A DNA stretch of 64,000 bases from Psychrobacillus sp. INOP01. GTDB lineage: Bacteria; Bacillota; Bacilli; Bacillales_A; Planococcaceae. Shown piece after piece: positions 1 to 64,000 of this stretch (position 1 is its first letter; the number at the start of each line of letters is the position of its first letter). Under the pieces are notes generated by a model. That model was not told the DNA's origin. It saw only the letters and a list, made by a program, of their open reading frames with translations, and searched no databases. Location: the NCBI RefSeq assembly GCF_018140925.1, contig NZ_CP073315.1, forward strand, positions 1,984,001 through 2,048,000, given 5' to 3'. A program made the translations under genes and the position numbers.

Positions 1-104
1 AGTAATATATGTTCTGTCCCTATGGACTCATGCTTTAAGCGAATAGCTTCTTCTTGTGCTAGTTGTAATACTTTTTGAGATCTTTGTGTAAAACGATTAA
101 ACAT
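1..104 (-). CDS. clpC: ClpC ATPase, N-terminal fragment (cut by window edge)
   Basis: Only the first 34-35 codons are in the window. The protein begins [20 protein letters not shown] and continues with a segment ending GTEHILL, which is the start of the ClpC N-terminal repeat domain. ClpC is the AAA+ unfoldase that feeds arginine-phosphorylated and adaptor-delivered proteins to ClpP. The ATG shares bases with the mcsB stop codon (TGATG overlap), so translation is probably coupled. The place as fourth gene after ctsR-mcsA-mcsB is the standard Bacillales arrangement. The ATPase modules lie outside the window. Confidence 0.93.
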
Positions 105-1198
105 CATTCAGATTCCTCTCCTTTTGTTTTCTGTTTTTCTTCTTTTTGCAATCGTTCCCTTAACAGCTTCGCGCGAAACATATCCCGCTCGGAGGTGTTC
201 AGTGAAGTTCCTGCATATTTTTGCAGAAATCCTGGTTGCATAAACACCATACATTCATTCAAGATAGACATATCAACATCTTCTATTAGTCCCATATCTA
301 TTCCTAATCGCACATCTGATAGGCACCTTGCCGCTTCATCTGTCGCCATAATACGAGCAAATGATAAAGTTCCTAAAGATCGATACAGTCGATCTTCTAG
401 TGTATTGGCCGAATGCTTTAGAAGTGCATCTCGCGCTTCTCTTTCTTTTTGAATAATTTGTTCAGTAATACTTTGAAGATCGGCAAGTATGTCTTCTTCT
501 GACTTACCAAGTGTGGTTTGGTTGGATACTTGATAAACATTACCGAGCGCTTCACTACCTTCTCCGTAAATTCCTCTTACTACCATTCCTAACCTTGAAA
601 TGATGGTAACAATTCTATTCATTTGTTTCGTCATCGTTAATGCGGGTAAATGCATCATTACAGATGCACGTAAACCAGTACCTGTATTGGTAGGACAACT
701 TGTTAAATATCCAAACTGCTCGTCAAAAGCATAGGGTAATTCCTTATCTAATACACGATCTAACTCATCTGCCTGCGCATATGCTTCTTGGATTTGAAGC
801 CCCGAAAAAAGGCATTGTATACGAATATGATCCTCTTCATTGACCATCACACTAACAGATTCATCATTTGATAATAAAACCGATCCGGTCATAGGTGAGT
901 TAGCAAGCTTTGGACTGATTAAATGTTTTTCTACTAATACCTGGCGACTTAGTTCGGATACATCCTTTATATGGAAGGAAGAAAATTGCATATGCAGTTC
1001 GTCACTTGCGTCCAGTAAAGTGGCAGAAACAGATTGGTCAATTTTATGCGCCTCATCTTCTGTAAATGCTAAAGGAAAACGATAGCCATTCAGATTTCGA
1101 GCTAAACGTATTCTTGTACTCATAACAATATCCGAATGCTTTCCTTCCCCAGCCATCCAACTAGAAATTGAGTTGTCTAAAAAATGTTCAATTGACAT
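104..1198 (-). CDS. mcsB: Protein arginine kinase McsB
   Basis: McsB phosphorylates arginines on CtsR and on damaged proteins and so marks them for ClpCP. The protein (364 aa from the chosen start) has the phosphagen-kinase catalytic fold: the nucleotide-binding STRIRLARN motif at residues 27-35 and the conserved [10 protein letters not shown] segment with the catalytic-loop cysteine near residue 165. The frame is open for 17 more codons upstream, but the family starts at MSIEHFL, so the ATG at 1198 inside the end of mcsA was chosen. The gene overlaps mcsA by 11 bases and clpC by 3 bases, which fits coupled translation in the CtsR regulon. Confidence 0.95.
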
Positions 1199-1733
1199 CA
1201 GTTTGGTCACCTCCTGTAGAAAGTTGATTTTCCAAATCTCTGGCTTCATCTCTCAGCTTTGCGGCTTCCTCAAAACTTTCAGTGTCAATCGCATCTTTCA
1301 TTTGAGAGCGAATCGCTTCTATACGTTTTTTTATAGCAATTTTTTCCCCTAGCGCACCTGGAGCCTTTCCAATATGCTTCGTATTTCCATTATGAAGTCT
1401 CTTAAATACATTAGGTAACTGTGGACGGAAACTGTTGTAGCAATTTGCGCAACCAAATTTCCCTTCGTCTAAAAACCGCTGAATTGACCAGCCACATTCA
1501 TCGCATACTATCATGTTTTTTTGTTGTTTATGTTGCATTGGTTGTTGTTCTGTTTGACTAAACCAGTTCGATAATAGCTGATGTAGAGATAATGGGTCTT
1601 GTTTGTACTCTACATAAAACGGGTGGAGGCTATTTGCACAGACCTCACAATAATGTCTTTCAAAGTGTTCACCATTATGCACTTGGGTAACCGTTACTTT
1701 CGCTGGTCTTTGTTTACAATTTTCACAAATCAC
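1188..1733 (-). CDS. mcsA: McsA, zinc-binding activator of McsB
   Basis: This 181-aa protein carries two pairs of CxxC zinc sites in its N-terminal half (CENC and CEVC near residues 3-32, then CDEC and CANC near 79-98) and a UVR-type coiled motif at the C-terminus (FEEAAKLRDEARDLENQL, about residues 154-171). Both are hallmarks of McsA, which binds and activates the McsB kinase and modulates CtsR. It lies 17 bp after ctsR and overlaps mcsB. The ATG at 1733 gives the CENC motif at the expected distance from the N-terminus. Confidence 0.95.
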   Translation of the reverse strand: MICENCKQRPAKVTVTQVHNGEHFERHYCEVCANSLHPFYVEYKQDPLSLHQLLSNWFSQTEQQPMQHKQQKNMIVCDECGWSIQRFLDEGKFGCANCYNSFRPQLPNVFKRLHNGNTKHIGKAPGALGEKIAIKKRIEAIRSQMKDAIDTESFEEAAKLRDEARDLENQLSTGGDQTDVN

Positions 1734-1750
1734 CTTTCAACACACCCCGT

Positions 1751-2224
1751 TCATTTTTCACTTTTTTCATATTTTAACGTTAATAACATGGCACATAATA
1801 TACGTGATCGTAGTTCATCTCTTGCTGGTAGAGGAATGGCTAGAGTAGTTCGATTTAAAGCTGCTAAAATGAGTTTTGCTTCACGCTTAGAAATAACATC
1901 CTCGTCTATTAACCGAAAAACGATATCTTCCGTTACGGATTCAGAAGCCCCATTTTCTAGTGTTTGTATAATATGCTCTATTAAATCAGCCTTCGTATGA
2001 GCTCGAACGCGGAGGATTCGAATATATCCACCTCCACCTCGTTTACTTTCTACCAAGTATCCGCGATCTTGGGTAAATCGAGTATTGATTACATAATTTA
2101 TTTGAGATGGGACGCACTGAAATTTTTCTGCAATTTCACTTCGCTTAATTTCAATTTGTTCCTTACTTCCTTCTTCTATAATAGCCTTCAAATAACCTTC
2201 AATTATGTCAGATATATTTTTCAC
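1751..2224 (-). CDS. ctsR: CtsR, class III stress gene repressor
   Basis: CtsR represses clp genes by binding tandem heptamers. The protein shows the family signature of the winged-helix DNA-binding domain (FQCVPSQINYVINTRFT, then a glycine-rich wing, SKRGGGGYIRI). I chose the GTG at 2224 (157 aa), which gives the usual N-terminus MKNISDIIEGYL behind a GAGGTGA ribosome site; an ATG six codons upstream (2242) is possible but has no clear ribosome site. A CtsR-type operator lies immediately upstream, so the gene represses itself. The C-terminal half carries the McsB-sensitive regulatory domain. Confidence 0.94.
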   Translation of the reverse strand: MKNISDIIEGYLKAIIEEGSKEQIEIKRSEIAEKFQCVPSQINYVINTRFTQDRGYLVESKRGGGGYIRILRVRAHTKADLIEHIIQTLENGASESVTEDIVFRLIDEDVISKREAKLILAALNRTTLAIPLPARDELRSRILCAMLLTLKYEKSEK

Positions 2225-2250
2225 CTTCTCACCTCTTCTCATAAACTGAC

Positions 2251-2298
2251 TTTGACTAACTTTGACTATATTATAACTAGAATTTTTCGCATGTGCAA
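2251..2298 (-). promoter_or_regulatory. ctsR operon promoter with CtsR operator
   Basis: On the minus strand a TATAAT box (2275-2270) sits 17 bp from a TTGCAC -35 (2298-2293). Just downstream are two direct heptamers AGTCAAA (2267-2261 and 2257-2251) separated by three bases, matching the CtsR consensus (A/G)GTCAAA-NAN-(A/G)GTCAAA. Their position over the start site fits repression. The -35 is weak. Confidence 0.85.
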
Positions 2299-2324
2299 TT
2301 GATACGATTTGCCCTTAAAAAGAA

Positions 2325-2355
2325 GAAAAAAACTACAAACAGTCGTTTGTAGTTT
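2325..2355 (-). terminator. Terminator of the GNAT gene
   Basis: An 11-bp perfect inverted repeat (AAACTACAAAC and its complement, four-base loop) is followed on the minus strand by a T-run. It ends the transcript of the acetyltransferase gene and separates it from the ctsR promoter. Confidence 0.85.
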
Positions 2356-2382
2356 AGGATATATTAAAATGAATATTCTTAT

Positions 2383-2847
2383 TCAATAAATCTTTTTTCC
2401 CTCGTATGTTAGTTGTGTTATATAGAAATCCGGTTCTATTTCAATATCCTCTAATTTCTTAAAATTATGTCTCTCATATAATGTGATTGCAGGTATATTT
2501 TTTGCACCAGTTGATACAACTACCTTTTTTTCGCTAGCTTTGACATTCAATAGATAAGTTAATAACTCCGATGCAATCCCTTTTCGAAAATGATTAGGAT
2601 CTACTACAAGTCTACAAATATCAATTAGTTCATCTGTATCTTCATAAGAAATAAAACCCATCATTTTCGAGCCATCTAACTTCCCAAGAAATAGTTCTCT
2701 GGATTTCCTTATATCTTTTACAGTATCCAAAAGCTGTGGAATCCCATCAAACCCGATTAAATCAGCTTCTACTTTATATGCTGGTAATTGAATCGATAAA
2801 ATGCTTTCCGCGACTTTTGCATCCTCGTTATTGACTAATTGAATCAT
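2383..2847 (-). CDS. GNAT family N-acetyltransferase
   Basis: This 154-aa protein has the GNAT acetyl-CoA pyrophosphate-binding motif A, RKGIASELL (about residues 93-101), preceded by a beta-strand ICRLVVDP, and a C-terminal LYERHNFKKL segment typical of motif B. Such enzymes transfer an acetyl group from acetyl-CoA to an amine on a small molecule or protein; the substrate cannot be read from the sequence. It lies 20 bp after the rsgA-like gene on the same strand and shares its terminator, so the two may be co-transcribed. Confidence 0.85.
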   Translation of the reverse strand: MIQLVNNEDAKVAESILSIQLPAYKVEADLIGFDGIPQLLDTVKDIRKSRELFLGKLDGSKMMGFISYEDTDELIDICRLVVDPNHFRKGIASELLTYLLNVKASEKKVVVSTGAKNIPAITLYERHNFKKLEDIEIEPDFYITQLTYEGKKIY

Positions 2848-2867
2848 CCTTTACCTCATATCTAAAA

Positions 2868-3923
2868 TTAAATTTTCTTTTTATAATTATTTCGTTGAGA
2901 TTTCGTAATTTGCTTCCATTTATTCGTTTCAGCTTTTTTAGCTACTGCATCATTTTTTCGATCGATATGTGCAAGTTCTCTCATTAGTTTTACATAGCTT
3001 TTATAGCGTTCTTGTTTAAGCGCACCCGTGTAAATAGCCTCTTGAATAGAACAGCCCGGCTCTTTTACATGCTGACAATCACGAAACCGGCACGCTAATG
3101 CAAGCTCTTCGATATCCTGAAAGCTAGCACTAACTCCATCACTCGTATCCCAAAGTTGAAACTCCCTCATACCAGGTGTATCGATTAATAAGCCACCTTC
3201 CGGTAACAGCGTTAGCTCTCTATGCGTGGTCGTATGACGTCCCTTACTATCATCTTCTCTTATATCATTTACAGTCATTACCTCTACGCCTGACAAGGCG
3301 TTAATCAAAGAAGATTTCCCAACTCCAGAAGATCCTAGAAGTGCGCCCGTTTTATGTGCTGCCAATAGATTTCCTAGACGATTAATACCCTCGCCTGTAA
3401 CACTACTCACTGCAAATATGTCTACACCAAATGCAATAGCTTCCACTTCTTTTATATAATATTCTAGGTCATCACAGGCATCTTTTTTCGTTAACACCAC
3501 AACAGGTGTCGCTCCTGAATCCCATGCAGCCAATAAATATCTCTCTAACCTACGGACATTGAAGTCATGATTGAGCGACATCACTAGAAATACATAATCA
3601 ACGTTAACTGCAATCAGTTGAATCTCCGTCGTCAATCCCGCCATTTTCCTCGAGAACTGAGAGCTGCGAGGAAGCACTTCGTGAATGATTCCTTTTTCCT
3701 CGCCAGGCATTTGTTCAAGAACTACCCAGTCTCCAACTGCCGGAAATGCTTCCCTACCATGATCAAACTTAAATTTCCCAGAAAGTGAGCTTAGTAACTC
3801 CCCTTCGTTGGTCATGACTTTATATAAATTTTTATGTTCCAGTAGCACTCGACCCGCAATTCCATTACCCGCTATTTTTTCTTCCCAATTACTATTCCAA
3901 CCATATTGTTCGATTAAATTCAA
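2868..3923 (-). CDS. rsgA: RsgA-type ribosome-associated GTPase (probable paralogue)
   Basis: RsgA enzymes are circularly permuted GTPases that act in late assembly of the 30S subunit. The order of motifs fits: an N-terminal OB-fold, G4 TKKD at 145-148, then the P-loop GSSGVGKSS at 197-205 and G3 DTPG at 248-251, followed by the zinc site C278-x4-C283-x-H285-x5-C291. The start is a TTG behind a strong AGGAGG. Housekeeping RsgA usually lies near prkC/rpe; this copy stands alone with a GNAT gene, so it may be a second paralogue. Upstream is a leader ORF and terminator suggesting that expression is conditional. Confidence 0.88.
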   Translation of the reverse strand: MNLIEQYGWNSNWEEKIAGNGIAGRVLLEHKNLYKVMTNEGELLSSLSGKFKFDHGREAFPAVGDWVVLEQMPGEEKGIIHEVLPRSSQFSRKMAGLTTEIQLIAVNVDYVFLVMSLNHDFNVRRLERYLLAAWDSGATPVVVLTKKDACDDLEYYIKEVEAIAFGVDIFAVSSVTGEGINRLGNLLAAHKTGALLGSSGVGKSSLINALSGVEVMTVNDIREDDSKGRHTTTHRELTLLPEGGLLIDTPGMREFQLWDTSDGVSASFQDIEELALACRFRDCQHVKEPGCSIQEAIYTGALKQERYKSYVKLMRELAHIDRKNDAVAKKAETNKWKQITKSQRNNYKKKI

Positions 3924-3999
3924 TTTAACTTCCTCCTAATTTCCGTTTGAATAAAAGCACAAGCTGCACATTGATGGCAGCTATTGCTAGACAATAAAA

Positions 4000-4033
4000 A
4001 AACCATGACTGCACGAATCAGCAGTCATGGTTT
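4000..4033 (-). terminator. Attenuator-type terminator upstream of rsgA
   Basis: A perfect 13-bp stem (AAACCATGACTGC with its complement, eight-base loop TGATTCGT) is followed on the minus strand by seven T. It lies after the 21-codon leader ORF and 77 bp before rsgA. The loop plus left arm is nearly complementary to codons 8-15 of the leader ORF (plus-strand 4099-4108 against 4012-4021 is a perfect 10-bp match, with further CT and CATGA matches), so a competing antiterminator can form. Confidence 0.8.
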
Positions 4034-4064
4034 CCCGGCCATTAGTAAAGAAGCATATATCTGG

Positions 4065-4130
4065 TTAGAGACATACAGAGTGGGACATCATGAACTTACT
4101 GATTCGTGGATACGTATATACATTTGCCAT
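4065..4130 (-). CDS. 21-aa leader peptide ORF before rsgA
   Basis: The ORF runs ATG at 4130 to TAA at 4065 and encodes a 21-residue peptide starting MANVYTYPRISK and ending SHSVCL. It has a strong ribosome site, AAAGGAGTGAGG, 7-9 bases before the ATG, and the promoter lies only about 30 bases upstream, so the transcript starts almost at the ribosome site. A terminator follows 31 bases after the stop. This is the layout of a translated attenuator. No membrane segment or known family was recognised. A free-standing toxin or signalling peptide is an alternative, but the base complementarity to the terminator favours a leader. Confidence 0.7.
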   Translation of the reverse strand: MANVYTYPRISKFMMSHSVCL

Positions 4131-4161
4131 AATGCCTCACTCCTTTCTTTAAGTTATTTTC

Positions 4162-4191
4162 AGAATACTACAAGTATTAGCAATCCGTCAA
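4162..4191 (-). promoter_or_regulatory. Promoter of the rsgA leader transcript
   Basis: On the minus strand TTGACG (4191-4186) and TATTCT (4167-4162) are separated by 18 bp. The predicted start is about 25 bases before the leader ORF. Confidence 0.65.
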
Positions 4192-4238
4192 CATATAATT
4201 ATGCAAGTTGCCATTTTGAATGTTGGTACTTTATAATA

Positions 4239-4395
4239 CTGATGATTTTCGTTTCATGCGGACGCTTTACGCGGGCGAGGTCGAGGTCGAGCCTCCTCGG
4301 GACAGTATGATGCTAATTACAAATTGTCTACACACGTTTTGGAATTCTCAGCCTTCGTTTCTATGATTGCTCCCTGCGGGGTCAATAAAGCGAGT
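4239..4395. repeat. Degenerate dispersed intergenic repeat (family A)
   Basis: The first 40 bases match the element at 49403 at about 36 positions (shared core GCGGACGCTTT-CGCGGG). GC content is higher than in the neighbouring intergenic DNA. The right half is decayed: only short pieces such as CTCCCTGCGGGG recall the far end of the 49403 copy. No ORF with a ribosome site is present. The rest of this gap (4396-4504) holds a short inverted repeat, AAGGC/GCCTT, with a T-run on the minus strand that may terminate ykfD. Confidence 0.6.
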
Positions 4396-4504
4396 AGAAA
4401 TCGACAAAAAAACCAGAAATAGAAGGCTTAAGTGCCTTTACACAAAATGAACAATCTTCTTTAAAAGTGATTTCTCCCTCAACAATATAATATAAAGAAG
4501 TCTA

Positions 4505-5464
4505 TTAATTATAAAGATGACATGCCACAAAATGACCGGGCTCTTGCTCCTTCCAAGACGGTTTTTCTTCCGTACAAATGGACATAGCGTGTGCACATCT
4601 TGTACGAAACACACAACCAGAAGGTGGATTAATCGGGCTCGGTAGCTCTCCTTGCAATAGAATACGTTCCCGTGATTCCTCTATATCAGGGTCTGGAATT
4701 GGAATTGCTGATAACAAAGCCTTTGTATACGGGTGCAGTGGATCTTCATATAATTGGTTACTCGTGGTCAGTTCTACCATATGTCCCAGATACATGACCC
4801 CTATTCGGTCAGAGATATACTTGACCATCGACAAATCATGCGCAATAAACAAATAGGTAAGATTTTTTTCTTTTTGTAGCCGTTGGAGTAGCTTCACTAC
4901 TTGCGCTTGAACCGACACATCTAAAGCAGAAATAGGCTCATCCGCTATGATAAACTCCGGATCTAATGCTAGTGCCCGAGCTATACCAATTCGTTGGCGT
5001 TGCCCTCCAGAAAATTCATGAGGATAGCGATTAGCATGGTCTCTGTTCAGTCCAACATCCTCTAGTAATTCATACACTCTTGCCTTTAACTCTTCCTTTT
5101 TATATAGTTTATGTATTTCCATCGGTTCTGCAATAATTTCAAACACAGTGGAACGGGGGTTTAAAGATGCATAAGGATCCTGGAAGATCATTTGCATCTT
5201 TTTCAAGTACCCTGTTCTTTCTTTGTCACTCATCTCATGCACATTTTTATCTTCAAACAGAACTTTTCCCTCTGTTCTATTGTACAATCCTAAAATAGTT
5301 CGACCTGCGGTGGATTTGCCACAACCTGATTCTCCTACTAAACCGAATGTTTCTCCTTTGATAATATCAAAACTTATCCCATCAACCGCCTTTAATGTCT
5401 CCCCATGTCCAATGTCAAAATGGCGTTTCAAATCTTGAACAGATAATAGAACTTTTTCCGTCAT
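4505..5464 (-). CDS. ykfD: Peptide ABC transporter ATP-binding protein (YkfD/OppF type)
   Basis: This 319-aa ATPase has Walker [10 protein letters not shown] near residue 43, the signature LSGGQ-like SGGQRQRIGIARALA near 155, Walker B EFIIADEP and the H-loop HDLSMV. The C-terminal oligopeptide-transporter extension with a CVFRTRC cysteine cluster is typical of OppF/DppF proteins. It is the last gene of the dppABCDE-ykfABCD run, the same place as ykfD in B. subtilis, and supplies the second ATPase to pair with DppD. It follows ykfC by 11 bp behind a G-rich ribosome site. Confidence 0.92.
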   Translation of the reverse strand: MTEKVLLSVQDLKRHFDIGHGETLKAVDGISFDIIKGETFGLVGESGCGKSTAGRTILGLYNRTEGKVLFEDKNVHEMSDKERTGYLKKMQMIFQDPYASLNPRSTVFEIIAEPMEIHKLYKKEELKARVYELLEDVGLNRDHANRYPHEFSGGQRQRIGIARALALDPEFIIADEPISALDVSVQAQVVKLLQRLQKEKNLTYLFIAHDLSMVKYISDRIGVMYLGHMVELTTSNQLYEDPLHPYTKALLSAIPIPDPDIEESRERILLQGELPSPINPPSGCVFRTRCAHAMSICTEEKPSWKEQEPGHFVACHLYN

Positions 5465-5475
5465 GTAAATCCCCC

Positions 5476-6399
5476 CTAAACGGCATATCTTCTAACTGCA
5501 CAAATTTCCTTTTCTAGCTTAGATCCTGCTAGCACTAAAATTTCAACTGTTTTCCCAGTTGAATGCGAATGCAAAAGCTGTCCATTCCCATAATAAAACC
5601 CAACATGCCTAACAGGTCCAGTCCCTTCATCATTTGCAAAAAATAGTAAATCTCCCTTTTTCCAAAGAGAAGGATCTTGTATAGATATTCCTTCTCCCGT
5701 TTTTGCTTGGTCACTTGCATCTCTAGGAATTATATACCCACAAGCTTTCAACATATTGTACGAAAAACCCGAACAATCATAACCATATGGAGACATACCA
5801 CCCCAAAGGTAAGGCAAGTCTAGATAATTTTCTCCTAAAGCAACTGCCTCTTCTGCAAATCTCTTTGGAAGCTGCTCCAAAGAAGGTGCAAATTGAGCAT
5901 GTGTTTTCGATAATAACGCTTTACCATGCGGAGTATGAACGGTATAAAATACCTCATCCTCTGACATTATTGGTAGAATAGTATTAAAAGGTAAAACGAG
6001 TAACGGATTATGCTGTAAATCCCATAGCTGAGCTTTTGCAGACGAAACTCGAGCAATACCTTTAAAATCCACTTGCTCAGCCGGCTGTATTTGCGATAGC
6101 GGAATCCATCCTGGATAACCACGACTATCTTTTTTGGAGGGCTGCCAAATAGCAACAACTTTTGCCCATTCCCCTTCTATCGTCTCCACAAGCACTGGCT
6201 CTCCGTAAAGAATTTGCGTTTGCACACGGTTTTCATTACATAACGCTAGCCTTTCTTTGTATGGTAGTGCCTCAAGCCATTCCACCAATAACACAGGATT
6301 TGAGATCCCTGGGTCATCTATCTCTCTAGCAGAATTAGGTTCTGTCCAAATAGTTCCTACCTTTACAGCACAAACCCATTCTTTCGTTTCAACTGGCAT
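5476..6399 (-). CDS. ykfC: Gamma-D-glutamyl-L-diamino acid endopeptidase (NlpC/P60, YkfC type)
   Basis: YkfC trims murein peptides by cutting after D-Glu, working in the cytoplasm on imported fragments. The 307-aa protein has two SH3-like domains (to about residue 170) and a C-terminal NlpC/P60 domain with the catalytic cysteine at C209 (YDCSGF) and histidine at H265 (RHVGFYYG), with a second histidine near 277-279. No signal peptide is seen, in agreement with a cytosolic role. It sits between ykfB and ykfD, which completes the order known from B. subtilis. Confidence 0.92.
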   Translation of the reverse strand: MPVETKEWVCAVKVGTIWTEPNSAREIDDPGISNPVLLVEWLEALPYKERLALCNENRVQTQILYGEPVLVETIEGEWAKVVAIWQPSKKDSRGYPGWIPLSQIQPAEQVDFKGIARVSSAKAQLWDLQHNPLLVLPFNTILPIMSEDEVFYTVHTPHGKALLSKTHAQFAPSLEQLPKRFAEEAVALGENYLDLPYLWGGMSPYGYDCSGFSYNMLKACGYIIPRDASDQAKTGEGISIQDPSLWKKGDLLFFANDEGTGPVRHVGFYYGNGQLLHSHSTGKTVEILVLAGSKLEKEICAVRRYAV

Positions 6400-6410
6400 T
6401 TTTTAGCCTC

Positions 6411-7493
6411 CTAATCCAAATTCACATGTACAATCCCTAATCCTGGTTCATTGGAAAACGTCATATTACTTTTTTCATAGATAACTCCACCGACTATTAA
6501 ATCATTATCCAGCATCAAAGGTGCATCAAAATCGAAATATCGAATATTCGGCTGACTAGCAGCAAAATGAGCTGCAGCAGTAATGCCTAATTTCGTTTCA
6601 ATCATACTGCCTACCATACATTCCACGCCATTCGCCTCTGCAAGTGTATTTATTTTTTGTGCGTGATAAATGCCCCCTGATTTCATTAGCTTTATATTGA
6701 TCAAATCAGCAGCTCGCATTTTTAGAACTTGTTTAGCATCCTGTACAGAAAAAACACTTTCATCCGCCATAATTGGAGTATACGTATAATCGGTAACATA
6801 CTTTAGCCCTTCTAGATCCCAAGAAGGCACTGGTTGCTCTACAAATTCGATGGATAGACCTGCATCCTCCATCAAACCGATTGCTTTTACCGCCTCTTTC
6901 GCGTTCCACCCTTGGTTAGCATCGAGTCTTAACTTTGGCGTCATTCCCACACGTTTTCGAATAGTACGAATACGTTCGATATCATCTTTTATTTCACCTA
7001 TACCTACCTTGACCTTTAGAACTTCAAATCCATCCTTTATATACCGTTCCGCATCGTCCGCCATCTCGGTAGGGTCATTCACACTAACTGTAAAATCAGT
7101 TTCTAGCGTATCTCGATACCCTCCTAAAAACTGATATAAAGGAAGACCTGCATATTTAGCAAGTATGTCATGAATAGCCATGTCTACTGCAGCTTTAGCA
7201 CTCGTATTTCTAACTAACGCTGTGTTTAGTTTCTGAAATACCTGCTCACTTTGTAAAATGTTCATACCAATTAACTGAGGAGCTATTATTTCGTTAATAG
7301 CGTATCGGATACTATCCATCGACTCTCCAGTAATAACATGTGTCGGTGGAGCCTCTCCATAACCGACTATTCCATCACTCATAGTAATAGTCACATACAC
7401 CGAGTATGCCGTTGTCACTGTTCGTAAAGCAGTTTTAAAAGGTTTAGTCAGAGGAATCGCGACATCAAATGTTTCAATCGATTTTATATACAA
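6411..7493 (-). CDS. ykfB: L-Ala-D/L-Glu epimerase (YkfB type)
   Basis: An enolase-superfamily enzyme of 360 aa. The muconate-lactonising subgroup motifs are present: the catalytic lysines in LKVKVG, metal ligands in LRLDANQGW, VEQP and ADES, and the second catalytic lysine in INIKLMKSGG. It converts L-Ala-D-Glu from murein to L-Ala-L-Glu so that it can be hydrolysed. The start is a TTG behind GGGGGAGAG. The gene lies 12 bp from ykfA and 11 bp from ykfC in the peptide operon. Confidence 0.92.
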   Translation of the reverse strand: MYIKSIETFDVAIPLTKPFKTALRTVTTAYSVYVTITMSDGIVGYGEAPPTHVITGESMDSIRYAINEIIAPQLIGMNILQSEQVFQKLNTALVRNTSAKAAVDMAIHDILAKYAGLPLYQFLGGYRDTLETDFTVSVNDPTEMADDAERYIKDGFEVLKVKVGIGEIKDDIERIRTIRKRVGMTPKLRLDANQGWNAKEAVKAIGLMEDAGLSIEFVEQPVPSWDLEGLKYVTDYTYTPIMADESVFSVQDAKQVLKMRAADLINIKLMKSGGIYHAQKINTLAEANGVECMVGSMIETKLGITAAAHFAASQPNIRYFDFDAPLMLDNDLIVGGVIYEKSNMTFSNEPGLGIVHVNLD

Positions 7494-7505
7494 TCTTCTC
7501 TCCCC

Positions 7506-8429
7506 CTATTCCACTCCAGGTAAAATTGTTAGAGATAGGTTATTCGCATCCAATTCCGCTTCCATTCCAAGCGGAACTGCAAAATGAGGCTCGCAATGTC
7601 CTATTTTAAATCCTTTCACCGCAGGCTTACCTAATTTACCAATATAATGATCAAACACTTCGTCTAAAGACAAAGTAACCGGTCTTTTTTTAGGTTCTGC
7701 ATCACTAAAATCTCCAATGACAAACCCAGCCGCTGCATCTAAAATACCAGCTTGGCGAAGTTGGTTAAGCATACCATCGACTTTGTAAGGCTCTTCCCCC
7801 ACATCTTCTATAAAGAGAAGTTTTCCTTTTGTGTTTACCTCATATTTCGTGCCTACACCATTAGCTAGTAGTGATAAATTACCTCCTGTCAGCTCTCCTC
7901 TGATGACTCCGGGAGAAACTTGTGTCAAAGGAGAGATTGCTTCGGTATAATATAGCTCCATCGGATTAAACAACTGCTGAAACATTTTTTTGGATAGCTC
8001 GGAGAATGTATCCTTTCCCACATCCGAGGCTAACATTGGTCCATGAAAGGTAACGATATCGGAATATAGATTCATCCCTGTATGTAGAAAGGTAATATCG
8101 GAGTAACCCCAAAAAACTTTTGGATTCTCATGCATCAATTGAAAATCGACTTGATCTGTATAACGCGCAGAACCATAGCCTCCACCAGCACAAATAATTC
8201 CTGCGATATCCGGGTTAGCGAACATTTCATGTAAATCTTCTAAACGTTCCTCATCAGTACCAGCTAAATAACCATGTACATTATCTACACTTTTGCCTAG
8301 TTTATAAGACAAGCCAAGCTCCTCTAAAAAAGCAAAAGAACGCTTTAAGTTTTCTAAATTTGGTGGACTGGAAGGAGCAATAATTCCAATAGTATCTCCT
8401 TTTTGCAATCGTTTCGGACGAATTTTCAT
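7506..8429 (-). CDS. ykfA: Muramoyl-tetrapeptide LD-carboxypeptidase (S66, YkfA type)
   Basis: S66 peptidases remove the terminal D-alanine from tetrapeptides. Motifs include the N-terminal GDTIGIIAPSSPP, the nucleophile segment GYSDIT (Ser near residue 110) and the C-terminal KIGHCEPHFAVPLG with the catalytic histidine. The frame is open 33 codons further upstream, but the ATG at 8429 follows AAAGGAG at a good distance and gives the normal 307-aa protein. It is separated from the upstream binding-protein gene by 125 bp containing a hairpin, so the ykf half may be expressed at a lower level. Confidence 0.92.
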   Translation of the reverse strand: MKIRPKRLQKGDTIGIIAPSSPPNLENLKRSFAFLEELGLSYKLGKSVDNVHGYLAGTDEERLEDLHEMFANPDIAGIICAGGGYGSARYTDQVDFQLMHENPKVFWGYSDITFLHTGMNLYSDIVTFHGPMLASDVGKDTFSELSKKMFQQLFNPMELYYTEAISPLTQVSPGVIRGELTGGNLSLLANGVGTKYEVNTKGKLLFIEDVGEEPYKVDGMLNQLRQAGILDAAAGFVIGDFSDAEPKKRPVTLSLDEVFDHYIGKLGKPAVKGFKIGHCEPHFAVPLGMEAELDANNLSLTILPGVE

Positions 8430-8509
8430 TTGTAATTTCTCCTTTATGATGAAAGCCTTGATAAACCAACTCACAGCAAATTTTAACATAGTTACTATGA
8501 AAGAAAAGG

Positions 8510-8531
8510 GCGGTACCAAAAGAGGCACCGC
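8510..8531 (-). terminator. Intercistronic hairpin after the binding-protein gene
   Basis: GCGGTGCC and GGTACCGC pair (one G-T wobble) around a six-base loop, followed on the minus strand by CCTTTTCTTT. It lies 23 bp after the dppE stop. Such partial terminators or stabilisers after binding-protein genes often keep that mRNA more abundant than downstream genes. Confidence 0.6.
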
Positions 8532-8554
8532 AGTCTTTCTATAATCGCTTGCTG

Positions 8555-10213
8555 CTATTCTTTGCTAGCCCATTTTAAATCCATATATCCAACTGGATGT
8601 CTTACGATTCCTGAGATTGTTGGTTTTTCAAGTGTTACTTGGTTGTAATAGTGAACTGGGAAAATAGGCATTTCATCCATTAATAACGCGTCTGCTTGGA
8701 TAAGCATTTCCCAACGTTTAGCTTCGTCTGTTTCCTTTTTGATATCGGCAATTAGTTTATCAAATTCTGCATTTGACCAAGTCGTACGGTTCATAGAGGA
8801 ACCTGTGATGAAGCTTTCTAATGCATTCACTGGATCTGCATAGTCAAATAAGAAGGAAGAACGAGACAATTGGTATTTAAACTCTTTTTGCTCGGTCGCA
8901 AATACACTTGCCTCTACGTTTTGTAGCGTTACATCTACTCCTAATACTTCTTTAAATTTACTTTGCAATGCTTCTGCTATTTTCTTATGAGTATCACTTG
9001 TAGAATAAGTTAATGTTACTTCAGGTAACTCTGTGTACCCCTCTTCTGCCATACCTTCTGCTAAAAGTGTTTTTGCTTTTTCTGCATCAAAACCTATAAG
9101 CTTACCTGCTGTTTCTCTGAATTCTTTACCATCTGGTCCTACAAATCCGTAAGGAATAAAGCCTTCTGCTGGTTTTTCACCATTTTTCGTTACAAACTCT
9201 ACGATTTCTTGTTGATCAACCGCTAAACCAAAAGCCTGACGGATTTTTTTATTTGTGAAAGGCTCCTGGGAAACATTGAAACGGTAGAAATACAATCCCG
9301 CTTGGTCTTCATTTTTAAGCTCTGGGTCATTCAGTAACTGATCAGCCAACTCCGCTGGTACACCCGATACATCTAAATCCCCTGTTTCGTACATTTGGTA
9401 TTCAGTATTGGAATCGTCTACCATAGCCCATTCTACTTTATCGAGCTTTACAGTATCCGCATCCCAATAATTTTCATTTTTTGCAAATGTAAAGCTTACA
9501 TCATGCTCCCATGCTGTTAACTTGAACGGGCCATTCCCTACGAATGTATCTGCTTCTGTAAACCAAGTTGCATTCTCTGTCGCAACTTTCTCATTGACTG
9601 GGAAGAAACTTGGGTTTGTAATGATATTTAGGAATGCTTCTGTTGGAGCATTCAACTTCACTTCGAATACTTTTTCTTCCAATGCTTTAATAGCAACGTC
9701 CTCAGCTGCGCCTTCCCCACTATTATAGGCTTCAGCTCCATCAATGAAATACGCTAAAAATGCTGCAGGAGAAGCTGTTTCCGGATTTAACATATGCAAC
9801 CATCCATAAACGAAATCACTTGCTAACACAGGCTCTCCATTAGACCATTTTGCATCGTCGCGAATTGTAAATGTATACGTTAGACCATCTTCTGTTACAT
9901 CAATTTTTTCAGCTGTTGCAGGTTCTGCCACATGGTCCTTTGAAAGACGTACAAGTCCTTCCATTAGATTATTTAATGCATTCCAAGAAACCGCATCAAA
10001 TCCTACAGATGGATCAAATGATGTTGGTTCATTTCCATTATTTAATTTGAGTACTTTTTCTGTTTCAGTTTCAGTTTCTACTACCGTTTCCTTCTCTTCC
10101 CCTTCGTTACCTGTATTAGTTTCCGGTGTTTCACCCGCATCTTTCGTGGCTGTACAAGCACTTAACACAAGGACAAATAACGCTACTACAAATAATGATA
10201 GCCATTTCTTCAT
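8555..10213 (-). CDS. dppE: Peptide ABC transporter substrate-binding lipoprotein (DppE type)
   Basis: The 552-aa protein starts MKKWLSLFVVALFVLVLSAC, a lipoprotein signal with lipobox LSAC and lipidated Cys20, then an acidic Thr/Glu-rich linker. The body is a family 5 extracellular solute-binding protein (GNEPTSFDPSVGFD at the N-terminal lobe, YGWLHMLNPETASPAAF). It captures oligopeptides at the outer face of the membrane for DppBCD. The ATG at 10213 behind AAAGGGGGAA was chosen over an upstream ATG that would spoil the signal peptide. Confidence 0.93.
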   Translation of the reverse strand: MKKWLSLFVVALFVLVLSACTATKDAGETPETNTGNEGEEKETVVETETETEKVLKLNNGNEPTSFDPSVGFDAVSWNALNNLMEGLVRLSKDHVAEPATAEKIDVTEDGLTYTFTIRDDAKWSNGEPVLASDFVYGWLHMLNPETASPAAFLAYFIDGAEAYNSGEGAAEDVAIKALEEKVFEVKLNAPTEAFLNIITNPSFFPVNEKVATENATWFTEADTFVGNGPFKLTAWEHDVSFTFAKNENYWDADTVKLDKVEWAMVDDSNTEYQMYETGDLDVSGVPAELADQLLNDPELKNEDQAGLYFYRFNVSQEPFTNKKIRQAFGLAVDQQEIVEFVTKNGEKPAEGFIPYGFVGPDGKEFRETAGKLIGFDAEKAKTLLAEGMAEEGYTELPEVTLTYSTSDTHKKIAEALQSKFKEVLGVDVTLQNVEASVFATEQKEFKYQLSRSSFLFDYADPVNALESFITGSSMNRTTWSNAEFDKLIADIKKETDEAKRWEMLIQADALLMDEMPIFPVHYYNQVTLEKPTISGIVRHPVGYMDLKWASKE

Positions 10214-10268
10214 CTTAGTTCCCCCTTTGTAATATATATGTGAATGCACTTACGCGCGCTCATCCTAT

Positions 10269-11396
10269 TCAAGATAACTCTTGTAATAATTTTGCACGTT
10301 CGTCTTGAAGCCAGCAGTCAACCGCATGTGATTCAGATATTGTTGTCGTAAAAGGATATACATGATCGCATACTTCCATCGCATAAGGACATCTCGCAGT
10401 GAAAGGGCACCCTTTCGGTGGCGAAAACAAATCTGGTGGTGTTCCTTCAATTGGTTGTAGCTCTTCCTCGACCAAATCCAGACGAGGAACTGAATTCAAA
10501 AGCCCTTTCGTATATGGATGCTCTGGTGTGTAAAATATCGCACGCTTGTCTCCAATTTCCACTATTTTTCCGGCATACATTACGGCTATTCGATCAGCTA
10601 TTTTTGCAACAACTCCTAAATCATGAGTAATTAAAATAATCGAAATATCCGTTTTCTGTTGAATCTCCTCAAAAAGCTCCAAAATTTGTGCTTGGATCGT
10701 TACATCCAGTGCCGTTGTCGGTTCATCCGCGATTAATAGCTCGGGTTCACAAATGAGCGCAATTGCAATCACGATTCGTTGACGCATTCCTCCAGAAAAT
10801 TGGTGTGGAAATTGCTTTAAACGCTCTGTTGGATTGGGTATTCCTACTAGTTCCAACATTTCTATCGCTTTCCTCTTTGCTTCCTGTTTACTTACTTTTT
10901 TATGCGTTCGAAGTCCTTCCGTTAACTGCTCCCCGATCGTGAGCGTTGGGTTTAGTGCTGTCATTGGGTCTTGGAAAATCATGGATATATCAACTCCTTG
11001 AATTTTCCGCAGTTGGGGCTTCGACATACCTGTCAACTCTTTCCCTTTAAAAAGGACACGGCCATTCTTAATAATTCCAGCAGGCTGTGGTATTAAACCC
11101 ATAATGGCATTAGAAGTAACGCTTTTCCCACACCCTGATTCACCTACTATTGCAAGTGTTTCCCCTTGATGAAGATCGAAACTAACACCTCTAACTGCTT
11201 CAACCTCTCCACCATACGTTCGAAAAGAAACTTGAAGATTATTCACCTGAAGTACTTTTACATCTGACCTAACCTTCTTTGTTTTCCTTCTATTCCTTTG
11301 CACTCCAGAGGTACCCACCCGAAGAGATGATTTATCTACTTCATCAACTCGCTCTTTTATTTGTTCCTTTGTAAGATCTAACTGATGTTCATTCAT
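10269..11396 (-). CDS. dppD: Peptide ABC transporter ATP-binding protein (DppD type), N-terminally extended
   Basis: Walker A GESGCGKS (near 95), signature [15 protein letters not shown], Walker B LLIADEPT and HDLGVVA identify an OppD/DppD ATPase with the usual C-terminal [10 protein letters not shown] cluster. At 375 aa it is about 45 residues longer than typical: a charged, Lys/Arg-rich N-terminal tail precedes the first strand ([11 protein letters not shown]). The ATG at 11396 has an excellent AGGAGG site, which supports the long form. It follows dppC by 5 bp. Confidence 0.92.
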
Positions 11397-11401
11397 CCAA
11401 T

Positions 11402-12349
11402 CTACCTCCTAAGCTTCGGATCTAGCGCATCCTGCAGTCCATCCCCTAGCACATTAAAGGCAAACATTGTTAAAGAAATAAACAATGCAGGGAAGAATAA
11501 ACGCCACCAATGACCGGATAAAATAACAGGAAGCGCATCATTTGCCATTACACCCCAACTCGCAAATGGGGCTGCAATCCCTAAGCCTAAAAAACTTAGA
11601 AATGCTTCTGCAAAAATAGCACTCGGAACTGTAAGTGTCATCTGAACTATAATCGGCCCCATCGTATTTGGTAATAAATTTTTCCGGATAATTCTAGAGC
11701 TCTTGGCACCAAACGATTTGGATGCTGTTACGAACTCATAGTTTTTTATTTGTAATACCTGTCCCCGAACAATTCGTGCCATCCCTACCCATCCAGTGAC
11801 TGTTAGAGCTACTATGATGGTAGTTAAACTTGCGCCCATGATAACCATCAATAAAATAACAACTAACAAATGGGGTAATCCATAAAGTACTTCTACTATA
11901 CGCATCATGATGGAATCCGTACGACCACCTTTATAACCACTAATACCGCCGTAAATAATGCCAATGAAGAAATCAATAAGTGCTGCCATAACTCCAACAA
12001 ATATGGAAATACGGGCACCATACCAGGTTCTTGTAAATACATCTCTTCCTGCCTCATCGGTACCAAACCAATGAGCAGCGGATGGAGACTGGTTTTGGCT
12101 GGGATAATCAGTAGCTGTAACCGAATATGGTGAAAAAATAGGACCAAATATAGCAAAAAGCATCAATAAAATAAGAAAGATTAATCCGCCCATCGCCAAT
12201 TTATTTTTCCGTAATCGACGCCAAGCATCCTTCCAATAGGATAGTGAGGGTCTAACAACTGTTTCTGCACTACCATGTTCTTTCAGAAGGGGTCGAAACC
12301 ATTCGTCTTTTACATGCTGTGGGGGCACTACGTCTTGTGGATTTGTCAT
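11402..12349 (-). CDS. dppC: Peptide ABC transporter permease DppC
   Basis: A 315-aa inner permease with an N-terminal cytoplasmic segment, a first membrane helix (GGLIFLILLMLFAIFGPIF) and the OppC-type loop ATDYPSQNQSPSAAHWFGTD followed by EAGRDVFTR. The EAA-like loop (REFVTASKSFGAKSS equivalent, YEFVTASKSFGAKSSRII) contacts the ATPases. About six membrane helices. The ATG overlaps the dppB stop by one base (TAATG), a sign of coupled synthesis of the permease pair. Confidence 0.93.
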   Translation of the reverse strand: MTNPQDVVPPQHVKDEWFRPLLKEHGSAETVVRPSLSYWKDAWRRLRKNKLAMGGLIFLILLMLFAIFGPIFSPYSVTATDYPSQNQSPSAAHWFGTDEAGRDVFTRTWYGARISIFVGVMAALIDFFIGIIYGGISGYKGGRTDSIMMRIVEVLYGLPHLLVVILLMVIMGASLTTIIVALTVTGWVGMARIVRGQVLQIKNYEFVTASKSFGAKSSRIIRKNLLPNTMGPIIVQMTLTVPSAIFAEAFLSFLGLGIAAPFASWGVMANDALPVILSGHWWRLFFPALFISLTMFAFNVLGDGLQDALDPKLRR

Positions 12350-13284
12350 TAAGCATCCCCCTCTTTGCGGTGTAATTTTATACGTGGGTCCAGTAATCCG
12401 TAAACAATATCTACAACGAATAGCATGAACACCAAAAATGCACTATAAAACACAGTTGTTCCCATAATTACTGGGTAATCTCGATTATTAATACTTTCCA
12501 CAAAATATTTGCCCATTCCAGGAATAGCAAAAATACGCTCGATTACAAATGTTCCTGTTAGTATACCAGCAAGCATTGTTCCCAGAATGGTCACTACAGG
12601 CATGAGTGCATTTCTTAATGCATGTCGGACAATTATCCTTACCGGTGATAACCCCTTTGCACGAGCCATTTTAATATAATCCTGTGTTAGCACCTCTAAC
12701 ATACTAGATCTAGTTAAACGAGCAATGATAGCTGTAGGTCCCGTTGCAAGGGCTATTATCGGCAATATCATATGTAACGGACTAGACCAGGTTGCCGCTG
12801 GTAGCAAGTCCCAGGTCACAGCAAGCTGTTGAATAAGTAATGTTGCAAGTACGAAGTTAGGAACAGATATACCAACTACCGCAAATGCCATGGCAAAGTA
12901 ATCTACCAGACCATTATGCCGAAGTGCAGCAATCGTACCTAGTATGATTCCTGATAACAAAGCTACTAAAATAGTAATCATCCCAAGTTCAAAGGAAATT
13001 GGGAATCCCCGTGCCAACAATTCATTTACGGATTCATTAGGCTTCTTAATCGATGGTCCAAAGTCAAAAGTGACAATCGATTTTAAATAACTTAAATATT
13101 GAATGTGAAGGGGTTCATCTAATTTATAAAACTTTTCTAAGTTTGCCTGAATAGTAGGATTAGTCGTTCGCTCTCCTTCAAATGGAGAACCTGGTATTAA
13201 GTGCATCAATACGAAAGTCAATGTAGCGATGATTAGAATCGTTGCAATCATCATGATAAAACGCTTCATAATATACTTCGCCAT
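12349..13284 (-). CDS. dppB: Peptide ABC transporter permease DppB
   Basis: A 311-aa permease with an N-terminal helix (FIMMIATILIIATLTFVLMH), the family loop IPGSPFEGE, and the EAA motif QDYIKMARAKGLSPVRII for ATPase docking. Six membrane segments are apparent. With DppC it forms the channel that brings di- and oligopeptides, including murein peptides, into the cell. It is 12 bp from dppA with a GGGGGG ribosome site. Confidence 0.93.
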   Translation of the reverse strand: MAKYIMKRFIMMIATILIIATLTFVLMHLIPGSPFEGERTTNPTIQANLEKFYKLDEPLHIQYLSYLKSIVTFDFGPSIKKPNESVNELLARGFPISFELGMITILVALLSGIILGTIAALRHNGLVDYFAMAFAVVGISVPNFVLATLLIQQLAVTWDLLPAATWSSPLHMILPIIALATGPTAIIARLTRSSMLEVLTQDYIKMARAKGLSPVRIIVRHALRNALMPVVTILGTMLAGILTGTFVIERIFAIPGMGKYFVESINNRDYPVIMGTTVFYSAFLVFMLFVVDIVYGLLDPRIKLHRKEGDA

Positions 13285-13296
13285 TCAAAATCCCCC

Positions 13297-14121
13297 CTAA
13301 CAGAACTTAGCTTGTAACGCTAATTCCACCATAACAAGCATTGCTCGATACGCCTCTAATATATCTTTCGCATTAAACTTAACCGTTGTTGTCCCTTCTA
13401 TAATTTCACAACCTGGCATTAAAGCCGCCCACTCCGCTTGACCGTAGTTAACAAATTCAATTCGTAATACCGGGTTTTCAGGTGGAGTTAGAGGCTTTAT
13501 TTGATCTCGTTTTTCTATAGCCTCCACTACTTTTTCTCTAAGCAAAGCCTGTGACTTTAAAGGATGTAACGTCTTTACAGCTGATCGAGAAATAGACTCT
13601 TTCACAACTGCAGTCACCACACCAGGTATAAGGGTCTGCGCTTCTCTACACGCACCATCGTCTCCTGCCACCATAATAACGGGTACGCCATAATGTCCTG
13701 CTACATAAGCATTTAATCCTAGTTCTCCAATAACCACATCATTTATGTACATATTACGAACTCCAAAAATCATCGAATGACTCATAACACCCGGTTGTCC
13801 AGCTCTTGAATGATAACCAGCAAACACTGCCCCTAAATACGTTTCGTCTAGTGCATGCACCATTGAATAGGGCTTAAAATCTCCTGTAATTAAGGAAGCA
13901 TCTGGATGTAATTCTTCTACTAGGAGATTATTCATCTTAGAATGACTATCATTGACTAATACTTCTTTTATACCTTTTGATAAAGCACCCTCTACAATGG
14001 CATTTGCTTCTTGGGTCATTATACGTCTCGCCCGTTCGTAATTATGCTTATTAGACTCTACAAACGTGTAATCTGGTAATCCTGTTATCCCTTCCATATC
14101 AACCGATAAAAAAAGCTTCAT
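13297..14121 (-). CDS. dppA: D-aminopeptidase DppA (M55)
   Basis: A zinc-dependent, decameric D-aminopeptidase acting on D-Ala-containing peptides. The 274-aa protein has the M55 signatures: SVDMEGITGLPDYT (metal-binding Asp/Glu near residues 8-10), VNDSHSKMNN, the GYHSRAG histidine motif and GDDGACREA. It is the first gene of the dpp operon, as in B. subtilis, and is preceded by the operon promoter and a CodY-like box. It links uptake of D-amino-acid peptides with their hydrolysis. Confidence 0.94.
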   Translation of the reverse strand: MKLFLSVDMEGITGLPDYTFVESNKHNYERARRIMTQEANAIVEGALSKGIKEVLVNDSHSKMNNLLVEELHPDASLITGDFKPYSMVHALDETYLGAVFAGYHSRAGQPGVMSHSMIFGVRNMYINDVVIGELGLNAYVAGHYGVPVIMVAGDDGACREAQTLIPGVVTAVVKESISRSAVKTLHPLKSQALLREKVVEAIEKRDQIKPLTPPENPVLRIEFVNYGQAEWAALMPGCEIIEGTTTVKFNAKDILEAYRAMLVMVELALQAKFC

Positions 14122-14166
14122 ATTATTCCCCCATGTCCTTCTATTTTTCTTTTACAAACCGAAATA

Positions 14167-14198
14167 ATTATAAACTCTATCAAAATATACTGAAAATT
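14167..14198 (-). promoter_or_regulatory. dpp operon promoter with CodY-like box
   Basis: A TATAAT (14172-14167) lies about 50 bp upstream of dppA. Over the expected -35 region, 14184-14198 reads AATATACTGAAAATT, which differs from the CodY consensus AATTTTCWGAAAATT at two of 15 bases. The dpp operon is a classical CodY target in B. subtilis, so repression in amino-acid-rich conditions is likely. No good -35 is visible, which fits a regulated promoter. Confidence 0.72.
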
Positions 14199-14289
14199 AC
14201 AATATATCAAAATACATAGATACTATTTTATGTGAGATTTTTTTATTAAGAAAATCTAAGGCTTTTGGTAAAACTAGATAAGATAAAAA

Positions 14290-14322
14290 AGCAAATGCAC
14301 TTTTTAAGTAAAAGGCATTTGC
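14290..14322 (-). terminator. Terminator of the CotD-like gene
   Basis: AGCAAATGC and GCATTTGCT enclose an inner CTTTT/AAAAG stem; the minus strand continues with six T. It lies 43 bp after the coat gene. Confidence 0.8.
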
Positions 14323-14364
14323 TCGTGTTTTCTATATAACACAGAAAACTACAATATCGATGAA

Positions 14365-14706
14365 TTATCTATTCTGACCTGGGAAGAACTGTTGCTGTCC
14401 GTATTGTTGTTGTCCAAATGGCTGACCAAATGATTGTTGTGGAAACATTCCTTGTTGCATTGGAAATGCTTGTTGGCTTCCAGGTGCCATTACATTTTGA
14501 TTAGTCACTGTATAAAAGTGCTGAGGGACGTTTACGATATGCTCTCTATTCACATTTACAATTGGATGGATAACAGGCTGCATTCTTGGTAAGAATGAAT
14601 CACGCACTCGGTATTGCGGGGGACAAACAACTGGTTGCGCAGCTGGTTGATGCCACTGCGTTTGGTGACAGGAATTACAGGAACAGGGTTGACGATGTTG
14701 ATTCAT
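14365..14706 (-). CDS. CotD-like spore coat protein
   Basis: The 113-aa protein starts MNQHRQPCSCNSCHQ behind AAGGAGGTG; upstream in-frame codons are unlikely to be used. A Cys/His-rich start is followed by HPIVNVNREHIVNVPQHFYT, which resembles the His-rich core of inner coat protein CotD (HP-x-VN-x-xH-x-x-x-H-x-FP-HT pattern), and a low-complexity Gln/Phe/Gly/Pro tail with QQYGQQQF repeats. Coat proteins are made in the mother cell late in sporulation and crosslinked on the forespore. No confident sigma-K promoter was identified. It stands alone with its own terminator. Confidence 0.75.
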   Translation of the reverse strand: MNQHRQPCSCNSCHQTQWHQPAAQPVVCPPQYRVRDSFLPRMQPVIHPIVNVNREHIVNVPQHFYTVTNQNVMAPGSQQAFPMQQGMFPQQSFGQPFGQQQYGQQQFFPGQNR

Positions 14707-14888
14707 TGTTAATTCACCTCCTTCTTGCACTACTATTAGTAAATGCAAGCGCACAGGAAGCAAACTAGACAAACATCACCATTAAAAAAAAATAATAAAA
14801 ATAGCTTTCGAAGCTTTCATTAAGAAATGGAAGTTTCAATATCGACTAAAATGGAAATACTTAAAGGAACTAAGGATAAGTGTATTGG

Positions 14889-14917
14889 TTGATTCAATAA
14901 TATTTTATTAGTATAGT
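14889..14917 (+). promoter_or_regulatory. Promoter of the BCCT transporter gene
   Basis: TTGATT (14889-14894) and TATAGT (14912-14917) with 17-bp spacing, followed 34 bp later by the ATG with a GGGGG ribosome site. Confidence 0.65.
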
Positions 14918-14950
14918 TAACGGTTTAACTTTAAATATGTAGGGGGAAAC

Positions 14951-16444
14951 ATGAAAAAATTATCAAAGGTATTTTATATTACAATGGGTTTAATAGTTTT
15001 AGCAGTCGGATACGGGGCTTTAGCACCCGAAAGTTTTGAAGCTATTACCACAACTATTAAAACTTTTGTTGCTTCGTCATTTGGCTGGTACTACATGTTG
15101 CTTATGACGTTTATGTTAGCATTAAGCATTTTCTTCATAGTTAGTCCATATGGGAAAATCCGACTTGGAAAAGATTCAGATCGTCCACAGTTTTCAACTG
15201 TTACTTGGATTGCTATGCTATTTTCTGCTGGAATGGGAATTGGGCTTGTCTTTTATGGGGCAGCTGAACCATTATCACATTATGCCATCGATCCTGCGAC
15301 AGCAGAGCCAAATACTAGTGCAGCTTTTAAAGAATCACTTCGTCAAGCTTTCTTCCACTGGGGGTTCCATGTTTGGGCTATGTATGGGGTTGTTGCGCTA
15401 TCTCTTGCATTCTTCCAATTTCGCAAGGGAGAACCTGGCTTAATCTCCTCAACATTGAAACCTATTTTCGGCAAAAAGATGGAAGGGCCATGGGGTACTC
15501 TCGTAGATGTACTCGCTGTCTTTGCTACAGCATTTGGAGTTGCTACTTCTCTTGGCTTCGGTGCCGTTCAAATTAACGCCGGCTTAAATTACTTATTCGA
15601 CTTCAAAATTGGGATCACATCTCAAATTATTATTATAGCGGTTGTCACTGTTCTATTCGTAGCATCTGCTTGGTCAGGACTAAGTAAAGGAATAAAATAT
15701 TTATCCAACATAAATTTAATATTAGCTCTTGCTTTACTTGGTTTTGTCATTATTCTGGGACCTACCTTGCTTATTTTCGATATGTTTACTGATTCTTTTG
15801 GTGGCTATTTAGGAAATATTGTACAAATGAGTTTCCGCACATCTCCATTAAATGACCACAACCGAGAATGGCTCGACAATTGGACGATCTTCTATTGGGC
15901 CTGGTGGATTTCTTGGGCACCATTTGTAAGCATGTTCATAGCTCGAGTATCTAAAGGTCGCACGATACGTGAGTTTGTTACTGGTGTTCTTGTAGCGCCT
16001 ACTTTACTAGGAGCATTTTGGTTTTCGGCTTTTGGTACGACAGCTATTGACTTTCAAAAGAGAGGGATTGCCGACTTAGCACAAGCATCTACTGAATTGA
16101 CTATTTTTGAAATGTTCAACTTGATGCCTCTCTCCACATTTATTTCTGTTTTTGCTGTCATATTGATTGCTTCCTTTTTCATCACTTCAGCAGATTCTGC
16201 CACTTTTGTTCTCGGTATGCAGTCAACACATGGATCATTAACACCGCCGAACAAAGTGAAGCTCGTTTGGGGAATCACATTATCTGTTATCGCAATTATA
16301 TTATTATCCGTTAATGGATTAGATGCATTGCAAAATACAATTATTATTGCCGCCTTACCATTTTCATTTGTTATGCTGCTAATGATTATTTCGCTTTTGA
16401 AGGCCTTAAAAGCAGAAGCAAAAATAATGAAAATAAAAAAATAA
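14951..16444 (+). CDS. BCCT family betaine/choline/carnitine transporter
   Basis: A 497-aa integral membrane protein with about 12 helices. Family motifs are clear: MGIGLVFYGAAEPLSHY in helix 3, FHWGFHVWAMY, and the aromatic substrate box WAWWISWAPFVSMFIARVSKGRT in helix 8. BCCT carriers are Na+- or H+-driven and import quaternary amines such as glycine betaine as osmoprotectants (OpuD/BetL type). The C-terminal tail is short and lysine-rich. The exact substrate cannot be assigned. It is a single-gene unit with its own promoter and terminator. Confidence 0.93.
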   Translation: MKKLSKVFYITMGLIVLAVGYGALAPESFEAITTTIKTFVASSFGWYYMLLMTFMLALSIFFIVSPYGKIRLGKDSDRPQFSTVTWIAMLFSAGMGIGLVFYGAAEPLSHYAIDPATAEPNTSAAFKESLRQAFFHWGFHVWAMYGVVALSLAFFQFRKGEPGLISSTLKPIFGKKMEGPWGTLVDVLAVFATAFGVATSLGFGAVQINAGLNYLFDFKIGITSQIIIIAVVTVLFVASAWSGLSKGIKYLSNINLILALALLGFVIILGPTLLIFDMFTDSFGGYLGNIVQMSFRTSPLNDHNREWLDNWTIFYWAWWISWAPFVSMFIARVSKGRTIREFVTGVLVAPTLLGAFWFSAFGTTAIDFQKRGIADLAQASTELTIFEMFNLMPLSTFISVFAVILIASFFITSADSATFVLGMQSTHGSLTPPNKVKLVWGITLSVIAIILLSVNGLDALQNTIIIAALPFSFVMLLMIISLLKALKAEAKIMKIKK

Positions 16445-16488
16445 CTAAAATGCCAAGGGTTCTTTTATTCCCTTGGCATTTTAGTTAT
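16441..16488. terminator. Long bidirectional terminator
   Basis: A perfect 19-bp stem (starting ATAACTAAAATGCCAAGGG, loop of 10) overlaps the BCCT stop codon. T-runs are weak on both sides. Downstream, 16489-16616 shows nothing I can assign. Confidence 0.8.
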
Positions 16489-16616
16489 TATCTTATTACT
16501 TTGTAATTAAATACTTTCTTCCCCATTATCAAATGAGATGCGAGAAAGAAAGTTATATTTAACTCGTCTACAGGCTTCTACAAATGAGTAGAAAGTAGTC
16601 GAGATGTTACACAGTT

Positions 16617-17717
16617 TTAACCCCAGATTTCTTTAGAAATATCAACGATGTATTTTAGTTTTTCCCATTGTTGATCTTCTGTTAGCTTATTACCATGATG
16701 TGTAGAAGCAAAGCCGCATTGTGGGCTGATACTTAACTGCTCAAGCGGAACATATTGAGTTGCCTCCTCAATACGAGCAAGAATGTTTTCTTTGTTTTCT
16801 AATTCACCAGTTTTAGAGGTGAAAATACCTAGCACTACTTTTGCCCCTCCGTTTGGAATATGTGCAAGTGGTTGAAAATCGCCAGAACGGTCATCGTCAT
16901 ATTCCAAGAAGAATCCATCCACTTTTTCTTTTGCAAACAAAGTTGATGCTATTAAAGCATAGCTTCCACCGAAAGCCCAAGTGGATTGATAGTTTCCGCG
17001 GCATAGATGTGTCGTAACTACTAAGTCTTCTGGTTTATTTTCTAGAATTCCGTTAACGACACGTAGAGCAAGATCGATTAAGTATTCTCTTTCCCCTTCT
17101 TTATACGGAATGTCTGGGGAAGACAGACCTGCAATATAAACATCATCGATTTGTAAATATCTAACTCCTGCCTCATAAAAGGCTTGTATGGTTTCTTGAT
17201 AAGCCGCGACTACATCCTTTGCAAAGTCTTCTACATCTGGGTAGATATTTTCATCTCGGATTCCAGGATGGAACAATTGGTTTGGACTTGGAATAGTTTG
17301 TTTGGCAACTGCACGACCAGCTACAATCTCATTGAAATCAATAAAGTCTTGGATAAATGGATGTTCTGGGTTGAAAGCGATTTTGCCGATATTGCGAACT
17401 TCATATTTCTCTGTTTCTATCCCCTCAAATTTATATCCTTTTTCAGGTACATATCCTTCAAAACCAATCAGTTGTTCTAAGAAGTCTAAATGCCACCAGT
17501 CACGACGAAATTCTCCATCTGTCACAAGCTCTAGACCCACCTCAATTTGCTTATCAACGATCCTCCCTATTTCTTTAGTTTCTACAGCTTTTAATTGTTC
17601 TCTTGTAATCGTTCCCGCTTTATACTCTCTTCTTGCTGTCAGTAAACTTTCTGGTCTTAACAAACTACCTACATGATCCGCTCTGAATGGTGCCTGAATA
17701 GCTGTTTTAACTGTCAT
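16617..17717 (-). CDS. MetE C-terminal-like protein (YxjG/YxjH family)
   Basis: A 366-aa protein with a cobalamin-independent methionine synthase catalytic-barrel fold. Visible motifs are the N-terminal RADHVGSLLRP, DGEFRRDWWHLDF, LQIDDVYI, the zinc-type THLCRG and SPQCGFAST with Cys. YxjG/YxjH-like proteins lack the MetE N-terminal half; they are linked to methionine synthesis or S-methyl metabolism and are S-box regulated in B. subtilis. Here the gene is 15 bp behind a cyclase-family gene and both are downstream of a SAM riboswitch, so it should be switched off when S-adenosylmethionine is plentiful. Confidence 0.88.
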   Translation of the reverse strand: MTVKTAIQAPFRADHVGSLLRPESLLTARREYKAGTITREQLKAVETKEIGRIVDKQIEVGLELVTDGEFRRDWWHLDFLEQLIGFEGYVPEKGYKFEGIETEKYEVRNIGKIAFNPEHPFIQDFIDFNEIVAGRAVAKQTIPSPNQLFHPGIRDENIYPDVEDFAKDVVAAYQETIQAFYEAGVRYLQIDDVYIAGLSSPDIPYKEGEREYLIDLALRVVNGILENKPEDLVVTTHLCRGNYQSTWAFGGSYALIASTLFAKEKVDGFFLEYDDDRSGDFQPLAHIPNGGAKVVLGIFTSKTGELENKENILARIEEATQYVPLEQLSISPQCGFASTHHGNKLTEDQQWEKLKYIVDISKEIWG

Positions 17718-17732
17718 TTTATCTCTCTCCTT

Positions 17733-18470
17733 TTATGGTAAAATCGCAAATGATCGAACTGGGAATCCAGAGGCTTTTTCTGGCTTCGGAACGATATTGA
17801 ATATAATAGCTCCTTTTGCAGGGAGCTTATCTAAGTTCGTTAATAACTCTATTTGGTAAGTATCTTGTTCAAGCACATAATATTCGCCGTGTAACGCACC
17901 ATTTTTTAGATAATCCACACTTGAGTCAGTGTCAAATGTTTCATGTCCTATAGCCTTAACCTTTCTTTCTTGAAATAAAAACTTTAATGCTTCTAATCCC
18001 CAACCTGGAGCATGGTTATTACCATCTGTATCTTTATTGTTAAATGCTTTTTCGTCAGGCCAACGTTTACTCCAATCGGTTCGAAGTGCGACAAATGAGC
18101 CTTCTTCGATTTTTCCGTTTGCTTTTTCAAATGTGAAAATATCCTCCACGGATAAAGTAAAATCATTATTTTCGGCCGCTTCTTTTGACTGATCAATGAC
18201 GACTAATGGTAATACGAGTTCTTTCAATTCGAGTTCTTCTAAATAACGCGTATCTCTCACAAAATGAATAGGTGCATCAATGTGCGTGCCGTATTGTCCT
18301 GCAAATTGAAAGCTTTGTGCAAAAAATCCATCGTCATGATTAAACAATGTAGTTATTTCAGCTGCCTTAAAAGCTGAAAAATGTGGTGAATTAGCTCCGA
18401 ATGTGTGTGTTAAATCTACCCACTGCTTTTCTTTTAATGTGGTGAAAGCTTTTAATAATTCCGATGACAT
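17733..18470 (-). CDS. Cyclase/kynurenine formamidase-like metal hydrolase
   Basis: A 245-aa protein of the Cyclase (KynB-like) family. The metal-binding signature GQYGTHIDAPIHF (H-x-G-T-H-x-D-x-P-x-H pattern) is near residue 58, with later conserved GHETFDTD and LHGEYYVLEQ. Members hydrolyse amide or lactone bonds, for example N-formylkynurenine; the substrate here is unknown. It is the first gene behind the SAM riboswitch and precedes a MetE-like gene, which argues for a role in sulphur-amino-acid or methyl metabolism, not tryptophan breakdown. Confidence 0.85.
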   Translation of the reverse strand: MSSELLKAFTTLKEKQWVDLTHTFGANSPHFSAFKAAEITTLFNHDDGFFAQSFQFAGQYGTHIDAPIHFVRDTRYLEELELKELVLPLVVIDQSKEAAENNDFTLSVEDIFTFEKANGKIEEGSFVALRTDWSKRWPDEKAFNNKDTDGNNHAPGWGLEALKFLFQERKVKAIGHETFDTDSSVDYLKNGALHGEYYVLEQDTYQIELLTNLDKLPAKGAIIFNIVPKPEKASGFPVRSFAILP

Positions 18471-18510
18471 ACTTGATTTCTCCTCCTATTTTTATAGTTA
18501 AAATCAAATA

Positions 18511-18670
18511 AAACCCCTTCTTAGAAACAAGAAGAGGTTTACACGTCACCAGTGATTATTCTCTTCTTATCTTCAAGCTAACGCTTCTGGAATTAGCACA
18601 GTGCAAAATTAATCGCCTGTTGCTGAGGTATCATAGGGCCAAGTCCCTCCACCTCTCTTGATAAGAAAGT
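18511..18670 (-). ncRNA. SAM-I (S-box) riboswitch with terminator
   Basis: On the minus strand the RNA starts with CTTATCAAGAG, then GGTGGAGGGACTTGGCCC and TATGATACC-CAGCAAC, later TGTGCTAATTCC and the closing AGATAAGAAG. These are the invariant S-box segments of P1, J1/2, the K-turn region and P3/P4. It ends with a terminator hairpin at 18511-18540 (AAACCTCTTCTT and partner) and T-run. S-adenosylmethionine binding should favour termination before the cyclase and MetE-like genes. Confidence 0.95.
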
Positions 18671-18734
18671 TGTTTTATTTGATTAATGCCTAGTATACGA
18701 ATAGAAATTATAGAAGTCAATAGTAATTTTCAAT

Positions 18735-19160
18735 TTATTTAGAATATATTCTTTTCAGAGACTCTCGCTGGTCTTCTTTAAGGTTTATCTTTGATCGGAT
18801 TGCTTTGGCGTTTTCCTCAGCTTCCTCTACTGTTTCTGCTAGATTTAATTCCATCAGAGTAGCAACTGCCATTGTCCCCGCTCTTCCCCCTCCCGAAGTG
18901 CAGTGAAAGTAGATATTTTTGCCTTCATTATATGCTTGAACGACCTCATGAACAGCAGCTCTTATAGAGTCATCCTGTTGATTTTGTCCATCCAAAATTG
19001 GTTGATGCACCTTTAAATCTTCTGCAGGATGATTGTTAGACGAAACCCTTAAATCGAAAATAACATCTATATGCTCATTTGCTAATAAAGGTTCGACACC
19101 ATCTACACCTCCTACAAATATGCGATTAGGGATCAAAGCTTCATAATTTTTCTTTTCCAT
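18735..19160 (-). CDS. Dual-specificity protein phosphatase family protein
   Basis: The 141-aa protein from the ATG at 19160 (behind AAAGGAGAGG) has the phosphatase signature HCTSGGGRAGT (C-x5-R with following T) near residue 88 and a general-acid region upstream (PILDGQNQQDD). Such enzymes dephosphorylate Tyr/Ser/Thr residues, or sometimes nucleotides or lipids. The N-terminal half, NRIFVGGVDGVEPLL, resembles the atypical DSP fold. It is divergent from corA; the 87 bp between them must hold both promoters. Confidence 0.82.
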   Translation of the reverse strand: MEKKNYEALIPNRIFVGGVDGVEPLLANEHIDVIFDLRVSSNNHPAEDLKVHQPILDGQNQQDDSIRAAVHEVVQAYNEGKNIYFHCTSGGGRAGTMAVATLMELNLAETVEEAEENAKAIRSKINLKEDQRESLKRIYSK

Positions 19161-19247
19161 ACTACCTCTCCTTTGTTTTAGATTCATTATAACAGGGAGA
19201 CTATGAGATAATAAGAAAAGAGATTGTGATGAAAGTGAGTGATTCCA

Positions 19248-20210
19248 ATGATTCGAACGATTGGTATAACGACTGATCATGAAATAGTAAGTGACTTTCC
19301 TTTAGAAGATATAAAACAAAATAAGTTTGAATGGTATTGGATTGATATTGGAGAACCCTCCAAGGAAGAGGAACTTATACTTAGTTCTTTTTTTCATTTT
19401 CATCCACTCGCTATTGAAGACTGCCTACAAAGACTGCAACGCCCTAAGGTGGATTATTATGAAGGATACAACTTCCTTGTTTTACATACGTTTAACGAGG
19501 AAACATTAGAGGCAGAAGAGTTAGACATATTTGTTGGTCAGGATTATGTAGTGTCATTTCATTTCCATCCAATGCATGAAATGGAGCAAGCACGAGAGCG
19601 TATTAGACAGAATCCACAAGGCTGGGGTAGAGGTGCTATCCATGCAACCTACCATATTATCGATCAAGTGGTGGATGGCTATTTTCCAATTGTCTACAAA
19701 ATTGAAGACTATTTAAATGCTGTAGAAGACAAACTCACTTATGATATGCGCCATTTTTCTATGGATTTGGTGTTTGATCTTCGAGGAGATTTGTTACGTT
19801 TAAGACGTACAGTTATTCCTATGAGAGATTTACTTTATCGAATATTAAATTCAGAACGAATGAATTTACAACAAACCGAACACACCTATTTTGCAGACAT
19901 TTACGATCATTTAATACGACTGACGGAAATGATTGAATCTAATCGGGAGCTTACCGCTGATATCCGGGATAGTCATATGTCGATAAACTCTAGTCGGATG
20001 AACCGTATTATGATGATCTTAACGATTGTATCAACCGTTTTCATCCCACTAACATTCATCGTTGGGGTATATGGCATGAACTTTGCGAACATGCCTGAGC
20101 TTGAGTGGAAATACGGTTATTTTGTGGTACTTGGTGCTATGGTTCTCATTGCTTTTTCCATGCTTGGTTGGTTCAAATACAAGGGATGGTTTAACTTGTT
20201 TAAAAATTAA
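19248..20210 (+). CDS. corA: CorA family magnesium transporter
   Basis: CorA forms a pentameric Mg2+ channel. The 320-aa protein has a long acidic, helical cytoplasmic domain and two C-terminal membrane helices; the first ends with the diagnostic YGMNF motif, followed by the loop MPELEWKYGY. The C-terminus is basic. I used the ATG at 19248; a GTG three codons upstream is also possible. A bidirectional terminator follows directly. Confidence 0.92.
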   Translation: MIRTIGITTDHEIVSDFPLEDIKQNKFEWYWIDIGEPSKEEELILSSFFHFHPLAIEDCLQRLQRPKVDYYEGYNFLVLHTFNEETLEAEELDIFVGQDYVVSFHFHPMHEMEQARERIRQNPQGWGRGAIHATYHIIDQVVDGYFPIVYKIEDYLNAVEDKLTYDMRHFSMDLVFDLRGDLLRLRRTVIPMRDLLYRILNSERMNLQQTEHTYFADIYDHLIRLTEMIESNRELTADIRDSHMSINSSRMNRIMMILTIVSTVFIPLTFIVGVYGMNFANMPELEWKYGYFVVLGAMVLIAFSMLGWFKYKGWFNLFKN

Positions 20211-20214
20211 TATA

Positions 20215-20251
20215 AAAAACGAGCAAGTTCTATATGAACTTGCTCGTTTTT
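20215..20251. terminator. Shared bidirectional terminator
   Basis: A stem ACGAGCAAGTTC with its complement and loop TATAT is flanked by A-runs and T-runs, so it serves corA on the plus strand and the tubby-like gene on the minus strand. Confidence 0.88.
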
Positions 20252-21057
20252 TATTGACTGGCTGTCCAGTAGTAAAACAACGCTGTAAAAGTAAGTCTTT
20301 CTGTATGCGGCAAATTATGGGCAAGCGATATATGAACATTCATCGCCTGCACTTCAAAGGCAGGATGCGTAGCATAAGGAAATATCCCGAAGCGATAGGT
20401 CGCTAACCGGTTGCCATTTAAATCATTGACGTCAATATCTCCATACATACTTTTCGCTTCCATTTGAAGCAACTTTTCATTATTGGCATCAAATATAATA
20501 GCTCTATTTTTTAGAGACATTGGCGGCATAACAATAGTGGTTACATGAGTATGAATATGGTCGTGTACCTTCATTTGTATAAATTTGAGCTTATTGTGAA
20601 TCGTAAATGTACAAACTAACCTCTTGTCCATTGTTTTCAGATCATACGTAATCGGAAAAAACATCCCAGCTTTAAAAATAGTTATTGCTGACAATTTCCG
20701 GCGAACGGGCTGGTCTTTTGAAGGCTCAATACTATATAATCGTTCACCCGTACTGGATACTAAATATGTTTGAGGGATTAGTGAGACATCCCGTTGGAAA
20801 TTAAGTTCTTGAACCGGAAAATCAGCCGAGTAATAGTTGCTATCTACTTTCTTCTCGTCAGGTAACTTTTCCGATGCATGTTGAAAGAAAAAAGAAGAGC
20901 TATACAAAACAAATAACGTAAAACCAACGGCAAAGTGATTTTCAAAGTCCTTCCACATGACATCTCTAAAAACAATAAGTAACACTATGTATATTCCTAC
21001 TAAAAGTATCGATCCAAACTTTGTATATTTAGCTGTTTTTTCGTAAATATGCTTCAA
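20251..21057 (-). CDS. Membrane protein with tubby/LURP-one-like domain
   Basis: Two N-terminal hydrophobic helices (GSILLVGIYIVLLIVF and AVGFTLFVLYSSSFFF) precede a beta-rich domain of about 170 aa with segments such as LVSSTGERLYSIEPSK, RAIIFDANNEKLLQMEAKSM and YGDIDVNDLNGNRLATY. The repeating strand pattern resembles the scramblase/LURP-one/tubby fold, and I make that link by pattern only. I chose a TTG at 21057 behind AAAGGGTG (268 aa); an ATG at 21078 is an alternative with a poor ribosome site. Function unknown. Confidence 0.65.
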   Translation of the reverse strand: MKHIYEKTAKYTKFGSILLVGIYIVLLIVFRDVMWKDFENHFAVGFTLFVLYSSSFFFQHASEKLPDEKKVDSNYYSADFPVQELNFQRDVSLIPQTYLVSSTGERLYSIEPSKDQPVRRKLSAITIFKAGMFFPITYDLKTMDKRLVCTFTIHNKLKFIQMKVHDHIHTHVTTIVMPPMSLKNRAIIFDANNEKLLQMEAKSMYGDIDVNDLNGNRLATYRFGIFPYATHPAFEVQAMNVHISLAHNLPHTERLTFTALFYYWTASQ

Positions 21058-21109
21058 ATCCAACACCCTTTCATTCATCTTTACGAACAAAAAGATAAGA
21101 TGGTTTCAA

Positions 21110-21139
21110 AAAAGCATTCCCTGCTATAGGAATGCTTTT
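21110..21139 (-). terminator. Terminator of the eut operon
   Basis: AAAAGCATTCC pairs with GGAATGCTTTT around an eight-base loop; T-run on the minus strand. It overlaps the end of the malate dehydrogenase gene and closes the eut transcript. Confidence 0.88.
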
Positions 21140-22079
21140 AAATGTTGCATATTTCTAGTACTGATTGAACAGATTCAACTGATTTATCTAAAGCAAGTTT
21201 CTCTTCATTTGTTAATGGAAGTTCAATAATACTTTCTATCCCATCTCCTCCAATTACCGTCGGTACGCCCAAATACAAATTATTATATCCGTATTCACCC
21301 TCTAAGTAAGCGATAGAGGGTAGTATTCGTTTTTTGTCTCGAATAATCGCCTCAGCCATTTCTACCAGTGCTGCCGCCGGGGCATAATAGGCACTCCCAT
21401 TACCAAGAAGAGAAACAATTTCGCCTCCCCCTTTTCTGGTTCGTTCAACTATTGCAGCTAATCTATCTTTAGAAATAATCTTTTCTAAAGGGATTCCTCC
21501 TGCATAGGAATAACGAACCAGTGGGACCATATCATCACCATGGCCACCTAATACAAACCCTGATATATCTTCCACCGAAATATTTAGTTCCTCCGCAACA
21601 AATGTATTAAATCGCGCAGTATCTAAAACTCCTGACTGACCAATCACTCTATTTTTGGGAAATCCAGTTGTCTTATAACAAACGTATGTCATCGCGTCTA
21701 CTGGATTACTTAGTATGAGAATATAGCTATTCGGCGCGTGTTTCTTCACTTGCTCCGAGACAGCTCGCATAATTTTTGCATTTGTACTTACAAGATCATC
21801 TCTACTCATGCCTGGTTTTCTAGCAATTCCAGCTGTAATAATGACCATGTCAGCGTCTTTTATATCTTCATAATTCGAAGTCCCAATAATCTTCGAATTA
21901 AAACGCTGAACTGGTCCCGTTTCCAATATATCAAGTGCTTTTCCTTTGACAGGGTTTTCTAGCTCTGGGATATCTACAAGCACGATGTCTCCTAACTCTT
22001 TTTGTGCGGCCATTAATGCTACGGTTGCGCCAGTATAACCAGCGCCAATTACAGCAATTTTATTTCTTCGAAAAGCCAA
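21138..22079 (-). CDS. mdh: Malate dehydrogenase, last gene of the eut locus
   Basis: A 313-aa NAD-dependent LDH/MDH-family enzyme. The Rossmann motif is [10 protein letters not shown] (12-21), the substrate-loop Arg lies in [10 protein letters not shown], which is the malate rather than lactate pattern, and the catalytic His is in GGHGDDM. The start is TTG behind AAAGGGTG. It is 22 bp from the last shell gene and has the operon terminator, so it belongs to the eut transcript. No microcompartment-targeting tail is evident. It could recycle NADH made by EutE or replenish oxaloacetate for acetyl-CoA entry. The housekeeping mdh is usually with citZ/icd, so this looks like a second copy. Confidence 0.88.
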
Positions 22080-22101
22080 GTATTTTCACCCTTTCCGATG
22101 C

Positions 22102-22464
22102 TTATGAATCAGTTGACGGAGGTACTTCAGGTTTCACTGCTTTAGTGCGTAATGCTTTTGTTGGTTGTTCTGATTCTACATGTTTGTTGTAGTCTAGAGG
22201 TTCAATCATATCGTAAACACTTTGGTCAGGGCGTGGAATAACATGAGCTCCTAATAATTGTCCTACTCTTTTGGCTGCATCTTGCCCAGCGTCTACTGCA
22301 GCTTGAACAGCTCCAACGTCTCCCTGAACAATCACAGTTACAATTCCACCATCTATCATCTCTTGTTTAATCAATGTCACATTGGCGGACTTAATCATGG
22401 CATCTGCTGCTTCAATGGAACCAACTAATCCCATTGTTTCAATCATTCCTATTGCTTGACTCAT
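22102..22464 (-). CDS. BMC-domain shell protein with basic tail (EutM/EutK-like)
   Basis: A 120-aa hexameric shell protein. The BMC core starts [20 protein letters not shown] and contains [19 protein letters not shown] and GAHVIPRPD. Unlike EutM it carries about 30 extra residues with a Lys/Pro-rich end ([18 protein letters not shown]), which may face the lumen and bind cargo or nucleic acid as proposed for EutK tails. The ATG at 22464 behind AGAGGTG overlaps the end of eutN by 26 bases. Confidence 0.9.
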
Positions 22465-22741
22465 TGTTTTCACCTCTTTCTACTTCTGTCGAATCAATAA
22501 TACCGATGATTACTGCATCAATCGGAATTGGATTCTCTCGCATAATATAACGGGATGATCCTCCACTCGTAACAAGAACATCGTCTCCAATACCTGCTCC
22601 GATTCTATCAGCTGCAACAAACTGTGTTCTCACCGGTTTTCCTTGTACATCTACCGGCTGGACAATGAGTAGTTTTAACCCTTGTAGCCCTTCTTCTTTG
22701 CGAGTAGCCCAAACATTTCCGATAACTTTTCCCAGTTGCAT
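22439..22741 (-). CDS. eutN: EutN/CcmL-type vertex protein
   Basis: This 100-aa protein starts [20 protein letters not shown] and has the EutN/CcmL beta-barrel motifs [23 protein letters not shown] and [10 protein letters not shown]. Five copies cap each vertex of the microcompartment. The C-terminal tail is acidic and Asn-rich. It overlaps the next shell gene, a coupling that could keep shell stoichiometry. Confidence 0.93.
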
Positions 22742-22758
22742 GCTATCATCACCTATTT

Positions 22759-23619
22759 CTATTTTCTAAATGAAAAGGATATCCCAAGTTCTCTTGCCTT
22801 ATCCCTTGCAAGCGCAGTGATAATGGTTCCTTTTTCAATTATAATTTCTTGTACTTTCAATTCTTTCACATCATCTTGAGAGAGTAATTTTTTGGAATAT
22901 ACCAAAGAGGAATCTGCCTTACTTTTCGTTATAATTCCCGGAGCTTCCAGTTGTACTTTCACCGAATTCACTTCAGACTTCATCAAATGTCCAGTTGTAC
23001 CTTTTGATATAAGACCTGCATTAGCCTCATCCGTATCAATATGCATTTCTAAACGGTATCTTTCGGAAACACGGATTTTTACTTGGCGATATGAGACTGG
23101 TCTAATTCCATTTGTTTCTACTGTTACGTAGTCTCCATTTTGTACACCAAAACGGGCTGCATCCTTAGGTGCCATATGAATATGTGCCTGCGCAATAATG
23201 AGACCTTCCTCTAGAAAAAGGCTTCCTCTAGGTCCAATTATCGTAAAAGCTCCTGATCCTCCAATATCTCCTGATTCACGGAGTGGAGGATCCACTCCCA
23301 ACTTCATTGCATCTGTCCAACTTACCTCTGCTTGCGTCATTGAACGTGCAGGGCCAAGAACTCGAACTCGTTCGATACTTCCTGTTGGCCCGGCAATGAC
23401 AACTGTTTCATTGGAAGCGAATTGACCAGGTTGGGAAAGCTCCGCTCTTATAGTTAGCTCATACCCTTTACCAAATAGGACTTCCACATGATGTGATGAC
23501 AAATGTACGTGACGGGCAGAAACAGCGATTGGGATTAAATCGTTTGGAGGTACTGCTTCAACTTTTCCAAGTTGGTCTAAAACTTCCCCAACAATTTTTT
23601 CAATCAATTGCTGATTCAT
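22759..23619 (-). CDS. pduL: PduL-type phosphotransacylase with C-terminal extension
   Basis: PduL swaps CoA on acetyl-CoA for phosphate, regenerating CoA inside the compartment and giving acetyl phosphate. The N-terminal amphipathic helix MNQQLIEKIVGEVLDQLG is a typical encapsulation peptide. Metal-ligand motifs ARHVHLS and AHIHMAP are present. At 286 aa it is about 70 residues longer than common PduL: the tail ends with a segment EIIIEKGTIITALARDKARE like a small domain found at other eut/pdu enzymes. It takes the place of EutD here. Confidence 0.9.
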   Translation of the reverse strand: MNQQLIEKIVGEVLDQLGKVEAVPPNDLIPIAVSARHVHLSSHHVEVLFGKGYELTIRAELSQPGQFASNETVVIAGPTGSIERVRVLGPARSMTQAEVSWTDAMKLGVDPPLRESGDIGGSGAFTIIGPRGSLFLEEGLIIAQAHIHMAPKDAARFGVQNGDYVTVETNGIRPVSYRQVKIRVSERYRLEMHIDTDEANAGLISKGTTGHLMKSEVNSVKVQLEAPGIITKSKADSSLVYSKKLLSQDDVKELKVQEIIIEKGTIITALARDKARELGISFSFRK

Positions 23620-23649
23620 ATTGAGACCGCCTTTCCTGTAAACCTCTTA

Positions 23650-23937
23650 TTAGTTTTCTAATTTAGGCAAAATCATTTCTAATTCGTTATGAGGTCTTGG
23701 AATAACATGAACAGATAATAATTCTCCTACTCTTTGCGCTGCCGCCGCGCCTGCATCTGTTGCTGCTTTTACAGCACCTACATCTCCTCTAACTAGTACA
23801 GTTACGATACCCCCACCTACATGGACTTTTCCGACTAAATTTACACTAGCAGCCTTTACCATTGCATCTGCCGCTTCAATTGCTCCTACCAATCCTTTTG
23901 TTTCTACCATTCCTAAAGCTGTACCTTCTCTTGACAT
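23650..23937 (-). CDS. eutM: EutM-type microcompartment shell protein
   Basis: A canonical 95-aa BMC-domain protein: [40 protein letters not shown] and SVHVIPRPH. Hexamers of this protein form the flat facets, with a small central pore for substrates. The ribosome site AGGAGG is strong, as expected for an abundant shell component. It shares high identity with the longer shell protein at 22102, which suggests duplication. Confidence 0.95.
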
Positions 23938-23957
23938 ATTTGTTTCCTCCTAATAGG

Positions 23958-25484
23958 TTATTTAGATAATTTGTTTACTATTTCACTGACTAGATCCTTC
24001 ACTACTTGGGGATTAACTTTGTCACTAGAGCCCAATGACTGCAATACACTTTCTACCACTTGATCTGTTACATCACCTGAACTATTGTTTGTCTTACTTG
24101 GCATAATTTTAGATGTGGTGAGATTTACTTCTTTTATACCGTAAGCCATCCTTTTAATATTCAAAAGATGCTTAGCAGTGACATTGTCGGAAGTTATGTT
24201 TCCGCCAAATGTACCGCACCCCAAGGTCATGGATGGCATTAAACCTGTAGTTCCACCTACTGCTCCTACTGAAGACATCGTATTGACTAGAATTCGAGAA
24301 ACCGGCATCTCTAGTGCAAACTCACGAGCTACTGCATCTGTCTCTGTATGAATGGAAAGACTATGCCCCATCCCTCCAAGTTCTAAAAGAGACAAACAAA
24401 TCTCTTTTGCATGATCAATATCTGAAGCTATATACATCGCAAATATTGGTGATAATTTTTCAAGTGAAAATGGTACCTCTTTGCCTACCTTCGTTTCTAA
24501 TCCAACAATAATACGTGTATCAGTTGGCAATGAAATACCTGCAAGCTTGGCGATTGTTTGAGGGCTTTTTCCAACAATCTTCGGGTTCACCTTCCCCGGA
24601 ACTGGTGAAATTACTTTTTCCATCACTTGCTTTTCCTCATCTGACAATATATAAGCACCGTTTTTCTTAAGCGCTCTTGTCACTAACTCTGCAACATTTC
24701 GATCCACTACAATGGACTGTTCAGTCGCGCAAATAGTGCCATAGTCAAAGGACTTACTATTGACGATATTCTCTACAGCTGTTTCAATTTTTGCAGTGCG
24801 TTCGATATACACTGGAACGTTCCCTGGTCCAACTCCGTAAGCTGGTTTTCCAGAGCTGTATGCCGCTTTTACTAATGCCCCTCCTCCTGTAGCCAAAATA
24901 AGGTTAATATCAGGATGTTTCATCAATTGCTGCGTTGCTTCCATGGAAGCCATCGTCAAGCATTGAATTAGACCTCTAGGAGCACCTGCTGTTACGGCTG
25001 CTTCCTCGCACACCCGCAATGCTTCTTGAGTACACCTAACTGCATAAGGATGTGGACTGACAACAATTGCATTTCTTGTTTTCAAAGCAATCAACGTTTT
25101 AAAAAATGCAGTGGATGTCGGATTCGTAGTTGGGATAATTCCAGCTACAATTCCAAATGGTACTGCAATCTCCATTACTTTATTTGCTTTATCTTCCCCC
25201 ACAATACCGACTGTTTTTAAATCTTTAATACTTTCATATACATCACGAGAACCGACTTCATTTTTTATCTTTTTATGCTCTGCAACTCCCATACCAGTCT
25301 CTTCCACAGCCAATTTCCCGAGTCTTTCCGACTCAGCAAAAGCAGCATTTGCCACGGCCTTTACAACTTGATCGACCTGATCCTGAGAAAACTTCATATA
25401 TACCTGTTGGGCTGCTTTTGCACTTTTGACGGCAGTTCTCATTTCCTGTAACGCCACTAAATCCGTATCTATGAGGCTAACCAT
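23958..25484 (-). CDS. eutE: EutE, CoA-acylating acetaldehyde dehydrogenase
   Basis: EutE oxidises acetaldehyde to acetyl-CoA with NAD. The aldehyde-dehydrogenase catalytic cysteine is in FDYGTICATEQS (near residue 250), with the NAD-binding GPGNVPVYIE region. The C-terminus has two extra amphipathic helices (DQVVESVLQSLG and NPQVVKDLVSEIVNKLSK), separated by a linker, matching encapsulation peptides; in many EutE/PduP proteins these are N-terminal. The ATG at 25484 behind AAGGGAGTG is preferred over a GTG three codons upstream. Confidence 0.94.
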   Translation of the reverse strand: MVSLIDTDLVALQEMRTAVKSAKAAQQVYMKFSQDQVDQVVKAVANAAFAESERLGKLAVEETGMGVAEHKKIKNEVGSRDVYESIKDLKTVGIVGEDKANKVMEIAVPFGIVAGIIPTTNPTSTAFFKTLIALKTRNAIVVSPHPYAVRCTQEALRVCEEAAVTAGAPRGLIQCLTMASMEATQQLMKHPDINLILATGGGALVKAAYSSGKPAYGVGPGNVPVYIERTAKIETAVENIVNSKSFDYGTICATEQSIVVDRNVAELVTRALKKNGAYILSDEEKQVMEKVISPVPGKVNPKIVGKSPQTIAKLAGISLPTDTRIIVGLETKVGKEVPFSLEKLSPIFAMYIASDIDHAKEICLSLLELGGMGHSLSIHTETDAVAREFALEMPVSRILVNTMSSVGAVGGTTGLMPSMTLGCGTFGGNITSDNVTAKHLLNIKRMAYGIKEVNLTTSKIMPSKTNNSSGDVTDQVVESVLQSLGSSDKVNPQVVKDLVSEIVNKLSK

Positions 25485-25500
25485 AGCTATCACTCCCTTC

Positions 25501-26148
25501 CTAATAATCTAATGGGCGTTTAGCCATATTGAAAATGGCCTCTCGAAATGCATCGGCAGCTGCTTGGCAAGAAGATTGGCTGCCCTCTACCAACCCGCCA
25601 CCAAAGTTGGTTTCGGAAGGTGGTGCAAAAAACTCCCGCACTTGAACATCTGCAGCTTTCAAAGCAGCGTCTAAACCGACAATGGCCTCTATAGGAGGTG
25701 CTATTAAATAAGCTAGGGACCTGCCTTCCTCCACACCAGCAACCTGTGCCAAGTAGCTCCCGCAACTCGAAATTACTTTTGCATATAGAGCATGATTTTC
25801 ATCCTCATTGATTGCTTCAAAAAACGCATCGTTTTCAATAGTAATTCGTATGGAGTCTAGCCCGCTTTTCACTTCTTCCGGAGAAGGGCCAGCTATGATT
25901 CCGATAAATTCTCCTGAAAGAGGACCAGATGCATGTGCCGATCCAGCATAAAAACTTTTAGCATAAACTACTTCTACATCTGACTTTTTCGTTGCTTCAT
26001 CAGCCGCTGTATATCCAACGTCATCAATGGTCGTTGTAAACAATCCTAGACTTCGTTGATAAGGCTTTAAGTTGAGTTTTTCAGCCAGACCTGTATCTAC
26101 ATTTGGTATTACTTGCATCGATTTAATTTCAGCAAATATTTTTTTCAC
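25501..26148 (-). CDS. eutL: EutL, tandem-BMC trimeric shell protein
   Basis: The 215-aa protein consists of two fused, permuted BMC domains (IPNVDTGLAEKLNLKPYQRSLG; GPLSGEFIGIIAGPSPEEV; SLAYLIAPPIEAIVGLDAALKAADV) and ends with FGGGLVEGSQSSCQAA. EutL trimers carry a large gated pore thought to pass cofactors. The start is a GTG. It lies 16 bp from eutC and eutE is 16 bp further on. Confidence 0.95.
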   Translation of the reverse strand: MKKIFAEIKSMQVIPNVDTGLAEKLNLKPYQRSLGLFTTTIDDVGYTAADEATKKSDVEVVYAKSFYAGSAHASGPLSGEFIGIIAGPSPEEVKSGLDSIRITIENDAFFEAINEDENHALYAKVISSCGSYLAQVAGVEEGRSLAYLIAPPIEAIVGLDAALKAADVQVREFFAPPSETNFGGGLVEGSQSSCQAAADAFREAIFNMAKRPLDY

Positions 26149-26164
26149 CTTTAATAGATACCTC

Positions 26165-27115
26165 CTATTCTTCTTTTCTCACTAATGAAACTCCACTCGC
26201 TTCATACTTCAATATTTTTTGTATAAGTGTTCCTAAATATGCCCCTGCCTCCACTGATGGAATCCCACCTTTGTGGATATTAGAAATGACCATCCGATCT
26301 GCTTCAATCGTGCCAATTCTAGGTTTGTAACATATATAAGCACTTAGTGATTCAGCGGATACAAGACCTGGTCTTTCCCCTATCAATATAATGACAATGT
26401 CAGGTTGGAGTAGTTCTCCAATTTCATCCATCAAGGCTACTCGACCTTTGTCTACATAAAAAGTTGTACCCATTTCAATATTCAAATTTTTCAAAGACTG
26501 CTCCAGACTTAGATAGACATCTTCTAAATTTTCTTCAAGCGCCTTCGCACTTAAACCATTCGATGCAACAATTTGGACTTTTGGAGAGTGTTTGCATTTA
26601 TCCAAAATAACTCTTTTAGAGTCATCTGAAAGTCTTCTACCTAAGTCTGGACGACGGATATATTCTTCTTTATCTAGTACTCTTGTGTTTACTTGAAAGA
26701 AATTTAAACGTTCTAGTATTTCCTTCGGCACCTCTCCATAAACGGCATCTACAGCTGCTGCATGGTCGAAACGAAATTGTAGCCAAGTATTTGTTTTAGG
26801 TCTGGTCCCAGCTCTACCGACTGCAATTCTAGCGGGTGTTTTCTTGCGTAATTCTGTAAAATACTTTTCTTTATCCTCTTCTTTTGAAGCTTGTTCATTT
26901 TTCATTTGTAGATTTACATTCTCTAGATTTCGAGTTGTCTCGTGAGAGGGATAAAATTTCACTTCTCCAACAGGTTCGGTCGAAATACTTGCTTCTGTTA
27001 AACTCCCTCTTGGGTCATCTGGATATAGATTTATATTTTGCTGCTCTTGTACATCGTTCATTTGGAGTTTTTCAACAACCATTTTTGTAATTTCTTTAAT
27101 CAATTGTTCATTCAC
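26165..27115 (-). CDS. eutC: Ethanolamine ammonia-lyase light chain EutC
   Basis: EutC is the small subunit of the adenosylcobalamin enzyme that splits ethanolamine into acetaldehyde and ammonia. Core motifs are RAGTRPKTNTWLQFRFDHA, VQIVASNGLSAKALEENL, GERPGLVSAESLSAY and SNIHKGGIPSVEAGAYL. About 90 N-terminal residues precede the core: an amphipathic helix NEQLIKEITKMVVEKLQ, very like the PduL helix and so a likely encapsulation peptide, then a variable linker. The GTG at 27115, nine bases after AGGAG, is preferred over the ATG at 27124. Confidence 0.94.
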   Translation of the reverse strand: MNEQLIKEITKMVVEKLQMNDVQEQQNINLYPDDPRGSLTEASISTEPVGEVKFYPSHETTRNLENVNLQMKNEQASKEEDKEKYFTELRKKTPARIAVGRAGTRPKTNTWLQFRFDHAAAVDAVYGEVPKEILERLNFFQVNTRVLDKEEYIRRPDLGRRLSDDSKRVILDKCKHSPKVQIVASNGLSAKALEENLEDVYLSLEQSLKNLNIEMGTTFYVDKGRVALMDEIGELLQPDIVIILIGERPGLVSAESLSAYICYKPRIGTIEADRMVISNIHKGGIPSVEAGAYLGTLIQKILKYEASGVSLVRKEE

Positions 27116-27127
27116 ATAAGTCATCTC

Positions 27128-28492
27128 CTAACGTGTGAATAGACGAGGGTCTCCTGCTCGATTACTCAAACGACCATTCTCATAAATCCCCATTTTCTCG
27201 AGCCATTTTAAAAACTCTGGAGCGGGAGTTTTGCTAAAGGTTTGTAGCAGGGTAGCAACATCGTGATAGCTCATCGATTGATAATTCAACATACAATCAT
27301 CTCCCATTGGAGTCGCAATGATGAAATTCACTCCCGCTGCTGTTAATAGAACACCTAAATCCTCAATATCATTCTGATCTGCTTTAATATGATTTGTATA
27401 ACATATATCTACGCCCATAGGTATGCCATGCATTTTCCCCATAAAATGATCCTCTAGACCTGCTCGTATTACCTGCTTACTGTTATACAAATACTCTGGT
27501 CCTATAAACCCCACAACCGTATTCACGATAAAGGGATCAAAATGACGTGCAAATCCATAGTTACGAGATTCTAATGTCATCTGGTCAATACCAAAATGTG
27601 CTTCTGCCGAAAGCTCTGACCCTTGCCCAGTTTCAAAATACATCACCTGTGGACCAGTTCCAGTACCTTGTTTGAGAGCTAAATCACGTGCTTCTTTAAT
27701 AAGTTCTGCAGATATTCCGAAAGAACGATTCGCAACTTCTGTTCCCGCTATACTTTGGAAAATCATATCTGCCGGTGCACCTTGTTCAATTGCTTTCATC
27801 TGTGTTGTAACATGTGCTAGAACACAGTTCTGTGATGGGATTTTCCAGTCGGTAATAAAATCGTGCGTAGCGTGCAATAATCGCTTCACACTTTCAACCG
27901 AATCGTCTACTGGGTTTATTCCAATTACTGCATCTCCAATTCCATACGATAGACCGTCCTTCAGTGAAGCAATCATTCCATCCACACTATCCGTTGGGTG
28001 GTTTGGCTGTAAACGAGATGAAATAGTTCCTTTTTGACCAATTGTAATATTACAAGTAGATAAAATTTCAATCTTATTAGCTGCATGTACTAAGTCGAGA
28101 TTGGACATTAGTTTAGCTACTGCCGCAATCATTTCAGAGTTTAGTCCTTTACTAATTCTTTTTAGTTCTCGGTCTCCTACTTCATTGCTTAAAATATATT
28201 CTCTTAACTCAGCGACGCTCCAATTTTTTAAATCGCCGTAAATCTTTTCATTTAAATCTTCTTCAATTATTCGTGATACTTCATCTTGTTCTATAGGTAT
28301 TAAAGGATTGTTTCGTATGTCACTTAGTAAAATCTCACTAAGGACCGATTTTGCCGCAATCCGTTCCTGTACTGTTTCCGCAGCTACACCAGCTAGGCGG
28401 TCACCTGATTTTTCTTCGTTTGCTTTTGCCAATACTTCCTTCAGGTCTTGAAAGATATAGCTAATACCACCTAACACTGTCTTAAAATTCAC
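27128..28492 (-). CDS. eutB: Ethanolamine ammonia-lyase heavy chain EutB
   Basis: The catalytic large subunit (454 aa) with the TIM-barrel residues of the family: the segment SRLQPNHPTDSVDGMIASL, GIGDAVIGINPVDDS, FETGQGSELSAEAHFG and GDDCMLNYQSMSYHD. It binds ethanolamine and adenosylcobalamin. A GTG start follows AAAGGAGGG. It lies 12 bp before eutC and 16 bp after eutA, the normal order for eutABC. Confidence 0.96.
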   Translation of the reverse strand: MNFKTVLGGISYIFQDLKEVLAKANEEKSGDRLAGVAAETVQERIAAKSVLSEILLSDIRNNPLIPIEQDEVSRIIEEDLNEKIYGDLKNWSVAELREYILSNEVGDRELKRISKGLNSEMIAAVAKLMSNLDLVHAANKIEILSTCNITIGQKGTISSRLQPNHPTDSVDGMIASLKDGLSYGIGDAVIGINPVDDSVESVKRLLHATHDFITDWKIPSQNCVLAHVTTQMKAIEQGAPADMIFQSIAGTEVANRSFGISAELIKEARDLALKQGTGTGPQVMYFETGQGSELSAEAHFGIDQMTLESRNYGFARHFDPFIVNTVVGFIGPEYLYNSKQVIRAGLEDHFMGKMHGIPMGVDICYTNHIKADQNDIEDLGVLLTAAGVNFIIATPMGDDCMLNYQSMSYHDVATLLQTFSKTPAPEFLKWLEKMGIYENGRLSNRAGDPRLFTR

Positions 28493-28508
28493 GTTTAAAA
28501 ACCCTCCT

Positions 28509-29957
28509 TTACGACGAATGGAATGTTAAAGTTTTCACTACAACTGGTACTACGCCTGAGTCGAGTGCTTTTCCGATATCCATATAGTCGCCATGATCGA
28601 CACTTACCTGATCAATGCATATAACACTTTGGCGAACACGCATAGCTAGCAGCGTTTGACCGATTACCTTAGCATGATCCGTCTGTAAAACGAGTACAAT
28701 TGGGAGCAATGGTTCAGGACGTTTTTCCATCACTTGTATAATTGCTTTTGAAAGCTTTTGAATATCTCTAAATCCCATATAGGGCAACTCCGAGATATAC
28801 AGTGCAAAGTTTTGTCCCTCTCGCGTTGCATCATACATATCTATAGCTTTTCTAATCTCTTCATCAAAATCTGCTAAACCCTGTTGCAAATTTGAATGAA
28901 AGTTAAAACTATAAACAGGTACATTTTTTAAAGGCAAATCACTTGGAGACACTTGTATCGTTGCTCCACTAATTTCCGTCGTTTGAGTTCCAGCTCCTAG
29001 CACCGTAGCACGCACTGTTTCGATAGGCTCAAACCAAGTAAAGCTTCGTAGACTCTCATTTCTTTGTAATTCCCTTGCAAGTTCTTGACCGATATCGTCA
29101 TATTTAGCTATCTGCTTAGCATTGACTTCATGATTGTAAACACATTCAGCTATTCCCCCTGAAAGCACGATGGTATCGACTGCTTCTTTCCAGTTAGGGG
29201 AGTGTCCAAGTAAAAGTAACTGATCTATTTCATTTACTTCATTTTTTAATATTCGACTAAGCGATTCTGCCATAAACTGTACGACTAATTGAATTTCGGA
29301 TGATGTCTTTGAATCACCTATATGCAAAGATATTCCTTGCGATTCTAGTAACCTCTGCACAGGAGGAGAAATAGATTTTATTTTTTCATCTTCAAATTCT
29401 ATTAATCTTCCACCAATATGCATCGTGCAAGTACCAAGAAGTTCCCTATCTTTGTAGACGGCAATATTCGCAGTTCCACCACCTATATCAATATTCGCAA
29501 TTACTTTTTTGGAACGAGAAGAATATTCATATGCACCAGAACCTTTTGCTGCGATAATACCCTCTAAATCTGGACCTGCCGTTGCTACTAAAAAATCTCC
29601 TACTTCATCTGAAAGATAATGCAACATTTCTCTTGCGTTTTGTTTCGTTGCAGTTTCACCAGTGATAATAACTGCGCCTGTTTCTATTTGATTTGATTTA
29701 ATACCGGCCTTGGCATATTCTGTGCGAATAATTTTCTCTATTTCTGAAACGTGAATGGTTGATGTGTTCTTTAGAGGTGTTCTAAAGATAGGACTCTTAT
29801 ATATAATTTCCTTATCAATAATCTCAATTCTCGGTACATGAGTTGTTCCGGCTGTATTCATTAAGGAAAAACGGCTAATAATCAGCTTTGTAGTACTTGT
29901 ACCTATATCAATTCCAGCACTAATAATCGTTTCTTTTTTTTGATTGAAATTGATCAA
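28509..29957 (-). CDS. eutA: EutA, ethanolamine ammonia-lyase reactivating factor
   Basis: EutA exchanges inactivated cobalamin from EutBC using ATP. The actin-like ATPase fold is seen in SAGIDIGTSTTKLI near residue 13 and VIANIDIGGGTANIAVY near 150; later GGIAECVYN and VLGAGTQTTEISG agree with EutA. The start is a TTG (29957) behind GAGGTG. It is the first gene after the second eut terminator, so its expression, and that of everything downstream, may depend on antitermination by EutV. Confidence 0.93.
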   Translation of the reverse strand: MINFNQKKETIISAGIDIGTSTTKLIISRFSLMNTAGTTHVPRIEIIDKEIIYKSPIFRTPLKNTSTIHVSEIEKIIRTEYAKAGIKSNQIETGAVIITGETATKQNAREMLHYLSDEVGDFLVATAGPDLEGIIAAKGSGAYEYSSRSKKVIANIDIGGGTANIAVYKDRELLGTCTMHIGGRLIEFEDEKIKSISPPVQRLLESQGISLHIGDSKTSSEIQLVVQFMAESLSRILKNEVNEIDQLLLLGHSPNWKEAVDTIVLSGGIAECVYNHEVNAKQIAKYDDIGQELARELQRNESLRSFTWFEPIETVRATVLGAGTQTTEISGATIQVSPSDLPLKNVPVYSFNFHSNLQQGLADFDEEIRKAIDMYDATREGQNFALYISELPYMGFRDIQKLSKAIIQVMEKRPEPLLPIVLVLQTDHAKVIGQTLLAMRVRQSVICIDQVSVDHGDYMDIGKALDSGVVPVVVKTLTFHSS

Positions 29958-30019
29958 AACCGCACCTCGTTTCTAACAAAAGCTCATGGTAAGACGGTAG
30001 AATGCAAATAATAATCCAT

Positions 30020-30079
30020 AAAAAAACGCCTCTACTAAACACATAGGATTATCCATGTGGAAGTAAAGGCGTCGTTGCC
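30020..30079 (-). promoter_or_regulatory. Terminator/ANTAR-type attenuator between eutP and eutA
   Basis: A long hairpin (ACGCCTTTACT with AGTAGAGGCGT, inner CACAT/ATGTG) ends in seven T on the minus strand at 30026-30020. Its left arm overlaps a small hairpin GGC-AACGAC-GCC (30079-30068) whose six-base loop has A at position 1 and G at position 4, the signature reported for RNAs bound by ANTAR regulators such as EutV. Binding would block the terminator. Only this second hairpin is convincing. A promoter-like pair TTTACA/TATAAA with 18-bp spacing (30111-30082) also lies here. Confidence 0.55.
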
Positions 30080-30127
30080 GATTTATAAACTTTTGTTTTG
30101 ATACCTGTAAATATATCAAAAATTCCG

Positions 30128-30637
30128 TCAACTGTAAAGTTGATTTGTAAATAAGAGATACTCATTTTGTTCATTTTCGACATAGCTCTTCATGGATGCC
30201 ATATCATTCATGTTCACTAATGCCTTTAAATGTTCTATACCTGTTCCATTAACCGAAGAAGTAATAACAATTGGACCGTATGAAATAACGGAACGAATCA
30301 TTTCAATTGAGCGCTCTAAATTTGCATCGGTATGGTCACTTTTAGTAATTACACCAATCGGTAGTTTAGAAAATCCCATGCTAAACCCTGGTGGAAAAAT
30401 CATCTTCGCGTTTGTTGCATCCTGCAAATAAAATACATGCGTCACTTCTAAGGCAGTAGCCATAATATTTTTATAAAAGAATGGATTTTCCGTATATTCT
30501 CCTGGTGTATCAACAATCCAATCATAATAGACCAATGTTTGTGTTTTAATGGCAGGGACAATTTTTCCTAGCAAAGAATTGGTCAGTGTTGATTTACCCG
30601 CACCAATTGAACCAATGAGCATTGCTCTATTTTTCAT
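30128..30637 (-). CDS. eutP: EutP, GTPase-like acetate kinase
   Basis: A 169-aa P-loop protein: Walker A GSIGAGKSTL near residue 9, DTPGEY near 44 and TKSDH near 114. EutP/PduV proteins were first seen as small GTPases; EutP has since been reported to act as an acetate kinase, which would convert the acetyl phosphate from PduL to acetate and ATP. EutQ is not in the window, so EutP may fill that role. It lies 15 bp from eutS. Confidence 0.9.
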   Translation of the reverse strand: MKNRAMLIGSIGAGKSTLTNSLLGKIVPAIKTQTLVYYDWIVDTPGEYTENPFFYKNIMATALEVTHVFYLQDATNAKMIFPPGFSMGFSKLPIGVITKSDHTDANLERSIEMIRSVISYGPIVITSSVNGTGIEHLKALVNMNDMASMKSYVENEQNEYLLFTNQLYS

Positions 30638-30652
30638 GGCCTTTACACATCC

Positions 30653-30994
30653 TTAAGACTTTGTTATTTCTGCCGGGGTATATCCTAGTCTTTCAGAAAG
30701 AAATCTATTTATCTCTATCATAGACATATCTACTTCAGATACACTTCCTACAATTACAAGGCTGCCAGTAAATCTATCTAAAAATCCAATTTGAACATTC
30801 GCGGCTTTCGTTGCTAAATCCCCGGCTATGATAACCGTCTCACTCGGAGTACAAGTCATTATTCCTAATGCTCCAGCCTCTTGTATACCCAATTTCACAA
30901 ACATATCAGGATCTGGGTTAGCGATTAGGTGACTTAATGTAATTTGCTTGCCAGGTACAAATTCTTGTATGAATCTTTTTTTCTCTTCACTCAT
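30653..30994 (-). CDS. eutS: EutS shell protein
   Basis: A 113-aa permuted BMC-domain protein with the typical start FIQEFVPGKQITLSHLIANP and the segment GALGIMTCTPSETVIIAGDLATK. EutS hexamers are bent and shape the shell edges. It is transcribed between eutH and eutP with 33 and 15 bp gaps, and thus lies behind the first eut terminator. Confidence 0.95.
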   Translation of the reverse strand: MSEEKKRFIQEFVPGKQITLSHLIANPDPDMFVKLGIQEAGALGIMTCTPSETVIIAGDLATKAANVQIGFLDRFTGSLVIVGSVSEVDMSMIEINRFLSERLGYTPAEITKS

Positions 30995-31027
30995 TCAAAT
31001 GCTCCTTTCATGCGTAAATAGAAATAC

Positions 31028-32296
31028 TTACGCTTGTACTGGAACTGACTCTTTCCCAATATCCTCTTCTAAATATTCACCTTTTTTAATAATACCAGCC
31101 GCTCGGTCCTGTTCCTCTAATTTCAACGCCGTAGGTACAGATAGCCAGTAAGCAAACGCAATAGCACATATACCAGCAAGTAGCTTACCTAAAATAACTG
31201 GTAGAATAATAGTTGGTTGGAAGTTAGCTGTAAAGGATAAGTGATCTCCTAATAAGAACGCAGCACATACTCCAAAAGAGATATTCAATACTTTATCTTT
31301 TGGTCTCATATAGCGAACTAATGAGAACATCGCTAAAATATTTGCAATAGTAGCTAATATACCAGCGCTTCCTACAGAAGTAAGACCGATTTTACGTCCA
31401 CCTGCCTCTAATGGTCCTGATGCATATTTACGTAACAAGTACACCATTGGAAAAGCACCCGCTAACATAATACCAATATATCCAGCGGTTTCAAGTGCTC
31501 GGAATTGGTCAGCCTCATCAGCCATAATTGGATCAAAGCCCCAACCTCCAAAGATTGTCGAAAATATCCCTGTGAAAATTTCTACAATGGAGAAAACTAA
31601 TACTAATTTAATACCAGCATCCATTACTCGCCCAAATATCATAAAGCCCTTTATCATTCCGTTTGGGAAGAATTTTAGTCCGGCTGCGATTAGTATTACG
31701 AAAATGAGTAAGGGTGTTAAGTTTATCAGTATTTGTCCGTAGCTTATGACGAACTCGTATGTTGAATCGCTTGTTGTACTAATAACATCTCGAATCTTTG
31801 TATCAAACAGCACTACTAGTACCGATGCAATAAATGCTCCAATCGGAATAGTAAGTACTCCTGACATAATACCAAGAGCCATATATTTATGATCTCGCTT
31901 GTCTAGCATTGCTAGTCCCATCGGGATAGAGAATACGATTGTTGCCCCTGCCATATACCCTACTATTAATGCCATAATCCAACCCTCGTAGGAATCTTTC
32001 AGTGCATTTGCTAACTGATATCCTCCCATATCAGATGCGAGTATAGCAGTGGCAGCGATTGCTGGGTCTGCTCCTATAGAATTGAAAATTGGTCCAACAA
32101 ATTTGTCGATAAACCATGTTAAATACGGTATTGACGCCATAATACCCGCTGCCGGAACAAAAATATGACCGACTGCATGCAGACCAGACATAAACTCTTT
32201 CCCTAATCCATTGTCTGGATCTTTTATTGCGGCAAAAGCTCCAAGTACTGCACAAATCATAATTATGTACACTACTACCGTTCCTATCATTGCCAT
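31028..32296 (-). CDS. eutH: EutH ethanolamine permease
   Basis: A 422-aa integral membrane protein with about 11 helices. Recognisable EutH segments are FMSGLHAVGHIFVPAAGIMAS-like (start of second helix), GADPAIAATAILASDMGGYQLA and DHLSFTANFQPTIILPVILGKLLAG. It facilitates entry of ethanolamine. The ATG at 32296 has an AAAGGGGG ribosome site. It is the first gene after the eutV terminator. Confidence 0.94.
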   Translation of the reverse strand: MAMIGTVVVYIIMICAVLGAFAAIKDPDNGLGKEFMSGLHAVGHIFVPAAGIMASIPYLTWFIDKFVGPIFNSIGADPAIAATAILASDMGGYQLANALKDSYEGWIMALIVGYMAGATIVFSIPMGLAMLDKRDHKYMALGIMSGVLTIPIGAFIASVLVVLFDTKIRDVISTTSDSTYEFVISYGQILINLTPLLIFVILIAAGLKFFPNGMIKGFMIFGRVMDAGIKLVLVFSIVEIFTGIFSTIFGGWGFDPIMADEADQFRALETAGYIGIMLAGAFPMVYLLRKYASGPLEAGGRKIGLTSVGSAGILATIANILAMFSLVRYMRPKDKVLNISFGVCAAFLLGDHLSFTANFQPTIILPVILGKLLAGICAIAFAYWLSVPTALKLEEQDRAAGIIKKGEYLEEDIGKESVPVQA

Positions 32297-32387
32297 TTCT
32301 TTTTCCCCCTTTAAGAAATAATATATAATGCCCCATTTAAATCACTTATCCTTACTACTTGAATAGATAACACCCCCTTAAAGAAAT

Positions 32388-32431
32388 ACAAAAAGGCGCT
32401 TAAAGAATAAGTTCTTTAAGCGCCTTTGCTT
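32388..32431 (-). promoter_or_regulatory. Terminator/ANTAR-type attenuator between eutV and eutH
   Basis: A perfect 16-bp stem (AAAGGCGCTTAAAGAA, loop CTTA) with a T-run on the minus strand stands 7 bp after the eutV stop. Its left arm overlaps a hairpin AAGC-AAAGGC-GCTT (32431-32418) with a hexaloop carrying A1 and G4, as in ANTAR targets. EutV binding would free read-through into eutH-S-P. A weak upstream partner hairpin may lie in the last codons of eutV. Confidence 0.6.
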
Positions 32432-32437
32432 GTATAT

Positions 32438-33007
32438 TCACTTGTATTTTAAAATAATTTCTTTGGCAATTGACTCCATTGTCATCTGCCGAGACATACT
32501 AGATTCTCTTATTCTCTTAAAAGCATCAGATTCTGTCATTTCTTCAGCATGCATTAACAAACCTTTTGCACGTTCGATGAACTTTCTTTTCTCAACTTCT
32601 TGTTTAGCATTGTATATCTCTTTTTTTAATCTTTTTGCTTTTTCTGATTGGTGTAAAGCTATCTCTACTGCCGGTAGTAAATTCGCTTCAGAAATAGGTT
32701 TTACTAAATAACCGACTATATTATCCTGTTGAGCTTTTTCAACAAATTCCTTTTGGCTATAGGCAGTGATGATTAGAATAGGTAAATCTAGTTGATTTGC
32801 GATTATTTTACTAGCTTGTAGACCATTTATCTTTGGCATCTTAATATCCATAAGGATTAAATCTGGTTTATGTAAAAACGCTAGCTCAATAGCTTTATCA
32901 CCATCTCCTGCTTCTCCTACTACTTCGTATCCTTGGTCTTGAAGCATAAGCTTTATGTCCATTCGTATGATAGATTCGTCTTCAGCTATTAGTATTCTCT
33001 TTTTCAT
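32438..33007 (-). CDS. eutV: EutV, ANTAR-domain response regulator
   Basis: A 189-aa regulator. The receiver domain has the acidic pocket (EDES), the phospho-acceptor Asp in DLILMDIKMP (near 54) and the conserved Lys in GYLVKPI. The C-terminal ANTAR domain is ERAKGLLMHAEEMTESDAFKRIRESSM, an RNA-binding module. Phosphorylated EutV dimers bind paired hairpins and stop terminator formation in eut mRNA. The gene overlaps eutW by 26 bases and lies after it, the reverse of the order known from Enterococcus. Confidence 0.95.
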   Translation of the reverse strand: MKKRILIAEDESIIRMDIKLMLQDQGYEVVGEAGDGDKAIELAFLHKPDLILMDIKMPKINGLQASKIIANQLDLPILIITAYSQKEFVEKAQQDNIVGYLVKPISEANLLPAVEIALHQSEKAKRLKKEIYNAKQEVEKRKFIERAKGLLMHAEEMTESDAFKRIRESSMSRQMTMESIAKEIILKYK

Positions 33008-34439
33008 GATATATAATAACCTCCGAACTAATTGGGAATGTCACTACTGCAAGCGTTCCTTGTTCTACAGGCATATATCTAAACTCCCCATTTAAATCAT
33101 TTAATACAAGATTATGAACAATCTCTAATCCTAAAGAAGATTTAGGCTCACCTATTCCAACCCCGTTGTCGAAAATATGAAGCTCTAAAAAATCTTTATT
33201 TGAATAGAAACTCACAATTATTTCTCCTTCTAAATCTTCTGGAAATGCATGCTTTAAAGAGTTTTGTACAAGTTCGTTAATGATTAACGCAATTGAGACC
33301 GCTTTCCTTGATGTTGTTAATATCTTATTGCCATTTGACTCAATAATCAAGTTAACTTTTTTTAAATATTCATTTAACACTAAAGTAGAAGATACCTTTT
33401 TAGTTAACTCCATTATATTAACGTCTTCATCATCTGCACTAGAGTTAGATAAAATCAGTTCATAAACGGAGGAAATACTATATATTCTATTTAATGTATC
33501 CTCAAAATATACCTTACTTTCTTCCGGAAATCCTTTTCTCATTTGTAGACGTAACAAGCTAGCTACCGTCTGTAGATTATTCTTTACTCGATGGTGTATT
33601 TCTTGAATAACTACGGATTTCATCATTAATTCTTTTTCTTTAGTACGAAGCTCTGTTACATCTTGAATTATAAGAAGGGTCCCTTTGAGTTGATCTTTCT
33701 CTTTTACTCTAATTTTTTTTACGATTAAGTTTTTTCTATCTACAGTTAATTCAAATACGTAAACATCTTCTTTATAATCATAAATGGATTGAAGAAAAGG
33801 TAATAAATCGAAAATATATTGATTTTGAAATTTATCCATTTGCGTCATTTCAGATATAAAATTCACACCAGCAGGATTAGAATACGTTAAACGATCATCT
33901 TTATCTGTAAGAAGAAAAATTTCCATTAAAAGGTCTGAAATCATCGGCATTTCTCTAAGGTTTCTACCAAGGACTTCACTTAGTTCATCTTGTCCGAAGG
34001 ATACGTTTTTGTAATTGCTACTAATCGGAATATGTTTATAAATTTCTTCTTCAGAAATTAATGCTGCGATTACTTGATGTTTATTGTTTTTTATCGGGAT
34101 AACACTTTGCTCTACTGACTTTCCTTCCTGTGTAACGGCTTGACTAGTTAGCGACTTTTTACCGGTACGATAACTATAAAAAACCCCCGGCTCAAATGAT
34201 TCAAAAACAATCTTCCCTACTACGGAGTTTTCATATACAGATTCTGATGTTCTCGGAAAAGCCTCAGCAACAACTATTGCTTGCTCTGAGTTTTTCATCA
34301 TACAATCTATGAACATATATGCATTATTTAAGTCAGCATATAATTGTAAAGTAGAAGCAACGTTTTCTAAAATCTTTATTTCTTCTGAAGTTAACTCTGT
34401 ATAAATTTCACATAGTTGATGTAAGGTAGACTCACTCAA
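32982..34439 (-). CDS. eutW: EutW, ethanolamine-sensing histidine kinase
   Basis: A 485-aa soluble kinase with no membrane helix. The N-terminal 150 aa form the EutW-type sensory domain, followed by a PAS-like segment (LTDKDDRLTYSNPAG), a HisKA_2 dimer region with phospho-acceptor His in EIHHRVKNNLQTVASLLRLQ and an ATPase domain with NELVQNSLKHAF and DNGVGIG. Kinases of this subtype sense ethanolamine and phosphorylate EutV. A TTG start follows GGAGG. A strong promoter lies directly upstream. Confidence 0.94.
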   Translation of the reverse strand: MSESTLHQLCEIYTELTSEEIKILENVASTLQLYADLNNAYMFIDCMMKNSEQAIVVAEAFPRTSESVYENSVVGKIVFESFEPGVFYSYRTGKKSLTSQAVTQEGKSVEQSVIPIKNNKHQVIAALISEEEIYKHIPISSNYKNVSFGQDELSEVLGRNLREMPMISDLLMEIFLLTDKDDRLTYSNPAGVNFISEMTQMDKFQNQYIFDLLPFLQSIYDYKEDVYVFELTVDRKNLIVKKIRVKEKDQLKGTLLIIQDVTELRTKEKELMMKSVVIQEIHHRVKNNLQTVASLLRLQMRKGFPEESKVYFEDTLNRIYSISSVYELILSNSSADDEDVNIMELTKKVSSTLVLNEYLKKVNLIIESNGNKILTTSRKAVSIALIINELVQNSLKHAFPEDLEGEIIVSFYSNKDFLELHIFDNGVGIGEPKSSLGLEIVHNLVLNDLNGEFRYMPVEQGTLAVVTFPISSEVIIYHEKENTNS

Positions 34440-34480
34440 TTAGTTACCTCCATCTCCATTTGTTAGAATTATTTGAATTC

Positions 34481-34509
34481 ATTATACGAAGAAATATACA
34501 ATAGGTCAA
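34481..34509 (-). promoter_or_regulatory. Strong promoter of eutWV
   Basis: TTGACC (34509-34504) and a perfect TATAAT (34486-34481) are 17 bp apart on the minus strand, about 45 bp before eutW. It probably gives constant supply of the regulators, while downstream genes depend on antitermination. The rest of the gap to 34700 shows no ORF with a ribosome site and no clear structure. Confidence 0.85.
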
Positions 34510-34703
34510 TCGTTGATAAAGAAAGCGCTTTTCTACTTTCTTAAAAAAGGCTCTGTTATTTTGTTTTTGGAGAACTTTATTGCTCTTTTAAGGATTGCGA
34601 GGGGCTAGAGCATACAAAACCCTAGGATAATTTACTATGATTTCTTCGATTGATAAATATGTGGGTTTATGAGACGAAAGATTATATAATAACTTATTCT
34701 ACA

Positions 34704-34755
34704 AAAAAACCTGTAAATGCTCTGCTTGTATGCAGAACGTCTACAGGTTTTTTAT
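34704..34755 (-). terminator. Terminator of the 125-aa membrane protein gene
   Basis: AAAAAACCTGTA pairs with TACAGGTTTTTT; an inner TCTGC/GCAGA stem continues it. T-runs on both strands allow it to work in both directions. Confidence 0.85.
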
Positions 34756-35129
34756 TGTTTCTCTAACACTCTTCCAAATAGCTTGCCGATAAAATACCAG
34801 AGAATATATATACCTAGCACGATACATACAAAGAACAGGGCACTTTCGATTTTTTCCGGTAGATTTATAGGCTCTAAGAATATCTGAATCGTCACTAACA
34901 GATAAATGATGCCTGCAATACCTGCTAGTAATACGATGCCAATAATGGACAACTGCGAATAGGTTAGTTGTTTAATATGGTGACGATGCTTAATAATTTC
35001 CAAAAGAACGACGAGCATAATTGCTGTGAAAGTGATGGTAACTTCTTGAAAATAAATTGAATTGATTAAATATATGACGAGTAACATAATCATCAGATAC
35101 TTATATAGTGCATCAATTTGTTTTAGCAC
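34752..35129 (-). CDS. Small four-helix membrane protein, unknown function
   Basis: A 125-aa protein with four hydrophobic segments (about residues 11-27, 31-45, 60-82 and 96-115) and short charged loops containing HRHHIKQ. No domain was recognised. The start is a GTG behind GGAAGTGG. It lies 19 bp from the thioesterase gene and may be co-transcribed with it. Sequence alone does not indicate a role. Confidence 0.7.
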   Translation of the reverse strand: MLKQIDALYKYLMIMLLVIYLINSIYFQEVTITFTAIMLVVLLEIIKHRHHIKQLTYSQLSIIGIVLLAGIAGIIYLLVTIQIFLEPINLPEKIESALFFVCIVLGIYILWYFIGKLFGRVLEKQ

Positions 35130-35148
35130 TTAACCACTTCCTACTCCT

Positions 35149-35622
35149 TTAGTATTTCATTTCTAAGCGTTGTTTCCGATGAGCGCGTCTAGCTGGTCCA
35201 GTTTCAAATAGACGTTTTTCTTGCTCCGTTTCTGGATGAATTCCAGGTACAGGTACCGATTTTCCATTTTCATCTACCGAAACCATCGTGACATATGATT
35301 CCGTCGTTAGTTTTTCTTCCCCAGTAAGTAAGTTCGTCGATGTTACTCGAACATAAACCTCCATGGAAGAACGTCCAGTAGAAGAAACAACTGCTTCTAA
35401 CTCTATTACATCTCCTACCTTTGCAGATGAAAGGAAGTCTACAGAATCTATAGAAGCTGTCACTACAGCACCTTGTGCATGTTTCATGGAAGATATAGCT
35501 GCAATTTCATCGATAAATGCAAGCACTCTTCCACCAAAAATTGTTTCGTGATGATTTGTATCTGGTGGCAAAATTAAATGCGTTTGAATAGTTCTCGATT
35601 GACTCATTGGATTAGTGTTCAT
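35149..35622 (-). CDS. Acyl-CoA thioesterase (hotdog fold, YkhA-like)
   Basis: The 157-aa protein has the hotdog core: HLILPPDTNHHETIFGGRVLAFIDEIAAISSMKHA with the catalytic Asn/Asp segment, then VVTASIDSVDFLSSAKVGDVI. It hydrolyses acyl-CoA esters and belongs to the BACH/YkhA subgroup, which prefers medium to long chains in characterised members. The ATG is behind AGAGGAG. Membrane protein gene follows. Confidence 0.88.
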   Translation of the reverse strand: MNTNPMSQSRTIQTHLILPPDTNHHETIFGGRVLAFIDEIAAISSMKHAQGAVVTASIDSVDFLSSAKVGDVIELEAVVSSTGRSSMEVYVRVTSTNLLTGEEKLTTESYVTMVSVDENGKSVPVPGIHPETEQEKRLFETGPARRAHRKQRLEMKY

Positions 35623-35673
35623 TTATTCTAACTCCTCTTATATAAATAATCTATATTTAGTATAGCATGTTCA

Positions 35674-36642
35674 TTAATTTGAGCCAGAATTTGATGCAGC
35701 TGCAGCGCTTGTTGCTGCAATAGTCGAAATCATAATCGCTTGTTGCGCCTGTAATATAAGTTCTAGCGAAGTTGCCATGGAAATTGCTGCAGTTGCATAA
35801 GCTTCCTTAGAAGATCTTAAGGACAGTCCAAATGCGATAGGAAGAGCCGAGTCTTTGTACCATGAAAATAATTTCATACTAGCGATGGATTCATAGTTAG
35901 CTACAATCTCGTTTAATTGTTCCTCCTCTAATTTTAAAGCTGCCATAAATCCTATTATCGGATATTGTGCTTGAGATGTTTTTATTTTGACACTTTTTAA
36001 TCCATCGCGGATAATTACTGCTCTGCTCACCATATTTTCCTCATATGCTGGATTGGAATACGTAAGTACCTGAGACATCCATTGTAGTTCATTTCCTGAA
36101 TAGAATTTATGTTGCTTTAATTCTTTGTAATAGCGATTCATCGTCTCCGCTCGAACAGCCGTATCGCCTCCCATCTTGCCTAAAAACATTGCATATGGAT
36201 AATCATCAGTCGAGGTTAAAAAGCGATGATGTGCCTTCATATCATCCATTAACTTGTGTGCCATTTTCATTTCATATGGCCATTGATCTTTTTGATCCGA
36301 CATCATTAGGGCTGTTAAATACGTATAGCTATTCATTTTAAAACCAAACTGTTTTAAAGCATCTGCTTTTTCCATTAACAAATTTACCGCCTGTTCTGGT
36401 TCTTCTTCGGAAGCATCTAAAGTCGCAACAAATAAAGGATGTAAATGAGAGCGTAAAGGAGAAAAGACTCCTGCTTTTTTTTTCAAATGACTAGCTACTT
36501 CTCGATATCTAGTTTCATCAAATTCCTTCTCTAAAGTTACATAATACCCTGCAAGTGACAAAGTTATTCGTTTATCCACGGTCCACCCTAATGTTTTTTT
36601 CAGTGCATTAAATATTTGTTCTAACTTTTGTTCAACGGTCAT
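35674..36642 (-). CDS. DUF4003 family protein
   Basis: A 322-aa soluble, helix-rich protein; segments such as LMMSDQKDQWPYEMKMAHKLMDDMKAHHRFLTS and FLGKMGGDTAVRAETMNRYY match the DUF4003 family of Bacillales, whose role is not known. The C-terminal 40 residues are Ala/Ser-rich. The ATG at 36642 sits 9 bases behind AAAGGAGTG; a GTG three codons upstream is less likely. Single gene, divergent from the pseudouridine synthase. Confidence 0.8.
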   Translation of the reverse strand: MTVEQKLEQIFNALKKTLGWTVDKRITLSLAGYYVTLEKEFDETRYREVASHLKKKAGVFSPLRSHLHPLFVATLDASEEEPEQAVNLLMEKADALKQFGFKMNSYTYLTALMMSDQKDQWPYEMKMAHKLMDDMKAHHRFLTSTDDYPYAMFLGKMGGDTAVRAETMNRYYKELKQHKFYSGNELQWMSQVLTYSNPAYEENMVSRAVIIRDGLKSVKIKTSQAQYPIIGFMAALKLEEEQLNEIVANYESIASMKLFSWYKDSALPIAFGLSLRSSKEAYATAAISMATSLELILQAQQAIMISTIAATSAAAASNSGSN

Positions 36643-36733
36643 GTAAATCACTCCTTTCCTAATTTACGCTATTATTCTAATTTAGTTTCAACTTTTGTTA
36701 TAATTAACATAACAAGAAAAGTAGGTGTCTATT

Positions 36734-37438
36734 ATGCGGATTAATAAATTTTTAAGTGAAGCAGGGATCATTTCTAGGCGCGGTGCGGACAAGTGGATCA
36801 CTGATGGAAGAGTAATAATTAACGGAAAAACTGCAGAACTTGGCAGTAAGGTAGAAGCTGGTGACGATGTTCGCGTAGATGGTGAGCAAATTGTAGTAGA
36901 ACAACCACTCGTTTATCTAGTATTAAATAAACCTGTAGGTATTACTAGTACTACAGAAACTCATATAAAAGGCAATATAGTCGATTTCGTTAACCATCCA
37001 CTTCGTATTTTCCATATCGGTCGATTAGATAAAGATTCTGATGGTTTAATACTTCTGACAAATGACGGAGATATTGTAAATGAAATTCTTCGTGCAGAAA
37101 ACAGTCATGAAAAAGAATATGTTGTGACAGTGAATGAGAAAATCACCGAAACATTTATCGAAAAAATGGCTGCTGGAGTAAATATACTTGATACCAAAAC
37201 ATTACCTTGTAAAGTAAAAAAGATTGGACCTAAAACGTTCAATATTATCTTAACCCAAGGCTTAAATCGTCAAATTCGTAGAATGTGTTCTGCATTAGGA
37301 TTTACTGTGAAAAGACTACAACGAATACGTATTATGAATATATCTATCGAAGGTCTTCCTATTGGAGAATGGAGAGAACTTACACCAACTGAAAAAGCAG
37401 AACTATTTAATACGCTTAACTATTCACCAAAACGGTAA
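36734..37438 (+). CDS. rluF: RluF-like 23S rRNA pseudouridine synthase
   Basis: A 234-aa enzyme of the RsuA/RluB/E/F family: N-terminal S4 RNA-binding domain (RINKFLSEAGIISRRGADKWI), then the catalytic domain with the Asp in IFHIGRLDKDSDGLILLTND and the motif GLNRQIRRMCSALGF. The latter pattern and overall length fit RluF, which modifies U2604 of 23S rRNA in E. coli. The ATG at 36734 lies six bases after AGGTG. Confidence 0.88.
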   Translation: MRINKFLSEAGIISRRGADKWITDGRVIINGKTAELGSKVEAGDDVRVDGEQIVVEQPLVYLVLNKPVGITSTTETHIKGNIVDFVNHPLRIFHIGRLDKDSDGLILLTNDGDIVNEILRAENSHEKEYVVTVNEKITETFIEKMAAGVNILDTKTLPCKVKKIGPKTFNIILTQGLNRQIRRMCSALGFTVKRLQRIRIMNISIEGLPIGEWRELTPTEKAELFNTLNYSPKR

Positions 37439-37460
37439 TAGTACATCAGGAGGTGTAAAC

Positions 37461-37568
37461 ATGTTAGCTCTTAAAAATACCAAGAACTTAACAGGAACAC
37501 TTTTAAGTGAGGATTATTGGGATTTAGAATATCCAAACATATTTAATGTTCGATTTAAAATTGTATAA
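37461..37568 (+). CDS. 35-aa ORF resembling the start of a DUF6904 protein
   Basis: The ORF has a perfect AGGAGGTG seven bases before its ATG and encodes MLALKNTKNLTGTLLSEDYW, then 15 further residues to a TAA. The opening (M-L-x-x-KNTKNLTG-x-x-x-S-x-D-x-W-DL) recalls the N-terminus of DUF6904 proteins, which are about 200 aa long; the rest is missing, and a terminator follows within 3 bp. It may be a truncated remnant or a genuine small protein co-transcribed with rluF, 22 bp upstream. Confidence 0.55.
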   Translation: MLALKNTKNLTGTLLSEDYWDLEYPNIFNVRFKIV

Positions 37569-37569
37569 T

Positions 37570-37608
37570 AAAAAGCAGTCCCATTTTTTAGCATGGAACT
37601 GCTTTTTT
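37570..37608. terminator. Bidirectional terminator
   Basis: AAAAGCAGT-x-CCAT and ATGG-x-ACTGCTTTT form an interrupted stem with an eight-base T-rich loop, A-run before and T-run after. It can serve the rluF unit and the MurE-like gene. Confidence 0.85.
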
Positions 37609-37614
37609 CATATA

Positions 37615-39156
37615 TTATGAGTTTCCAGCTACTCGTTTTTCGAGTGGTTGAAATAACTTCTTTTTATCGACATTTGGACGAATGACTTCTAGCTGCTCTA
37701 GTGCAAGTTTTGCGCCATAGTCCATTCCCTGGCAACCAGCTAATAACAGTAGATCTCCATCTGCAACATCGTATAGGCTACGGTTAATTGCTTCTGGTAA
37801 CTCTTCGTAAAGTTGAACTTCGATACCTGCCTCTTCCATAACTTCCTGGAATACTGCAAGCTCACTCTCCGAAACGACATCTTTTTGAGTAACATGAGAA
37901 CGACTTAACGTAGCAATTACTTCATGTATACCAAGCTTTGGTGCCCATTTAGCAATTGTCTCTGCATTTTCTCTGTTCACCGTAACACCACGATCTCCAC
38001 GAATAGCATAAACAAGCTTGATACGTTTAAAGTCCATCTTTTCTAAAGTACCTAGTGTAATGTCTATATTCCCACTGTTTGCAAAGTGGTCATCAATAAT
38101 TTTAAAATCATCCTCAAAAATAATTTCAAAACGACGCTCTACCCCTACAAACTCTGCCAAACTCTTTTGGATAGTAGCTACGGGCACTTCGCATAATAGA
38201 CCAATCACAATACTTACCATTGAATTATATACCGAGTGGAAACCTGGAGTAGAAAGTTCAACTGTAAAACTTTGCTCGGGGATAACGAGATCCTGCGTAA
38301 CTAGATCTTGTTGAATTTCCACTGTGAATTTTGCTCGACCAGTTGATAGGTCTAAATTCGTACAAATAACATCCGCAGATTGCTCTTCGACACCAATGGT
38401 GATAACCTTTGCTTTTGTTTTATTCACAAGTGAGGCTGAATATGAATCATCCAGGTTTAAAATGGCAACCTTATCAGCACCAGCATTACGAATAAGACTA
38501 GATTTATGATAAAAATAGTTTTCAAATGAGGAATGTAAATCGATGTGTTCACGACTAATATTATTTAGTGTGACAATATCAAAGTCTACACATCCTACAC
38601 GATTTAATTCTAAAGCGGAGGATGATACTTCCATCGTTGCATGACTTACATTTTCATCCACCATTTGAGCATAAAATCGTTGTAAATCTAGAGATTCTGG
38701 AGTTGTTAGTTCAGAAGGCTCTGCATAATCTCCTATTTTCACTACAACCGTTCCCATAAGCCCCGTTTTAAAACCATGGTTTTCTAATATGGCATTTGTC
38801 ATAAACGATGTTGATGTCTTTCCGTTAGTTGCTGTGATCCCAATCGTTTTCAACTTACGAGTGGGGTAATTATAGAAAGCATCAGCAAGTGTAGCAAGCG
38901 CGACGCGTCCACTCTCTACTTTATATTGTGGTACCTCAATTTCATCGATAAAGTCTTCTACCACTAAAGCAACCGCACCATTGTCCACTGCTTGTCCTGC
39001 AAATTGGTGTCCATCTGCTTTAAATCCTTTTATACACACAAACACTTGCCCATTTTCCACTTTGCGTGAATTATAAGCAAGGCCCGTTATTTTTATAGGC
39101 CCAGCATTTTTAGTTTCTAATACAGGTATATGCTTCATTAAATTTGTAATCTCCAT
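37615..39156 (-). CDS. MurE-like Mur ligase family protein
   Basis: A 513-aa ATP-dependent ligase. The three Mur domains are visible: an N-terminal UDP-binding-like domain (ITGLAYNSRKVENGQVFVCIKG), the P-loop GITATNGKTSTSFMT (TATNGKTS at 108-115, Ala replacing the usual Gly) with MEVSSSALELNRV and the carbamylated-Lys region FYHKSSLI, and a C-terminal domain. The DNPR box that selects diaminopimelate in MurE is not found, so this is probably a paralogue acting on another amino acid or substrate. The ATG at 39156 follows AAAGGTGG. No dcw genes are nearby. Confidence 0.82.
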   Translation of the reverse strand: MEITNLMKHIPVLETKNAGPIKITGLAYNSRKVENGQVFVCIKGFKADGHQFAGQAVDNGAVALVVEDFIDEIEVPQYKVESGRVALATLADAFYNYPTRKLKTIGITATNGKTSTSFMTNAILENHGFKTGLMGTVVVKIGDYAEPSELTTPESLDLQRFYAQMVDENVSHATMEVSSSALELNRVGCVDFDIVTLNNISREHIDLHSSFENYFYHKSSLIRNAGADKVAILNLDDSYSASLVNKTKAKVITIGVEEQSADVICTNLDLSTGRAKFTVEIQQDLVTQDLVIPEQSFTVELSTPGFHSVYNSMVSIVIGLLCEVPVATIQKSLAEFVGVERRFEIIFEDDFKIIDDHFANSGNIDITLGTLEKMDFKRIKLVYAIRGDRGVTVNRENAETIAKWAPKLGIHEVIATLSRSHVTQKDVVSESELAVFQEVMEEAGIEVQLYEELPEAINRSLYDVADGDLLLLAGCQGMDYGAKLALEQLEVIRPNVDKKKLFQPLEKRVAGNS

Positions 39157-39268
39157 CAAACAGCCACCTTTTGTTGTAAATCTTCTCCATAAGTTTACCT
39201 CAATTACGATAAGAATAAAACTTATATAACGTGTTTTATTGTTAGGTAGAAGAATTCTTCTTAAAAAC

Positions 39269-39302
39269 AAAAACCAAGAAGCTCTTGTCTTCTCGGTTTT
39301 TA
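39269..39302. terminator. Hairpin with T-runs
   Basis: AAAACC-x-AGAAG and CTTCT-x-GGTTTT with a seven-base loop, A-run before and T-run after on the plus strand. No plus-strand gene ends here, so it may belong to a minus-strand transcript entering from the small gene at 39454. Confidence 0.7.
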
Positions 39303-39307
39303 TTTAT

Positions 39308-39440
39308 CCCGCATTAACGGGCATTAAACTCTCACTTCAAGGCTTGGCTCATGCAACAAAGCATACGTGGGACATAACTGACCGTAAAAGCCCGAATGGT
39401 TCAACTAACATTCAGTGGGAATGAAGAACCCCCCTACTGA
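39308..39440. repeat. Structured intergenic repeat (family B)
   Basis: A 130-bp GC-richer segment bounded by CCCGCATTAACGGG and by CAGTGGG...CCCCTACTGA, both inverted. Internal pieces ACGGGCA and ACCGTAAAAGCCCG are inverted relative to each other. I recall similar segments scattered in Bacillales genomes, but only this copy of the full element is in the window. No ORF with a ribosome site. Confidence 0.5.
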
Positions 39441-39453
39441 TTGAAGTTTAACT

Positions 39454-39747
39454 TTATATAATGTCATTATAATGTTCTTTACAAAATGCAAGAACGATTG
39501 CTTCCTCTTCCTCTTCTAAGCCAAAATCTAATACTTTGCCGTTGCTTCGGTTAATGAAATGGTATTGTGCAATACGTGCTTCTGTTTCTTCTATCACTAG
39601 AATCACACGTAAATCTAATGAATTATTTTCATCAAAAAGTTCATCATCTTCAGGTACTTCAATGCCAAGTAGAAATTCATAGCGATCGCCTGTTATGATT
39701 CCCGTTGGATCGTTTAACTTATCAACCTCGTAGGATGTTATTTTCAA
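39454..39747 (-). CDS. DUF6509-like small acidic protein
   Basis: A 97-aa protein. The segment DPTGIITGDRYEFLLGIEVPEDDELF is strongly like the DUF6509 family of Bacillales; function unknown. It is acidic throughout (EEEEEA near the end) and has no membrane segment. I chose a TTG at 39747 seven bases behind GGAGGTGG; a GTG at 39756 overlaps the ribosome site itself and is less likely. Confidence 0.72.
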   Translation of the reverse strand: MKITSYEVDKLNDPTGIITGDRYEFLLGIEVPEDDELFDENNSLDLRVILVIEETEARIAQYHFINRSNGKVLDFGLEEEEEAIVLAFCKEHYNDII

Positions 39748-39854
39748 AAAGTCCACCTCCGTACCTATAGTTTATCATTTTTAATAGATAATAATACATT
39801 TTCATCATTATTGATATAATATGCTTAACAACCTATAAATGAAGGAGTGAACAA

Positions 39855-40037
39855 ATGCGTCTAAATCCTGAAAAGCTAATTTATATTTTGGTTCCTTTAT
39901 ATCTTTTACTATTAGTGTTCGGAAAAAATATAAATGAAGTAGTTTATTCCATACTTTCCTTTGTCTTGGGAATCACTATGCTTTATTTGGCTTATAAACT
40001 CCTGAAAAAACAACGAAAAGAACGAAATAAGGATTAA
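39855..40037 (+). CDS. Small two-helix membrane protein
   Basis: A 60-aa protein with two hydrophobic helices (LIYILVPLYLLLLVF and VYSILSFVLGITMLYLAYKLL) and a strongly basic tail (KKQRKERNKD), so both ends probably face the cytoplasm. The ribosome site GAAGGAGTG is well placed and a terminator follows at once, which supports a real gene. No family recognised. Confidence 0.68.
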   Translation: MRLNPEKLIYILVPLYLLLLVFGKNINEVVYSILSFVLGITMLYLAYKLLKKQRKERNKD

Positions 40038-40063
40038 TCCTGCTCAAGTTTAGCAGGATTTTT
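40036..40063 (+). terminator. Terminator of the small membrane protein gene
   Basis: AATCCTGCT pairs with AGCAGGATT around a seven-base loop and a T-run follows on the plus strand. It overlaps the end of the convergent serine hydrolase gene. Confidence 0.85.
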
Positions 40064-41054
40064 CCAATTCTAGCAACATTGCATATGCCCCTTTAGATTT
40101 GTTGGAGCATATAGCTACGGTAACGTTTTTATGTGGATAATAGGCCGAGTGAAAACTCACTCCAGGATCATATCCCATTACATGATACTTATAGATTTCG
40201 TTTTCTTGTTTCTCGATCCAAATGCCATACCCGTAATAACTATTATCTTCCTCGTGAACATGTGGAGTCAGCAGTATTGTTTTATCGTTCAATAAATTAT
40301 CTTGAATAAGAGCTTCCCAAAATAACACCATATCCTCTGCAGTTACAAATGCTCCACCATCTGAACCACCCTGAATGGGAAGTGAATACATATTCGTTTT
40401 CCATGTACCATCTTCATAATCTATGTAACCAATTGCCGTTCTAGCAGGTAAAGCATCTAATGCAAAATAACCTGAATTTCTCATCCCTGCTTTGTCCAAA
40501 ATATTCTGCTGAACATAGTCATTAAATACCATTCCACTCACTTTTTCTACTATCAAACCTAAAACAATATATCCCGCATTATTATAAGAAAACTTCTCTC
40601 CTGGTATAAACTTCTGCTGCTCATTTTGAAATAAGGGTAAGAAATCATGCAGTCTACGGATATGGTACATCGGATTTTTTATCCATAACTCTTCAAAGTC
40701 ATCCATTACCTCCTCATCAAAATAATCCGGGATACCCGAAGTATGCGTGAGTAAATGATGGATTGTAACGTCTTCGTGAAAATGTGGAAAAGAAATATCT
40801 AATGCGTCTCTTAAAAGGGTATCAAATCTCAATTTCCCTGCTTCTGCAAGTTGAGCAATCGCAACTGCAGTAAATAATTTACACCCCGAAGCAATACCAA
40901 AGCGGGTTTGCTTTTCGTTCCGTATCGCATCTGCACGATTAGCGTATCCAAAACTATTCTGAACATGTACCATTTCATCTTGTTTCACAAAGATAGATCC
41001 TGCAAATTGAATTTCTTTTTGGATCTTTTCTAATTGATTCGTTAAATTATTCAT
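40050..41054 (-). CDS. Serine hydrolase of the beta-lactamase/penicillin-binding family
   Basis: A 334-aa class-C-like protein with the nucleophile motif S56-x-x-K59 (ASGCKLF) and the YNN motif in FSYNNAGYIVLG. Conserved HLLTHTSGIPDYF is also present. There is no signal peptide, so it probably acts in the cytoplasm on ester or peptide substrates and not as a resistance enzyme. The ATG at 41054 behind GGGGTG was chosen over a TTG two codons upstream. It is 12 bp downstream of the DUF4825 gene. Confidence 0.83.
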   Translation of the reverse strand: MNNLTNQLEKIQKEIQFAGSIFVKQDEMVHVQNSFGYANRADAIRNEKQTRFGIASGCKLFTAVAIAQLAEAGKLRFDTLLRDALDISFPHFHEDVTIHHLLTHTSGIPDYFDEEVMDDFEELWIKNPMYHIRRLHDFLPLFQNEQQKFIPGEKFSYNNAGYIVLGLIVEKVSGMVFNDYVQQNILDKAGMRNSGYFALDALPARTAIGYIDYEDGTWKTNMYSLPIQGGSDGGAFVTAEDMVLFWEALIQDNLLNDKTILLTPHVHEEDNSYYGYGIWIEKQENEIYKYHVMGYDPGVSFHSAYYPHKNVTVAICSNKSKGAYAMLLELEKSC

Positions 41055-41066
41055 AATCAAACACCC

Positions 41067-41585
41067 CTATTTTGTATATTGATCGATCCAATTCGTCGTT
41101 GTATTTTCCATTATTGGCTGCTGAACTTTCTCTTTAAATACCGCCGGATCTATTAAACTATCAAATTCATCTCCAAACCACCCTTCCACATTCTCTCTTG
41201 TTATCACATAGGATTGGTCTGTAAAATGCATATCAATAACTTCTAAATTTTTTATCAAAATAAATGCCGCTGTCGCATTATATATAGCAGCTTTTTCATC
41301 ACCACTCGTATTGTAATTTACAACGAATGTGAGTGTATCTGGTTCCAACTCTACTAAATCTCTATGATTAGAAAGAGGAAGATTATTAAATAGATTTGTG
41401 ATGTTAGAATTATCGCCCATATACTCATTTTCGTAAGCTAGTACTTTTTTAAAGTTGTGAGTCTCTACAGATTGTTGTTCCACATCTTCTTGTCCTACTT
41501 GTTTCTGATTATTACTTAGCACATAAACTACCCCGAGTAATAATACTAAAGCTATTCCAACAACTAAACCGATTGTTTTTTGCAA
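41067..41585 (-). CDS. DUF4825-domain membrane-anchored protein
   Basis: The 172-aa protein has one N-terminal membrane helix (GLVVGIALVLLLGVVYVL) and an extracellular domain with YMGDNSNITNLFNNLPLS, the signature of the DUF4825 family. The N-terminus has no lipobox cysteine, so it is held by the helix. In other Bacillales this domain is found near BlaR/anti-sigma-like modules; its role is unclear. It forms a pair with the serine hydrolase. Confidence 0.78.
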   Translation of the reverse strand: MQKTIGLVVGIALVLLLGVVYVLSNNQKQVGQEDVEQQSVETHNFKKVLAYENEYMGDNSNITNLFNNLPLSNHRDLVELEPDTLTFVVNYNTSGDEKAAIYNATAAFILIKNLEVIDMHFTDQSYVITRENVEGWFGDEFDSLIDPAVFKEKVQQPIMENTTTNWIDQYTK

Positions 41586-41699
41586 TTGTTTACCCCCCTA
41601 ACGCTGTTCTCACCCTGTTCTCCTGCAACGCTTAAGTGGAATAATTTGGCCTTTACCCTTACAATAATAATACTAGAATGATTGAAGGAGATTGACAAA

Positions 41700-42524
41700 A
41701 TGAGTCATCTAAACAAAGAATTATATGATTTTATCATGATAAATAAATCAGCAATAACAGATGCTTGGTTAGCTGAACAATCAAAAGTCGATCCATACTA
41801 TGGTTTATCACAACACAATACATATTTAAGAGAAGAAAACGAAGTTCTAATAGAAGCCATCTCTTCTGTATATATCCAGGATCAATTTGAATATGTAGAA
41901 TATATCAACACTCGTTCCGCCGAAGTGGCAGAGAAAAGAGCAAAAGAAAAATATCCTTTGTATGAAAGTATTCGTAGTTTCCGCAATGTCCGAATAGCCT
42001 ATTGGAATATTGTTCAAAAATTCATCCAACAATCTACTACACTTACCACCGTAGAAGATGTTGCTGAATGGTCAAACCTGATGAATACTGCATTCGATTA
42101 TATTATAGAAAATTTCGCGAAATACCATCACAAATATACAGTAAATCTTCTCGCCACCCAACAAGCTCTTATTACAGAGTTAAGTAGCCCAGTAATTCCT
42201 ATAAAAGAAGGTGTTGGAGTTTTACCTTTAGTAGGAAATATTGATACAGAACGCGCTACAGTTATTTTAGAATCTACGTTGGAGCAAAGTTCTGCTAAAA
42301 AACTGAGTACTATATTTATTGATCTATCCGCAGTACCAGTCCTAGACACTATGGTTGCTCAACAACTATATCAACTTTATGCTGCCTTAGAGCTTATTGG
42401 CGTAAATGCCATTTTCTCAGGAATTCGACCTGAACTTGCTCAAACCGCTGTTTCGCTAGGTATTAATTTTTCGGAGATTCAAACATATTCCACATTAATG
42501 TACGCTCTGAAAGCTAATTCTTAA
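41700..42524 (+). CDS. RsbR-type STAS protein (stressosome component)
   Basis: A 274-aa protein. The N-terminal half is a helical sensory domain without the globin-type heme residues of RsbRA being evident; the C-terminal STAS domain has VLPLVGNIDTERA, IFIDLSAVPVLDTMVAQQL (the Thr in DTMVA is the site that RsbT phosphorylates in RsbR proteins) and LGINFSEI. Such proteins assemble into stressosomes that control sigma-B or related outputs. The ATG at 41700 is used; a TTG six codons upstream lies within the ribosome site. No RsbS/RsbT is next to it. Confidence 0.85.
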   Translation: MSHLNKELYDFIMINKSAITDAWLAEQSKVDPYYGLSQHNTYLREENEVLIEAISSVYIQDQFEYVEYINTRSAEVAEKRAKEKYPLYESIRSFRNVRIAYWNIVQKFIQQSTTLTTVEDVAEWSNLMNTAFDYIIENFAKYHHKYTVNLLATQQALITELSSPVIPIKEGVGVLPLVGNIDTERATVILESTLEQSSAKKLSTIFIDLSAVPVLDTMVAQQLYQLYAALELIGVNAIFSGIRPELAQTAVSLGINFSEIQTYSTLMYALKANS

Positions 42525-42525
42525 G

Positions 42526-42633
42526 TTACCCACAGTGCCATCCACAGCTTTATCATATTCAAAAATGTATCTAAGAGTTATCCACATGTGAATAACTCTC
42601 TAAAAAAAGTGACTATTATTCCCCTGTGGATAT
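42526..42633. promoter_or_regulatory. Cluster of five DnaA-box-like sites
   Basis: Within 108 bp: TTACCCACA (42526-42534), CCATCCACA (42538-42546), a perfect TTATCCACA (42578-42586), TGTGAATAA (42587-42595, complement of TTATTCACA) and TGTGGATAT (42625-42633, one mismatch in complement). The third and fourth form a head-to-head pair inside the palindrome GAGTTATCCACA-TGTGAATAACTC. Neither strand shows a T-run after this palindrome, so it is not an intrinsic terminator. Confidence 0.65.
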
Positions 42634-42650
42634 AATTTGTCGCTTTTCTT

Positions 42651-43304
42651 TTATTGAATAGTTACTTTTCCTTCTCTGTTCACTAGAATTACTTTTCCAT
42701 CTTCTATCACTATTTCTAATGGAGAAGTCTCACTCATTCTTTTAGAAAAATACCATCTTCGGTTTGGGGGAACTAATAAAATAAACGAATCTTTTTTTCC
42801 TAGAAAGTTTAATTCATCAGGTTCAATTTGGAAATGACCTGAAATAGGAATACCAATTTCTTGTAGCTTCTCTCCTGCTTCTTCTACAAATGGAGTGGTA
42901 ATACTTACCTCACTTAGGTTTATAAATGATTCGATGCTGAAGTCACTCCATTTATCTACATTACGTCTTGCAATTAGTTCAATGACGTTCCCCACTGGAT
43001 CTTCAAAGTAAAATGCATCTGCTTCAAATCGAGTATAATAGATTTCATCAACTGCTGCTTCTCTATTTAGTATTACTCTTTCTTTTGCCCAATGCTTCGC
43101 AAGTGTAAATTGATTACCCGGTATGTTAATAGCAAAGTGATAGGAAGTCTGTAATTCGGAAAGCCGAAAAATAAGAGTCGAAGTTCCAATAGATATTTGA
43201 AAATGTTCGTCTGTTGATGCTTCTATGGGAATTTCTAAAACATTTCCATAGAACCCTCTCAGTTGTTTTAATTGATTTGTATATAGAGTTACCGTCTTAA
43301 ACAT
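42651..43304 (-). CDS. VOC family (glyoxalase/CppA-like) protein
   Basis: A 217-aa protein with two vicinal-oxygen-chelate modules: the first begins TVTLYTNQLKQLRGFYGNVL and ends YFEDPVGNVIELIARR, the second, weaker one starts SEVSITTPF. Glu and His metal ligands are only partly kept. The C-terminal 40 residues are beta-rich. Related proteins include dioxygenases and antibiotic-binding proteins; no substrate can be named. It precedes nothing else and is 13 bp after the ASCH gene on the same strand. Confidence 0.78.
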   Translation of the reverse strand: MFKTVTLYTNQLKQLRGFYGNVLEIPIEASTDEHFQISIGTSTLIFRLSELQTSYHFAINIPGNQFTLAKHWAKERVILNREAAVDEIYYTRFEADAFYFEDPVGNVIELIARRNVDKWSDFSIESFINLSEVSITTPFVEEAGEKLQEIGIPISGHFQIEPDELNFLGKKDSFILLVPPNRRWYFSKRMSETSPLEIVIEDGKVILVNREGKVTIQ

Positions 43305-43317
43305 ATTCTCCCCTCCA

Positions 43318-43761
43318 TTACTTAACGTCTATCAGTTCAAAGCGCTCACAAACAAGAAGCATGTCTTCTGAAAACTCCCTACCTACTCCTTTTAACTCGT
43401 TTGTGAAAAATTCGATATGTACCTTCCTCCAGTGATCGTAGGAGCGATCTCCTTCTCCTTCCGCATAAGCAAAATCCGAATGTACTTCATTCATCGGCAT
43501 TATTTTAACGTCAGACGTGCGTATGATACAAACAGGTTCATCCTTACTATTAAGTACAATACTATAATCATCCACCTTTGGAAGTGGTTCTTTCTCTAAT
43601 TCATAAAGTAGATGTAATGAGCATGTAGCAGATTTTACTCCATCCCTCACTAGCTGAGCCAGTTCATCTGGGATCCCACCAAACTGCCACGAAGTCACCG
43701 ATAATGGCGTTTCTTTTCCTTTCCAATAATTATCGCAATACGTTTGCGCTAATTTGTTCAT
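43318..43761 (-). CDS. ASCH-domain protein
   Basis: A 147-aa protein of the ASCH superfamily (PUA-like fold): GVKSATCSLHLLYELEKEPLPKVDDYSIVLNSKDEP, IIRTSDVKIMPMNEV and EGEGDRSYDHWRKVHIEFF are the family segments, with the conserved Lys-Ser-Ala-Thr. ASCH proteins bind RNA or hydrolyse acylated nucleosides (for example N4-acetylcytidine). Near-standard length. ATG at 43761. Upstream to 43971 I see nothing beyond possible promoters. Confidence 0.85.
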   Translation of the reverse strand: MNKLAQTYCDNYWKGKETPLSVTSWQFGGIPDELAQLVRDGVKSATCSLHLLYELEKEPLPKVDDYSIVLNSKDEPVCIIRTSDVKIMPMNEVHSDFAYAEGEGDRSYDHWRKVHIEFFTNELKGVGREFSEDMLLVCERFELIDVK

Positions 43762-43971
43762 TTATAAAACCTCATTTAACTTTTATTTTTTCGTTAAATT
43801 CAGTATATTAAACTATTTCCATAATTACTATTGCAATTTGGTGGATTTATACTTACAACGTATGCTATAACAATAGCACTGCAACTAATTATCATAATCC
43901 GTGTATCGATTTTATGCATTTTACTTTAAAAGAATGCTTGAAACTATCAAGTCCAAAAGGAGCTCATTCAA

Positions 43972-45141
43972 ATGACGAACAAACTCTATTATGAAGACCC
44001 ATGCATCCAATCCTTTAAAGCAAAAGTAATAGAACAACAAGTTGATTATGTTGTACTTTCCGAGACTGCCTTTTACCCTACTGGAGGTGGTCAGCCGCAT
44101 GATCTCGGTCTATTAAACGGTATTGAAGTGACAAATGTAGAAGTGATCAACGGAGAAATAAGACATTTCCTGACCAATCCTTTACCTGAAAATACGACGG
44201 AGGTAAATGGACAGATTAACTGGGAGCGACGTTTCGATCATATGCAACAGCATGCCGGACAGCATATTCTATCGGCAGCCTTTGAACAATTATTTGGATT
44301 CCAAACGATTAGCTTTCATTTAGGAAAAGATACAGTCACGATTGACTTAAATGTTACTGAGGTGTCCGAACGGCAATTAACGGAAGCGGAACAACTTGCA
44401 AATCAAATCATTCTGGAAGATCGTCTTATTGAAACAAAGTGGGTAACGGAAGAGGAATTATCCAATTATAATCTACGAAAAGCGACATCTTTAAAAGAAA
44501 ATATTAGACTCGTCATAATCCCCGACTTTGATTACAATGCGTGTGGTGGAACCCATCCAACATCAACGGGACAAGTGAGGGCCATTAAAATCCTGCATAC
44601 AGAGAGGCAGAAGAAGATTGTTCGAGTGGAGTTTATTTGTGGGGAAAGGATTCTTACACATTTACATAGAAAGCACGATGTACTAGTAAACTTAGTCAGC
44701 ACATTAAGTACTCCTGAAGATAAAATAATGAATGCAACCAAAAATCTCTTAGAGCAAAATTCAAGACTTGAAAAACAAGTAGCAGATTTATCAAATTCTC
44801 TTTTAGCATACGAAGCAAAAGAGTTAAGAGAAAGTGCTAAGGGAACTACGATCACTTGCATACTTGAAAAAAGATCCATGCAAGAACTCCAAAAGCTAGC
44901 CAAATTAGTAGTAAATGAAACACCAAAATCAATATGTATTTTCGTCTCCAATAACCAGGAGAAGTTACAGATCGTCGCTTCAAAAGGGAGCGATGTAGAG
45001 CAAAGTATGAAGGAGCTAATTGCACATGTCCTACCGTATATTAATGGAAAAGGTGGTGGCAATGAGCGAATGGCTCAAGGTGGTGGAGATAAGATCATAA
45101 CAAGTGAGCAATTAATGGAAAAGGCAATATCCTATATCTGA
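43972..45141 (+). CDS. Alanyl-tRNA editing protein (AlaX-L type)
   Basis: AlaX proteins deacylate Ser-tRNA(Ala). The 389-aa protein has the editing-domain start ETAFYPTGGGQPHDLG, the zinc motif HAGQHILSAAF (H-x-x-x-H) and CGGTHPTSTGQ, then a coiled coil (about 235-270) and a DHHA1-like C-terminus ending with NGKGGGNERMAQGGG. This is the long type, similar to the last two thirds of AlaRS without the aminoacylation domain. Ribosome site AAGGAG. Confidence 0.93.
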   Translation: MTNKLYYEDPCIQSFKAKVIEQQVDYVVLSETAFYPTGGGQPHDLGLLNGIEVTNVEVINGEIRHFLTNPLPENTTEVNGQINWERRFDHMQQHAGQHILSAAFEQLFGFQTISFHLGKDTVTIDLNVTEVSERQLTEAEQLANQIILEDRLIETKWVTEEELSNYNLRKATSLKENIRLVIIPDFDYNACGGTHPTSTGQVRAIKILHTERQKKIVRVEFICGERILTHLHRKHDVLVNLVSTLSTPEDKIMNATKNLLEQNSRLEKQVADLSNSLLAYEAKELRESAKGTTITCILEKRSMQELQKLAKLVVNETPKSICIFVSNNQEKLQIVASKGSDVEQSMKELIAHVLPYINGKGGGNERMAQGGGDKIITSEQLMEKAISYI

Positions 45142-45211
45142 TAGGCACCGTTCCACAAATATCCTCCTGACATATACTAAGTTGATTACTTTATGAAAGG
45201 AGGATTTAGCA

Positions 45212-45682
45212 ATGAACAATCAATTTCCTTTTCCACAAGATTCAGGTGGCCCTCAAGGATTTCCTTCAATTGAAGGACAACAATTTGGAAGTCCACAATT
45301 TCCAGGGAGTATGATGCCTCCATTCGGACAACAACAGTTTCCTGGGAATATGTTCCCTCCATTCGGTCAACAACAGGGACCATCATTTCCTCCTAGTTTT
45401 CCGCCGGGTGGACAACAAGGTGGGCAACAAGGAGCTCCAACTAGTCCACCGCCAGCCTTCGTTCCACAAAGACAAAGCGCCGGAGTATTTGCTGTAGATC
45501 CTGGCTCTATTCGTGGATGCTTGTTCCGCAATACGTATGTATGGCTGAATAATGGCAATTCATTTTGGCTTTACCCAATTCATGTTGGAAGAAGATCCGT
45601 TGCAGGATTTAGATGGAACGGTTTCATGTGGACTTATTATGGAACCGATTTAGAGAGAATTGCCTCTTTTCAATGTTTTTAA
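45212..45682 (+). CDS. Gly/Pro/Gln-rich protein, probable spore surface protein
   Basis: A 156-aa protein. The first 90 residues are low complexity with imperfect repeats of PFGQQQFPG and PPFGQQQ; the last 55 form a compact aromatic-rich domain (CLFRNTYVWLNNGNSFWLYP, then GRRSVAGFRWNGFMWTYYG). The composition is like coat and exosporium proteins and like the tail of the CotD-like protein at 14365, but the family was not recognised. AAAGGAGG ribosome site and own terminator. Confidence 0.65.
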   Translation: MNNQFPFPQDSGGPQGFPSIEGQQFGSPQFPGSMMPPFGQQQFPGNMFPPFGQQQGPSFPPSFPPGGQQGGQQGAPTSPPPAFVPQRQSAGVFAVDPGSIRGCLFRNTYVWLNNGNSFWLYPIHVGRRSVAGFRWNGFMWTYYGTDLERIASFQCF

Positions 45683-45694
45683 TATGGTGAATCT

Positions 45695-45719
45695 ACCGAG
45701 CATATTGCTCGGTTTTTTT
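45695..45719 (+). terminator. Terminator
   Basis: ACCGAGCA-TAT-TGCTCGGT followed by seven T, 13 bp after the preceding stop. Confidence 0.92.
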
Positions 45720-45773
45720 AATTTAGGATTTTCAAAGAGCATAGGTAATTCTCGCATGCCGCCTGACTTACGC

Positions 45774-45819
45774 TTTACAAATATTTTGTAACAAAGTAAA
45801 ATATACTTAACTAGCTAAG
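45774..45819 (+). promoter_or_regulatory. MarR promoter with palindromic operator
   Basis: TTTACA (45774-45779) and TAAAAT (45797-45802) are 17 bp apart. CTTAACTAGCTAAG (45806-45819), a palindrome with 12 of 14 matching bases, sits over the expected start site and is a likely autoregulatory MarR operator. Confidence 0.55.
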
Positions 45820-45853
45820 CAAATTTTTTTACATTCAAAGGAGCGCTTACTCA

Positions 45854-46249
45854 ATGAATCCACTCATTCATGAGCTTTTTCAAAAATCCCGTTTTTTATC
45901 ACAGGAAGCTAATCATACTTTAAAAAATTTTAATTTATTTACTTCTCAGTGGTCAGTTCTCTACTGTATACAACGACATAAAGAAATGACATTGACACAG
46001 ATTTGGAAATACTTAAATGTGGAGGCCCCCACTATAACAAGAACTGTAAATAGACTAGCCGTACTTGGCTGGATTGAAATATGCTCCGGTAAAGATAAAC
46101 GAGAGAAAATTGTAAAACTGTCTGAACAGGCATTACAACAGTTTCCAGCTATCAAAGCAGCTATGATGGAATTTGAGGATCAAATGGTCGCTGGTTTATC
46201 CAAAGAAGAAGAAGTTCAGTTGTTTGAACTCCTAAAAAAAATTAGATAA
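45854..46249 (+). CDS. MarR family transcriptional regulator
   Basis: A 131-aa winged-helix protein: LTQIWKYLNVEAPTITRTVNRLAVLGWIE is the helix-turn-helix and SGKDKREKIVKLSE the wing. MarR proteins often repress a neighbouring transporter gene until a toxic ligand binds. The next gene is an MFS exporter 180 bp downstream on the same strand. Ribosome site AAAGGAG. Confidence 0.9.
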   Translation: MNPLIHELFQKSRFLSQEANHTLKNFNLFTSQWSVLYCIQRHKEMTLTQIWKYLNVEAPTITRTVNRLAVLGWIEICSGKDKREKIVKLSEQALQQFPAIKAAMMEFEDQMVAGLSKEEEVQLFELLKKIR

Positions 46250-46261
46250 GGTGATACTTTA

Positions 46262-46410
46262 ATTAGTGGGGTTTTACGGGCAGTCTTCTCCACTTATGCT
46301 TGGTTGCTTGGGTCAGACCATGTAGCGGGAGTATTACGACGTACAGGACGTACTAGTGCCGATGTTGCCATAGGACGTGGTAACATCGGCCAGCCCGTTA
46401 ATGCAAGATA
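46262..46410. repeat. Structured intergenic repeat (family C) between marR and MFS genes
   Basis: A 149-bp element bounded by ACGGGC (46274) and GCCCGT (46393), containing GACGTACAGGACGTAC and a strong hairpin GCCGATGTT...AACATCGGC (46358-46390, extended by GCCA/TGGT). GC is higher than in the flanks. I recall related elements in other Bacillales genomes. It could fold in the marR-MFS transcript. No ORF with a ribosome site. Confidence 0.55.
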
Positions 46411-46428
46411 AACAGGAGGATTATTAGT

Positions 46429-47598
46429 TTGAAGAACAAAGAGCCTATATGGACGAAAGCTTTTATTAGTTTGTTTACTACAAATTTTTCTATTTTTATT
46501 ATTTTTTACGGACTCGTATCCGCACTTCCACTCTACGCCACGGATGTATTGTCGCGTTCAGACGAAGATGCGGGTTTATTAATGACTATCTTTTTAGTTT
46601 CTGCAATTGTTACCCGTCCTTTTTCTGGTAAGATTTTAGATCTATTTGGAAAACGAAAGGTATTATGGTTAACTTTGTTCCTGTATCTAGTCTGTACAGG
46701 GCTTTATTATTTTATTGAACCTTTTGAAGCTTTATTGGTACTTCGATTTGTTCAAGGCATTTTCTTTAGCATCGCCACCACGGCAAGTGGTTCGATGGCT
46801 GCGGATAATATTCCTATTTCTAGACGTGGTGCTGGACTTGGTTATTTTACTATGTCAACAAATTTAGCGGTTGTTGTCGGTCCGTTAATTGCTTTGACTC
46901 TCATGCAATCTTTTTCATATGATGCAATGTTTTTATCCTTAACGGTTTTACTACTAATTGGCTCCATTGCGGCATTATTGATACCTGCAGATAAAAAGTC
47001 CAGAACTGCTTCTCCTAGATCGAAGTTAACGTGGAATGATCTTTTTGAGAAAAAAGCGTTACCTGTTGCATTAATAGCTAGTTTAGTTGCTTTTTCTTAT
47101 GCTAGTGTACTTTCTTATCTCTCTATATACTCTCAAGAAAAAGGAGTACTCCACCTAACCAGTAGCTTTTTCGCTGTCTTTGCAATCATGATGCTAGCTA
47201 CACGACCATTTACAGGTCGAATTTTCGATGAAAAAGGACCTAAATATATTGTTATTCCTGGTCTGGTCTCTTTCATGATTGGACTTGCTTTACTTGCTTA
47301 TATGAACTCGCCATTCCTTTTCTTACTCTCTGGTGCATTTATCGGATTAGGATATGGTGCAGTAGTTCCAAGTTTCCAAACTCTTGCAATCCAGTCTACC
47401 AAACATGAACGCAGTGGTTATGCTACAGCCACATTCTTTACATTATTCGATACGGGGCTCGCAATAGGTTCATATATTTTAGGACTTATCGCCACCCAGC
47501 TCGGCTATCAAAACTTATATCTATTCTCTATTATTTTCCTTGTTATTGCGCTTGTTTTGTTTATATTACGAGTAAAAAAAGTACAACGTCCTGTTTAG
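46429..47598 (+). CDS. MFS transporter (drug exporter type)
   Basis: A 389-aa protein with 12 hydrophobic segments. The A-like motif between helices 2 and 3 is RPFSGKILDLFGKRKVL, and in the second half RPFTGRIFDEKGPKY mirrors it, as in DHA1-type exporters. The start is a TTG eight bases after CAGGAGG. Control by the upstream MarR protein is likely. Substrate unknown. Confidence 0.88.
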   Translation: MKNKEPIWTKAFISLFTTNFSIFIIFYGLVSALPLYATDVLSRSDEDAGLLMTIFLVSAIVTRPFSGKILDLFGKRKVLWLTLFLYLVCTGLYYFIEPFEALLVLRFVQGIFFSIATTASGSMAADNIPISRRGAGLGYFTMSTNLAVVVGPLIALTLMQSFSYDAMFLSLTVLLLIGSIAALLIPADKKSRTASPRSKLTWNDLFEKKALPVALIASLVAFSYASVLSYLSIYSQEKGVLHLTSSFFAVFAIMMLATRPFTGRIFDEKGPKYIVIPGLVSFMIGLALLAYMNSPFLFLLSGAFIGLGYGAVVPSFQTLAIQSTKHERSGYATATFFTLFDTGLAIGSYILGLIATQLGYQNLYLFSIIFLVIALVLFILRVKKVQRPV

Positions 47599-47618
47599 TC
47601 AAGACGTTGTGTTTTTTT
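47583..47618 (+). terminator. Terminator of the MFS gene
   Basis: ACAACGTC pairs with GACGTTGT around a 12-base loop, followed by G and seven T. The left arm lies inside the last codons. Confidence 0.88.
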
Positions 47619-47706
47619 ATTGGTAACTTTTTCATCTATCACGTATATATATGTCCTTAATTTGGTAATACTTGAACCAATACAGTATTTCAAGGAGGAC
47701 AATTAA

Positions 47707-48243
47707 ATGAGAAAGCAAATCGTAATTCCATTACTTATAGCGGTCACGGCACTTGGAGGATGTAATTTCCCTTCTGCAGATGCCGACTTAAATGAAACAG
47801 TACAGGTTTCATTACTAAACACAGAAGGTAAAGAAGTAGGAGAAGCAACTTTGACTGAGCATTCAAAAGGAGTGCATATTCTATTAAAAGCAGAGGGACT
47901 AACTCCTGGTGTTAAAGCAATCCACTTTCATGAAAAGGCAAGCTGCGAAAAACCAACATTTGAAACAGCTGGCGCTCACTTTAATCCGACTCACAAAGAG
48001 CATGGTTTTGAAAACCCAAAAGGTTATCATTTAGGAGATTTACCTAACATTGAAGTTGGAGAAGATGGTAAAGTAGAATTAGAGACAGTATCTCCAGCAG
48101 TAGTTTTGGCTGCAGGAAAAAGCAACTCATTACTAGATGCTGATGGAAGCGCAATTATTATTCATGAAAATGCTGATGATTATAAAACTGACCCTTCTGG
48201 AAATTCTGGAGGACGAATTGTTTGTGGGGAAATTAGCAAGTAG
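47707..48243 (+). CDS. sodC: Cu/Zn superoxide dismutase-like lipoprotein (SodC/YojM)
   Basis: A 178-aa lipoprotein: signal ending LGGC with lipidated Cys19. All canonical metal ligands appear present: HFHE (two Cu His), AHFNP (bridging His), KEHG and YHLGDL (Zn His and Asp), and IIIHENADD (fourth Cu His); the active-site Arg is in GGRIVCG. B. subtilis YojM is reported to lack a full Cu site, so this protein may be an active enzyme that destroys superoxide at the outer face of the membrane. It is 14 bp before the CAP-domain gene. Confidence 0.88.
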   Translation: MRKQIVIPLLIAVTALGGCNFPSADADLNETVQVSLLNTEGKEVGEATLTEHSKGVHILLKAEGLTPGVKAIHFHEKASCEKPTFETAGAHFNPTHKEHGFENPKGYHLGDLPNIEVGEDGKVELETVSPAVVLAAGKSNSLLDADGSAIIIHENADDYKTDPSGNSGGRIVCGEISK

Positions 48244-48257
48244 TTTGGAGGTATGAC

Positions 48258-49340
48258 ATGAGAAAAATAGGCTGGTTACTACTTTTTGTTTTAGCACTTT
48301 TCTTTTCTAGACCGTTATGGGAAGAGTATACAGTGAAATACGTTGACCTGTCATTCCTAGAGCCAGTGGATGAATGGATTGATTCACTGGAAGTAGAACA
48401 ATATTGGGATGAAGCAAAAGCGTACTGGATGCAAATAAAAGATGAACCAGCCACCCATATTGCCTCAGATCAAGAAACACTACCGGGAACAGGCATAGAG
48501 TTAGACCAAATAAAAATAGGTATGAAAAAAAGTGAGATTGAGAAAATTCATGGTAATGCTAAACGAGTTAGTCTAAATGAATATAATTTGGTATGGCATA
48601 CATACCATGAAAACTACCGTAATTTCATGATGATTTCCTATGATAGCAACAACAGGGTAAACGCCATGTTTACCAATCAACCTTCTGAGTCTTCCTTTCT
48701 AGGTTTACAAATGGATAGTACTAGGGAAGAAGTACTTTCTCGACTAGATGAGCCTATTAAGAAACTGAAAAAAGGGAATATCATCTATCTCCTACCTGAT
48801 GCAGGTGAATATGACTTGTTTTTAATCGAAAATAACTACGTAACATTTTTCTATGATCTTCATGAAAACAATACAATCACTGCCATTCAAGTAGTCGAAA
48901 AATCTATTGAAAAAAATCACGAATCGACTTTTGGAGAGCCATCTGACGAACTGAAAAAGGGATTTGAATTTCAACTCTTCGATCTCACAAATGCTGCTCG
49001 AGTAGTACATGGTCTTTCAGTTCTCTCCTACGATGAAAGTGTGAGTAACACCGCTCGAAAGCATAGTGAGGATATGGCTATTCACAATTATTTTAGTCAT
49101 GAAAACCTAGAGGGAAAATCTCCATTTAATCGATTGGAGGAAGATGGTTTGAGCTTTTCCTATGCTGGAGAAAATCTAGCATATGGTCAAACTAGCAGCA
49201 TCTTTGCCCATGAGGGGCTGATGAATTCATTGGGACACCGTAAAAACATTTTAAGTGTTCATTATGAAAATCTTGGTGTCGGTACGGCTTTTGATGAAAA
49301 ATCAACTCCTTACTACACAGAAAATTTTTTCACAAAATAA
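48258..49340 (+). CDS. CAP-domain (SCP/PR-1) extracellular protein, YlbC-like
   Basis: A 360-aa protein with an N-terminal membrane/signal helix (IGWLLLFVLALFFS). A CAP-associated domain (IELDQIKIGMKKSEIEKIHG, near 85-210) is followed by the CAP domain (LTNAARVVHGLSVLSYDESVS, HSEDMAIHNYFSHENLEG, GENLAYG, SLGHRKNIL). The two-domain order equals YlbC. Such proteins are often made in sporulation or envelope stress; activity is unknown. Ribosome site GGAGG. Confidence 0.86.
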   Translation: MRKIGWLLLFVLALFFSRPLWEEYTVKYVDLSFLEPVDEWIDSLEVEQYWDEAKAYWMQIKDEPATHIASDQETLPGTGIELDQIKIGMKKSEIEKIHGNAKRVSLNEYNLVWHTYHENYRNFMMISYDSNNRVNAMFTNQPSESSFLGLQMDSTREEVLSRLDEPIKKLKKGNIIYLLPDAGEYDLFLIENNYVTFFYDLHENNTITAIQVVEKSIEKNHESTFGEPSDELKKGFEFQLFDLTNAARVVHGLSVLSYDESVSNTARKHSEDMAIHNYFSHENLEGKSPFNRLEEDGLSFSYAGENLAYGQTSSIFAHEGLMNSLGHRKNILSVHYENLGVGTAFDEKSTPYYTENFFTK

Positions 49341-49390
49341 AGGTTGTCCAAAACTCAGTAATTACTGATTTCCGTGACAACCTCTTTTTT
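49341..49390 (+). terminator. Terminator of sodC-CAP unit
   Basis: AGGTTGTC and GACAACCT enclose an inner CAGTAAT/ATTACTG stem, followed by CTTTTTTT. Confidence 0.88.
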
Positions 49391-49402
49391 TATCCAATAA
49401 TA

Positions 49403-49545
49403 CTGCTGATTTCCGTTTCAGGCGGACGCTTTCCGCGGGGTGAGCGATGAGCCATCACCGTAGCTTCGCTTCCGTTGTGATGTCTCATCTGTCTCACTCA
49501 TCCCGCAGGAGTCGCCGCCTTCCACTACAATCAATGAACTGAGTG
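49403..49545. repeat. Dispersed intergenic repeat (family A), well-preserved copy
   Basis: It begins CTGCTGATTTCCGTTTCAGG and closes with CCCGCAGGAGTCGCCGCC, which is roughly inverted to the beginning. Inside, GATGAG-x-CATCAC pairs with GTGATG-x-CTCATC. The first 40 bases match 4239-4280 closely. The GC content is above its surroundings. I recall many similar elements between genes of Bacillaceae/Planococcaceae. 49546-49635 shows nothing else. Confidence 0.7.
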
Positions 49546-49635
49546 GTACCCAACACGAAGATTTAGCATAGCCTTATCGCTAAGATAATAGAAACTGGTT
49601 TTGACTTTAAAGGGCACTAGCGCTTTTCATGTAAA

Positions 49636-50310
49636 TCATTTAAAATGCTTCAATGCTTCTCTCTTACTTAATGGTGCAAGTGTGTGATTACCTACAAACT
49701 CTTGTACGACTTGCGGATGTGTTTTAGCGTATTCCCTTAACACCCAACCGATTGACTTTTGAAGAAAGAATTCTTTTGACACTGCATGACGTTCAATGGT
49801 TGCAAATAACAGCTCTTCATTCGTCTTTTCCTTGTATTTTAACTGATGTAAAATAGAGGCTCTATTCGTCCACATATTCGAGGACCTTGCCCACTCTACC
49901 ATCACAGCTTCCCCTTCAATTCTGTTAGATAAAACAATATCTCCCACTATCTTAGGGGCAATAGAATCCACACTATCCCACCAGGACTTCGTTTCAATAA
50001 GACGTTGACAGAACGTTAAATCCTCTAGAGTCAATTGATTTTTATATTTGGCCAATAATTCAATTGCTATGTAATGATATTCTCTTTCCTCTAACTGGAA
50101 CAAAGCCCATACCTCTTTTTGCATGTTTACATATAGAGGAAGCTCCATTTCTGTCGTCATCCTTTTAAAAAGCAATCGACGTTCAGGTGTTTTAATCCCT
50201 AGAAAGGGAAAATGACTTTTCATATATTTAGCCATTGGAATTGCATTTTCTTCATTTTGATGAGGCTCTATATAGCCTTTAACTCGCTCTATTGTCCACT
50301 CTTTTTTCAT
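49636..50310 (-). CDS. AlkD-like DNA alkylation repair HEAT-repeat protein
   Basis: A 224-aa helical-repeat protein of the AlkD family. Segments GIKTPERRLLFKRM, ELLAKYKNQLTLEDL, TKSWWDSVDSIAPKIVG (with the conserved Trp/Asp) and FLQKSIGWVLREYAKTHP match. AlkD excises bulky or cationic alkyl bases without flipping them. Start ATG at 50310, overlapping the nitroreductase stop by four bases, so the two are co-translated. Confidence 0.9.
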   Translation of the reverse strand: MKKEWTIERVKGYIEPHQNEENAIPMAKYMKSHFPFLGIKTPERRLLFKRMTTEMELPLYVNMQKEVWALFQLEEREYHYIAIELLAKYKNQLTLEDLTFCQRLIETKSWWDSVDSIAPKIVGDIVLSNRIEGEAVMVEWARSSNMWTNRASILHQLKYKEKTNEELLFATIERHAVSKEFFLQKSIGWVLREYAKTHPQVVQEFVGNHTLAPLSKREALKHFK

Positions 50311-51038
50311 TTGAGATGAAATCCTTTACTTGCTAAAAATTCAGCCATATGAGGTCTTCTCGGCTTCTCAAGAAAGTCAGCCATTGACTTGGTCCAATTT
50401 GCCGTTTTTTGATTGGATCCACGACTTGTATAATAGGCTTCCATTGTTTGATCGTACTCGGGCAATAGTATTTCATACTTTGCACTATTATAGTTATTTT
50501 CATGTAATATTGCTGTTACCGGTAAACGAGGCTTCACTTCATTTTGCTGATCTGGAATACCAAGAGTAATTGCAAATAGAGGAAATACCCCTGTTGGCAA
50601 ATCAAACAAATGGCTAATTGCGGCTGGATCGTTACGTACTCCCCCTATATAACAAATACCAAAACCTTTTGATTCAGCTGCAATGACTAAATTTTGTGCA
50701 AAAAGGGCTACATCAACTGCTCCTACTAACACATTTTCTGTTGTATCTATATCAATTTCTGTCTGCTGTAATTTACCAGCCACCTGTAAACGATGAAAAT
50801 CAGCACATAATAATAATGCCGCTCCAGCAGTTTCAAATTGCTTTGGATTTTTAGACAATCTACCAAGCTCTTCCTTTTTTTGTTCATCACTTACCCAAAT
50901 AACACTATATGCTTGGACAAAATGAGAACTAGCAGCATGTTGTGCAGTCTCCACAAGCTCGGAAACTTCCTCTTTAGTTAACGTATAATCCTTATACTTT
51001 CTGACAGACGAATGCTTTCTTAATAACTCTTGAACCAA
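50307..51038 (-). CDS. NAD(P)H-dependent nitroreductase/flavin reductase (NfsA/NfrA type)
   Basis: A 243-aa FMN enzyme: HSSVRKYKDYTLTKEEV near residue 9 binds FMN phosphate, AAQHAASSHFVQAYSVIWV follows, and SKGFGICYIGGVRNDP is the central flavin loop; the C-terminus has the NADPH-binding stretch TSRGSNQKTANWTKSM. It reduces nitro compounds or flavins. TTG start behind GAGGG. Linked with the AlkD-like gene, hinting at a response to reactive chemicals. Confidence 0.9.
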   Translation of the reverse strand: MVQELLRKHSSVRKYKDYTLTKEEVSELVETAQHAASSHFVQAYSVIWVSDEQKKEELGRLSKNPKQFETAGAALLLCADFHRLQVAGKLQQTEIDIDTTENVLVGAVDVALFAQNLVIAAESKGFGICYIGGVRNDPAAISHLFDLPTGVFPLFAITLGIPDQQNEVKPRLPVTAILHENNYNSAKYEILLPEYDQTMEAYYTSRGSNQKTANWTKSMADFLEKPRRPHMAEFLASKGFHLK

Positions 51039-51115
51039 TGTAAGAACCCTCTTTCATCGTAAGATTACTTTTAGTATAACCGAAGCCATCTTCTGTTTGA
51101 AATGAAATGAAAAAC

Positions 51116-51144
51116 GAAGTAGAGAGCTATAAGCTCTTTACTTC
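51116..51144 (-). terminator. Terminator of DUF779 gene
   Basis: GAAGTAAAGAGCT pairs with AGCTCTCTACTTC (one mismatch) around a TAT loop, then GTTTTT on the minus strand. Confidence 0.85.
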
Positions 51145-51151
51145 GCCTCGT

Positions 51152-51508
51152 TTATACTTGTAATTGGTTGTTTTCTTCTGATGTAAATGCTCGGGATCTG
51201 GTTAAAAATCGTTTTCCCTCCACACCTTCTAAAGAAAACATTCCACCCCGACCATCCACTACATCAATGATGAGCTGTGTATGCTTCCAATAGTCAAACT
51301 GACTTTTGTGCATATAAAATGGAACATCGCCTATTTTCCCAAGAAGTACATCTTGGTCTCCAACGATTAAATCACCCTCTGGATAACACATAGGAGAAGA
51401 ACCATCACAACAGCCTCCTGATTGATGAAACATAAGAGGTCCGTGCTTACCTTTTAATAATTCAATTAGCTCTAGTGCAGCGTCAGTGGCTATTACGCGT
51501 TCAACCAT
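51152..51508 (-). CDS. DUF779 family protein
   Basis: The 118-aa protein shows the DUF779 pattern: VIATDAALELIELLKGKHGPLMFHQSGGCCDGSSPMC, then GDVPFYMHKSQFDYWKHTQLIIDVV and GMFSLEGVEGKRFLTRSRAF. It is commonly encoded beside ALDH genes of the AldA/ExaC type and is assumed to assist them; the two vicinal Cys and the following Cys could bind metal. It is 149 bp downstream of the ALDH gene, with a repeat element between. Confidence 0.9.
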   Translation of the reverse strand: MVERVIATDAALELIELLKGKHGPLMFHQSGGCCDGSSPMCYPEGDLIVGDQDVLLGKIGDVPFYMHKSQFDYWKHTQLIIDVVDGRGGMFSLEGVEGKRFLTRSRAFTSEENNQLQV

Positions 51509-51531
51509 CTACACTCACCTTTCTTTCATCA

Positions 51532-51657
51532 AATTCGCCTTGGCGTATTTGAGTCCAGATTTTGAATCGTGCTGGCACGATTAACTCCTTTCAAAATCTG
51601 TGACATCGCCGGAGGCTTTAACTTAATTCAGCAGGGGTTTATCCCCGCTGGATTAAA
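51532..51657. repeat. Structured intergenic repeat (family D) between aldehyde dehydrogenase and DUF779
   Basis: Two hairpins: CAGATTTTGA...TCAAAATCTG (51556-51600) with an inner ATCGTGC-TG-GCACGAT, and AATTCAGC-x-GGGG paired with CCCC-GCTG-ATT (about 51630-51655). No T-run follows the second one. I recall near-identical segments from several Planococcaceae genomes (GAAAGGAGTTAATCGTGCC core). It lies inside the presumed aldA-DUF779 transcript and may act as a terminator or mRNA stabiliser. Confidence 0.6.
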
Positions 51658-53178
51658 TTAGAAAAATCCTTGCTTATTTTCACTATAACTTACAAGAAGG
51701 TTTTTCGTTTGTTGGTAGTGGTTAAGCATCATCAAATGATTCTCGCGCCCAATACCCGACATTTTATATCCACCAAATGCAGCATGCGCTGGATACTGGT
51801 GATAACAGTTTGTCCATACACGACCAGCTTGAATTTTACGTCCGAAACGATATGCAGTGTTCATATTACGTGTCCAAATACCAGACCCTAAACCGTATAA
51901 CGTATCATTGGCGATTTCCAATGCTTCTTCTTTTGTTTTAAACGTCGTTACCGAAACGACTGGCCCAAAAATCTCTTCTTGGAAAATACGCATTTTGTTA
52001 TTTCCTTTGAACACAGTTGGTTTAATATAGTAACCTTCTGCTAGTTCTCCGTCTAATTTGTTTTGCTCTCCGCCGATTAAACACTCTGCTCCTTCTTGCT
52101 TTCCAATATCTAAATAAGAAAGGATTTTTTCCATTTGTTCAGTCGAAGCTTGTGCCCCCATCATAACAGATGGATCTAGTGGGTTCCCTATTTTGATAGC
52201 TTCTACGCGCGCAATTACTCGCTCGATGAATTTATCATAGATAGATTCTTGGATTAGAACACGTGACGGACAAGTACATACCTCTCCTTGGTTCAATGCG
52301 AACATAACGAATCCTTCTACCGCTTTATCCAAAAATGCATCATCTTCATCCATAATATCTTCGAAGAAAATATTTGGTGATTTCCCTCCAAGCTCTAATG
52401 TTACAGGAATTAGGTTTTGAGAAGCATATTGCATGATTAAACGACCAGTTGTTGTTTCACCTGTAAATGCAATTTTACTAATTCGAGGACTAGATGCTAA
52501 AGGTTTTCCAGCCTCTAACCCGAAACCATTTACAATATTCACAACCCCAGGAGGTAAAAGATCTCCAATAAGCTCCATTAGAACTAAAATAGATGCTGGT
52601 GTTTGTTCTGCTGGCTTCAGGACCACACAGTTCCCTGCCGCAAGTGCTGGTGCCAGCTTCCATACAGCCATTAGAATCGGGAAATTCCAAGGAATGATTT
52701 GTCCTACTACTCCTAGTGGTTCATGGAAATGATACGCAACTGTATCATTGTCGATTTGACTTAAGCCGCCTTCTTGTGCACGAATGGCGCTTGCAAAATA
52801 GCGGAAATGGTCAATAGCTAGTGGAAGGTCGGCATTTAATGTTTCTCTAACCGCTTTTCCGTTATCCCACGTTTCAGCTACTGCTAATTGTTCTAAGTTT
52901 TCTTCTATTCTATTCGCAATTTTATTTAATATATTTGCTCTTTCAGCAACAGAAGTGGAGCCCCACGCATCTTTTGCTGCATGCGCTGCATCTAAAGCTA
53001 GCTCAATATCTTCTGAAGTCGAACGGGCCACTTGTGTAAATACCTTACCTGTAATTGGTGTAACGTTTTCAAAGTATTGTCCTTTTACTGGGGGTGTCCA
53101 CTCGCCGTTGATATAGTTTTCATACTTGTCCTTAAATGAAACCTTCGAGCCTTCTGTATTCGGAAATGCATAAACCAT
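51658..53178 (-). CDS. NAD-dependent aldehyde dehydrogenase (AldA/ExaC type)
   Basis: A 506-aa enzyme. Catalytic Glu is in [16 protein letters not shown] and catalytic Cys in [13 protein letters not shown]; the NAD-binding segment is [15 protein letters not shown]. The tail [19 protein letters not shown] is typical of the acetaldehyde/propionaldehyde type encoded with DUF779. It oxidises short-chain aldehydes to acids, possibly including acetaldehyde that leaks from the eut compartment. ATG behind GGAGGAAAT. Confidence 0.93.
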
Positions 53179-53458
53179 TTTCTATTTCCTCCCCTTCATA
53201 TCTATTTAGCACATTCCATATCGTATGCTAGATCCAATTTATGTATGCGCTTTCAAAACTATTAAAATAAAAAAATAGTCTTATATCTATTTTGGCAGAC
53301 TATACTAAATATTTCAATAATAATAACTTACTATTGAGACAATTGTATCGTTACTTGCTCCCCTTCTTCATTTACTTGCGCTAAATCTGGATTTGGAAAA
53401 TTTTTTTCTCGCTATATTCCTTCTGCACTAGAATGTTGGAACAATGAACAATAATATA
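53179..53458 (-). other. Intergenic stretch with possible coding remnant
   Basis: No gene with a start and ribosome site is visible. On the minus strand, 53413-53331 reads in one frame as NFPNPDLAQVNEEGEQVTIQ, then LSQ and a stop, with an in-frame stop just upstream and no start. The amino-acid use looks coding, so it may be the worn end of a lost gene. The rest is AT-rich and probably holds the aldehyde dehydrogenase promoter. Confidence 0.3.
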
Positions 53459-53499
53459 AAAATGGCCTGAACACATATTTAATGCACTCAAGCCATTTT
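53459..53499 (-). terminator. Terminator region after the aldehyde dehydrogenase upstream region, before LLM gene end
   Basis: AAAATGGC-x-TGA and TCA-x-GCCATTTT with an 18-base loop and a following T-run on the minus strand, just before the convergent-side end of the LLM gene at 53506. It ends the Rrf2-SDR-LLM transcript. Confidence 0.72.
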
Positions 53500-53505
53500 C
53501 AAAAT

Positions 53506-54543
53506 TTATTTACTTGTCTCTCTTCTTATAACTGGTGCTACTTCTGTCGCAAGAAGCTCCAACCCTTTAACAACTGTGCTAAATGGTTGACCCCCTATAT
53601 CTAATTGAGCAACGAAACGTTGGTGGCCATATAATTCGTATTGATTTAATATTTTCTCAATGACTTGTTGTGGACTTCCTACAAACAGGGCTGTTTCTGG
53701 ACTTGCCATATGTTCAAAATCGGCGCGAGACATTCTCGTACCCATTCCCCTTTGCCTATTCACATAAGACCAGTAATTCGAGTAATATGGATAAAATTCA
53801 TCCTTTGCCTGCTGGCTGTCGTTTGCAATATAAGTATGACCAGTAACTCCAATAGACAGTTTCTCGGGAGAATGCCCAGCTTCTGCTCCAGCTTGACGAT
53901 ACAGATCCACTAGTGGTTTAAATCTTTTTGGATCTCCTCCCAAAATAGCAAGAGCCATACCGGTTCCCAATCTTCCTGCTCTAACTGCACTTTCTGGAGT
54001 ACCTCCAACACCTATCCAAATAGGTATTTCATCTTGAACTGGTCTAGGAGCTATCATTGCATTGGTTAGAGCGGGACGATGCTGCCCTCGCCATGTTACT
54101 ACTGCTTCCCGATTTAGTTGCTGAAGAAGTTTAACTTTTTCTTCGAATAAAGCATCATAGTCATCTAAATCATATCCAAAGAGAGGAAAGGATTCTACAA
54201 ATGCTCCTCTACCAGCAATAATCTCTGCTCTTCCGTCTGAAATCTGGTCCAATGTAGCAAAGTCTTCAAACAATCTTACCGGATCTAATGTGCTCAATAC
54301 CGATGTAGCACTAGTTAATTTAATACGTTCGGTCGCCTGAGCAATGGCAGAAAGGATTACTGCTGGTGACGATACAGTGTAATCTAATCGATGATGTTCA
54401 CCAACTCCGAAAATATCTAAACCCGCCTCGTCTGCCATCTTCGCCAGTTCAATTACTTCTTTCAAACGTTGAGAAGTACCTATCGTTTCTCCTGTATGTG
54501 GATTTGGGCCAAGATCACCAAAAGTATAAACACCTATTTCCAT
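53506..54543 (-). CDS. LLM class flavin-dependent oxidoreductase (luciferase-like)
   Basis: A 345-aa enzyme with the F420/FMN luciferase-like TIM barrel: GVGEHHRLDYTVSSPAV, LTSATSVLSTLDPVRLFEDFATLDQISDGRAEI and IPIWIGVGGTPESAVRAGRLG. These use reduced flavin to oxidise small substrates, such as alkanes, thiols or antibiotics; substrate not predictable. It is 3 bp after the SDR-like gene, so it belongs to the Rrf2 unit. Confidence 0.88.
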   Translation of the reverse strand: MEIGVYTFGDLGPNPHTGETIGTSQRLKEVIELAKMADEAGLDIFGVGEHHRLDYTVSSPAVILSAIAQATERIKLTSATSVLSTLDPVRLFEDFATLDQISDGRAEIIAGRGAFVESFPLFGYDLDDYDALFEEKVKLLQQLNREAVVTWRGQHRPALTNAMIAPRPVQDEIPIWIGVGGTPESAVRAGRLGTGMALAILGGDPKRFKPLVDLYRQAGAEAGHSPEKLSIGVTGHTYIANDSQQAKDEFYPYYSNYWSYVNRQRGMGTRMSRADFEHMASPETALFVGSPQQVIEKILNQYELYGHQRFVAQLDIGGQPFSTVVKGLELLATEVAPVIRRETSK

Positions 54544-54546
54544 CGA

Positions 54547-55188
54547 TTATTCTGCCTCTGCTACAACAGTGAAACGCTCATTTACATGTATAGCATTTTC
54601 TAGTTCATCGACAATCGCAATAGCATAGTCTGCATAGCTCACATAGCTTTCACCTTTTGCGTTCACAATAAAATTATCTTTACCTGTTTGATAAGAACCA
54701 GTTCGTTTACCCTCTGGATTAAAAAATGCGGCAGGACTTACAAATGTCCATTCGAACCCTTCACTTTGTTGTAAATCTTCCAGGTTTTTTCCTTGATTAG
54801 ATGCTGTTGCTAAATATTCTTTTGGAAAGTCTGGCGTATCCATTACTTTAATTGTTTTTGCTTCATCTACAAATAAACTTCCTGCTCCACCAACTACTAC
54901 TAACTTCGTATTAGCTGCTTCTTTAGCTGCTTCAATTAAAGACTGCCCTGCTTCTACATGAAGATGTTCTTGACCCGGAGGTGCACTTATAGCATTTACC
55001 ACTACATCAAATACTTGAAGATCTAATCCAGTTAAATCAAAAACATCCTTCTCGAGTACCGCTCCATTTGCATTTTCTAATTTAGCAGCGTTTCTTACGA
55101 TAGCCGTTACTTCATGACCTCTGTCAGCTGCCTCTTTATAAATCAAACTACCCGCTTTTCCTGTTGCTCCAATTATGCCGATTTTCAT
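54547..55188 (-). CDS. NAD(P)-binding oxidoreductase (atypical SDR, YwnB-like)
   Basis: A 213-aa Rossmann protein starting MKIGIIGATGKAGSLIYKEA (GxxGxxG nucleotide site at once after the first strand). VVGGAGSLFVDEAK, and FVSPAAFFNPEGKRTG follow, as in NmrA-like/YwnB proteins. The ATG at 55188 behind GGAGGAATTAAG was chosen; an upstream start would add residues with no family match. In B. subtilis ywnB lies next to the Rrf2-type ywnA, the same pairing as here. Confidence 0.87.
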   Translation of the reverse strand: MKIGIIGATGKAGSLIYKEAADRGHEVTAIVRNAAKLENANGAVLEKDVFDLTGLDLQVFDVVVNAISAPPGQEHLHVEAGQSLIEAAKEAANTKLVVVGGAGSLFVDEAKTIKVMDTPDFPKEYLATASNQGKNLEDLQQSEGFEWTFVSPAAFFNPEGKRTGSYQTGKDNFIVNAKGESYVSYADYAIAIVDELENAIHVNERFTVVAEAE

Positions 55189-55215
55189 CTTAATTCCTCC
55201 AATAAATTTATATTG

Positions 55216-55236
55216 TTGTAACTGCATCAGTTACAA
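55216..55236. promoter_or_regulatory. Rrf2-type operator before the SDR gene
   Basis: A perfect palindrome with 9-bp arms TTGTAACTG and CAGTTACAA and centre CAT, 28 bp before the SDR start. The same outer pattern (TGTAA...TTACAA) is in the Rrf2 promoter at 55705. Confidence 0.75.
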
Positions 55237-55260
55237 CTATTTCAAAAAAAAGGACTCATT

Positions 55261-55689
55261 TCATCCAATTTTTTTACTTAATACTTTGATTAGTTCTTCC
55301 ATAGTGATTTCTTTTAATACCGCTTCCATTGCATCCTGAGCTCGTACTAATATTAACTCTAACACATCTTGTATATTAGCTCCGACCGGACAATTAGGAT
55401 TAGGGTTATCGTGCATTTGAAAAAGTTCTCCATCCTCTACTACTTCAACGGCTCTATACACGTCAAGTAAGGTTATATCCTCTAAATTCCGTTGAAGAGT
55501 TGCGCCTCCAAGACCACGGCGGATATCTATAAGACCAGCACTTTTTAGTTTCCCCATCACTCTACGTATAACAACAGGATTGGTATTTACGCTTTCTGCA
55601 ATCCATTCGGATGTAGAAACAATATTTTGATTTAATGAAATTAGTGATAGTACATGTATGGCTACAGTAAATCGACTACTTATTTTCAT
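55261..55689 (-). CDS. Rrf2 family transcriptional regulator (YwnA-like)
   Basis: A 142-aa winged-helix regulator: KISSRFTVAIHVLSLISL, then SEWIAESVNTNPVVIRRVMGKLKSAGLID and RRGLGGATLQR. Only one Cys (in NPNCPVG) is seen where Fe-S members such as NsrR and IscR have three, so it does not bind a classical cluster and may sense through that single thiol or a small molecule. It probably represses itself and the SDR-LLM genes through the two palindromes. Confidence 0.9.
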   Translation of the reverse strand: MKISSRFTVAIHVLSLISLNQNIVSTSEWIAESVNTNPVVIRRVMGKLKSAGLIDIRRGLGGATLQRNLEDITLLDVYRAVEVVEDGELFQMHDNPNPNCPVGANIQDVLELILVRAQDAMEAVLKEITMEELIKVLSKKIG

Positions 55690-55704
55690 ATTATTCTACC
55701 TCCG

Positions 55705-55742
55705 ATGTAACCATTATAATTACAACGGTTTTGTTCTGTCAA
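55705..55742 (-). promoter_or_regulatory. rrf2 promoter with overlapping operator
   Basis: On the minus strand TTGACA (55742-55737) and TATAAT (55718-55713) are 18 bp apart. The palindrome TTGTAAT...TTACAT (55725-55705) covers the -10 box and resembles the operator at 55216. Autorepression is likely. Confidence 0.8.
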
Positions 55743-55847
55743 CTAAATTATCTTTTGTTTAAAAAACGCATTATTTCCTCCTTTCTATATACAGAATTTT
55801 TCTATAAACTAAATGTATGATTACTTTTAAGAAAGAGGAGATTAACA

Positions 55848-56744
55848 TTGAGTGATTTAGCGAGTGAATTAAAACCTATCAAAACCCCCCACCGAAGCAC
55901 CCCCAAGAAAGTCGTGTTTGTCCGTTTACTCATGATTGCCATAGGAGCCATATTAATGGCTATTGGATTAGAATTATTCCTAGTTCCTAATCAGATATTA
56001 GACGGTGGTGTTGTAGGCGTATCCATCATCATATCCCACTTAACTGGAGTTCGTTTAGGGGTCTTTATATTTGTCCTGAACATTCCATTCTTTTTCCTTG
56101 GATATAAACAAATAGGAAAAACCTTTGCTTTATCCACATTATTCGGTATTACCATACTATCCATATGTACTTCTTTCCTACACAATATTGATGCTATTAC
56201 TCCTGATTTATTACTTGCTACAGTATTTGGTGGTATCGTTTTAGGCACGGGTGTTGGGCTAGTTATTCGTTATGGTGGCTCTCTAGACGGTTCAGAAATA
56301 CTTGCCATTTTATTCAACAAGGCTACTCCGTTTTCAGTTGGGGAGATCATCATGATTATAAATCTGGTCATCTTTGCAATTGCTGGATTTGTATTTACTT
56401 GGGAACAAGCCATGTATTCATTTTTAGCGTATTTTATCGCCTTTAAAACGATAGATATTGTGATTCAAGGATTAGATGAGTCAAAATCCGTCTATATCAT
56501 TAGTGAAAATATAGAAGATATAGGTGCTGCTATTATGGATCGGTTAGGACGTGGAGTAACTTATTTACACGGTGAAGGTGCATATACTGGGGAAAACAAA
56601 AAGGTTATCTTTACAGTCATTACACGATTGGAAGAGGCAAAACTAAAATCTATTGTAGAAGAAATAGACTCCCACGCATTTTTAGCAGTAGGCAATATCG
56701 CCGAAGTGCGCGGTGGCCGATTTAAAAAGAAAGATATACATTAG
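55848..56744 (+). CDS. YitT family membrane protein
   Basis: A 298-aa protein with an N-terminal cytoplasmic stretch, five or six membrane helices (IGAILMAIGLELFLVPN, LGVFIFVLNIPFFFLG, GGIVLGTGVGLVIRYGGSLDGSEILA) and a C-terminal DUF2179 domain (GRGVTYLHGEGAYTGENKKVIFTVITRLE). The role of this widespread Bacillales family is not known. TTG start behind AGAGGAG. Confidence 0.9.
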   Translation: MSDLASELKPIKTPHRSTPKKVVFVRLLMIAIGAILMAIGLELFLVPNQILDGGVVGVSIIISHLTGVRLGVFIFVLNIPFFFLGYKQIGKTFALSTLFGITILSICTSFLHNIDAITPDLLLATVFGGIVLGTGVGLVIRYGGSLDGSEILAILFNKATPFSVGEIIMIINLVIFAIAGFVFTWEQAMYSFLAYFIAFKTIDIVIQGLDESKSVYIISENIEDIGAAIMDRLGRGVTYLHGEGAYTGENKKVIFTVITRLEEAKLKSIVEEIDSHAFLAVGNIAEVRGGRFKKKDIH

Positions 56745-56811
56745 AAAAGCACAAGTGCATATGTAAGCTCCTACTAGCGCTGGAGCAAGACAGATGCCAA
56801 GCAACTAGGAT
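56743..56811. repeat. Short dispersed repeat remnant (family E)
   Basis: TAGAAAAGCACAAGTGC followed by CTAGCGCTGGAGCAAGACAG and GCCAAGCAACTAGGA. It recalls the AAAAGCGCAAGCGCC...CGCTGGAGC repeats I know from Bacillaceae. The first 12 bases recur at 60310-60321. It overlaps the yitT stop. Confidence 0.45.
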
Positions 56812-56823
56812 TTGTTTCTAACG

Positions 56824-56859
56824 AAAAAACCGATTCCAATATAAGGAATCGGTTTTTTT
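56824..56859. terminator. Bidirectional terminator
   Basis: AAAAAACCGATTCC with its perfect complement and a seven-base loop; it ends yitT on the plus strand and the CoA-transferase gene on the minus strand. Confidence 0.92.
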
Positions 56860-56860
56860 A

Positions 56861-58375
56861 TTATGCTAACGCTGCTTCTTTACTCTGCATTGTTCCATTA
56901 TTTGCTAGGTTCGTATGGAATGAGAATGCTTTTTCTAGGACATGTGGAGTTTGTCCACCTCTAGTTAATGCTTCCTCATAGTAATCACGTAACTGCTTCT
57001 TGTACATTGGATGAACACAGTTTTCAATGATTAACTCTGCACGCTCTCTAGGTGCTAACCCACGAAGATCTGCATAGCCTTGCTCTGTTACAACTACATC
57101 TACATCATGCTCCGTATGATCTACATGAGCTACGAAAGGCACTATACTAGAAATGTTACCGCCTTTGGCAATGGATTTCGTTACAAAAATAGCTATTTTG
57201 GAATTACGAGCAAAATCCCCCGAACCTCCAATCCCATTCATCATTTTAGTACCAGATACATGTGTAGAGTTAACATTTCCATAAATATCAAACTCTAAGG
57301 CTGTGTTAATAGAAATAAGTCCTAAACGGCGAATGATTTCAGGATGATTCGTAATTTCTTGTGGTCTTATCACTAATTTATCTCGGTACTTTTCAAGATT
57401 CCCATATACCTTATCCATCATTTCTTGTGAAAGTGTTATAGAGCATGCAGAAGCAAAGTTTACTTTGCCGGCATCTATTAGTTCAAATACAGAGTCTTGA
57501 AGGACTTCAGAGTATACTTGTAGTTCTTCGAATTCTGATTTAATCATACCGCCTAGCACTGCATTGGCAACTGACCCTATACCCGCTTGAAGTGGAGCTA
57601 GCTTATTAGTTAATCTACCAGCACTCACTTCTTGACGTAAAAACTCGATTAAATGCTGAGCCATTTCCTCTGTTTCATGGTCTGGTGGGACAATAGGAGA
57701 TGGTGAATCCGAATTGTTAGTAAATACGATGCCTTTTACTTTGGATGCATCAAAAGGAATACCTATTTGACCAATACGATCCTCTACTCCTGTTATAGGA
57801 ATTGGTAGTCTGCTTCCTTGAGCAGCTGGTTCGTATATATCATGAAGCCCTTCTAACATTTCCGATTGTGCTACATTAATTTCTATAATTATATTTTTTG
57901 CTTGCGAGACAAAGGTTGTAGAATTACCTACAGATGTTGTTGGAATAATCATGCCATCTGCAGTAACTGAAACCGCTTCCACAATTGCAAAGTCAATAAT
58001 TGGCAATACGCCCGAACGTATTAACTCCGAAGTGTGAGATAAATGCTGATCAACAAACAAATGATCTCCTGCATTAATATGTTTGCGCATCGTTGCATCC
58101 GCCTGGAATGGTAATCGTTTATGCACAATTCCTGCTTCAGATAATAATTTATCAATATCAGTACCTAAAGAAGCACCGGTAAATATATTCACTTTAAAAG
58201 ATTCATTGGCAGCTCTTTCTACTAGTGCTAATGGAACCGCTTTCGCATCACCCGCACGTGTAAAACCACTTAACCCTAATGTCATACCATGTTGAATCCA
58301 TGAGGCAGCTTCTTCTGCTCCAACTACTAAACTATGTAAATTAGTATCCTTAATACGATTTAAATTGTTACACAT
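56861..58375 (-). CDS. Acetyl-CoA hydrolase/transferase family protein (succinate-CoA transferase type)
   Basis: A 504-aa CoA transferase. Family segments: GMTLGLSGFTRAGDAKAVPLAL, VGNSTTFVSQAKNIIIEIN, LQAGIGSVANAVLGGM and GIGGSGDFARNSKIAIFVT, with the catalytic Glu within the central HxxE-like region and EQGYADLRGLAPRERAELII. Such enzymes move CoA between acetate and succinate or release acetate. It could reuse acetate from ethanolamine breakdown. The LytTR regulator gene lies upstream on the same strand. Confidence 0.9.
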   Translation of the reverse strand: MCNNLNRIKDTNLHSLVVGAEEAASWIQHGMTLGLSGFTRAGDAKAVPLALVERAANESFKVNIFTGASLGTDIDKLLSEAGIVHKRLPFQADATMRKHINAGDHLFVDQHLSHTSELIRSGVLPIIDFAIVEAVSVTADGMIIPTTSVGNSTTFVSQAKNIIIEINVAQSEMLEGLHDIYEPAAQGSRLPIPITGVEDRIGQIGIPFDASKVKGIVFTNNSDSPSPIVPPDHETEEMAQHLIEFLRQEVSAGRLTNKLAPLQAGIGSVANAVLGGMIKSEFEELQVYSEVLQDSVFELIDAGKVNFASACSITLSQEMMDKVYGNLEKYRDKLVIRPQEITNHPEIIRRLGLISINTALEFDIYGNVNSTHVSGTKMMNGIGGSGDFARNSKIAIFVTKSIAKGGNISSIVPFVAHVDHTEHDVDVVVTEQGYADLRGLAPRERAELIIENCVHPMYKKQLRDYYEEALTRGGQTPHVLEKAFSFHTNLANNGTMQSKEAALA

Positions 58376-58548
58376 ATATGTGTCCCCCTCAAAAAGTGCG
58401 TTAAAATTATTCTACCCCCTTTTGTCACAATTTTGTTGAAACTTGTCGAAGACATCTTTTATTTGCCTCAAGCAGAATATATTTATACTAGAACAGAACA
58501 AATTATTATAATAGATTTTTTTACTCACTTTATTTTTGAATTTACGTA

Positions 58549-58595
58549 AAAAAAACGCTTGAATGTCGGAGTAATTACCCCTTATTCAAACGTTT
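58549..58595 (-). terminator. Terminator of the LytTR gene
   Basis: AAACGTTTGAAT pairs with ATTCAAGCGTTT (one wobble), and eight T follow on the minus strand. This separates the LytTR gene from the CoA-transferase gene, which must use its own promoter in 58376-58548; I found no convincing one. Confidence 0.85.
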
Positions 58596-58599
58596 TCTA

Positions 58600-59244
58600 T
58601 TAAAATCCTAATAGCTTCCTAAAATAACTTGCATAGGACTGACTGACAGAAATTCTTTCTCCATTTACCATTGCCAATAAAAAAGTTGAATGTGTGTCTG
58701 GGAAAATCTCTTTAATGTGATGCACATTGACGATAAAAGAACGATGACAGCGTATGAACATTTCCCTTGGCAATCTATACTCAAAGTCTTGAAGAGAGCT
58801 AGTGTGAGTTCCAGCAAAAGACTTAGTAACAATGTGCGTCTTTCTATCCTTTGCCTCTAGATAGATAACATCTGCAAAAGGAATCGGAACCCATCCATCC
58901 TGTGTCCTTATCGTAATCACAGATTTACCATCTGTAAATGCCGGATAAATAGCCAACACACAGCCTTCTACTTCTCCTTGATGCAAAAAAGGTACTGCCA
59001 TCCCATGGTATGGGACACCAAAAACCTCTCGATTGATAAATTCGGATACCTTTTGTCTACTTTGCAGTGCTTTATAAGCTAAAGTCTCCTCTTTTAGTAT
59101 GTCCCCAGGAGTAATTTTCAAATCAATCCGCTTACTTGGTCGATAATAAATATACTTTTCCGTATCAGAGACAGCGATAGACACTTCATCTGAAAATAAT
59201 TCTCCAACAACATCTAATAAGGCAACTATGGATAAATCCTTCAT
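58600..59244 (-). CDS. LytTR-domain transcriptional regulator with sensory N-terminus
   Basis: A 214-aa protein. The N-terminal 110 residues (LDVVGELFSDEVSIAVSDTEKYIYYRPSKRID) look like a PAS/GAF-like sensor and lack the receiver acid cluster. The C-terminal LytTR DNA-binding domain has IPFADVIYLEAKDRKTHIV, LPREMFIRCHRSFIVNVHHI and SQSYASYFRKLLGF. It therefore senses directly instead of through a kinase. Its place beside the acetyl-CoA hydrolase/transferase gene suggests that it controls that gene. ATG behind GGGATGGAAGG. Confidence 0.86.
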   Translation of the reverse strand: MKDLSIVALLDVVGELFSDEVSIAVSDTEKYIYYRPSKRIDLKITPGDILKEETLAYKALQSRQKVSEFINREVFGVPYHGMAVPFLHQGEVEGCVLAIYPAFTDGKSVITIRTQDGWVPIPFADVIYLEAKDRKTHIVTKSFAGTHTSSLQDFEYRLPREMFIRCHRSFIVNVHHIKEIFPDTHSTFLLAMVNGERISVSQSYASYFRKLLGF

Positions 59245-59268
59245 CCTTCCATCCCCTTTTTCGTTAAC

Positions 59269-60222
59269 CTACTCGCAAACTACTATTTCACGTGTAAATT
59301 GTTGTTTTTTCGTTATACAGCGGTCTTTTATACATAGACCAACTGTTTCTAATCGATCATCCATCGATTCTATCGTTACAATTACTACTTTTTTGGCAAT
59401 TCTACGGGCATGCTTTAAAATAGTAAACTGTTCTTCCCAGGATGCATTTGTATACAAATTATAAGGTAAGTCTATAATCGCTACGTCATACATCTCTTCG
59501 ATATCTTCTATGGCACTCTTACGGACATCTCCAGTCAATCCAAAATAGGCAATGTTTTCTCTGGATCCCTCACATACTAGTGGGTTAATATCTCTTCCTA
59601 CAATATCTATACCCATTGATAGTGCTTCAACGAGTACTGTACCAATTCCGCAGCAAGGATCTATGGCTTGAACACCTTTCGGATGCGGAACTGCAATATT
59701 AGCTACTGCTCTAGCTACTCTTGTACTGAGGGCAGTGGAATACTCTCGCGGTTTCTTTATATGATTAAACCAAATAGGTTCACTTTTCGTATATAACCCG
59801 AAATACCAACGACCACCAAATGGGACTACTGCAAATAACTGATCAGGATGATGTAAATCGAAATCACCTTGCATGTCACTTCCAATAGTTCTTGTTATTT
59901 GGAGCCTTTCTGCATTCTCAATTTTATCAATGCCTTGTCGGTCATTTATTTTTAAGAAAATTACTTTATTTGTTTCTTCCTCTGATCCGAACTTCGGGGC
60001 TTGAGCACTAATTTCCTCTACTGTGTCCCCTTCTGCTAAAATCTCTAATCTCCCTTTCATAAAAGGACTTCTACTAGGATCTATTTTTACGGAACTCTTT
60101 AAAATTTTCATTTCTGTGTCTATACCAAAAAAAGAGCGCATCTCTAGATGACATAGAGAGCGTTCGTCCTCATTATATGCGTATGTATAAATAAATGCCG
60201 ATTGTCGGCTGTTGTTTATCAA
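59269..60222 (-). CDS. TRM11/Trm-G10-like RNA or DNA methyltransferase
   Basis: A 317-aa AdoMet enzyme: a THUMP-like N-terminal half, then motif I GVQAIDPCCGIGTVLVEAL and motif IV VAIIDLPYNLYTN (the DLPY type active site of N2-G or N6-A amino methyltransferases). The frame is open 16 codons further up, but a TTG at 60222 eleven bases after GGAGGG gives the natural start. Substrate is probably tRNA guanosine. Confidence 0.83.
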   Translation of the reverse strand: MINNSRQSAFIYTYAYNEDERSLCHLEMRSFFGIDTEMKILKSSVKIDPSRSPFMKGRLEILAEGDTVEEISAQAPKFGSEEETNKVIFLKINDRQGIDKIENAERLQITRTIGSDMQGDFDLHHPDQLFAVVPFGGRWYFGLYTKSEPIWFNHIKKPREYSTALSTRVARAVANIAVPHPKGVQAIDPCCGIGTVLVEALSMGIDIVGRDINPLVCEGSRENIAYFGLTGDVRKSAIEDIEEMYDVAIIDLPYNLYTNASWEEQFTILKHARRIAKKVVIVTIESMDDRLETVGLCIKDRCITKKQQFTREIVVCE

Positions 60223-60477
60223 TGTATTCCCTCCAATAGTACTTCTATTATACCATGTGTCCCTGTTCAATTCATTATTGCAAACAGTGAATAGAAATTC
60301 TTAGAGCTTTTAGAAAAGCACAGAGCAATCGGCGAACTTAAAGGTCAAAACCTGTTTGAATGATTTGCAAAGTGCTTTGGACAGACTTGTTGCTGTATTA
60401 TTACCGAGTGATTTTTTAAGAGGCAGGTCAAGGTCCTTTTCGATAACTAGAGAAAAAGTTCTTTCTTATTCATAAAA

Positions 60478-60527
60478 AAAGCGCCAGAAGATACAATTTC
60501 TGTCGCTACTCTCCTTCTTTATGGCGT
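60478..60527 (-). terminator. Terminator of the ketopantoate reductase unit
   Basis: CGCCA...AGAAG and CTTCT-GGCG pair imperfectly around a 28-base loop, and seven T follow on the minus strand. Upstream of it, 60271-60470 holds no recognisable gene. Confidence 0.65.
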
Positions 60528-60536
60528 AAATATTTA

Positions 60537-61457
60537 CTATTTCTTTTTATCTCTACTACTTTCTAATGTCTTGATTATACGAAACAACAGTTCATTCACA
60601 GGTGTTTTGACATGTAATTTTCTTCCTAGATCTATCACTTTCTGCGAGAACATTGGCACTTCTGTGAGCCTTCCCGCTTCTATATCCTGGAGCATTGATG
60701 GTTTTCCTTCCTCACTTAAACCGCTAATAATTCTATCAAAAAACACATCAATATCCCCCTCTTTTAATTGGATATTCTGCGCCTGAGCTAATTGTACAAC
60801 CTCCATCATCGCCTCCTTTGCGATTTCCTTCGCATAAGAAACCTGTTGGAAAATGCCATATGTAGCTTGAGTAATTGCGGACGTTTGGTTAATGCCCACA
60901 TTGATCATAAATTTGTACCAGAGTACTTGCTCCATATCAACCGGGATTTCATTCGGTATACCGGCACTTTCAAAGCATTCTTTTACGGCTAAAAGCTGTT
61001 GTGAAATTGCTTTATTGTATTTCATTCCAAACGATATTTTTCCATGGTTCGAACAAAAAACACTGTTGTTCTCTCTTGTTGCATCAATTCCATTGCTGAT
61101 AGCATAAATAACTTTTTCATCCCCATATGTGAAAGCTATCTCTTCTTCACTCGTTATTCCATTTAGTAAAGACATGATCATCGTATTTTCTCCCACTTGA
61201 TTGTGTATGTCTCGAATTGCCTGTGGAAGATGATTATACTTTACGGAAACAATGATTAGATCTGCCGGGACCGTTACTTCGTCAGGGGTAATGAAAACAA
61301 ATGGAATACTTTCCCCATTTACATACACCCCTTCCGCTTCGTAACGAGATTTTCTTTCCTTATCTACTAATACTCGTAAGTTCACATCATTTACTTGCCT
61401 CAAGAGATTTCCATATACACTACCTATCGCACCTAATCCTATTAACGTTATATTCAT
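60537..61457 (-). CDS. panE: 2-dehydropantoate 2-reductase (PanE/ApbA family)
   Basis: A 306-aa NADPH enzyme: Rossmann site GLGAIGSVYGNLL at residues 7-19, LIIVSVKYNHLPQAI with the catalytic-region Lys, GITSEEEIA, and C-terminal KFMINVGINQTSAIT and GKPSMLQDIEAGRLTEV, which are typical. PanE reduces ketopantoate to pantoate for coenzyme A synthesis; some family members act on other 2-oxoacids. It is 11 bp after the serine hydrolase gene. Confidence 0.88.
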   Translation of the reverse strand: MNITLIGLGAIGSVYGNLLRQVNDVNLRVLVDKERKSRYEAEGVYVNGESIPFVFITPDEVTVPADLIIVSVKYNHLPQAIRDIHNQVGENTMIMSLLNGITSEEEIAFTYGDEKVIYAISNGIDATRENNSVFCSNHGKISFGMKYNKAISQQLLAVKECFESAGIPNEIPVDMEQVLWYKFMINVGINQTSAITQATYGIFQQVSYAKEIAKEAMMEVVQLAQAQNIQLKEGDIDVFFDRIISGLSEEGKPSMLQDIEAGRLTEVPMFSQKVIDLGRKLHVKTPVNELLFRIIKTLESSRDKKK

Positions 61458-61468
61458 AATTGTTCTCC

Positions 61469-62269
61469 TTACTGTAAGTATTTATATATTTCCTCCCCAA
61501 TTTGAGAAATAATTCGTTTCGAAAGTAAATCATCTTCATCCTTTGATAGAATCGTTGCAATAAACTTGCGATCACCTACATAAAAAATTCCTACGTCATG
61601 ACGAGTTCCCGGAATCCAGCCTGTCTTATTAGCTAACTCCCATGGCGTCATTCCATGATCAAAATCAGAATATGGAGATGGTAATTTCTCTGGTAAACAA
61701 TCACGTACCTGTTGTTTTTTCATCACATCTACCATTCGTCCACTTGCTGGATCACTCACTAAATCTCCTGTAGCCATCTTATGTAAAAGTGTAGCTATGT
61801 CCACTGCAGCTATACGATTCGCACCCTTCGGATTAGACCTACTCAACATGAGCTTGTTATAAAAAGTACTATAAACCATACCAGCTTCTTTCATCGCATT
61901 TTGAATATTCACTACTCCTATAAGGTCGATTAATAGATTAGTTGCCGTATTATCACTTTGAATAATCATCAGCATAATGATGTCTTGAAGTGGAAGGGAT
62001 AACCCCGGAGTAAAATGCTGAAGTACACCCGATCCTCCCACATAATCTTTTCCATCGAGAATGATTAAATCCGTTAAGGCCAAGTCTCCACTTTCCACTG
62101 CACTATAAACCGAAGCCATGATAGGTACCTTAATCACACTTGCCGCATAAAAAAGCTCCTGTTCGTTATGCTCCCATTTCTCCCCTGAATTTAAATCCTC
62201 TAGAACGATACCCCAAGTCCCTTTTGACGGTGCAATCAATTTCTCAATCTTGCTCACAAGCTCCTCCAT
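61469..62269 (-). CDS. Class A beta-lactamase-related serine hydrolase
   Basis: A 266-aa protein with the three class A motifs: S44-x-x-K47 (AASVIKVPI), SDN in IIQSDNTATNLL and KTG in NKTGWIPGTRHDVGIFY. There is no signal peptide, so it is not a secreted penicillinase; an intracellular esterase or peptidase role is likely. It precedes panE, perhaps in one transcript. ATG at 62269. Confidence 0.85.
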   Translation of the reverse strand: MEELVSKIEKLIAPSKGTWGIVLEDLNSGEKWEHNEQELFYAASVIKVPIMASVYSAVESGDLALTDLIILDGKDYVGGSGVLQHFTPGLSLPLQDIIMLMIIQSDNTATNLLIDLIGVVNIQNAMKEAGMVYSTFYNKLMLSRSNPKGANRIAAVDIATLLHKMATGDLVSDPASGRMVDVMKKQQVRDCLPEKLPSPYSDFDHGMTPWELANKTGWIPGTRHDVGIFYVGDRKFIATILSKDEDDLLSKRIISQIGEEIYKYLQ

Positions 62270-62364
62270 AGTTCATCCCCCTATAGTAAATCTATTTGTT
62301 TTATTATAGACTATTTGTGAATATATTTTTTGAAAATTACATTTTTAGATGGAGCACACAACTA

Positions 62365-63279
62365 ATGAGACAACAACTACTATTAATACAACAAGTAATT
62401 GATTATATAGACAATCAAATAAAAGAAGAAATTCATCCTGAAAACCTTGCAAAGCTTATTGGATATTCTCCTTTTCATTTTTATCGGATATTCCAACAAA
62501 CAACTGGTTACACCGTTATGGATTATGTACAAAAAAGAAAGCTACAATTTGCTTTGTTTGAGTTACTCCAAGGGGAGAAGATTATCGATATCGCATTAGA
62601 ATATGGATTCAAAACGCATGCTGGTTTTACTAAAGCTTTTAAACGCTGCTTTGGTAGTCCTCCGAGTCTTTATAAATTGCATTGTCCGGTTTCATTGCCC
62701 CAGAAATTAGATTTAAATAGCCTCCATCAAAAGAAAACAGGCGGAATAGTACTGCAGCCTAAGATAATTTCTAAACCCCCTTTTGAAGTTGCAGGAAAAA
62801 CGTTTGACAGTCGCTTAGAGAAGGTGTTTTTTACAAGAGATGCCCCTGCTTTTTGGGAGCAAAGAATTTCTTCCGATGAATCTATCGAGACAACATTATA
62901 CAATCTCTTATCACCAAAAGAACACGGAGAGTATTGCCTTAATCTAAGTGGGTCAGAGTATAAGAATAGCTTCACTTATTTATTTGCAGTGAATTACGAT
63001 AAAGGGACACCTATACCAGAAGGAATCACTATGTTGCAGATCAAAGCCACAAATTATGCCGTTTTTAAAACTCCTCTAGTAAATGTAGATCAATTTGTTG
63101 CTTCTATTAAAGGAACTTGGCGATATATTTTAGAAGACTGGCTACCCCACTCTCTTTATGAGGTGGATGAGGACAGCTACGACTTTGAGTACTATGATGA
63201 ACATTGTCATGACTGGGAATACGAAAAAATATATATGGAGATTTACTTGCCGATTAAAGAGAGGGATAGTCTAAAATAA
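62365..63279 (+). CDS. AraC family regulator with GyrI-like effector domain
   Basis: A 304-aa protein. Two HTH motifs of the AraC domain (HPENLAKLIGYSPFHFYRIFQ and IIDIALEYGFKTHAGFTKAFKR) occupy residues 1-100; the C-terminal GyrI-like/AraC-E-binding domain (FTYLFAVNYDKGTPIPEGI, AVFKTPLVNVDQFVASIKGTW) binds small drug-like ligands in relatives such as Rob and BmrR. The ATG at 62365 behind GGAG was chosen; open frame extends upstream without a ribosome site. Confidence 0.88.
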   Translation: MRQQLLLIQQVIDYIDNQIKEEIHPENLAKLIGYSPFHFYRIFQQTTGYTVMDYVQKRKLQFALFELLQGEKIIDIALEYGFKTHAGFTKAFKRCFGSPPSLYKLHCPVSLPQKLDLNSLHQKKTGGIVLQPKIISKPPFEVAGKTFDSRLEKVFFTRDAPAFWEQRISSDESIETTLYNLLSPKEHGEYCLNLSGSEYKNSFTYLFAVNYDKGTPIPEGITMLQIKATNYAVFKTPLVNVDQFVASIKGTWRYILEDWLPHSLYEVDEDSYDFEYYDEHCHDWEYEKIYMEIYLPIKERDSLK

Positions 63280-63401
63280 GCACTAATAAATACCGTTATC
63301 CATTTGAAGATTACTTACCAGAATACATGCACCGTAATACTATACATAAACAGAAGGTAATTGAGTAATCTACTATACTAAGCAGTAGAAAAGAGACTAA
63401 A

Positions 63402-64000
63402 ATGAAAAAGATTGAATCTAACCATTTCGTAAATCATCTATATATCAAAAAACAAATGAGTAGGAAAAAAACGATTATGATTTTCCATGGATGGGGATCG
63501 AGTGTTCATAATTATAAACGACCTGCAGAAAATCTTTCGACGCTTGGTTTCAAAATCATTGTTCCAGAAATAATATTTCACGATAGCAGAAGTAAGTTCG
63601 AAAATCATTTTCTGAAAGAAGTTACTCAAAAATACTTCTGGAAGACAATTTTTAGAAGTATTGATGAAGCTTCACTCCTTTTTGAAGAATTAGGCATTCT
63701 TAAGGAAGATACTATTCTTATGGGGATATCTATGGGAGGATTTATTGCAAATGGGATATATGCAAATGGTCAAAATTTTGCTGGCTTAGTTAATATTAAT
63801 GGATCCGGGTCATTTCTTTTGTCAGAAAAAATTTTCCGACAAAATGACCACCGTCCGAGGTTGTCGATTGCAGAGACTAAAGAAATAAATATCTATAATC
63901 CAATTGATAAAATCGCATGCCCTTCCCCCATATTATTAATGCACGGAGAACAAGATACTATTGTTTCAATTGAAGGTCAGAAAGATTACTTTAACTTTTT
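63402..64000 (+). CDS. Alpha/beta hydrolase, C-terminus cut by window edge
   Basis: The frame is open from the ATG at 63402 to the end of the window (199 codons). It starts MKKIESNHFVNHLYIKKQ, with the oxyanion-region IFHGWGSSVHNY near 30-40, the nucleophile elbow GISMGGF near 110 and the acid-strand segment LMHGEQDTIV near 183. These give a serine hydrolase of the BAAT/prolyl-oligopeptidase-like type; substrate unknown. The ribosome site is weak (AAAGAG). The catalytic His would lie beyond the window. Confidence 0.82.
   Translation, partial: MKKIESNHFVNHLYIKKQMSRKKTIMIFHGWGSSVHNYKRPAENLSTLGFKIIVPEIIFHDSRSKFENHFLKEVTQKYFWKTIFRSIDEASLLFEELGILKEDTILMGISMGGFIANGIYANGQNFAGLVNINGSGSFLLSEKIFRQNDHRPRLSIAETKEINIYNPIDKIACPSPILLMHGEQDTIVSIEGQKDYFNF

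Follow-up and report, generated by a model that had tools for sequence, protein, structure and literature searches.

Why does a second gene for an RsgA-type GTPase, rsgA2, lie behind a promoter, a short upstream open reading frame (uORF) and an intrinsic terminator, and what would allow RNA polymerase to pass that terminator? The gene is part of the window, by which we mean the whole stretch of 64,000 nucleotides analysed here, from a genome of 4.3 Mb. Its product scores 180.7 bits against TIGR00157, above the curated cut-off of 100, and carries the RsgA_GTPase domain PF03193. The solved chains that match RsgA2 best are named RsgA, EngC or YjeQ, and its closest named match comes from Psychrobacillus sp. 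OK028 (95% identity). The other, canonical rsgA copy of the genome (G000:C1:3565655-3566389) outscores rsgA2 for TIGR00157, and the two proteins are 38% identical over residues 105-323. Canonical rsgA has no such leader in this genome; its start overlaps the end of the preceding gene, leaving no room for one. We take the overlapping gene to be prkC-like and the gene that follows canonical rsgA to be rpe-like. On the 3' side of rsgA2 lie genes for a GNAT acetyltransferase, CtsR, a UVR-motif protein and then a kinase, the last two presumably McsA-like and McsB-like.

We read the leader of rsgA2 as a three-state transcription attenuator that senses the position of a ribosome, and put the probability of this reading at roughly 0.7 on the basis of its anatomy, the conservation of its helices and folding energetics. 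Its features are collected in Table 1. The initial annotation had described a promoter, a 21-codon uORF with a strong Shine-Dalgarno sequence (SD) and a perfect 13-bp terminator in front of an rsgA-like gene, and all of these were found, on the minus strand. The 13 bp form the perfect core (AAACCATGACTGC/GCAGTCATGGTTT) of a terminator with 16 pairs, G-U and U-tract pairs included. Taken alone the promoter is a weak match (9/12), the 701 scanned bases holding three promoter-like sites against 2.5 expected; across the 58 loci introduced below, a promoter of the form TTGACN-16..19-TAnnnT stands 31-35 nt 5' of the uORF ATG in 49. The best uORF SD/anti-SD energies in these loci run from -11 to -16.3 kcal/mol. 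The hairpin over the stop codon has -5.7 kcal/mol in the window, and a hairpin of -3 kcal/mol or lower lies near the stop in 49/58 loci, a count that stands without a shuffled control. The motif TTNTTT occurs in 20 loci, the window among them, and a TTCTT-like sequence in 44. Upstream of the promoter, positions 4234-4260 match G000:C1:3424911 over 27 bases (96%), and similar stretches bearing GCGTCCGC lie upstream in L035 and L036 as well, which suggests a dispersed repeat.

Table 1. Positions in the window of rsgA2 and the elements of its leader.
Feature	Position	Strand	Remark
rsgA2, second RsgA-type GTPase, 351 aa, TTG start	2868..3923	-	TIGR00157 and PF03193
Shine-Dalgarno AGGAGGA of rsgA2	3931..3937	-	
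Intrinsic terminator with U tract	3997..4036	-	arms 4036-4021 / 4012-3997
Segment 3, antiterminator 3' strand	4012..4036	-	equals terminator 5' arm, loop and start of terminator 3' arm
TTCTTT	4047..4052	-	fits the NusG pause motif TTNTTT known from vmlR (PMC9226507, in excerpt)
Hairpin over uORF stop codon	4054..4077	-	candidate RNA polymerase pause hairpin
uORF, ATG, 21 codons	4065..4130	-	peptide MANVYTYPRISKFMMSHSVCL
Segment 2a, 3' arm of SD/AUG hairpin	about 4077..4093	-	uORF codons about 13-18
Segment 2b, antiterminator 5' strand	4082..4108	-	uORF codons 8-17
Segment 1, 5' arm of SD/AUG-sequestering hairpin (anti-antiterminator)	about 4127..4143	-	
Extended Shine-Dalgarno of uORF	4137..4146	-	AAAGGAGTGA
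Promoter TTGACG-18-TATTCT	4162..4191	-	

The antiterminator proposed in the initial annotation, a 10-bp match between uORF and terminator (CACGAATCAG/CTGATTCGTG) with an extension, is present in the window. The duplex of segments 2b and 3 reaches -30.8 kcal/mol, an energy attained by one of 2,000 dinucleotide shuffles of the uORF (mean -16.6). It shares positions 4036-4012 with the terminator and, as had been claimed, the two folds are mutually exclusive. To these we add a third helix, in which the SD and AUG of the uORF (segment 1) pair with its own codons about 13-18 (segment 2a) at -21.5 kcal/mol, reached by 22 of 2,000 shuffles. Since this hairpin uses part of the antiterminator strand, it is an anti-antiterminator, and it is predicted to hide the uORF's own start as well. 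The minimum free energy fold of the leader includes the SD/AUG hairpin and lies below all 200 shuffles (z = -3.82).

A known regulatory RNA was rejected as the identity of the leader: the Rfam scan of the window returned no regulatory RNA, riboswitch or T-box, above gathering score over it, and the sub-threshold match there is OrzO-P (E 0.11, plus strand). Elsewhere in the window there is a SAM riboswitch (RF00162, 87.6 bits, 18667-18564, minus strand). The same search of 18 related loci gave only a T-box (RF00230, 111.7 bits) in L129 (543-745), near an rsgA2-type gene and on the opposite strand to it.

Relatives were gathered by scanning GTDB genomes with the RsgA2 protein, which yielded 71 loci, 61 from Bacillota and 10 from Verrucomicrobiota (L095-L104), the latter excluded from the uORF analysis. 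Four Bacillota loci were dropped: L054, whose contig starts 146 bases before the match and in those bases shows no leader; L061, identical to L060 in uORF peptide, terminator and spacing; and L089 and L093 (Alkaliphilus), with 11-codon uORFs. The 57 that remain represent 11 genera by title, leaving aside the doubtful titles Bacillus sp. FJAT-22090 and Arthrobacter and one MAG, and with the window make 58. All 58 have an ATG uORF of 20-27 codons and a terminator before rsgA2, the uORF partly by selection, as the script that picked it preferred 17-28 codons; the uORF feature of L091 and the terminator of L086 were assigned by hand. From these loci we aligned 13 Psychrobacillus, 15 Planococcus-group and 10 Sporosarcina/Rummeliibacillus leaders, excluding L068 with its 220-base insert. 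That locus, titled Arthrobacter beigongshangensis, has a Sporosarcina-type rsgA2 and leader and 62% protein identity to the window's RsgA2, and its organism name is probably wrong or misassigned. In Viridibacillus (L062-L064) the terminator is separated from rsgA2 by insertions that are repeated in part, which puts the uORF stop codon 272, 397 and 523 bases ahead of the gene. The two Alkaliphilus uORFs end in Lys-Ser, and a shared GCACGGTAGGTTATCGTG hairpin and a T run precede the gene.

Within each locus, uORF and terminator pair strongly. Cognate uORF:terminator duplexes average -33.2 kcal/mol, against -18.8 kcal/mol with terminators of other clades (58 loci), and in 45/58 loci none of 100 dinucleotide shuffles reaches the cognate energy. 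Antiterminator cells are paired in 99.3% of cases in Psychrobacillus, 92.1% in the Planococcus group and 91.3% in Sporosarcina/Rummeliibacillus, compared with 26-47% in slid registers. Pairs with changes on both sides number 3, 5 and 5 in the three groups, and 0, 8 and 1 out of 500 shuffles attain these counts. Further pair types are likewise seldom matched by shuffles in Psychrobacillus (0/500) and Sporosarcina/Rummeliibacillus (7/500); in the Planococcus group they are no better than shuffles (334/500). One example is Psychrobacillus locus L038. Its uORF strand reads CACGAATCTG instead of the window's CACGAATCAG, and its terminator strand CAGATTCGTG instead of CTGATTCGTG; Ser11 becomes Cys, and the pair is kept by a matching change in the terminator loop. 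As judged from these alignments, covariation support for the antiterminator is good.

The SD/AUG hairpin is backed mainly by conservation, its compensatory support in the alignments being weaker than that of the antiterminator. Its duplexes have -21.8 kcal/mol with the locus's own uORF versus -14.9 kcal/mol across clades (58 loci), and its energy is reached by 0/100 shuffles in 27/58 loci (45/58 for the antiterminator). Its cells are paired in 97.2% (Psychrobacillus), 91.7% (Planococcus group) and 85.7% (Sporosarcina/Rummeliibacillus) of cases, with slid registers at 39-64%. Pairs changed on both sides number only 1, 2 and 3, and out of 500 shuffles 407, 395 and 64 do equally well. Counted as cells, two-sided changes are exceptional only in the Planococcus (10 cells, 0/500) and Sporosarcina/Rummeliibacillus (5 cells, 5/500) groups, and the Psychrobacillus hairpin has no excess of them over shuffles.

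The uORF itself is kept as a frame. In the Planococcus and Sporosarcina groups the stretch from the AUG to the antiterminator strand varies in length by multiples of three, which speaks for translation of the uORF; the Planococcus group also has a 4-base length difference near the stop codon. The peptides of the main clades share almost no residues (MANVYTYPRISK..., MAILFLNTQFQS..., MKKTTTYTNLFV..., MAKVEIAMKQSG...).

We searched 41 genomes with R1, a covariance model trained solely on the 15 Planococcus-group leaders, using stricter filters at which weak matches may be lost. It finds the leader in 18 of 19 Psychrobacillus genomes, at one place in each (two overlapping matches in two genomes), always directly upstream of rsgA2 and nowhere else in those genomes; the match to the window leader has E = 9.5e-16. 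The remaining Psychrobacillus genome has neither the leader nor an rsgA2-type match at 1e-60. Outside the genus, R1 matches next to rsgA2 in the related genome G024 (E = 3.2e-46) and partially in G019 (E = 0.006). It has no match in the other 20 genomes, 9 of them with rsgA2-type matches, and the model thus reaches close relatives only. According to the initial annotation, the attenuator would be undermined if relatives lacked the ORF and the alternative helix. Both are kept, with compensatory changes, and R1 finds the leader in 18/18 Psychrobacillus genomes that have the gene.

To see which ribosome positions would free the antiterminator, each of the 58 leaders was folded at equilibrium with a ribosome footprint of -15 to +16 masked at successive codons. 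With no ribosome, terminator probability exceeds 0.5 in 56/58 loci (median 0.95) and the SD hairpin has a median of 0.75. A P site placed at codon 1 or 2 lowers the terminator median to 0.18 or 0.25 and raises the antiterminator to 0.63 or 0.60; at codon 3 the terminator is back at 0.81, and from codon 4 onward at 0.94-0.95. The window itself follows this course, with terminator probabilities of 0.95 (no ribosome), 0.17 (codon 1), 0.31 (codon 2) and 0.94 (codon 3), and the trend is unchanged with two other footprint widths, making three mask widths in all. Antiterminator probability exceeds 0.4 in 35/58 loci at codon 1 and 32/58 at codon 2, the window included. Despite the ribosome, the terminator stays above 0.5 in 23/58 loci at codon 1 and 26/58 at codon 2; those retaining it at codon 1 include 4 of 13 Psychrobacillus (L034, L035, L038, L044), 3 Viridibacillus and 5 of 6 Bhargavaea. 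With the ribosome anywhere from codon 5 to codon 20, between 52 and 58 of the 58 loci have the terminator above 0.5.

These predictions agree with the earlier proposal that a ribosome held in the first codons would favour antitermination and free translation termination. The attenuator reading is supported; its two-state logic is what has to be amended. Two exclusive folds would imply read-through when the uORF is not translated, whereas the hairpin added here sequesters the uORF SD and AUG, and absence of translation is therefore also predicted to give termination. According to the model, the sensor should be the initiation region of the uORF, which would respond to ribosomes held at the start and not to absent translation or to a particular peptide.

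Folding of growing transcripts qualifies this picture. In seven examples a ribosome at codons 1-2 prolongs the antiterminator relative to the ribosome-free transcript. In L038, L062 and L078 the antiterminator is lost again at full length, and in L092 codon 6 is a further ribosome position that maintains it. In the growing window transcript without a ribosome, the antiterminator forms first (0.80 at the first length) and is then lost, so that kinetics may allow some read-through without translation. In these models the three-state claim is most vulnerable at this transient ribosome-free antiterminator.

The mechanism we propose would work as follows. Segment 2, in the second half of the uORF, would pair either with segment 1 (1:2, the anti-antiterminator) or with segment 3 (2:3, the antiterminator); otherwise segments 3 and 4 would form the terminator (3:4). 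Without a ribosome, 1:2 and 3:4 would form and transcription would end before rsgA2. A ribosome running through the uORF would cover segment 2, again giving the 3:4 terminator. Only a ribosome held on the start codon, or somewhere in the opening two or three codons, would cover segment 1 and leave segment 2 free, allowing 2:3 to form and rsgA2 to be made. The strong uORF SD would load ribosomes, and the stop-codon hairpin and TTCTTT probably pause RNA polymerase, giving the ribosome time to be in place. The switch would read ribosome position, the peptide being of little consequence. Translation of the uORF, pausing of the polymerase and the signal are parts of this scheme that we infer.

As for the signal, the analogy with vmlR set out below and what RsgA binds point to compounds that stop the ribosome during initiation or while the earliest peptide bonds are made (the lincosamides and pleuromutilins of the vmlR system); these would be the likeliest trigger, at slightly less than even odds. 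A rather unlikely alternative is that the switch senses 30S subunits that bind and then fail to proceed. RsgA binds the A site of the 30S subunit and the subunit interface and can dissociate 70S ribosomes, according to the excerpted parts of PMC6912228. In our scheme RsgA2 would clear or re-mature the affected 30S subunits.

Other explanations of the leader can be weighed on the same evidence. Feedback from 30S quality, in which immature or damaged 30S subunits on the strong SD would hold the start region and a shortage of RsgA would thereby raise rsgA2, fits the trigger position, which in the masked folding is the initiation site, the strength of the uORF SD and the role of RsgA as a late 30S assembly factor (PMC6912228, in excerpt); we consider it unlikely, canonical rsgA being without such a leader. 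Lower still we place arrest by a specific peptide, in which the leader peptide, acting jointly with a tunnel-bound drug or metabolite, would stall the ribosome at a defined codon, as in ErmC or hflXr. The uORF is intact at 20-27 codons in the 58 loci and its first residues often read M-A-[I/N]-hydrophobic, and the 14-residue hflXr leader, as excerpted, carries RLR (PMC6310831). Against such arrest, the main-clade peptides have almost nothing in common, and the residues conserved in Psychrobacillus fall mostly in the RNA-paired half, where the Ser11 to Cys change of L038 is matched in the terminator loop. We reject Arg-Leu-Arg arrest of the hflXr type in particular, as the motif is not in the window peptide and occurs in 5/58 peptides, all from Bhargavaea. 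An amino-acid attenuator of the trp/his type, responding to ribosomes stalled by aminoacyl-tRNA starvation, would have the same layout of leader ORF, antiterminator and terminator, and is very improbable: by inspection the peptides have no run of one amino acid common to the clades, the target is not a biosynthetic gene, and the terminator is kept with ribosomes at codons 5 to 20. Intergenic intrinsic terminators are common, yet a constitutive terminator beside a chance ORF, unregulated or ending an upstream transcript, is scarcely credible given exclusive helices conserved with compensatory changes, the kept promoter spacing, in-frame indels and co-occurrence with rsgA2.

The three-state reading has partial counterparts among known systems. 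Translation attenuators of the ermC type work by a four-segment logic of 1:2 and 3:4 versus 2:3. Several distant rsgA2 loci without a terminator look, by eye, like SD-sequestering versions of that logic; in the window, unlike in ermC-type systems, the output is termination of transcription and no peptide-specific arrest is evident.

The nearest described mechanism, as far as the excerpted account goes, is that of the vmlR leader of Bacillus subtilis (PMC9226507). There an anti-antiterminator around a uORF, a pause hairpin, TTNTTT and a terminator precede the gene, which is induced by lincomycin and retapamulin, agents that arrest initiating ribosomes, and inefficiently by erythromycin and linezolid. 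The rsgA2 leader is alike in having an anti-antiterminator that includes the uORF, a candidate pause hairpin, TTNTTT (in the window) and an intrinsic terminator, and in its predicted antitermination by an initiation-arrested ribosome, which here rests on energetics and conservation. Variants of the vmlR uORF from other species are described as still working (PMC9226507), and the rsgA2 uORF peptides diverge. The two differ in that vmlR, in the same excerpts, has a three-codon uORF, an SD that is single-stranded before the hairpin and an ABC-F target, while the rsgA2 leader has a uORF of 20-27 codons carrying the strand common to both helices, an SD inside the hairpin and an RsgA GTPase as target.

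The nearest described target, on similarly partial sources, is hflXr. Like hflXr/rli80 of Listeria and the uORFC-6-1 motif of hflX (PMC6310831, PMC8632094), rsgA2 encodes a presumably uORF-controlled homologue of a ribosome-associated GTPase, and the published hflXr leader combines terminator, antiterminator and anti-antiterminator (PMC6310831). Its GTPase family is a different one, and the RLR arrest motif of those leaders is missing from the window peptide. The genes listed as WblC-activated in the tetracycline response of Streptomyces include an RsgA paralogue; judging by the naming order in the pair SCO6149/SCO5211, it is SCO6149 (PMC7157823, in excerpt). The WblC/WhiB7 response thus resembles the present case in that an RsgA paralogue is among the activated genes with paralogues, and wblC itself is described there as uORF-controlled; it differs in that control is exerted in trans by a transcription factor, with no cis leader described on the gene.

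Full-text literature searches, with most subscription papers outside their reach, found no leader-controlled RsgA. The main texts of PMC2965389, PMC11109978, PMC6429828 and PMC10219788, on bacterial attenuators, motifs and uORFs, do not mention RsgA, and papers that contain both RsgA and leader peptide have the latter in their reference lists only.

How widely is such a leader distributed? Matches of rsgA2 type (E <= 1e-85) occur in 183/398 genomes of the class and 61/145 genera. Sixty upstream regions were analysed, of which 55 belong to copies passing this threshold, in 54 of the 183 genomes, and 5 to third copies. A uORF of 8-30 codons with a strong SD is present in 54/60, compared with 4/60 on reverse strands and 6-15/60 in five shuffles; for L116 and L117 the ORFs entering this count are chance ones, their uORFs having been set by hand in the pairing and SD-accessibility analyses. 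At a stricter SD energy (-12) the numbers are 42/60 versus 0 (reverse strand) and 0-2 (shuffles). Other genes in the same loci have a strong-SD uORF in 8/62 cases, one of the eight being the rsgA2 of L085, in stretches often shorter than the test regions. Under a slightly different rule 53/60 regions, representing 25 of 30 sampled families, have a uORF; a terminator separates it from the gene in 28 and is missing in 25.

Several leaders without a terminator (L116, L119, L129 and others) carry GGAATCCTCC at the uORF end and GGAGGAATCC or GGGGGAATCC as the rsgA2 SD, and by eye look like SD sequestration. In the 25 terminator-less leaders, segment pairs fall in the top 5% in 4 cases for 2:3, 3 for 3:4 and 8 for 1:2. 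An equilibrium model of rsgA2 SD accessibility in 53 distant loci gives no effect of ribosome position (median 0.25-0.29 throughout). Distant antiterminators show weak cross-family specificity: beyond the family's first copies, the cognate pair beats all non-cognate pairs in 3/18 and is in the top 5% in 5/18. The third RsgA-type copies of Psychrobacillus (L159-L163) have other short uORFs and terminators upstream: four uORFs of 10-11 codons (MANSTYMVIWS, MATTYMVVWS, MTAYMVLVVLT, MTTYMVLVVLT) and one of 20. None of the four short uORFs shows an evident antiterminator pairing.

Taken with its leader, RsgA2 may be an unrecognised antibiotic-inducible ribosome-rescue GTPase of Bacilli, a 30S-side counterpart of HflXr and VmlR, held off by uORF sensors of initiation-arrested ribosomes. 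The sensor logic would be kept across the class, the output (terminator or SD sequestration) and the peptide being swapped, and initiation complexes arrested by a drug would be split or stripped by RsgA2, which would return their 30S subunits to the pool. We offer this broader idea tentatively, as possible though doubtful. A paralogue of a 30S-assembly GTPase under a cis sensor of stuck initiating ribosomes, kept with unrelated peptides, points to a role in stress beyond housekeeping assembly. The model predicts that rsgA2 would stay silent until ribosomes arrest at start codons, and the leader would offer a natural sensor of inhibitors that act at the initiation stage.
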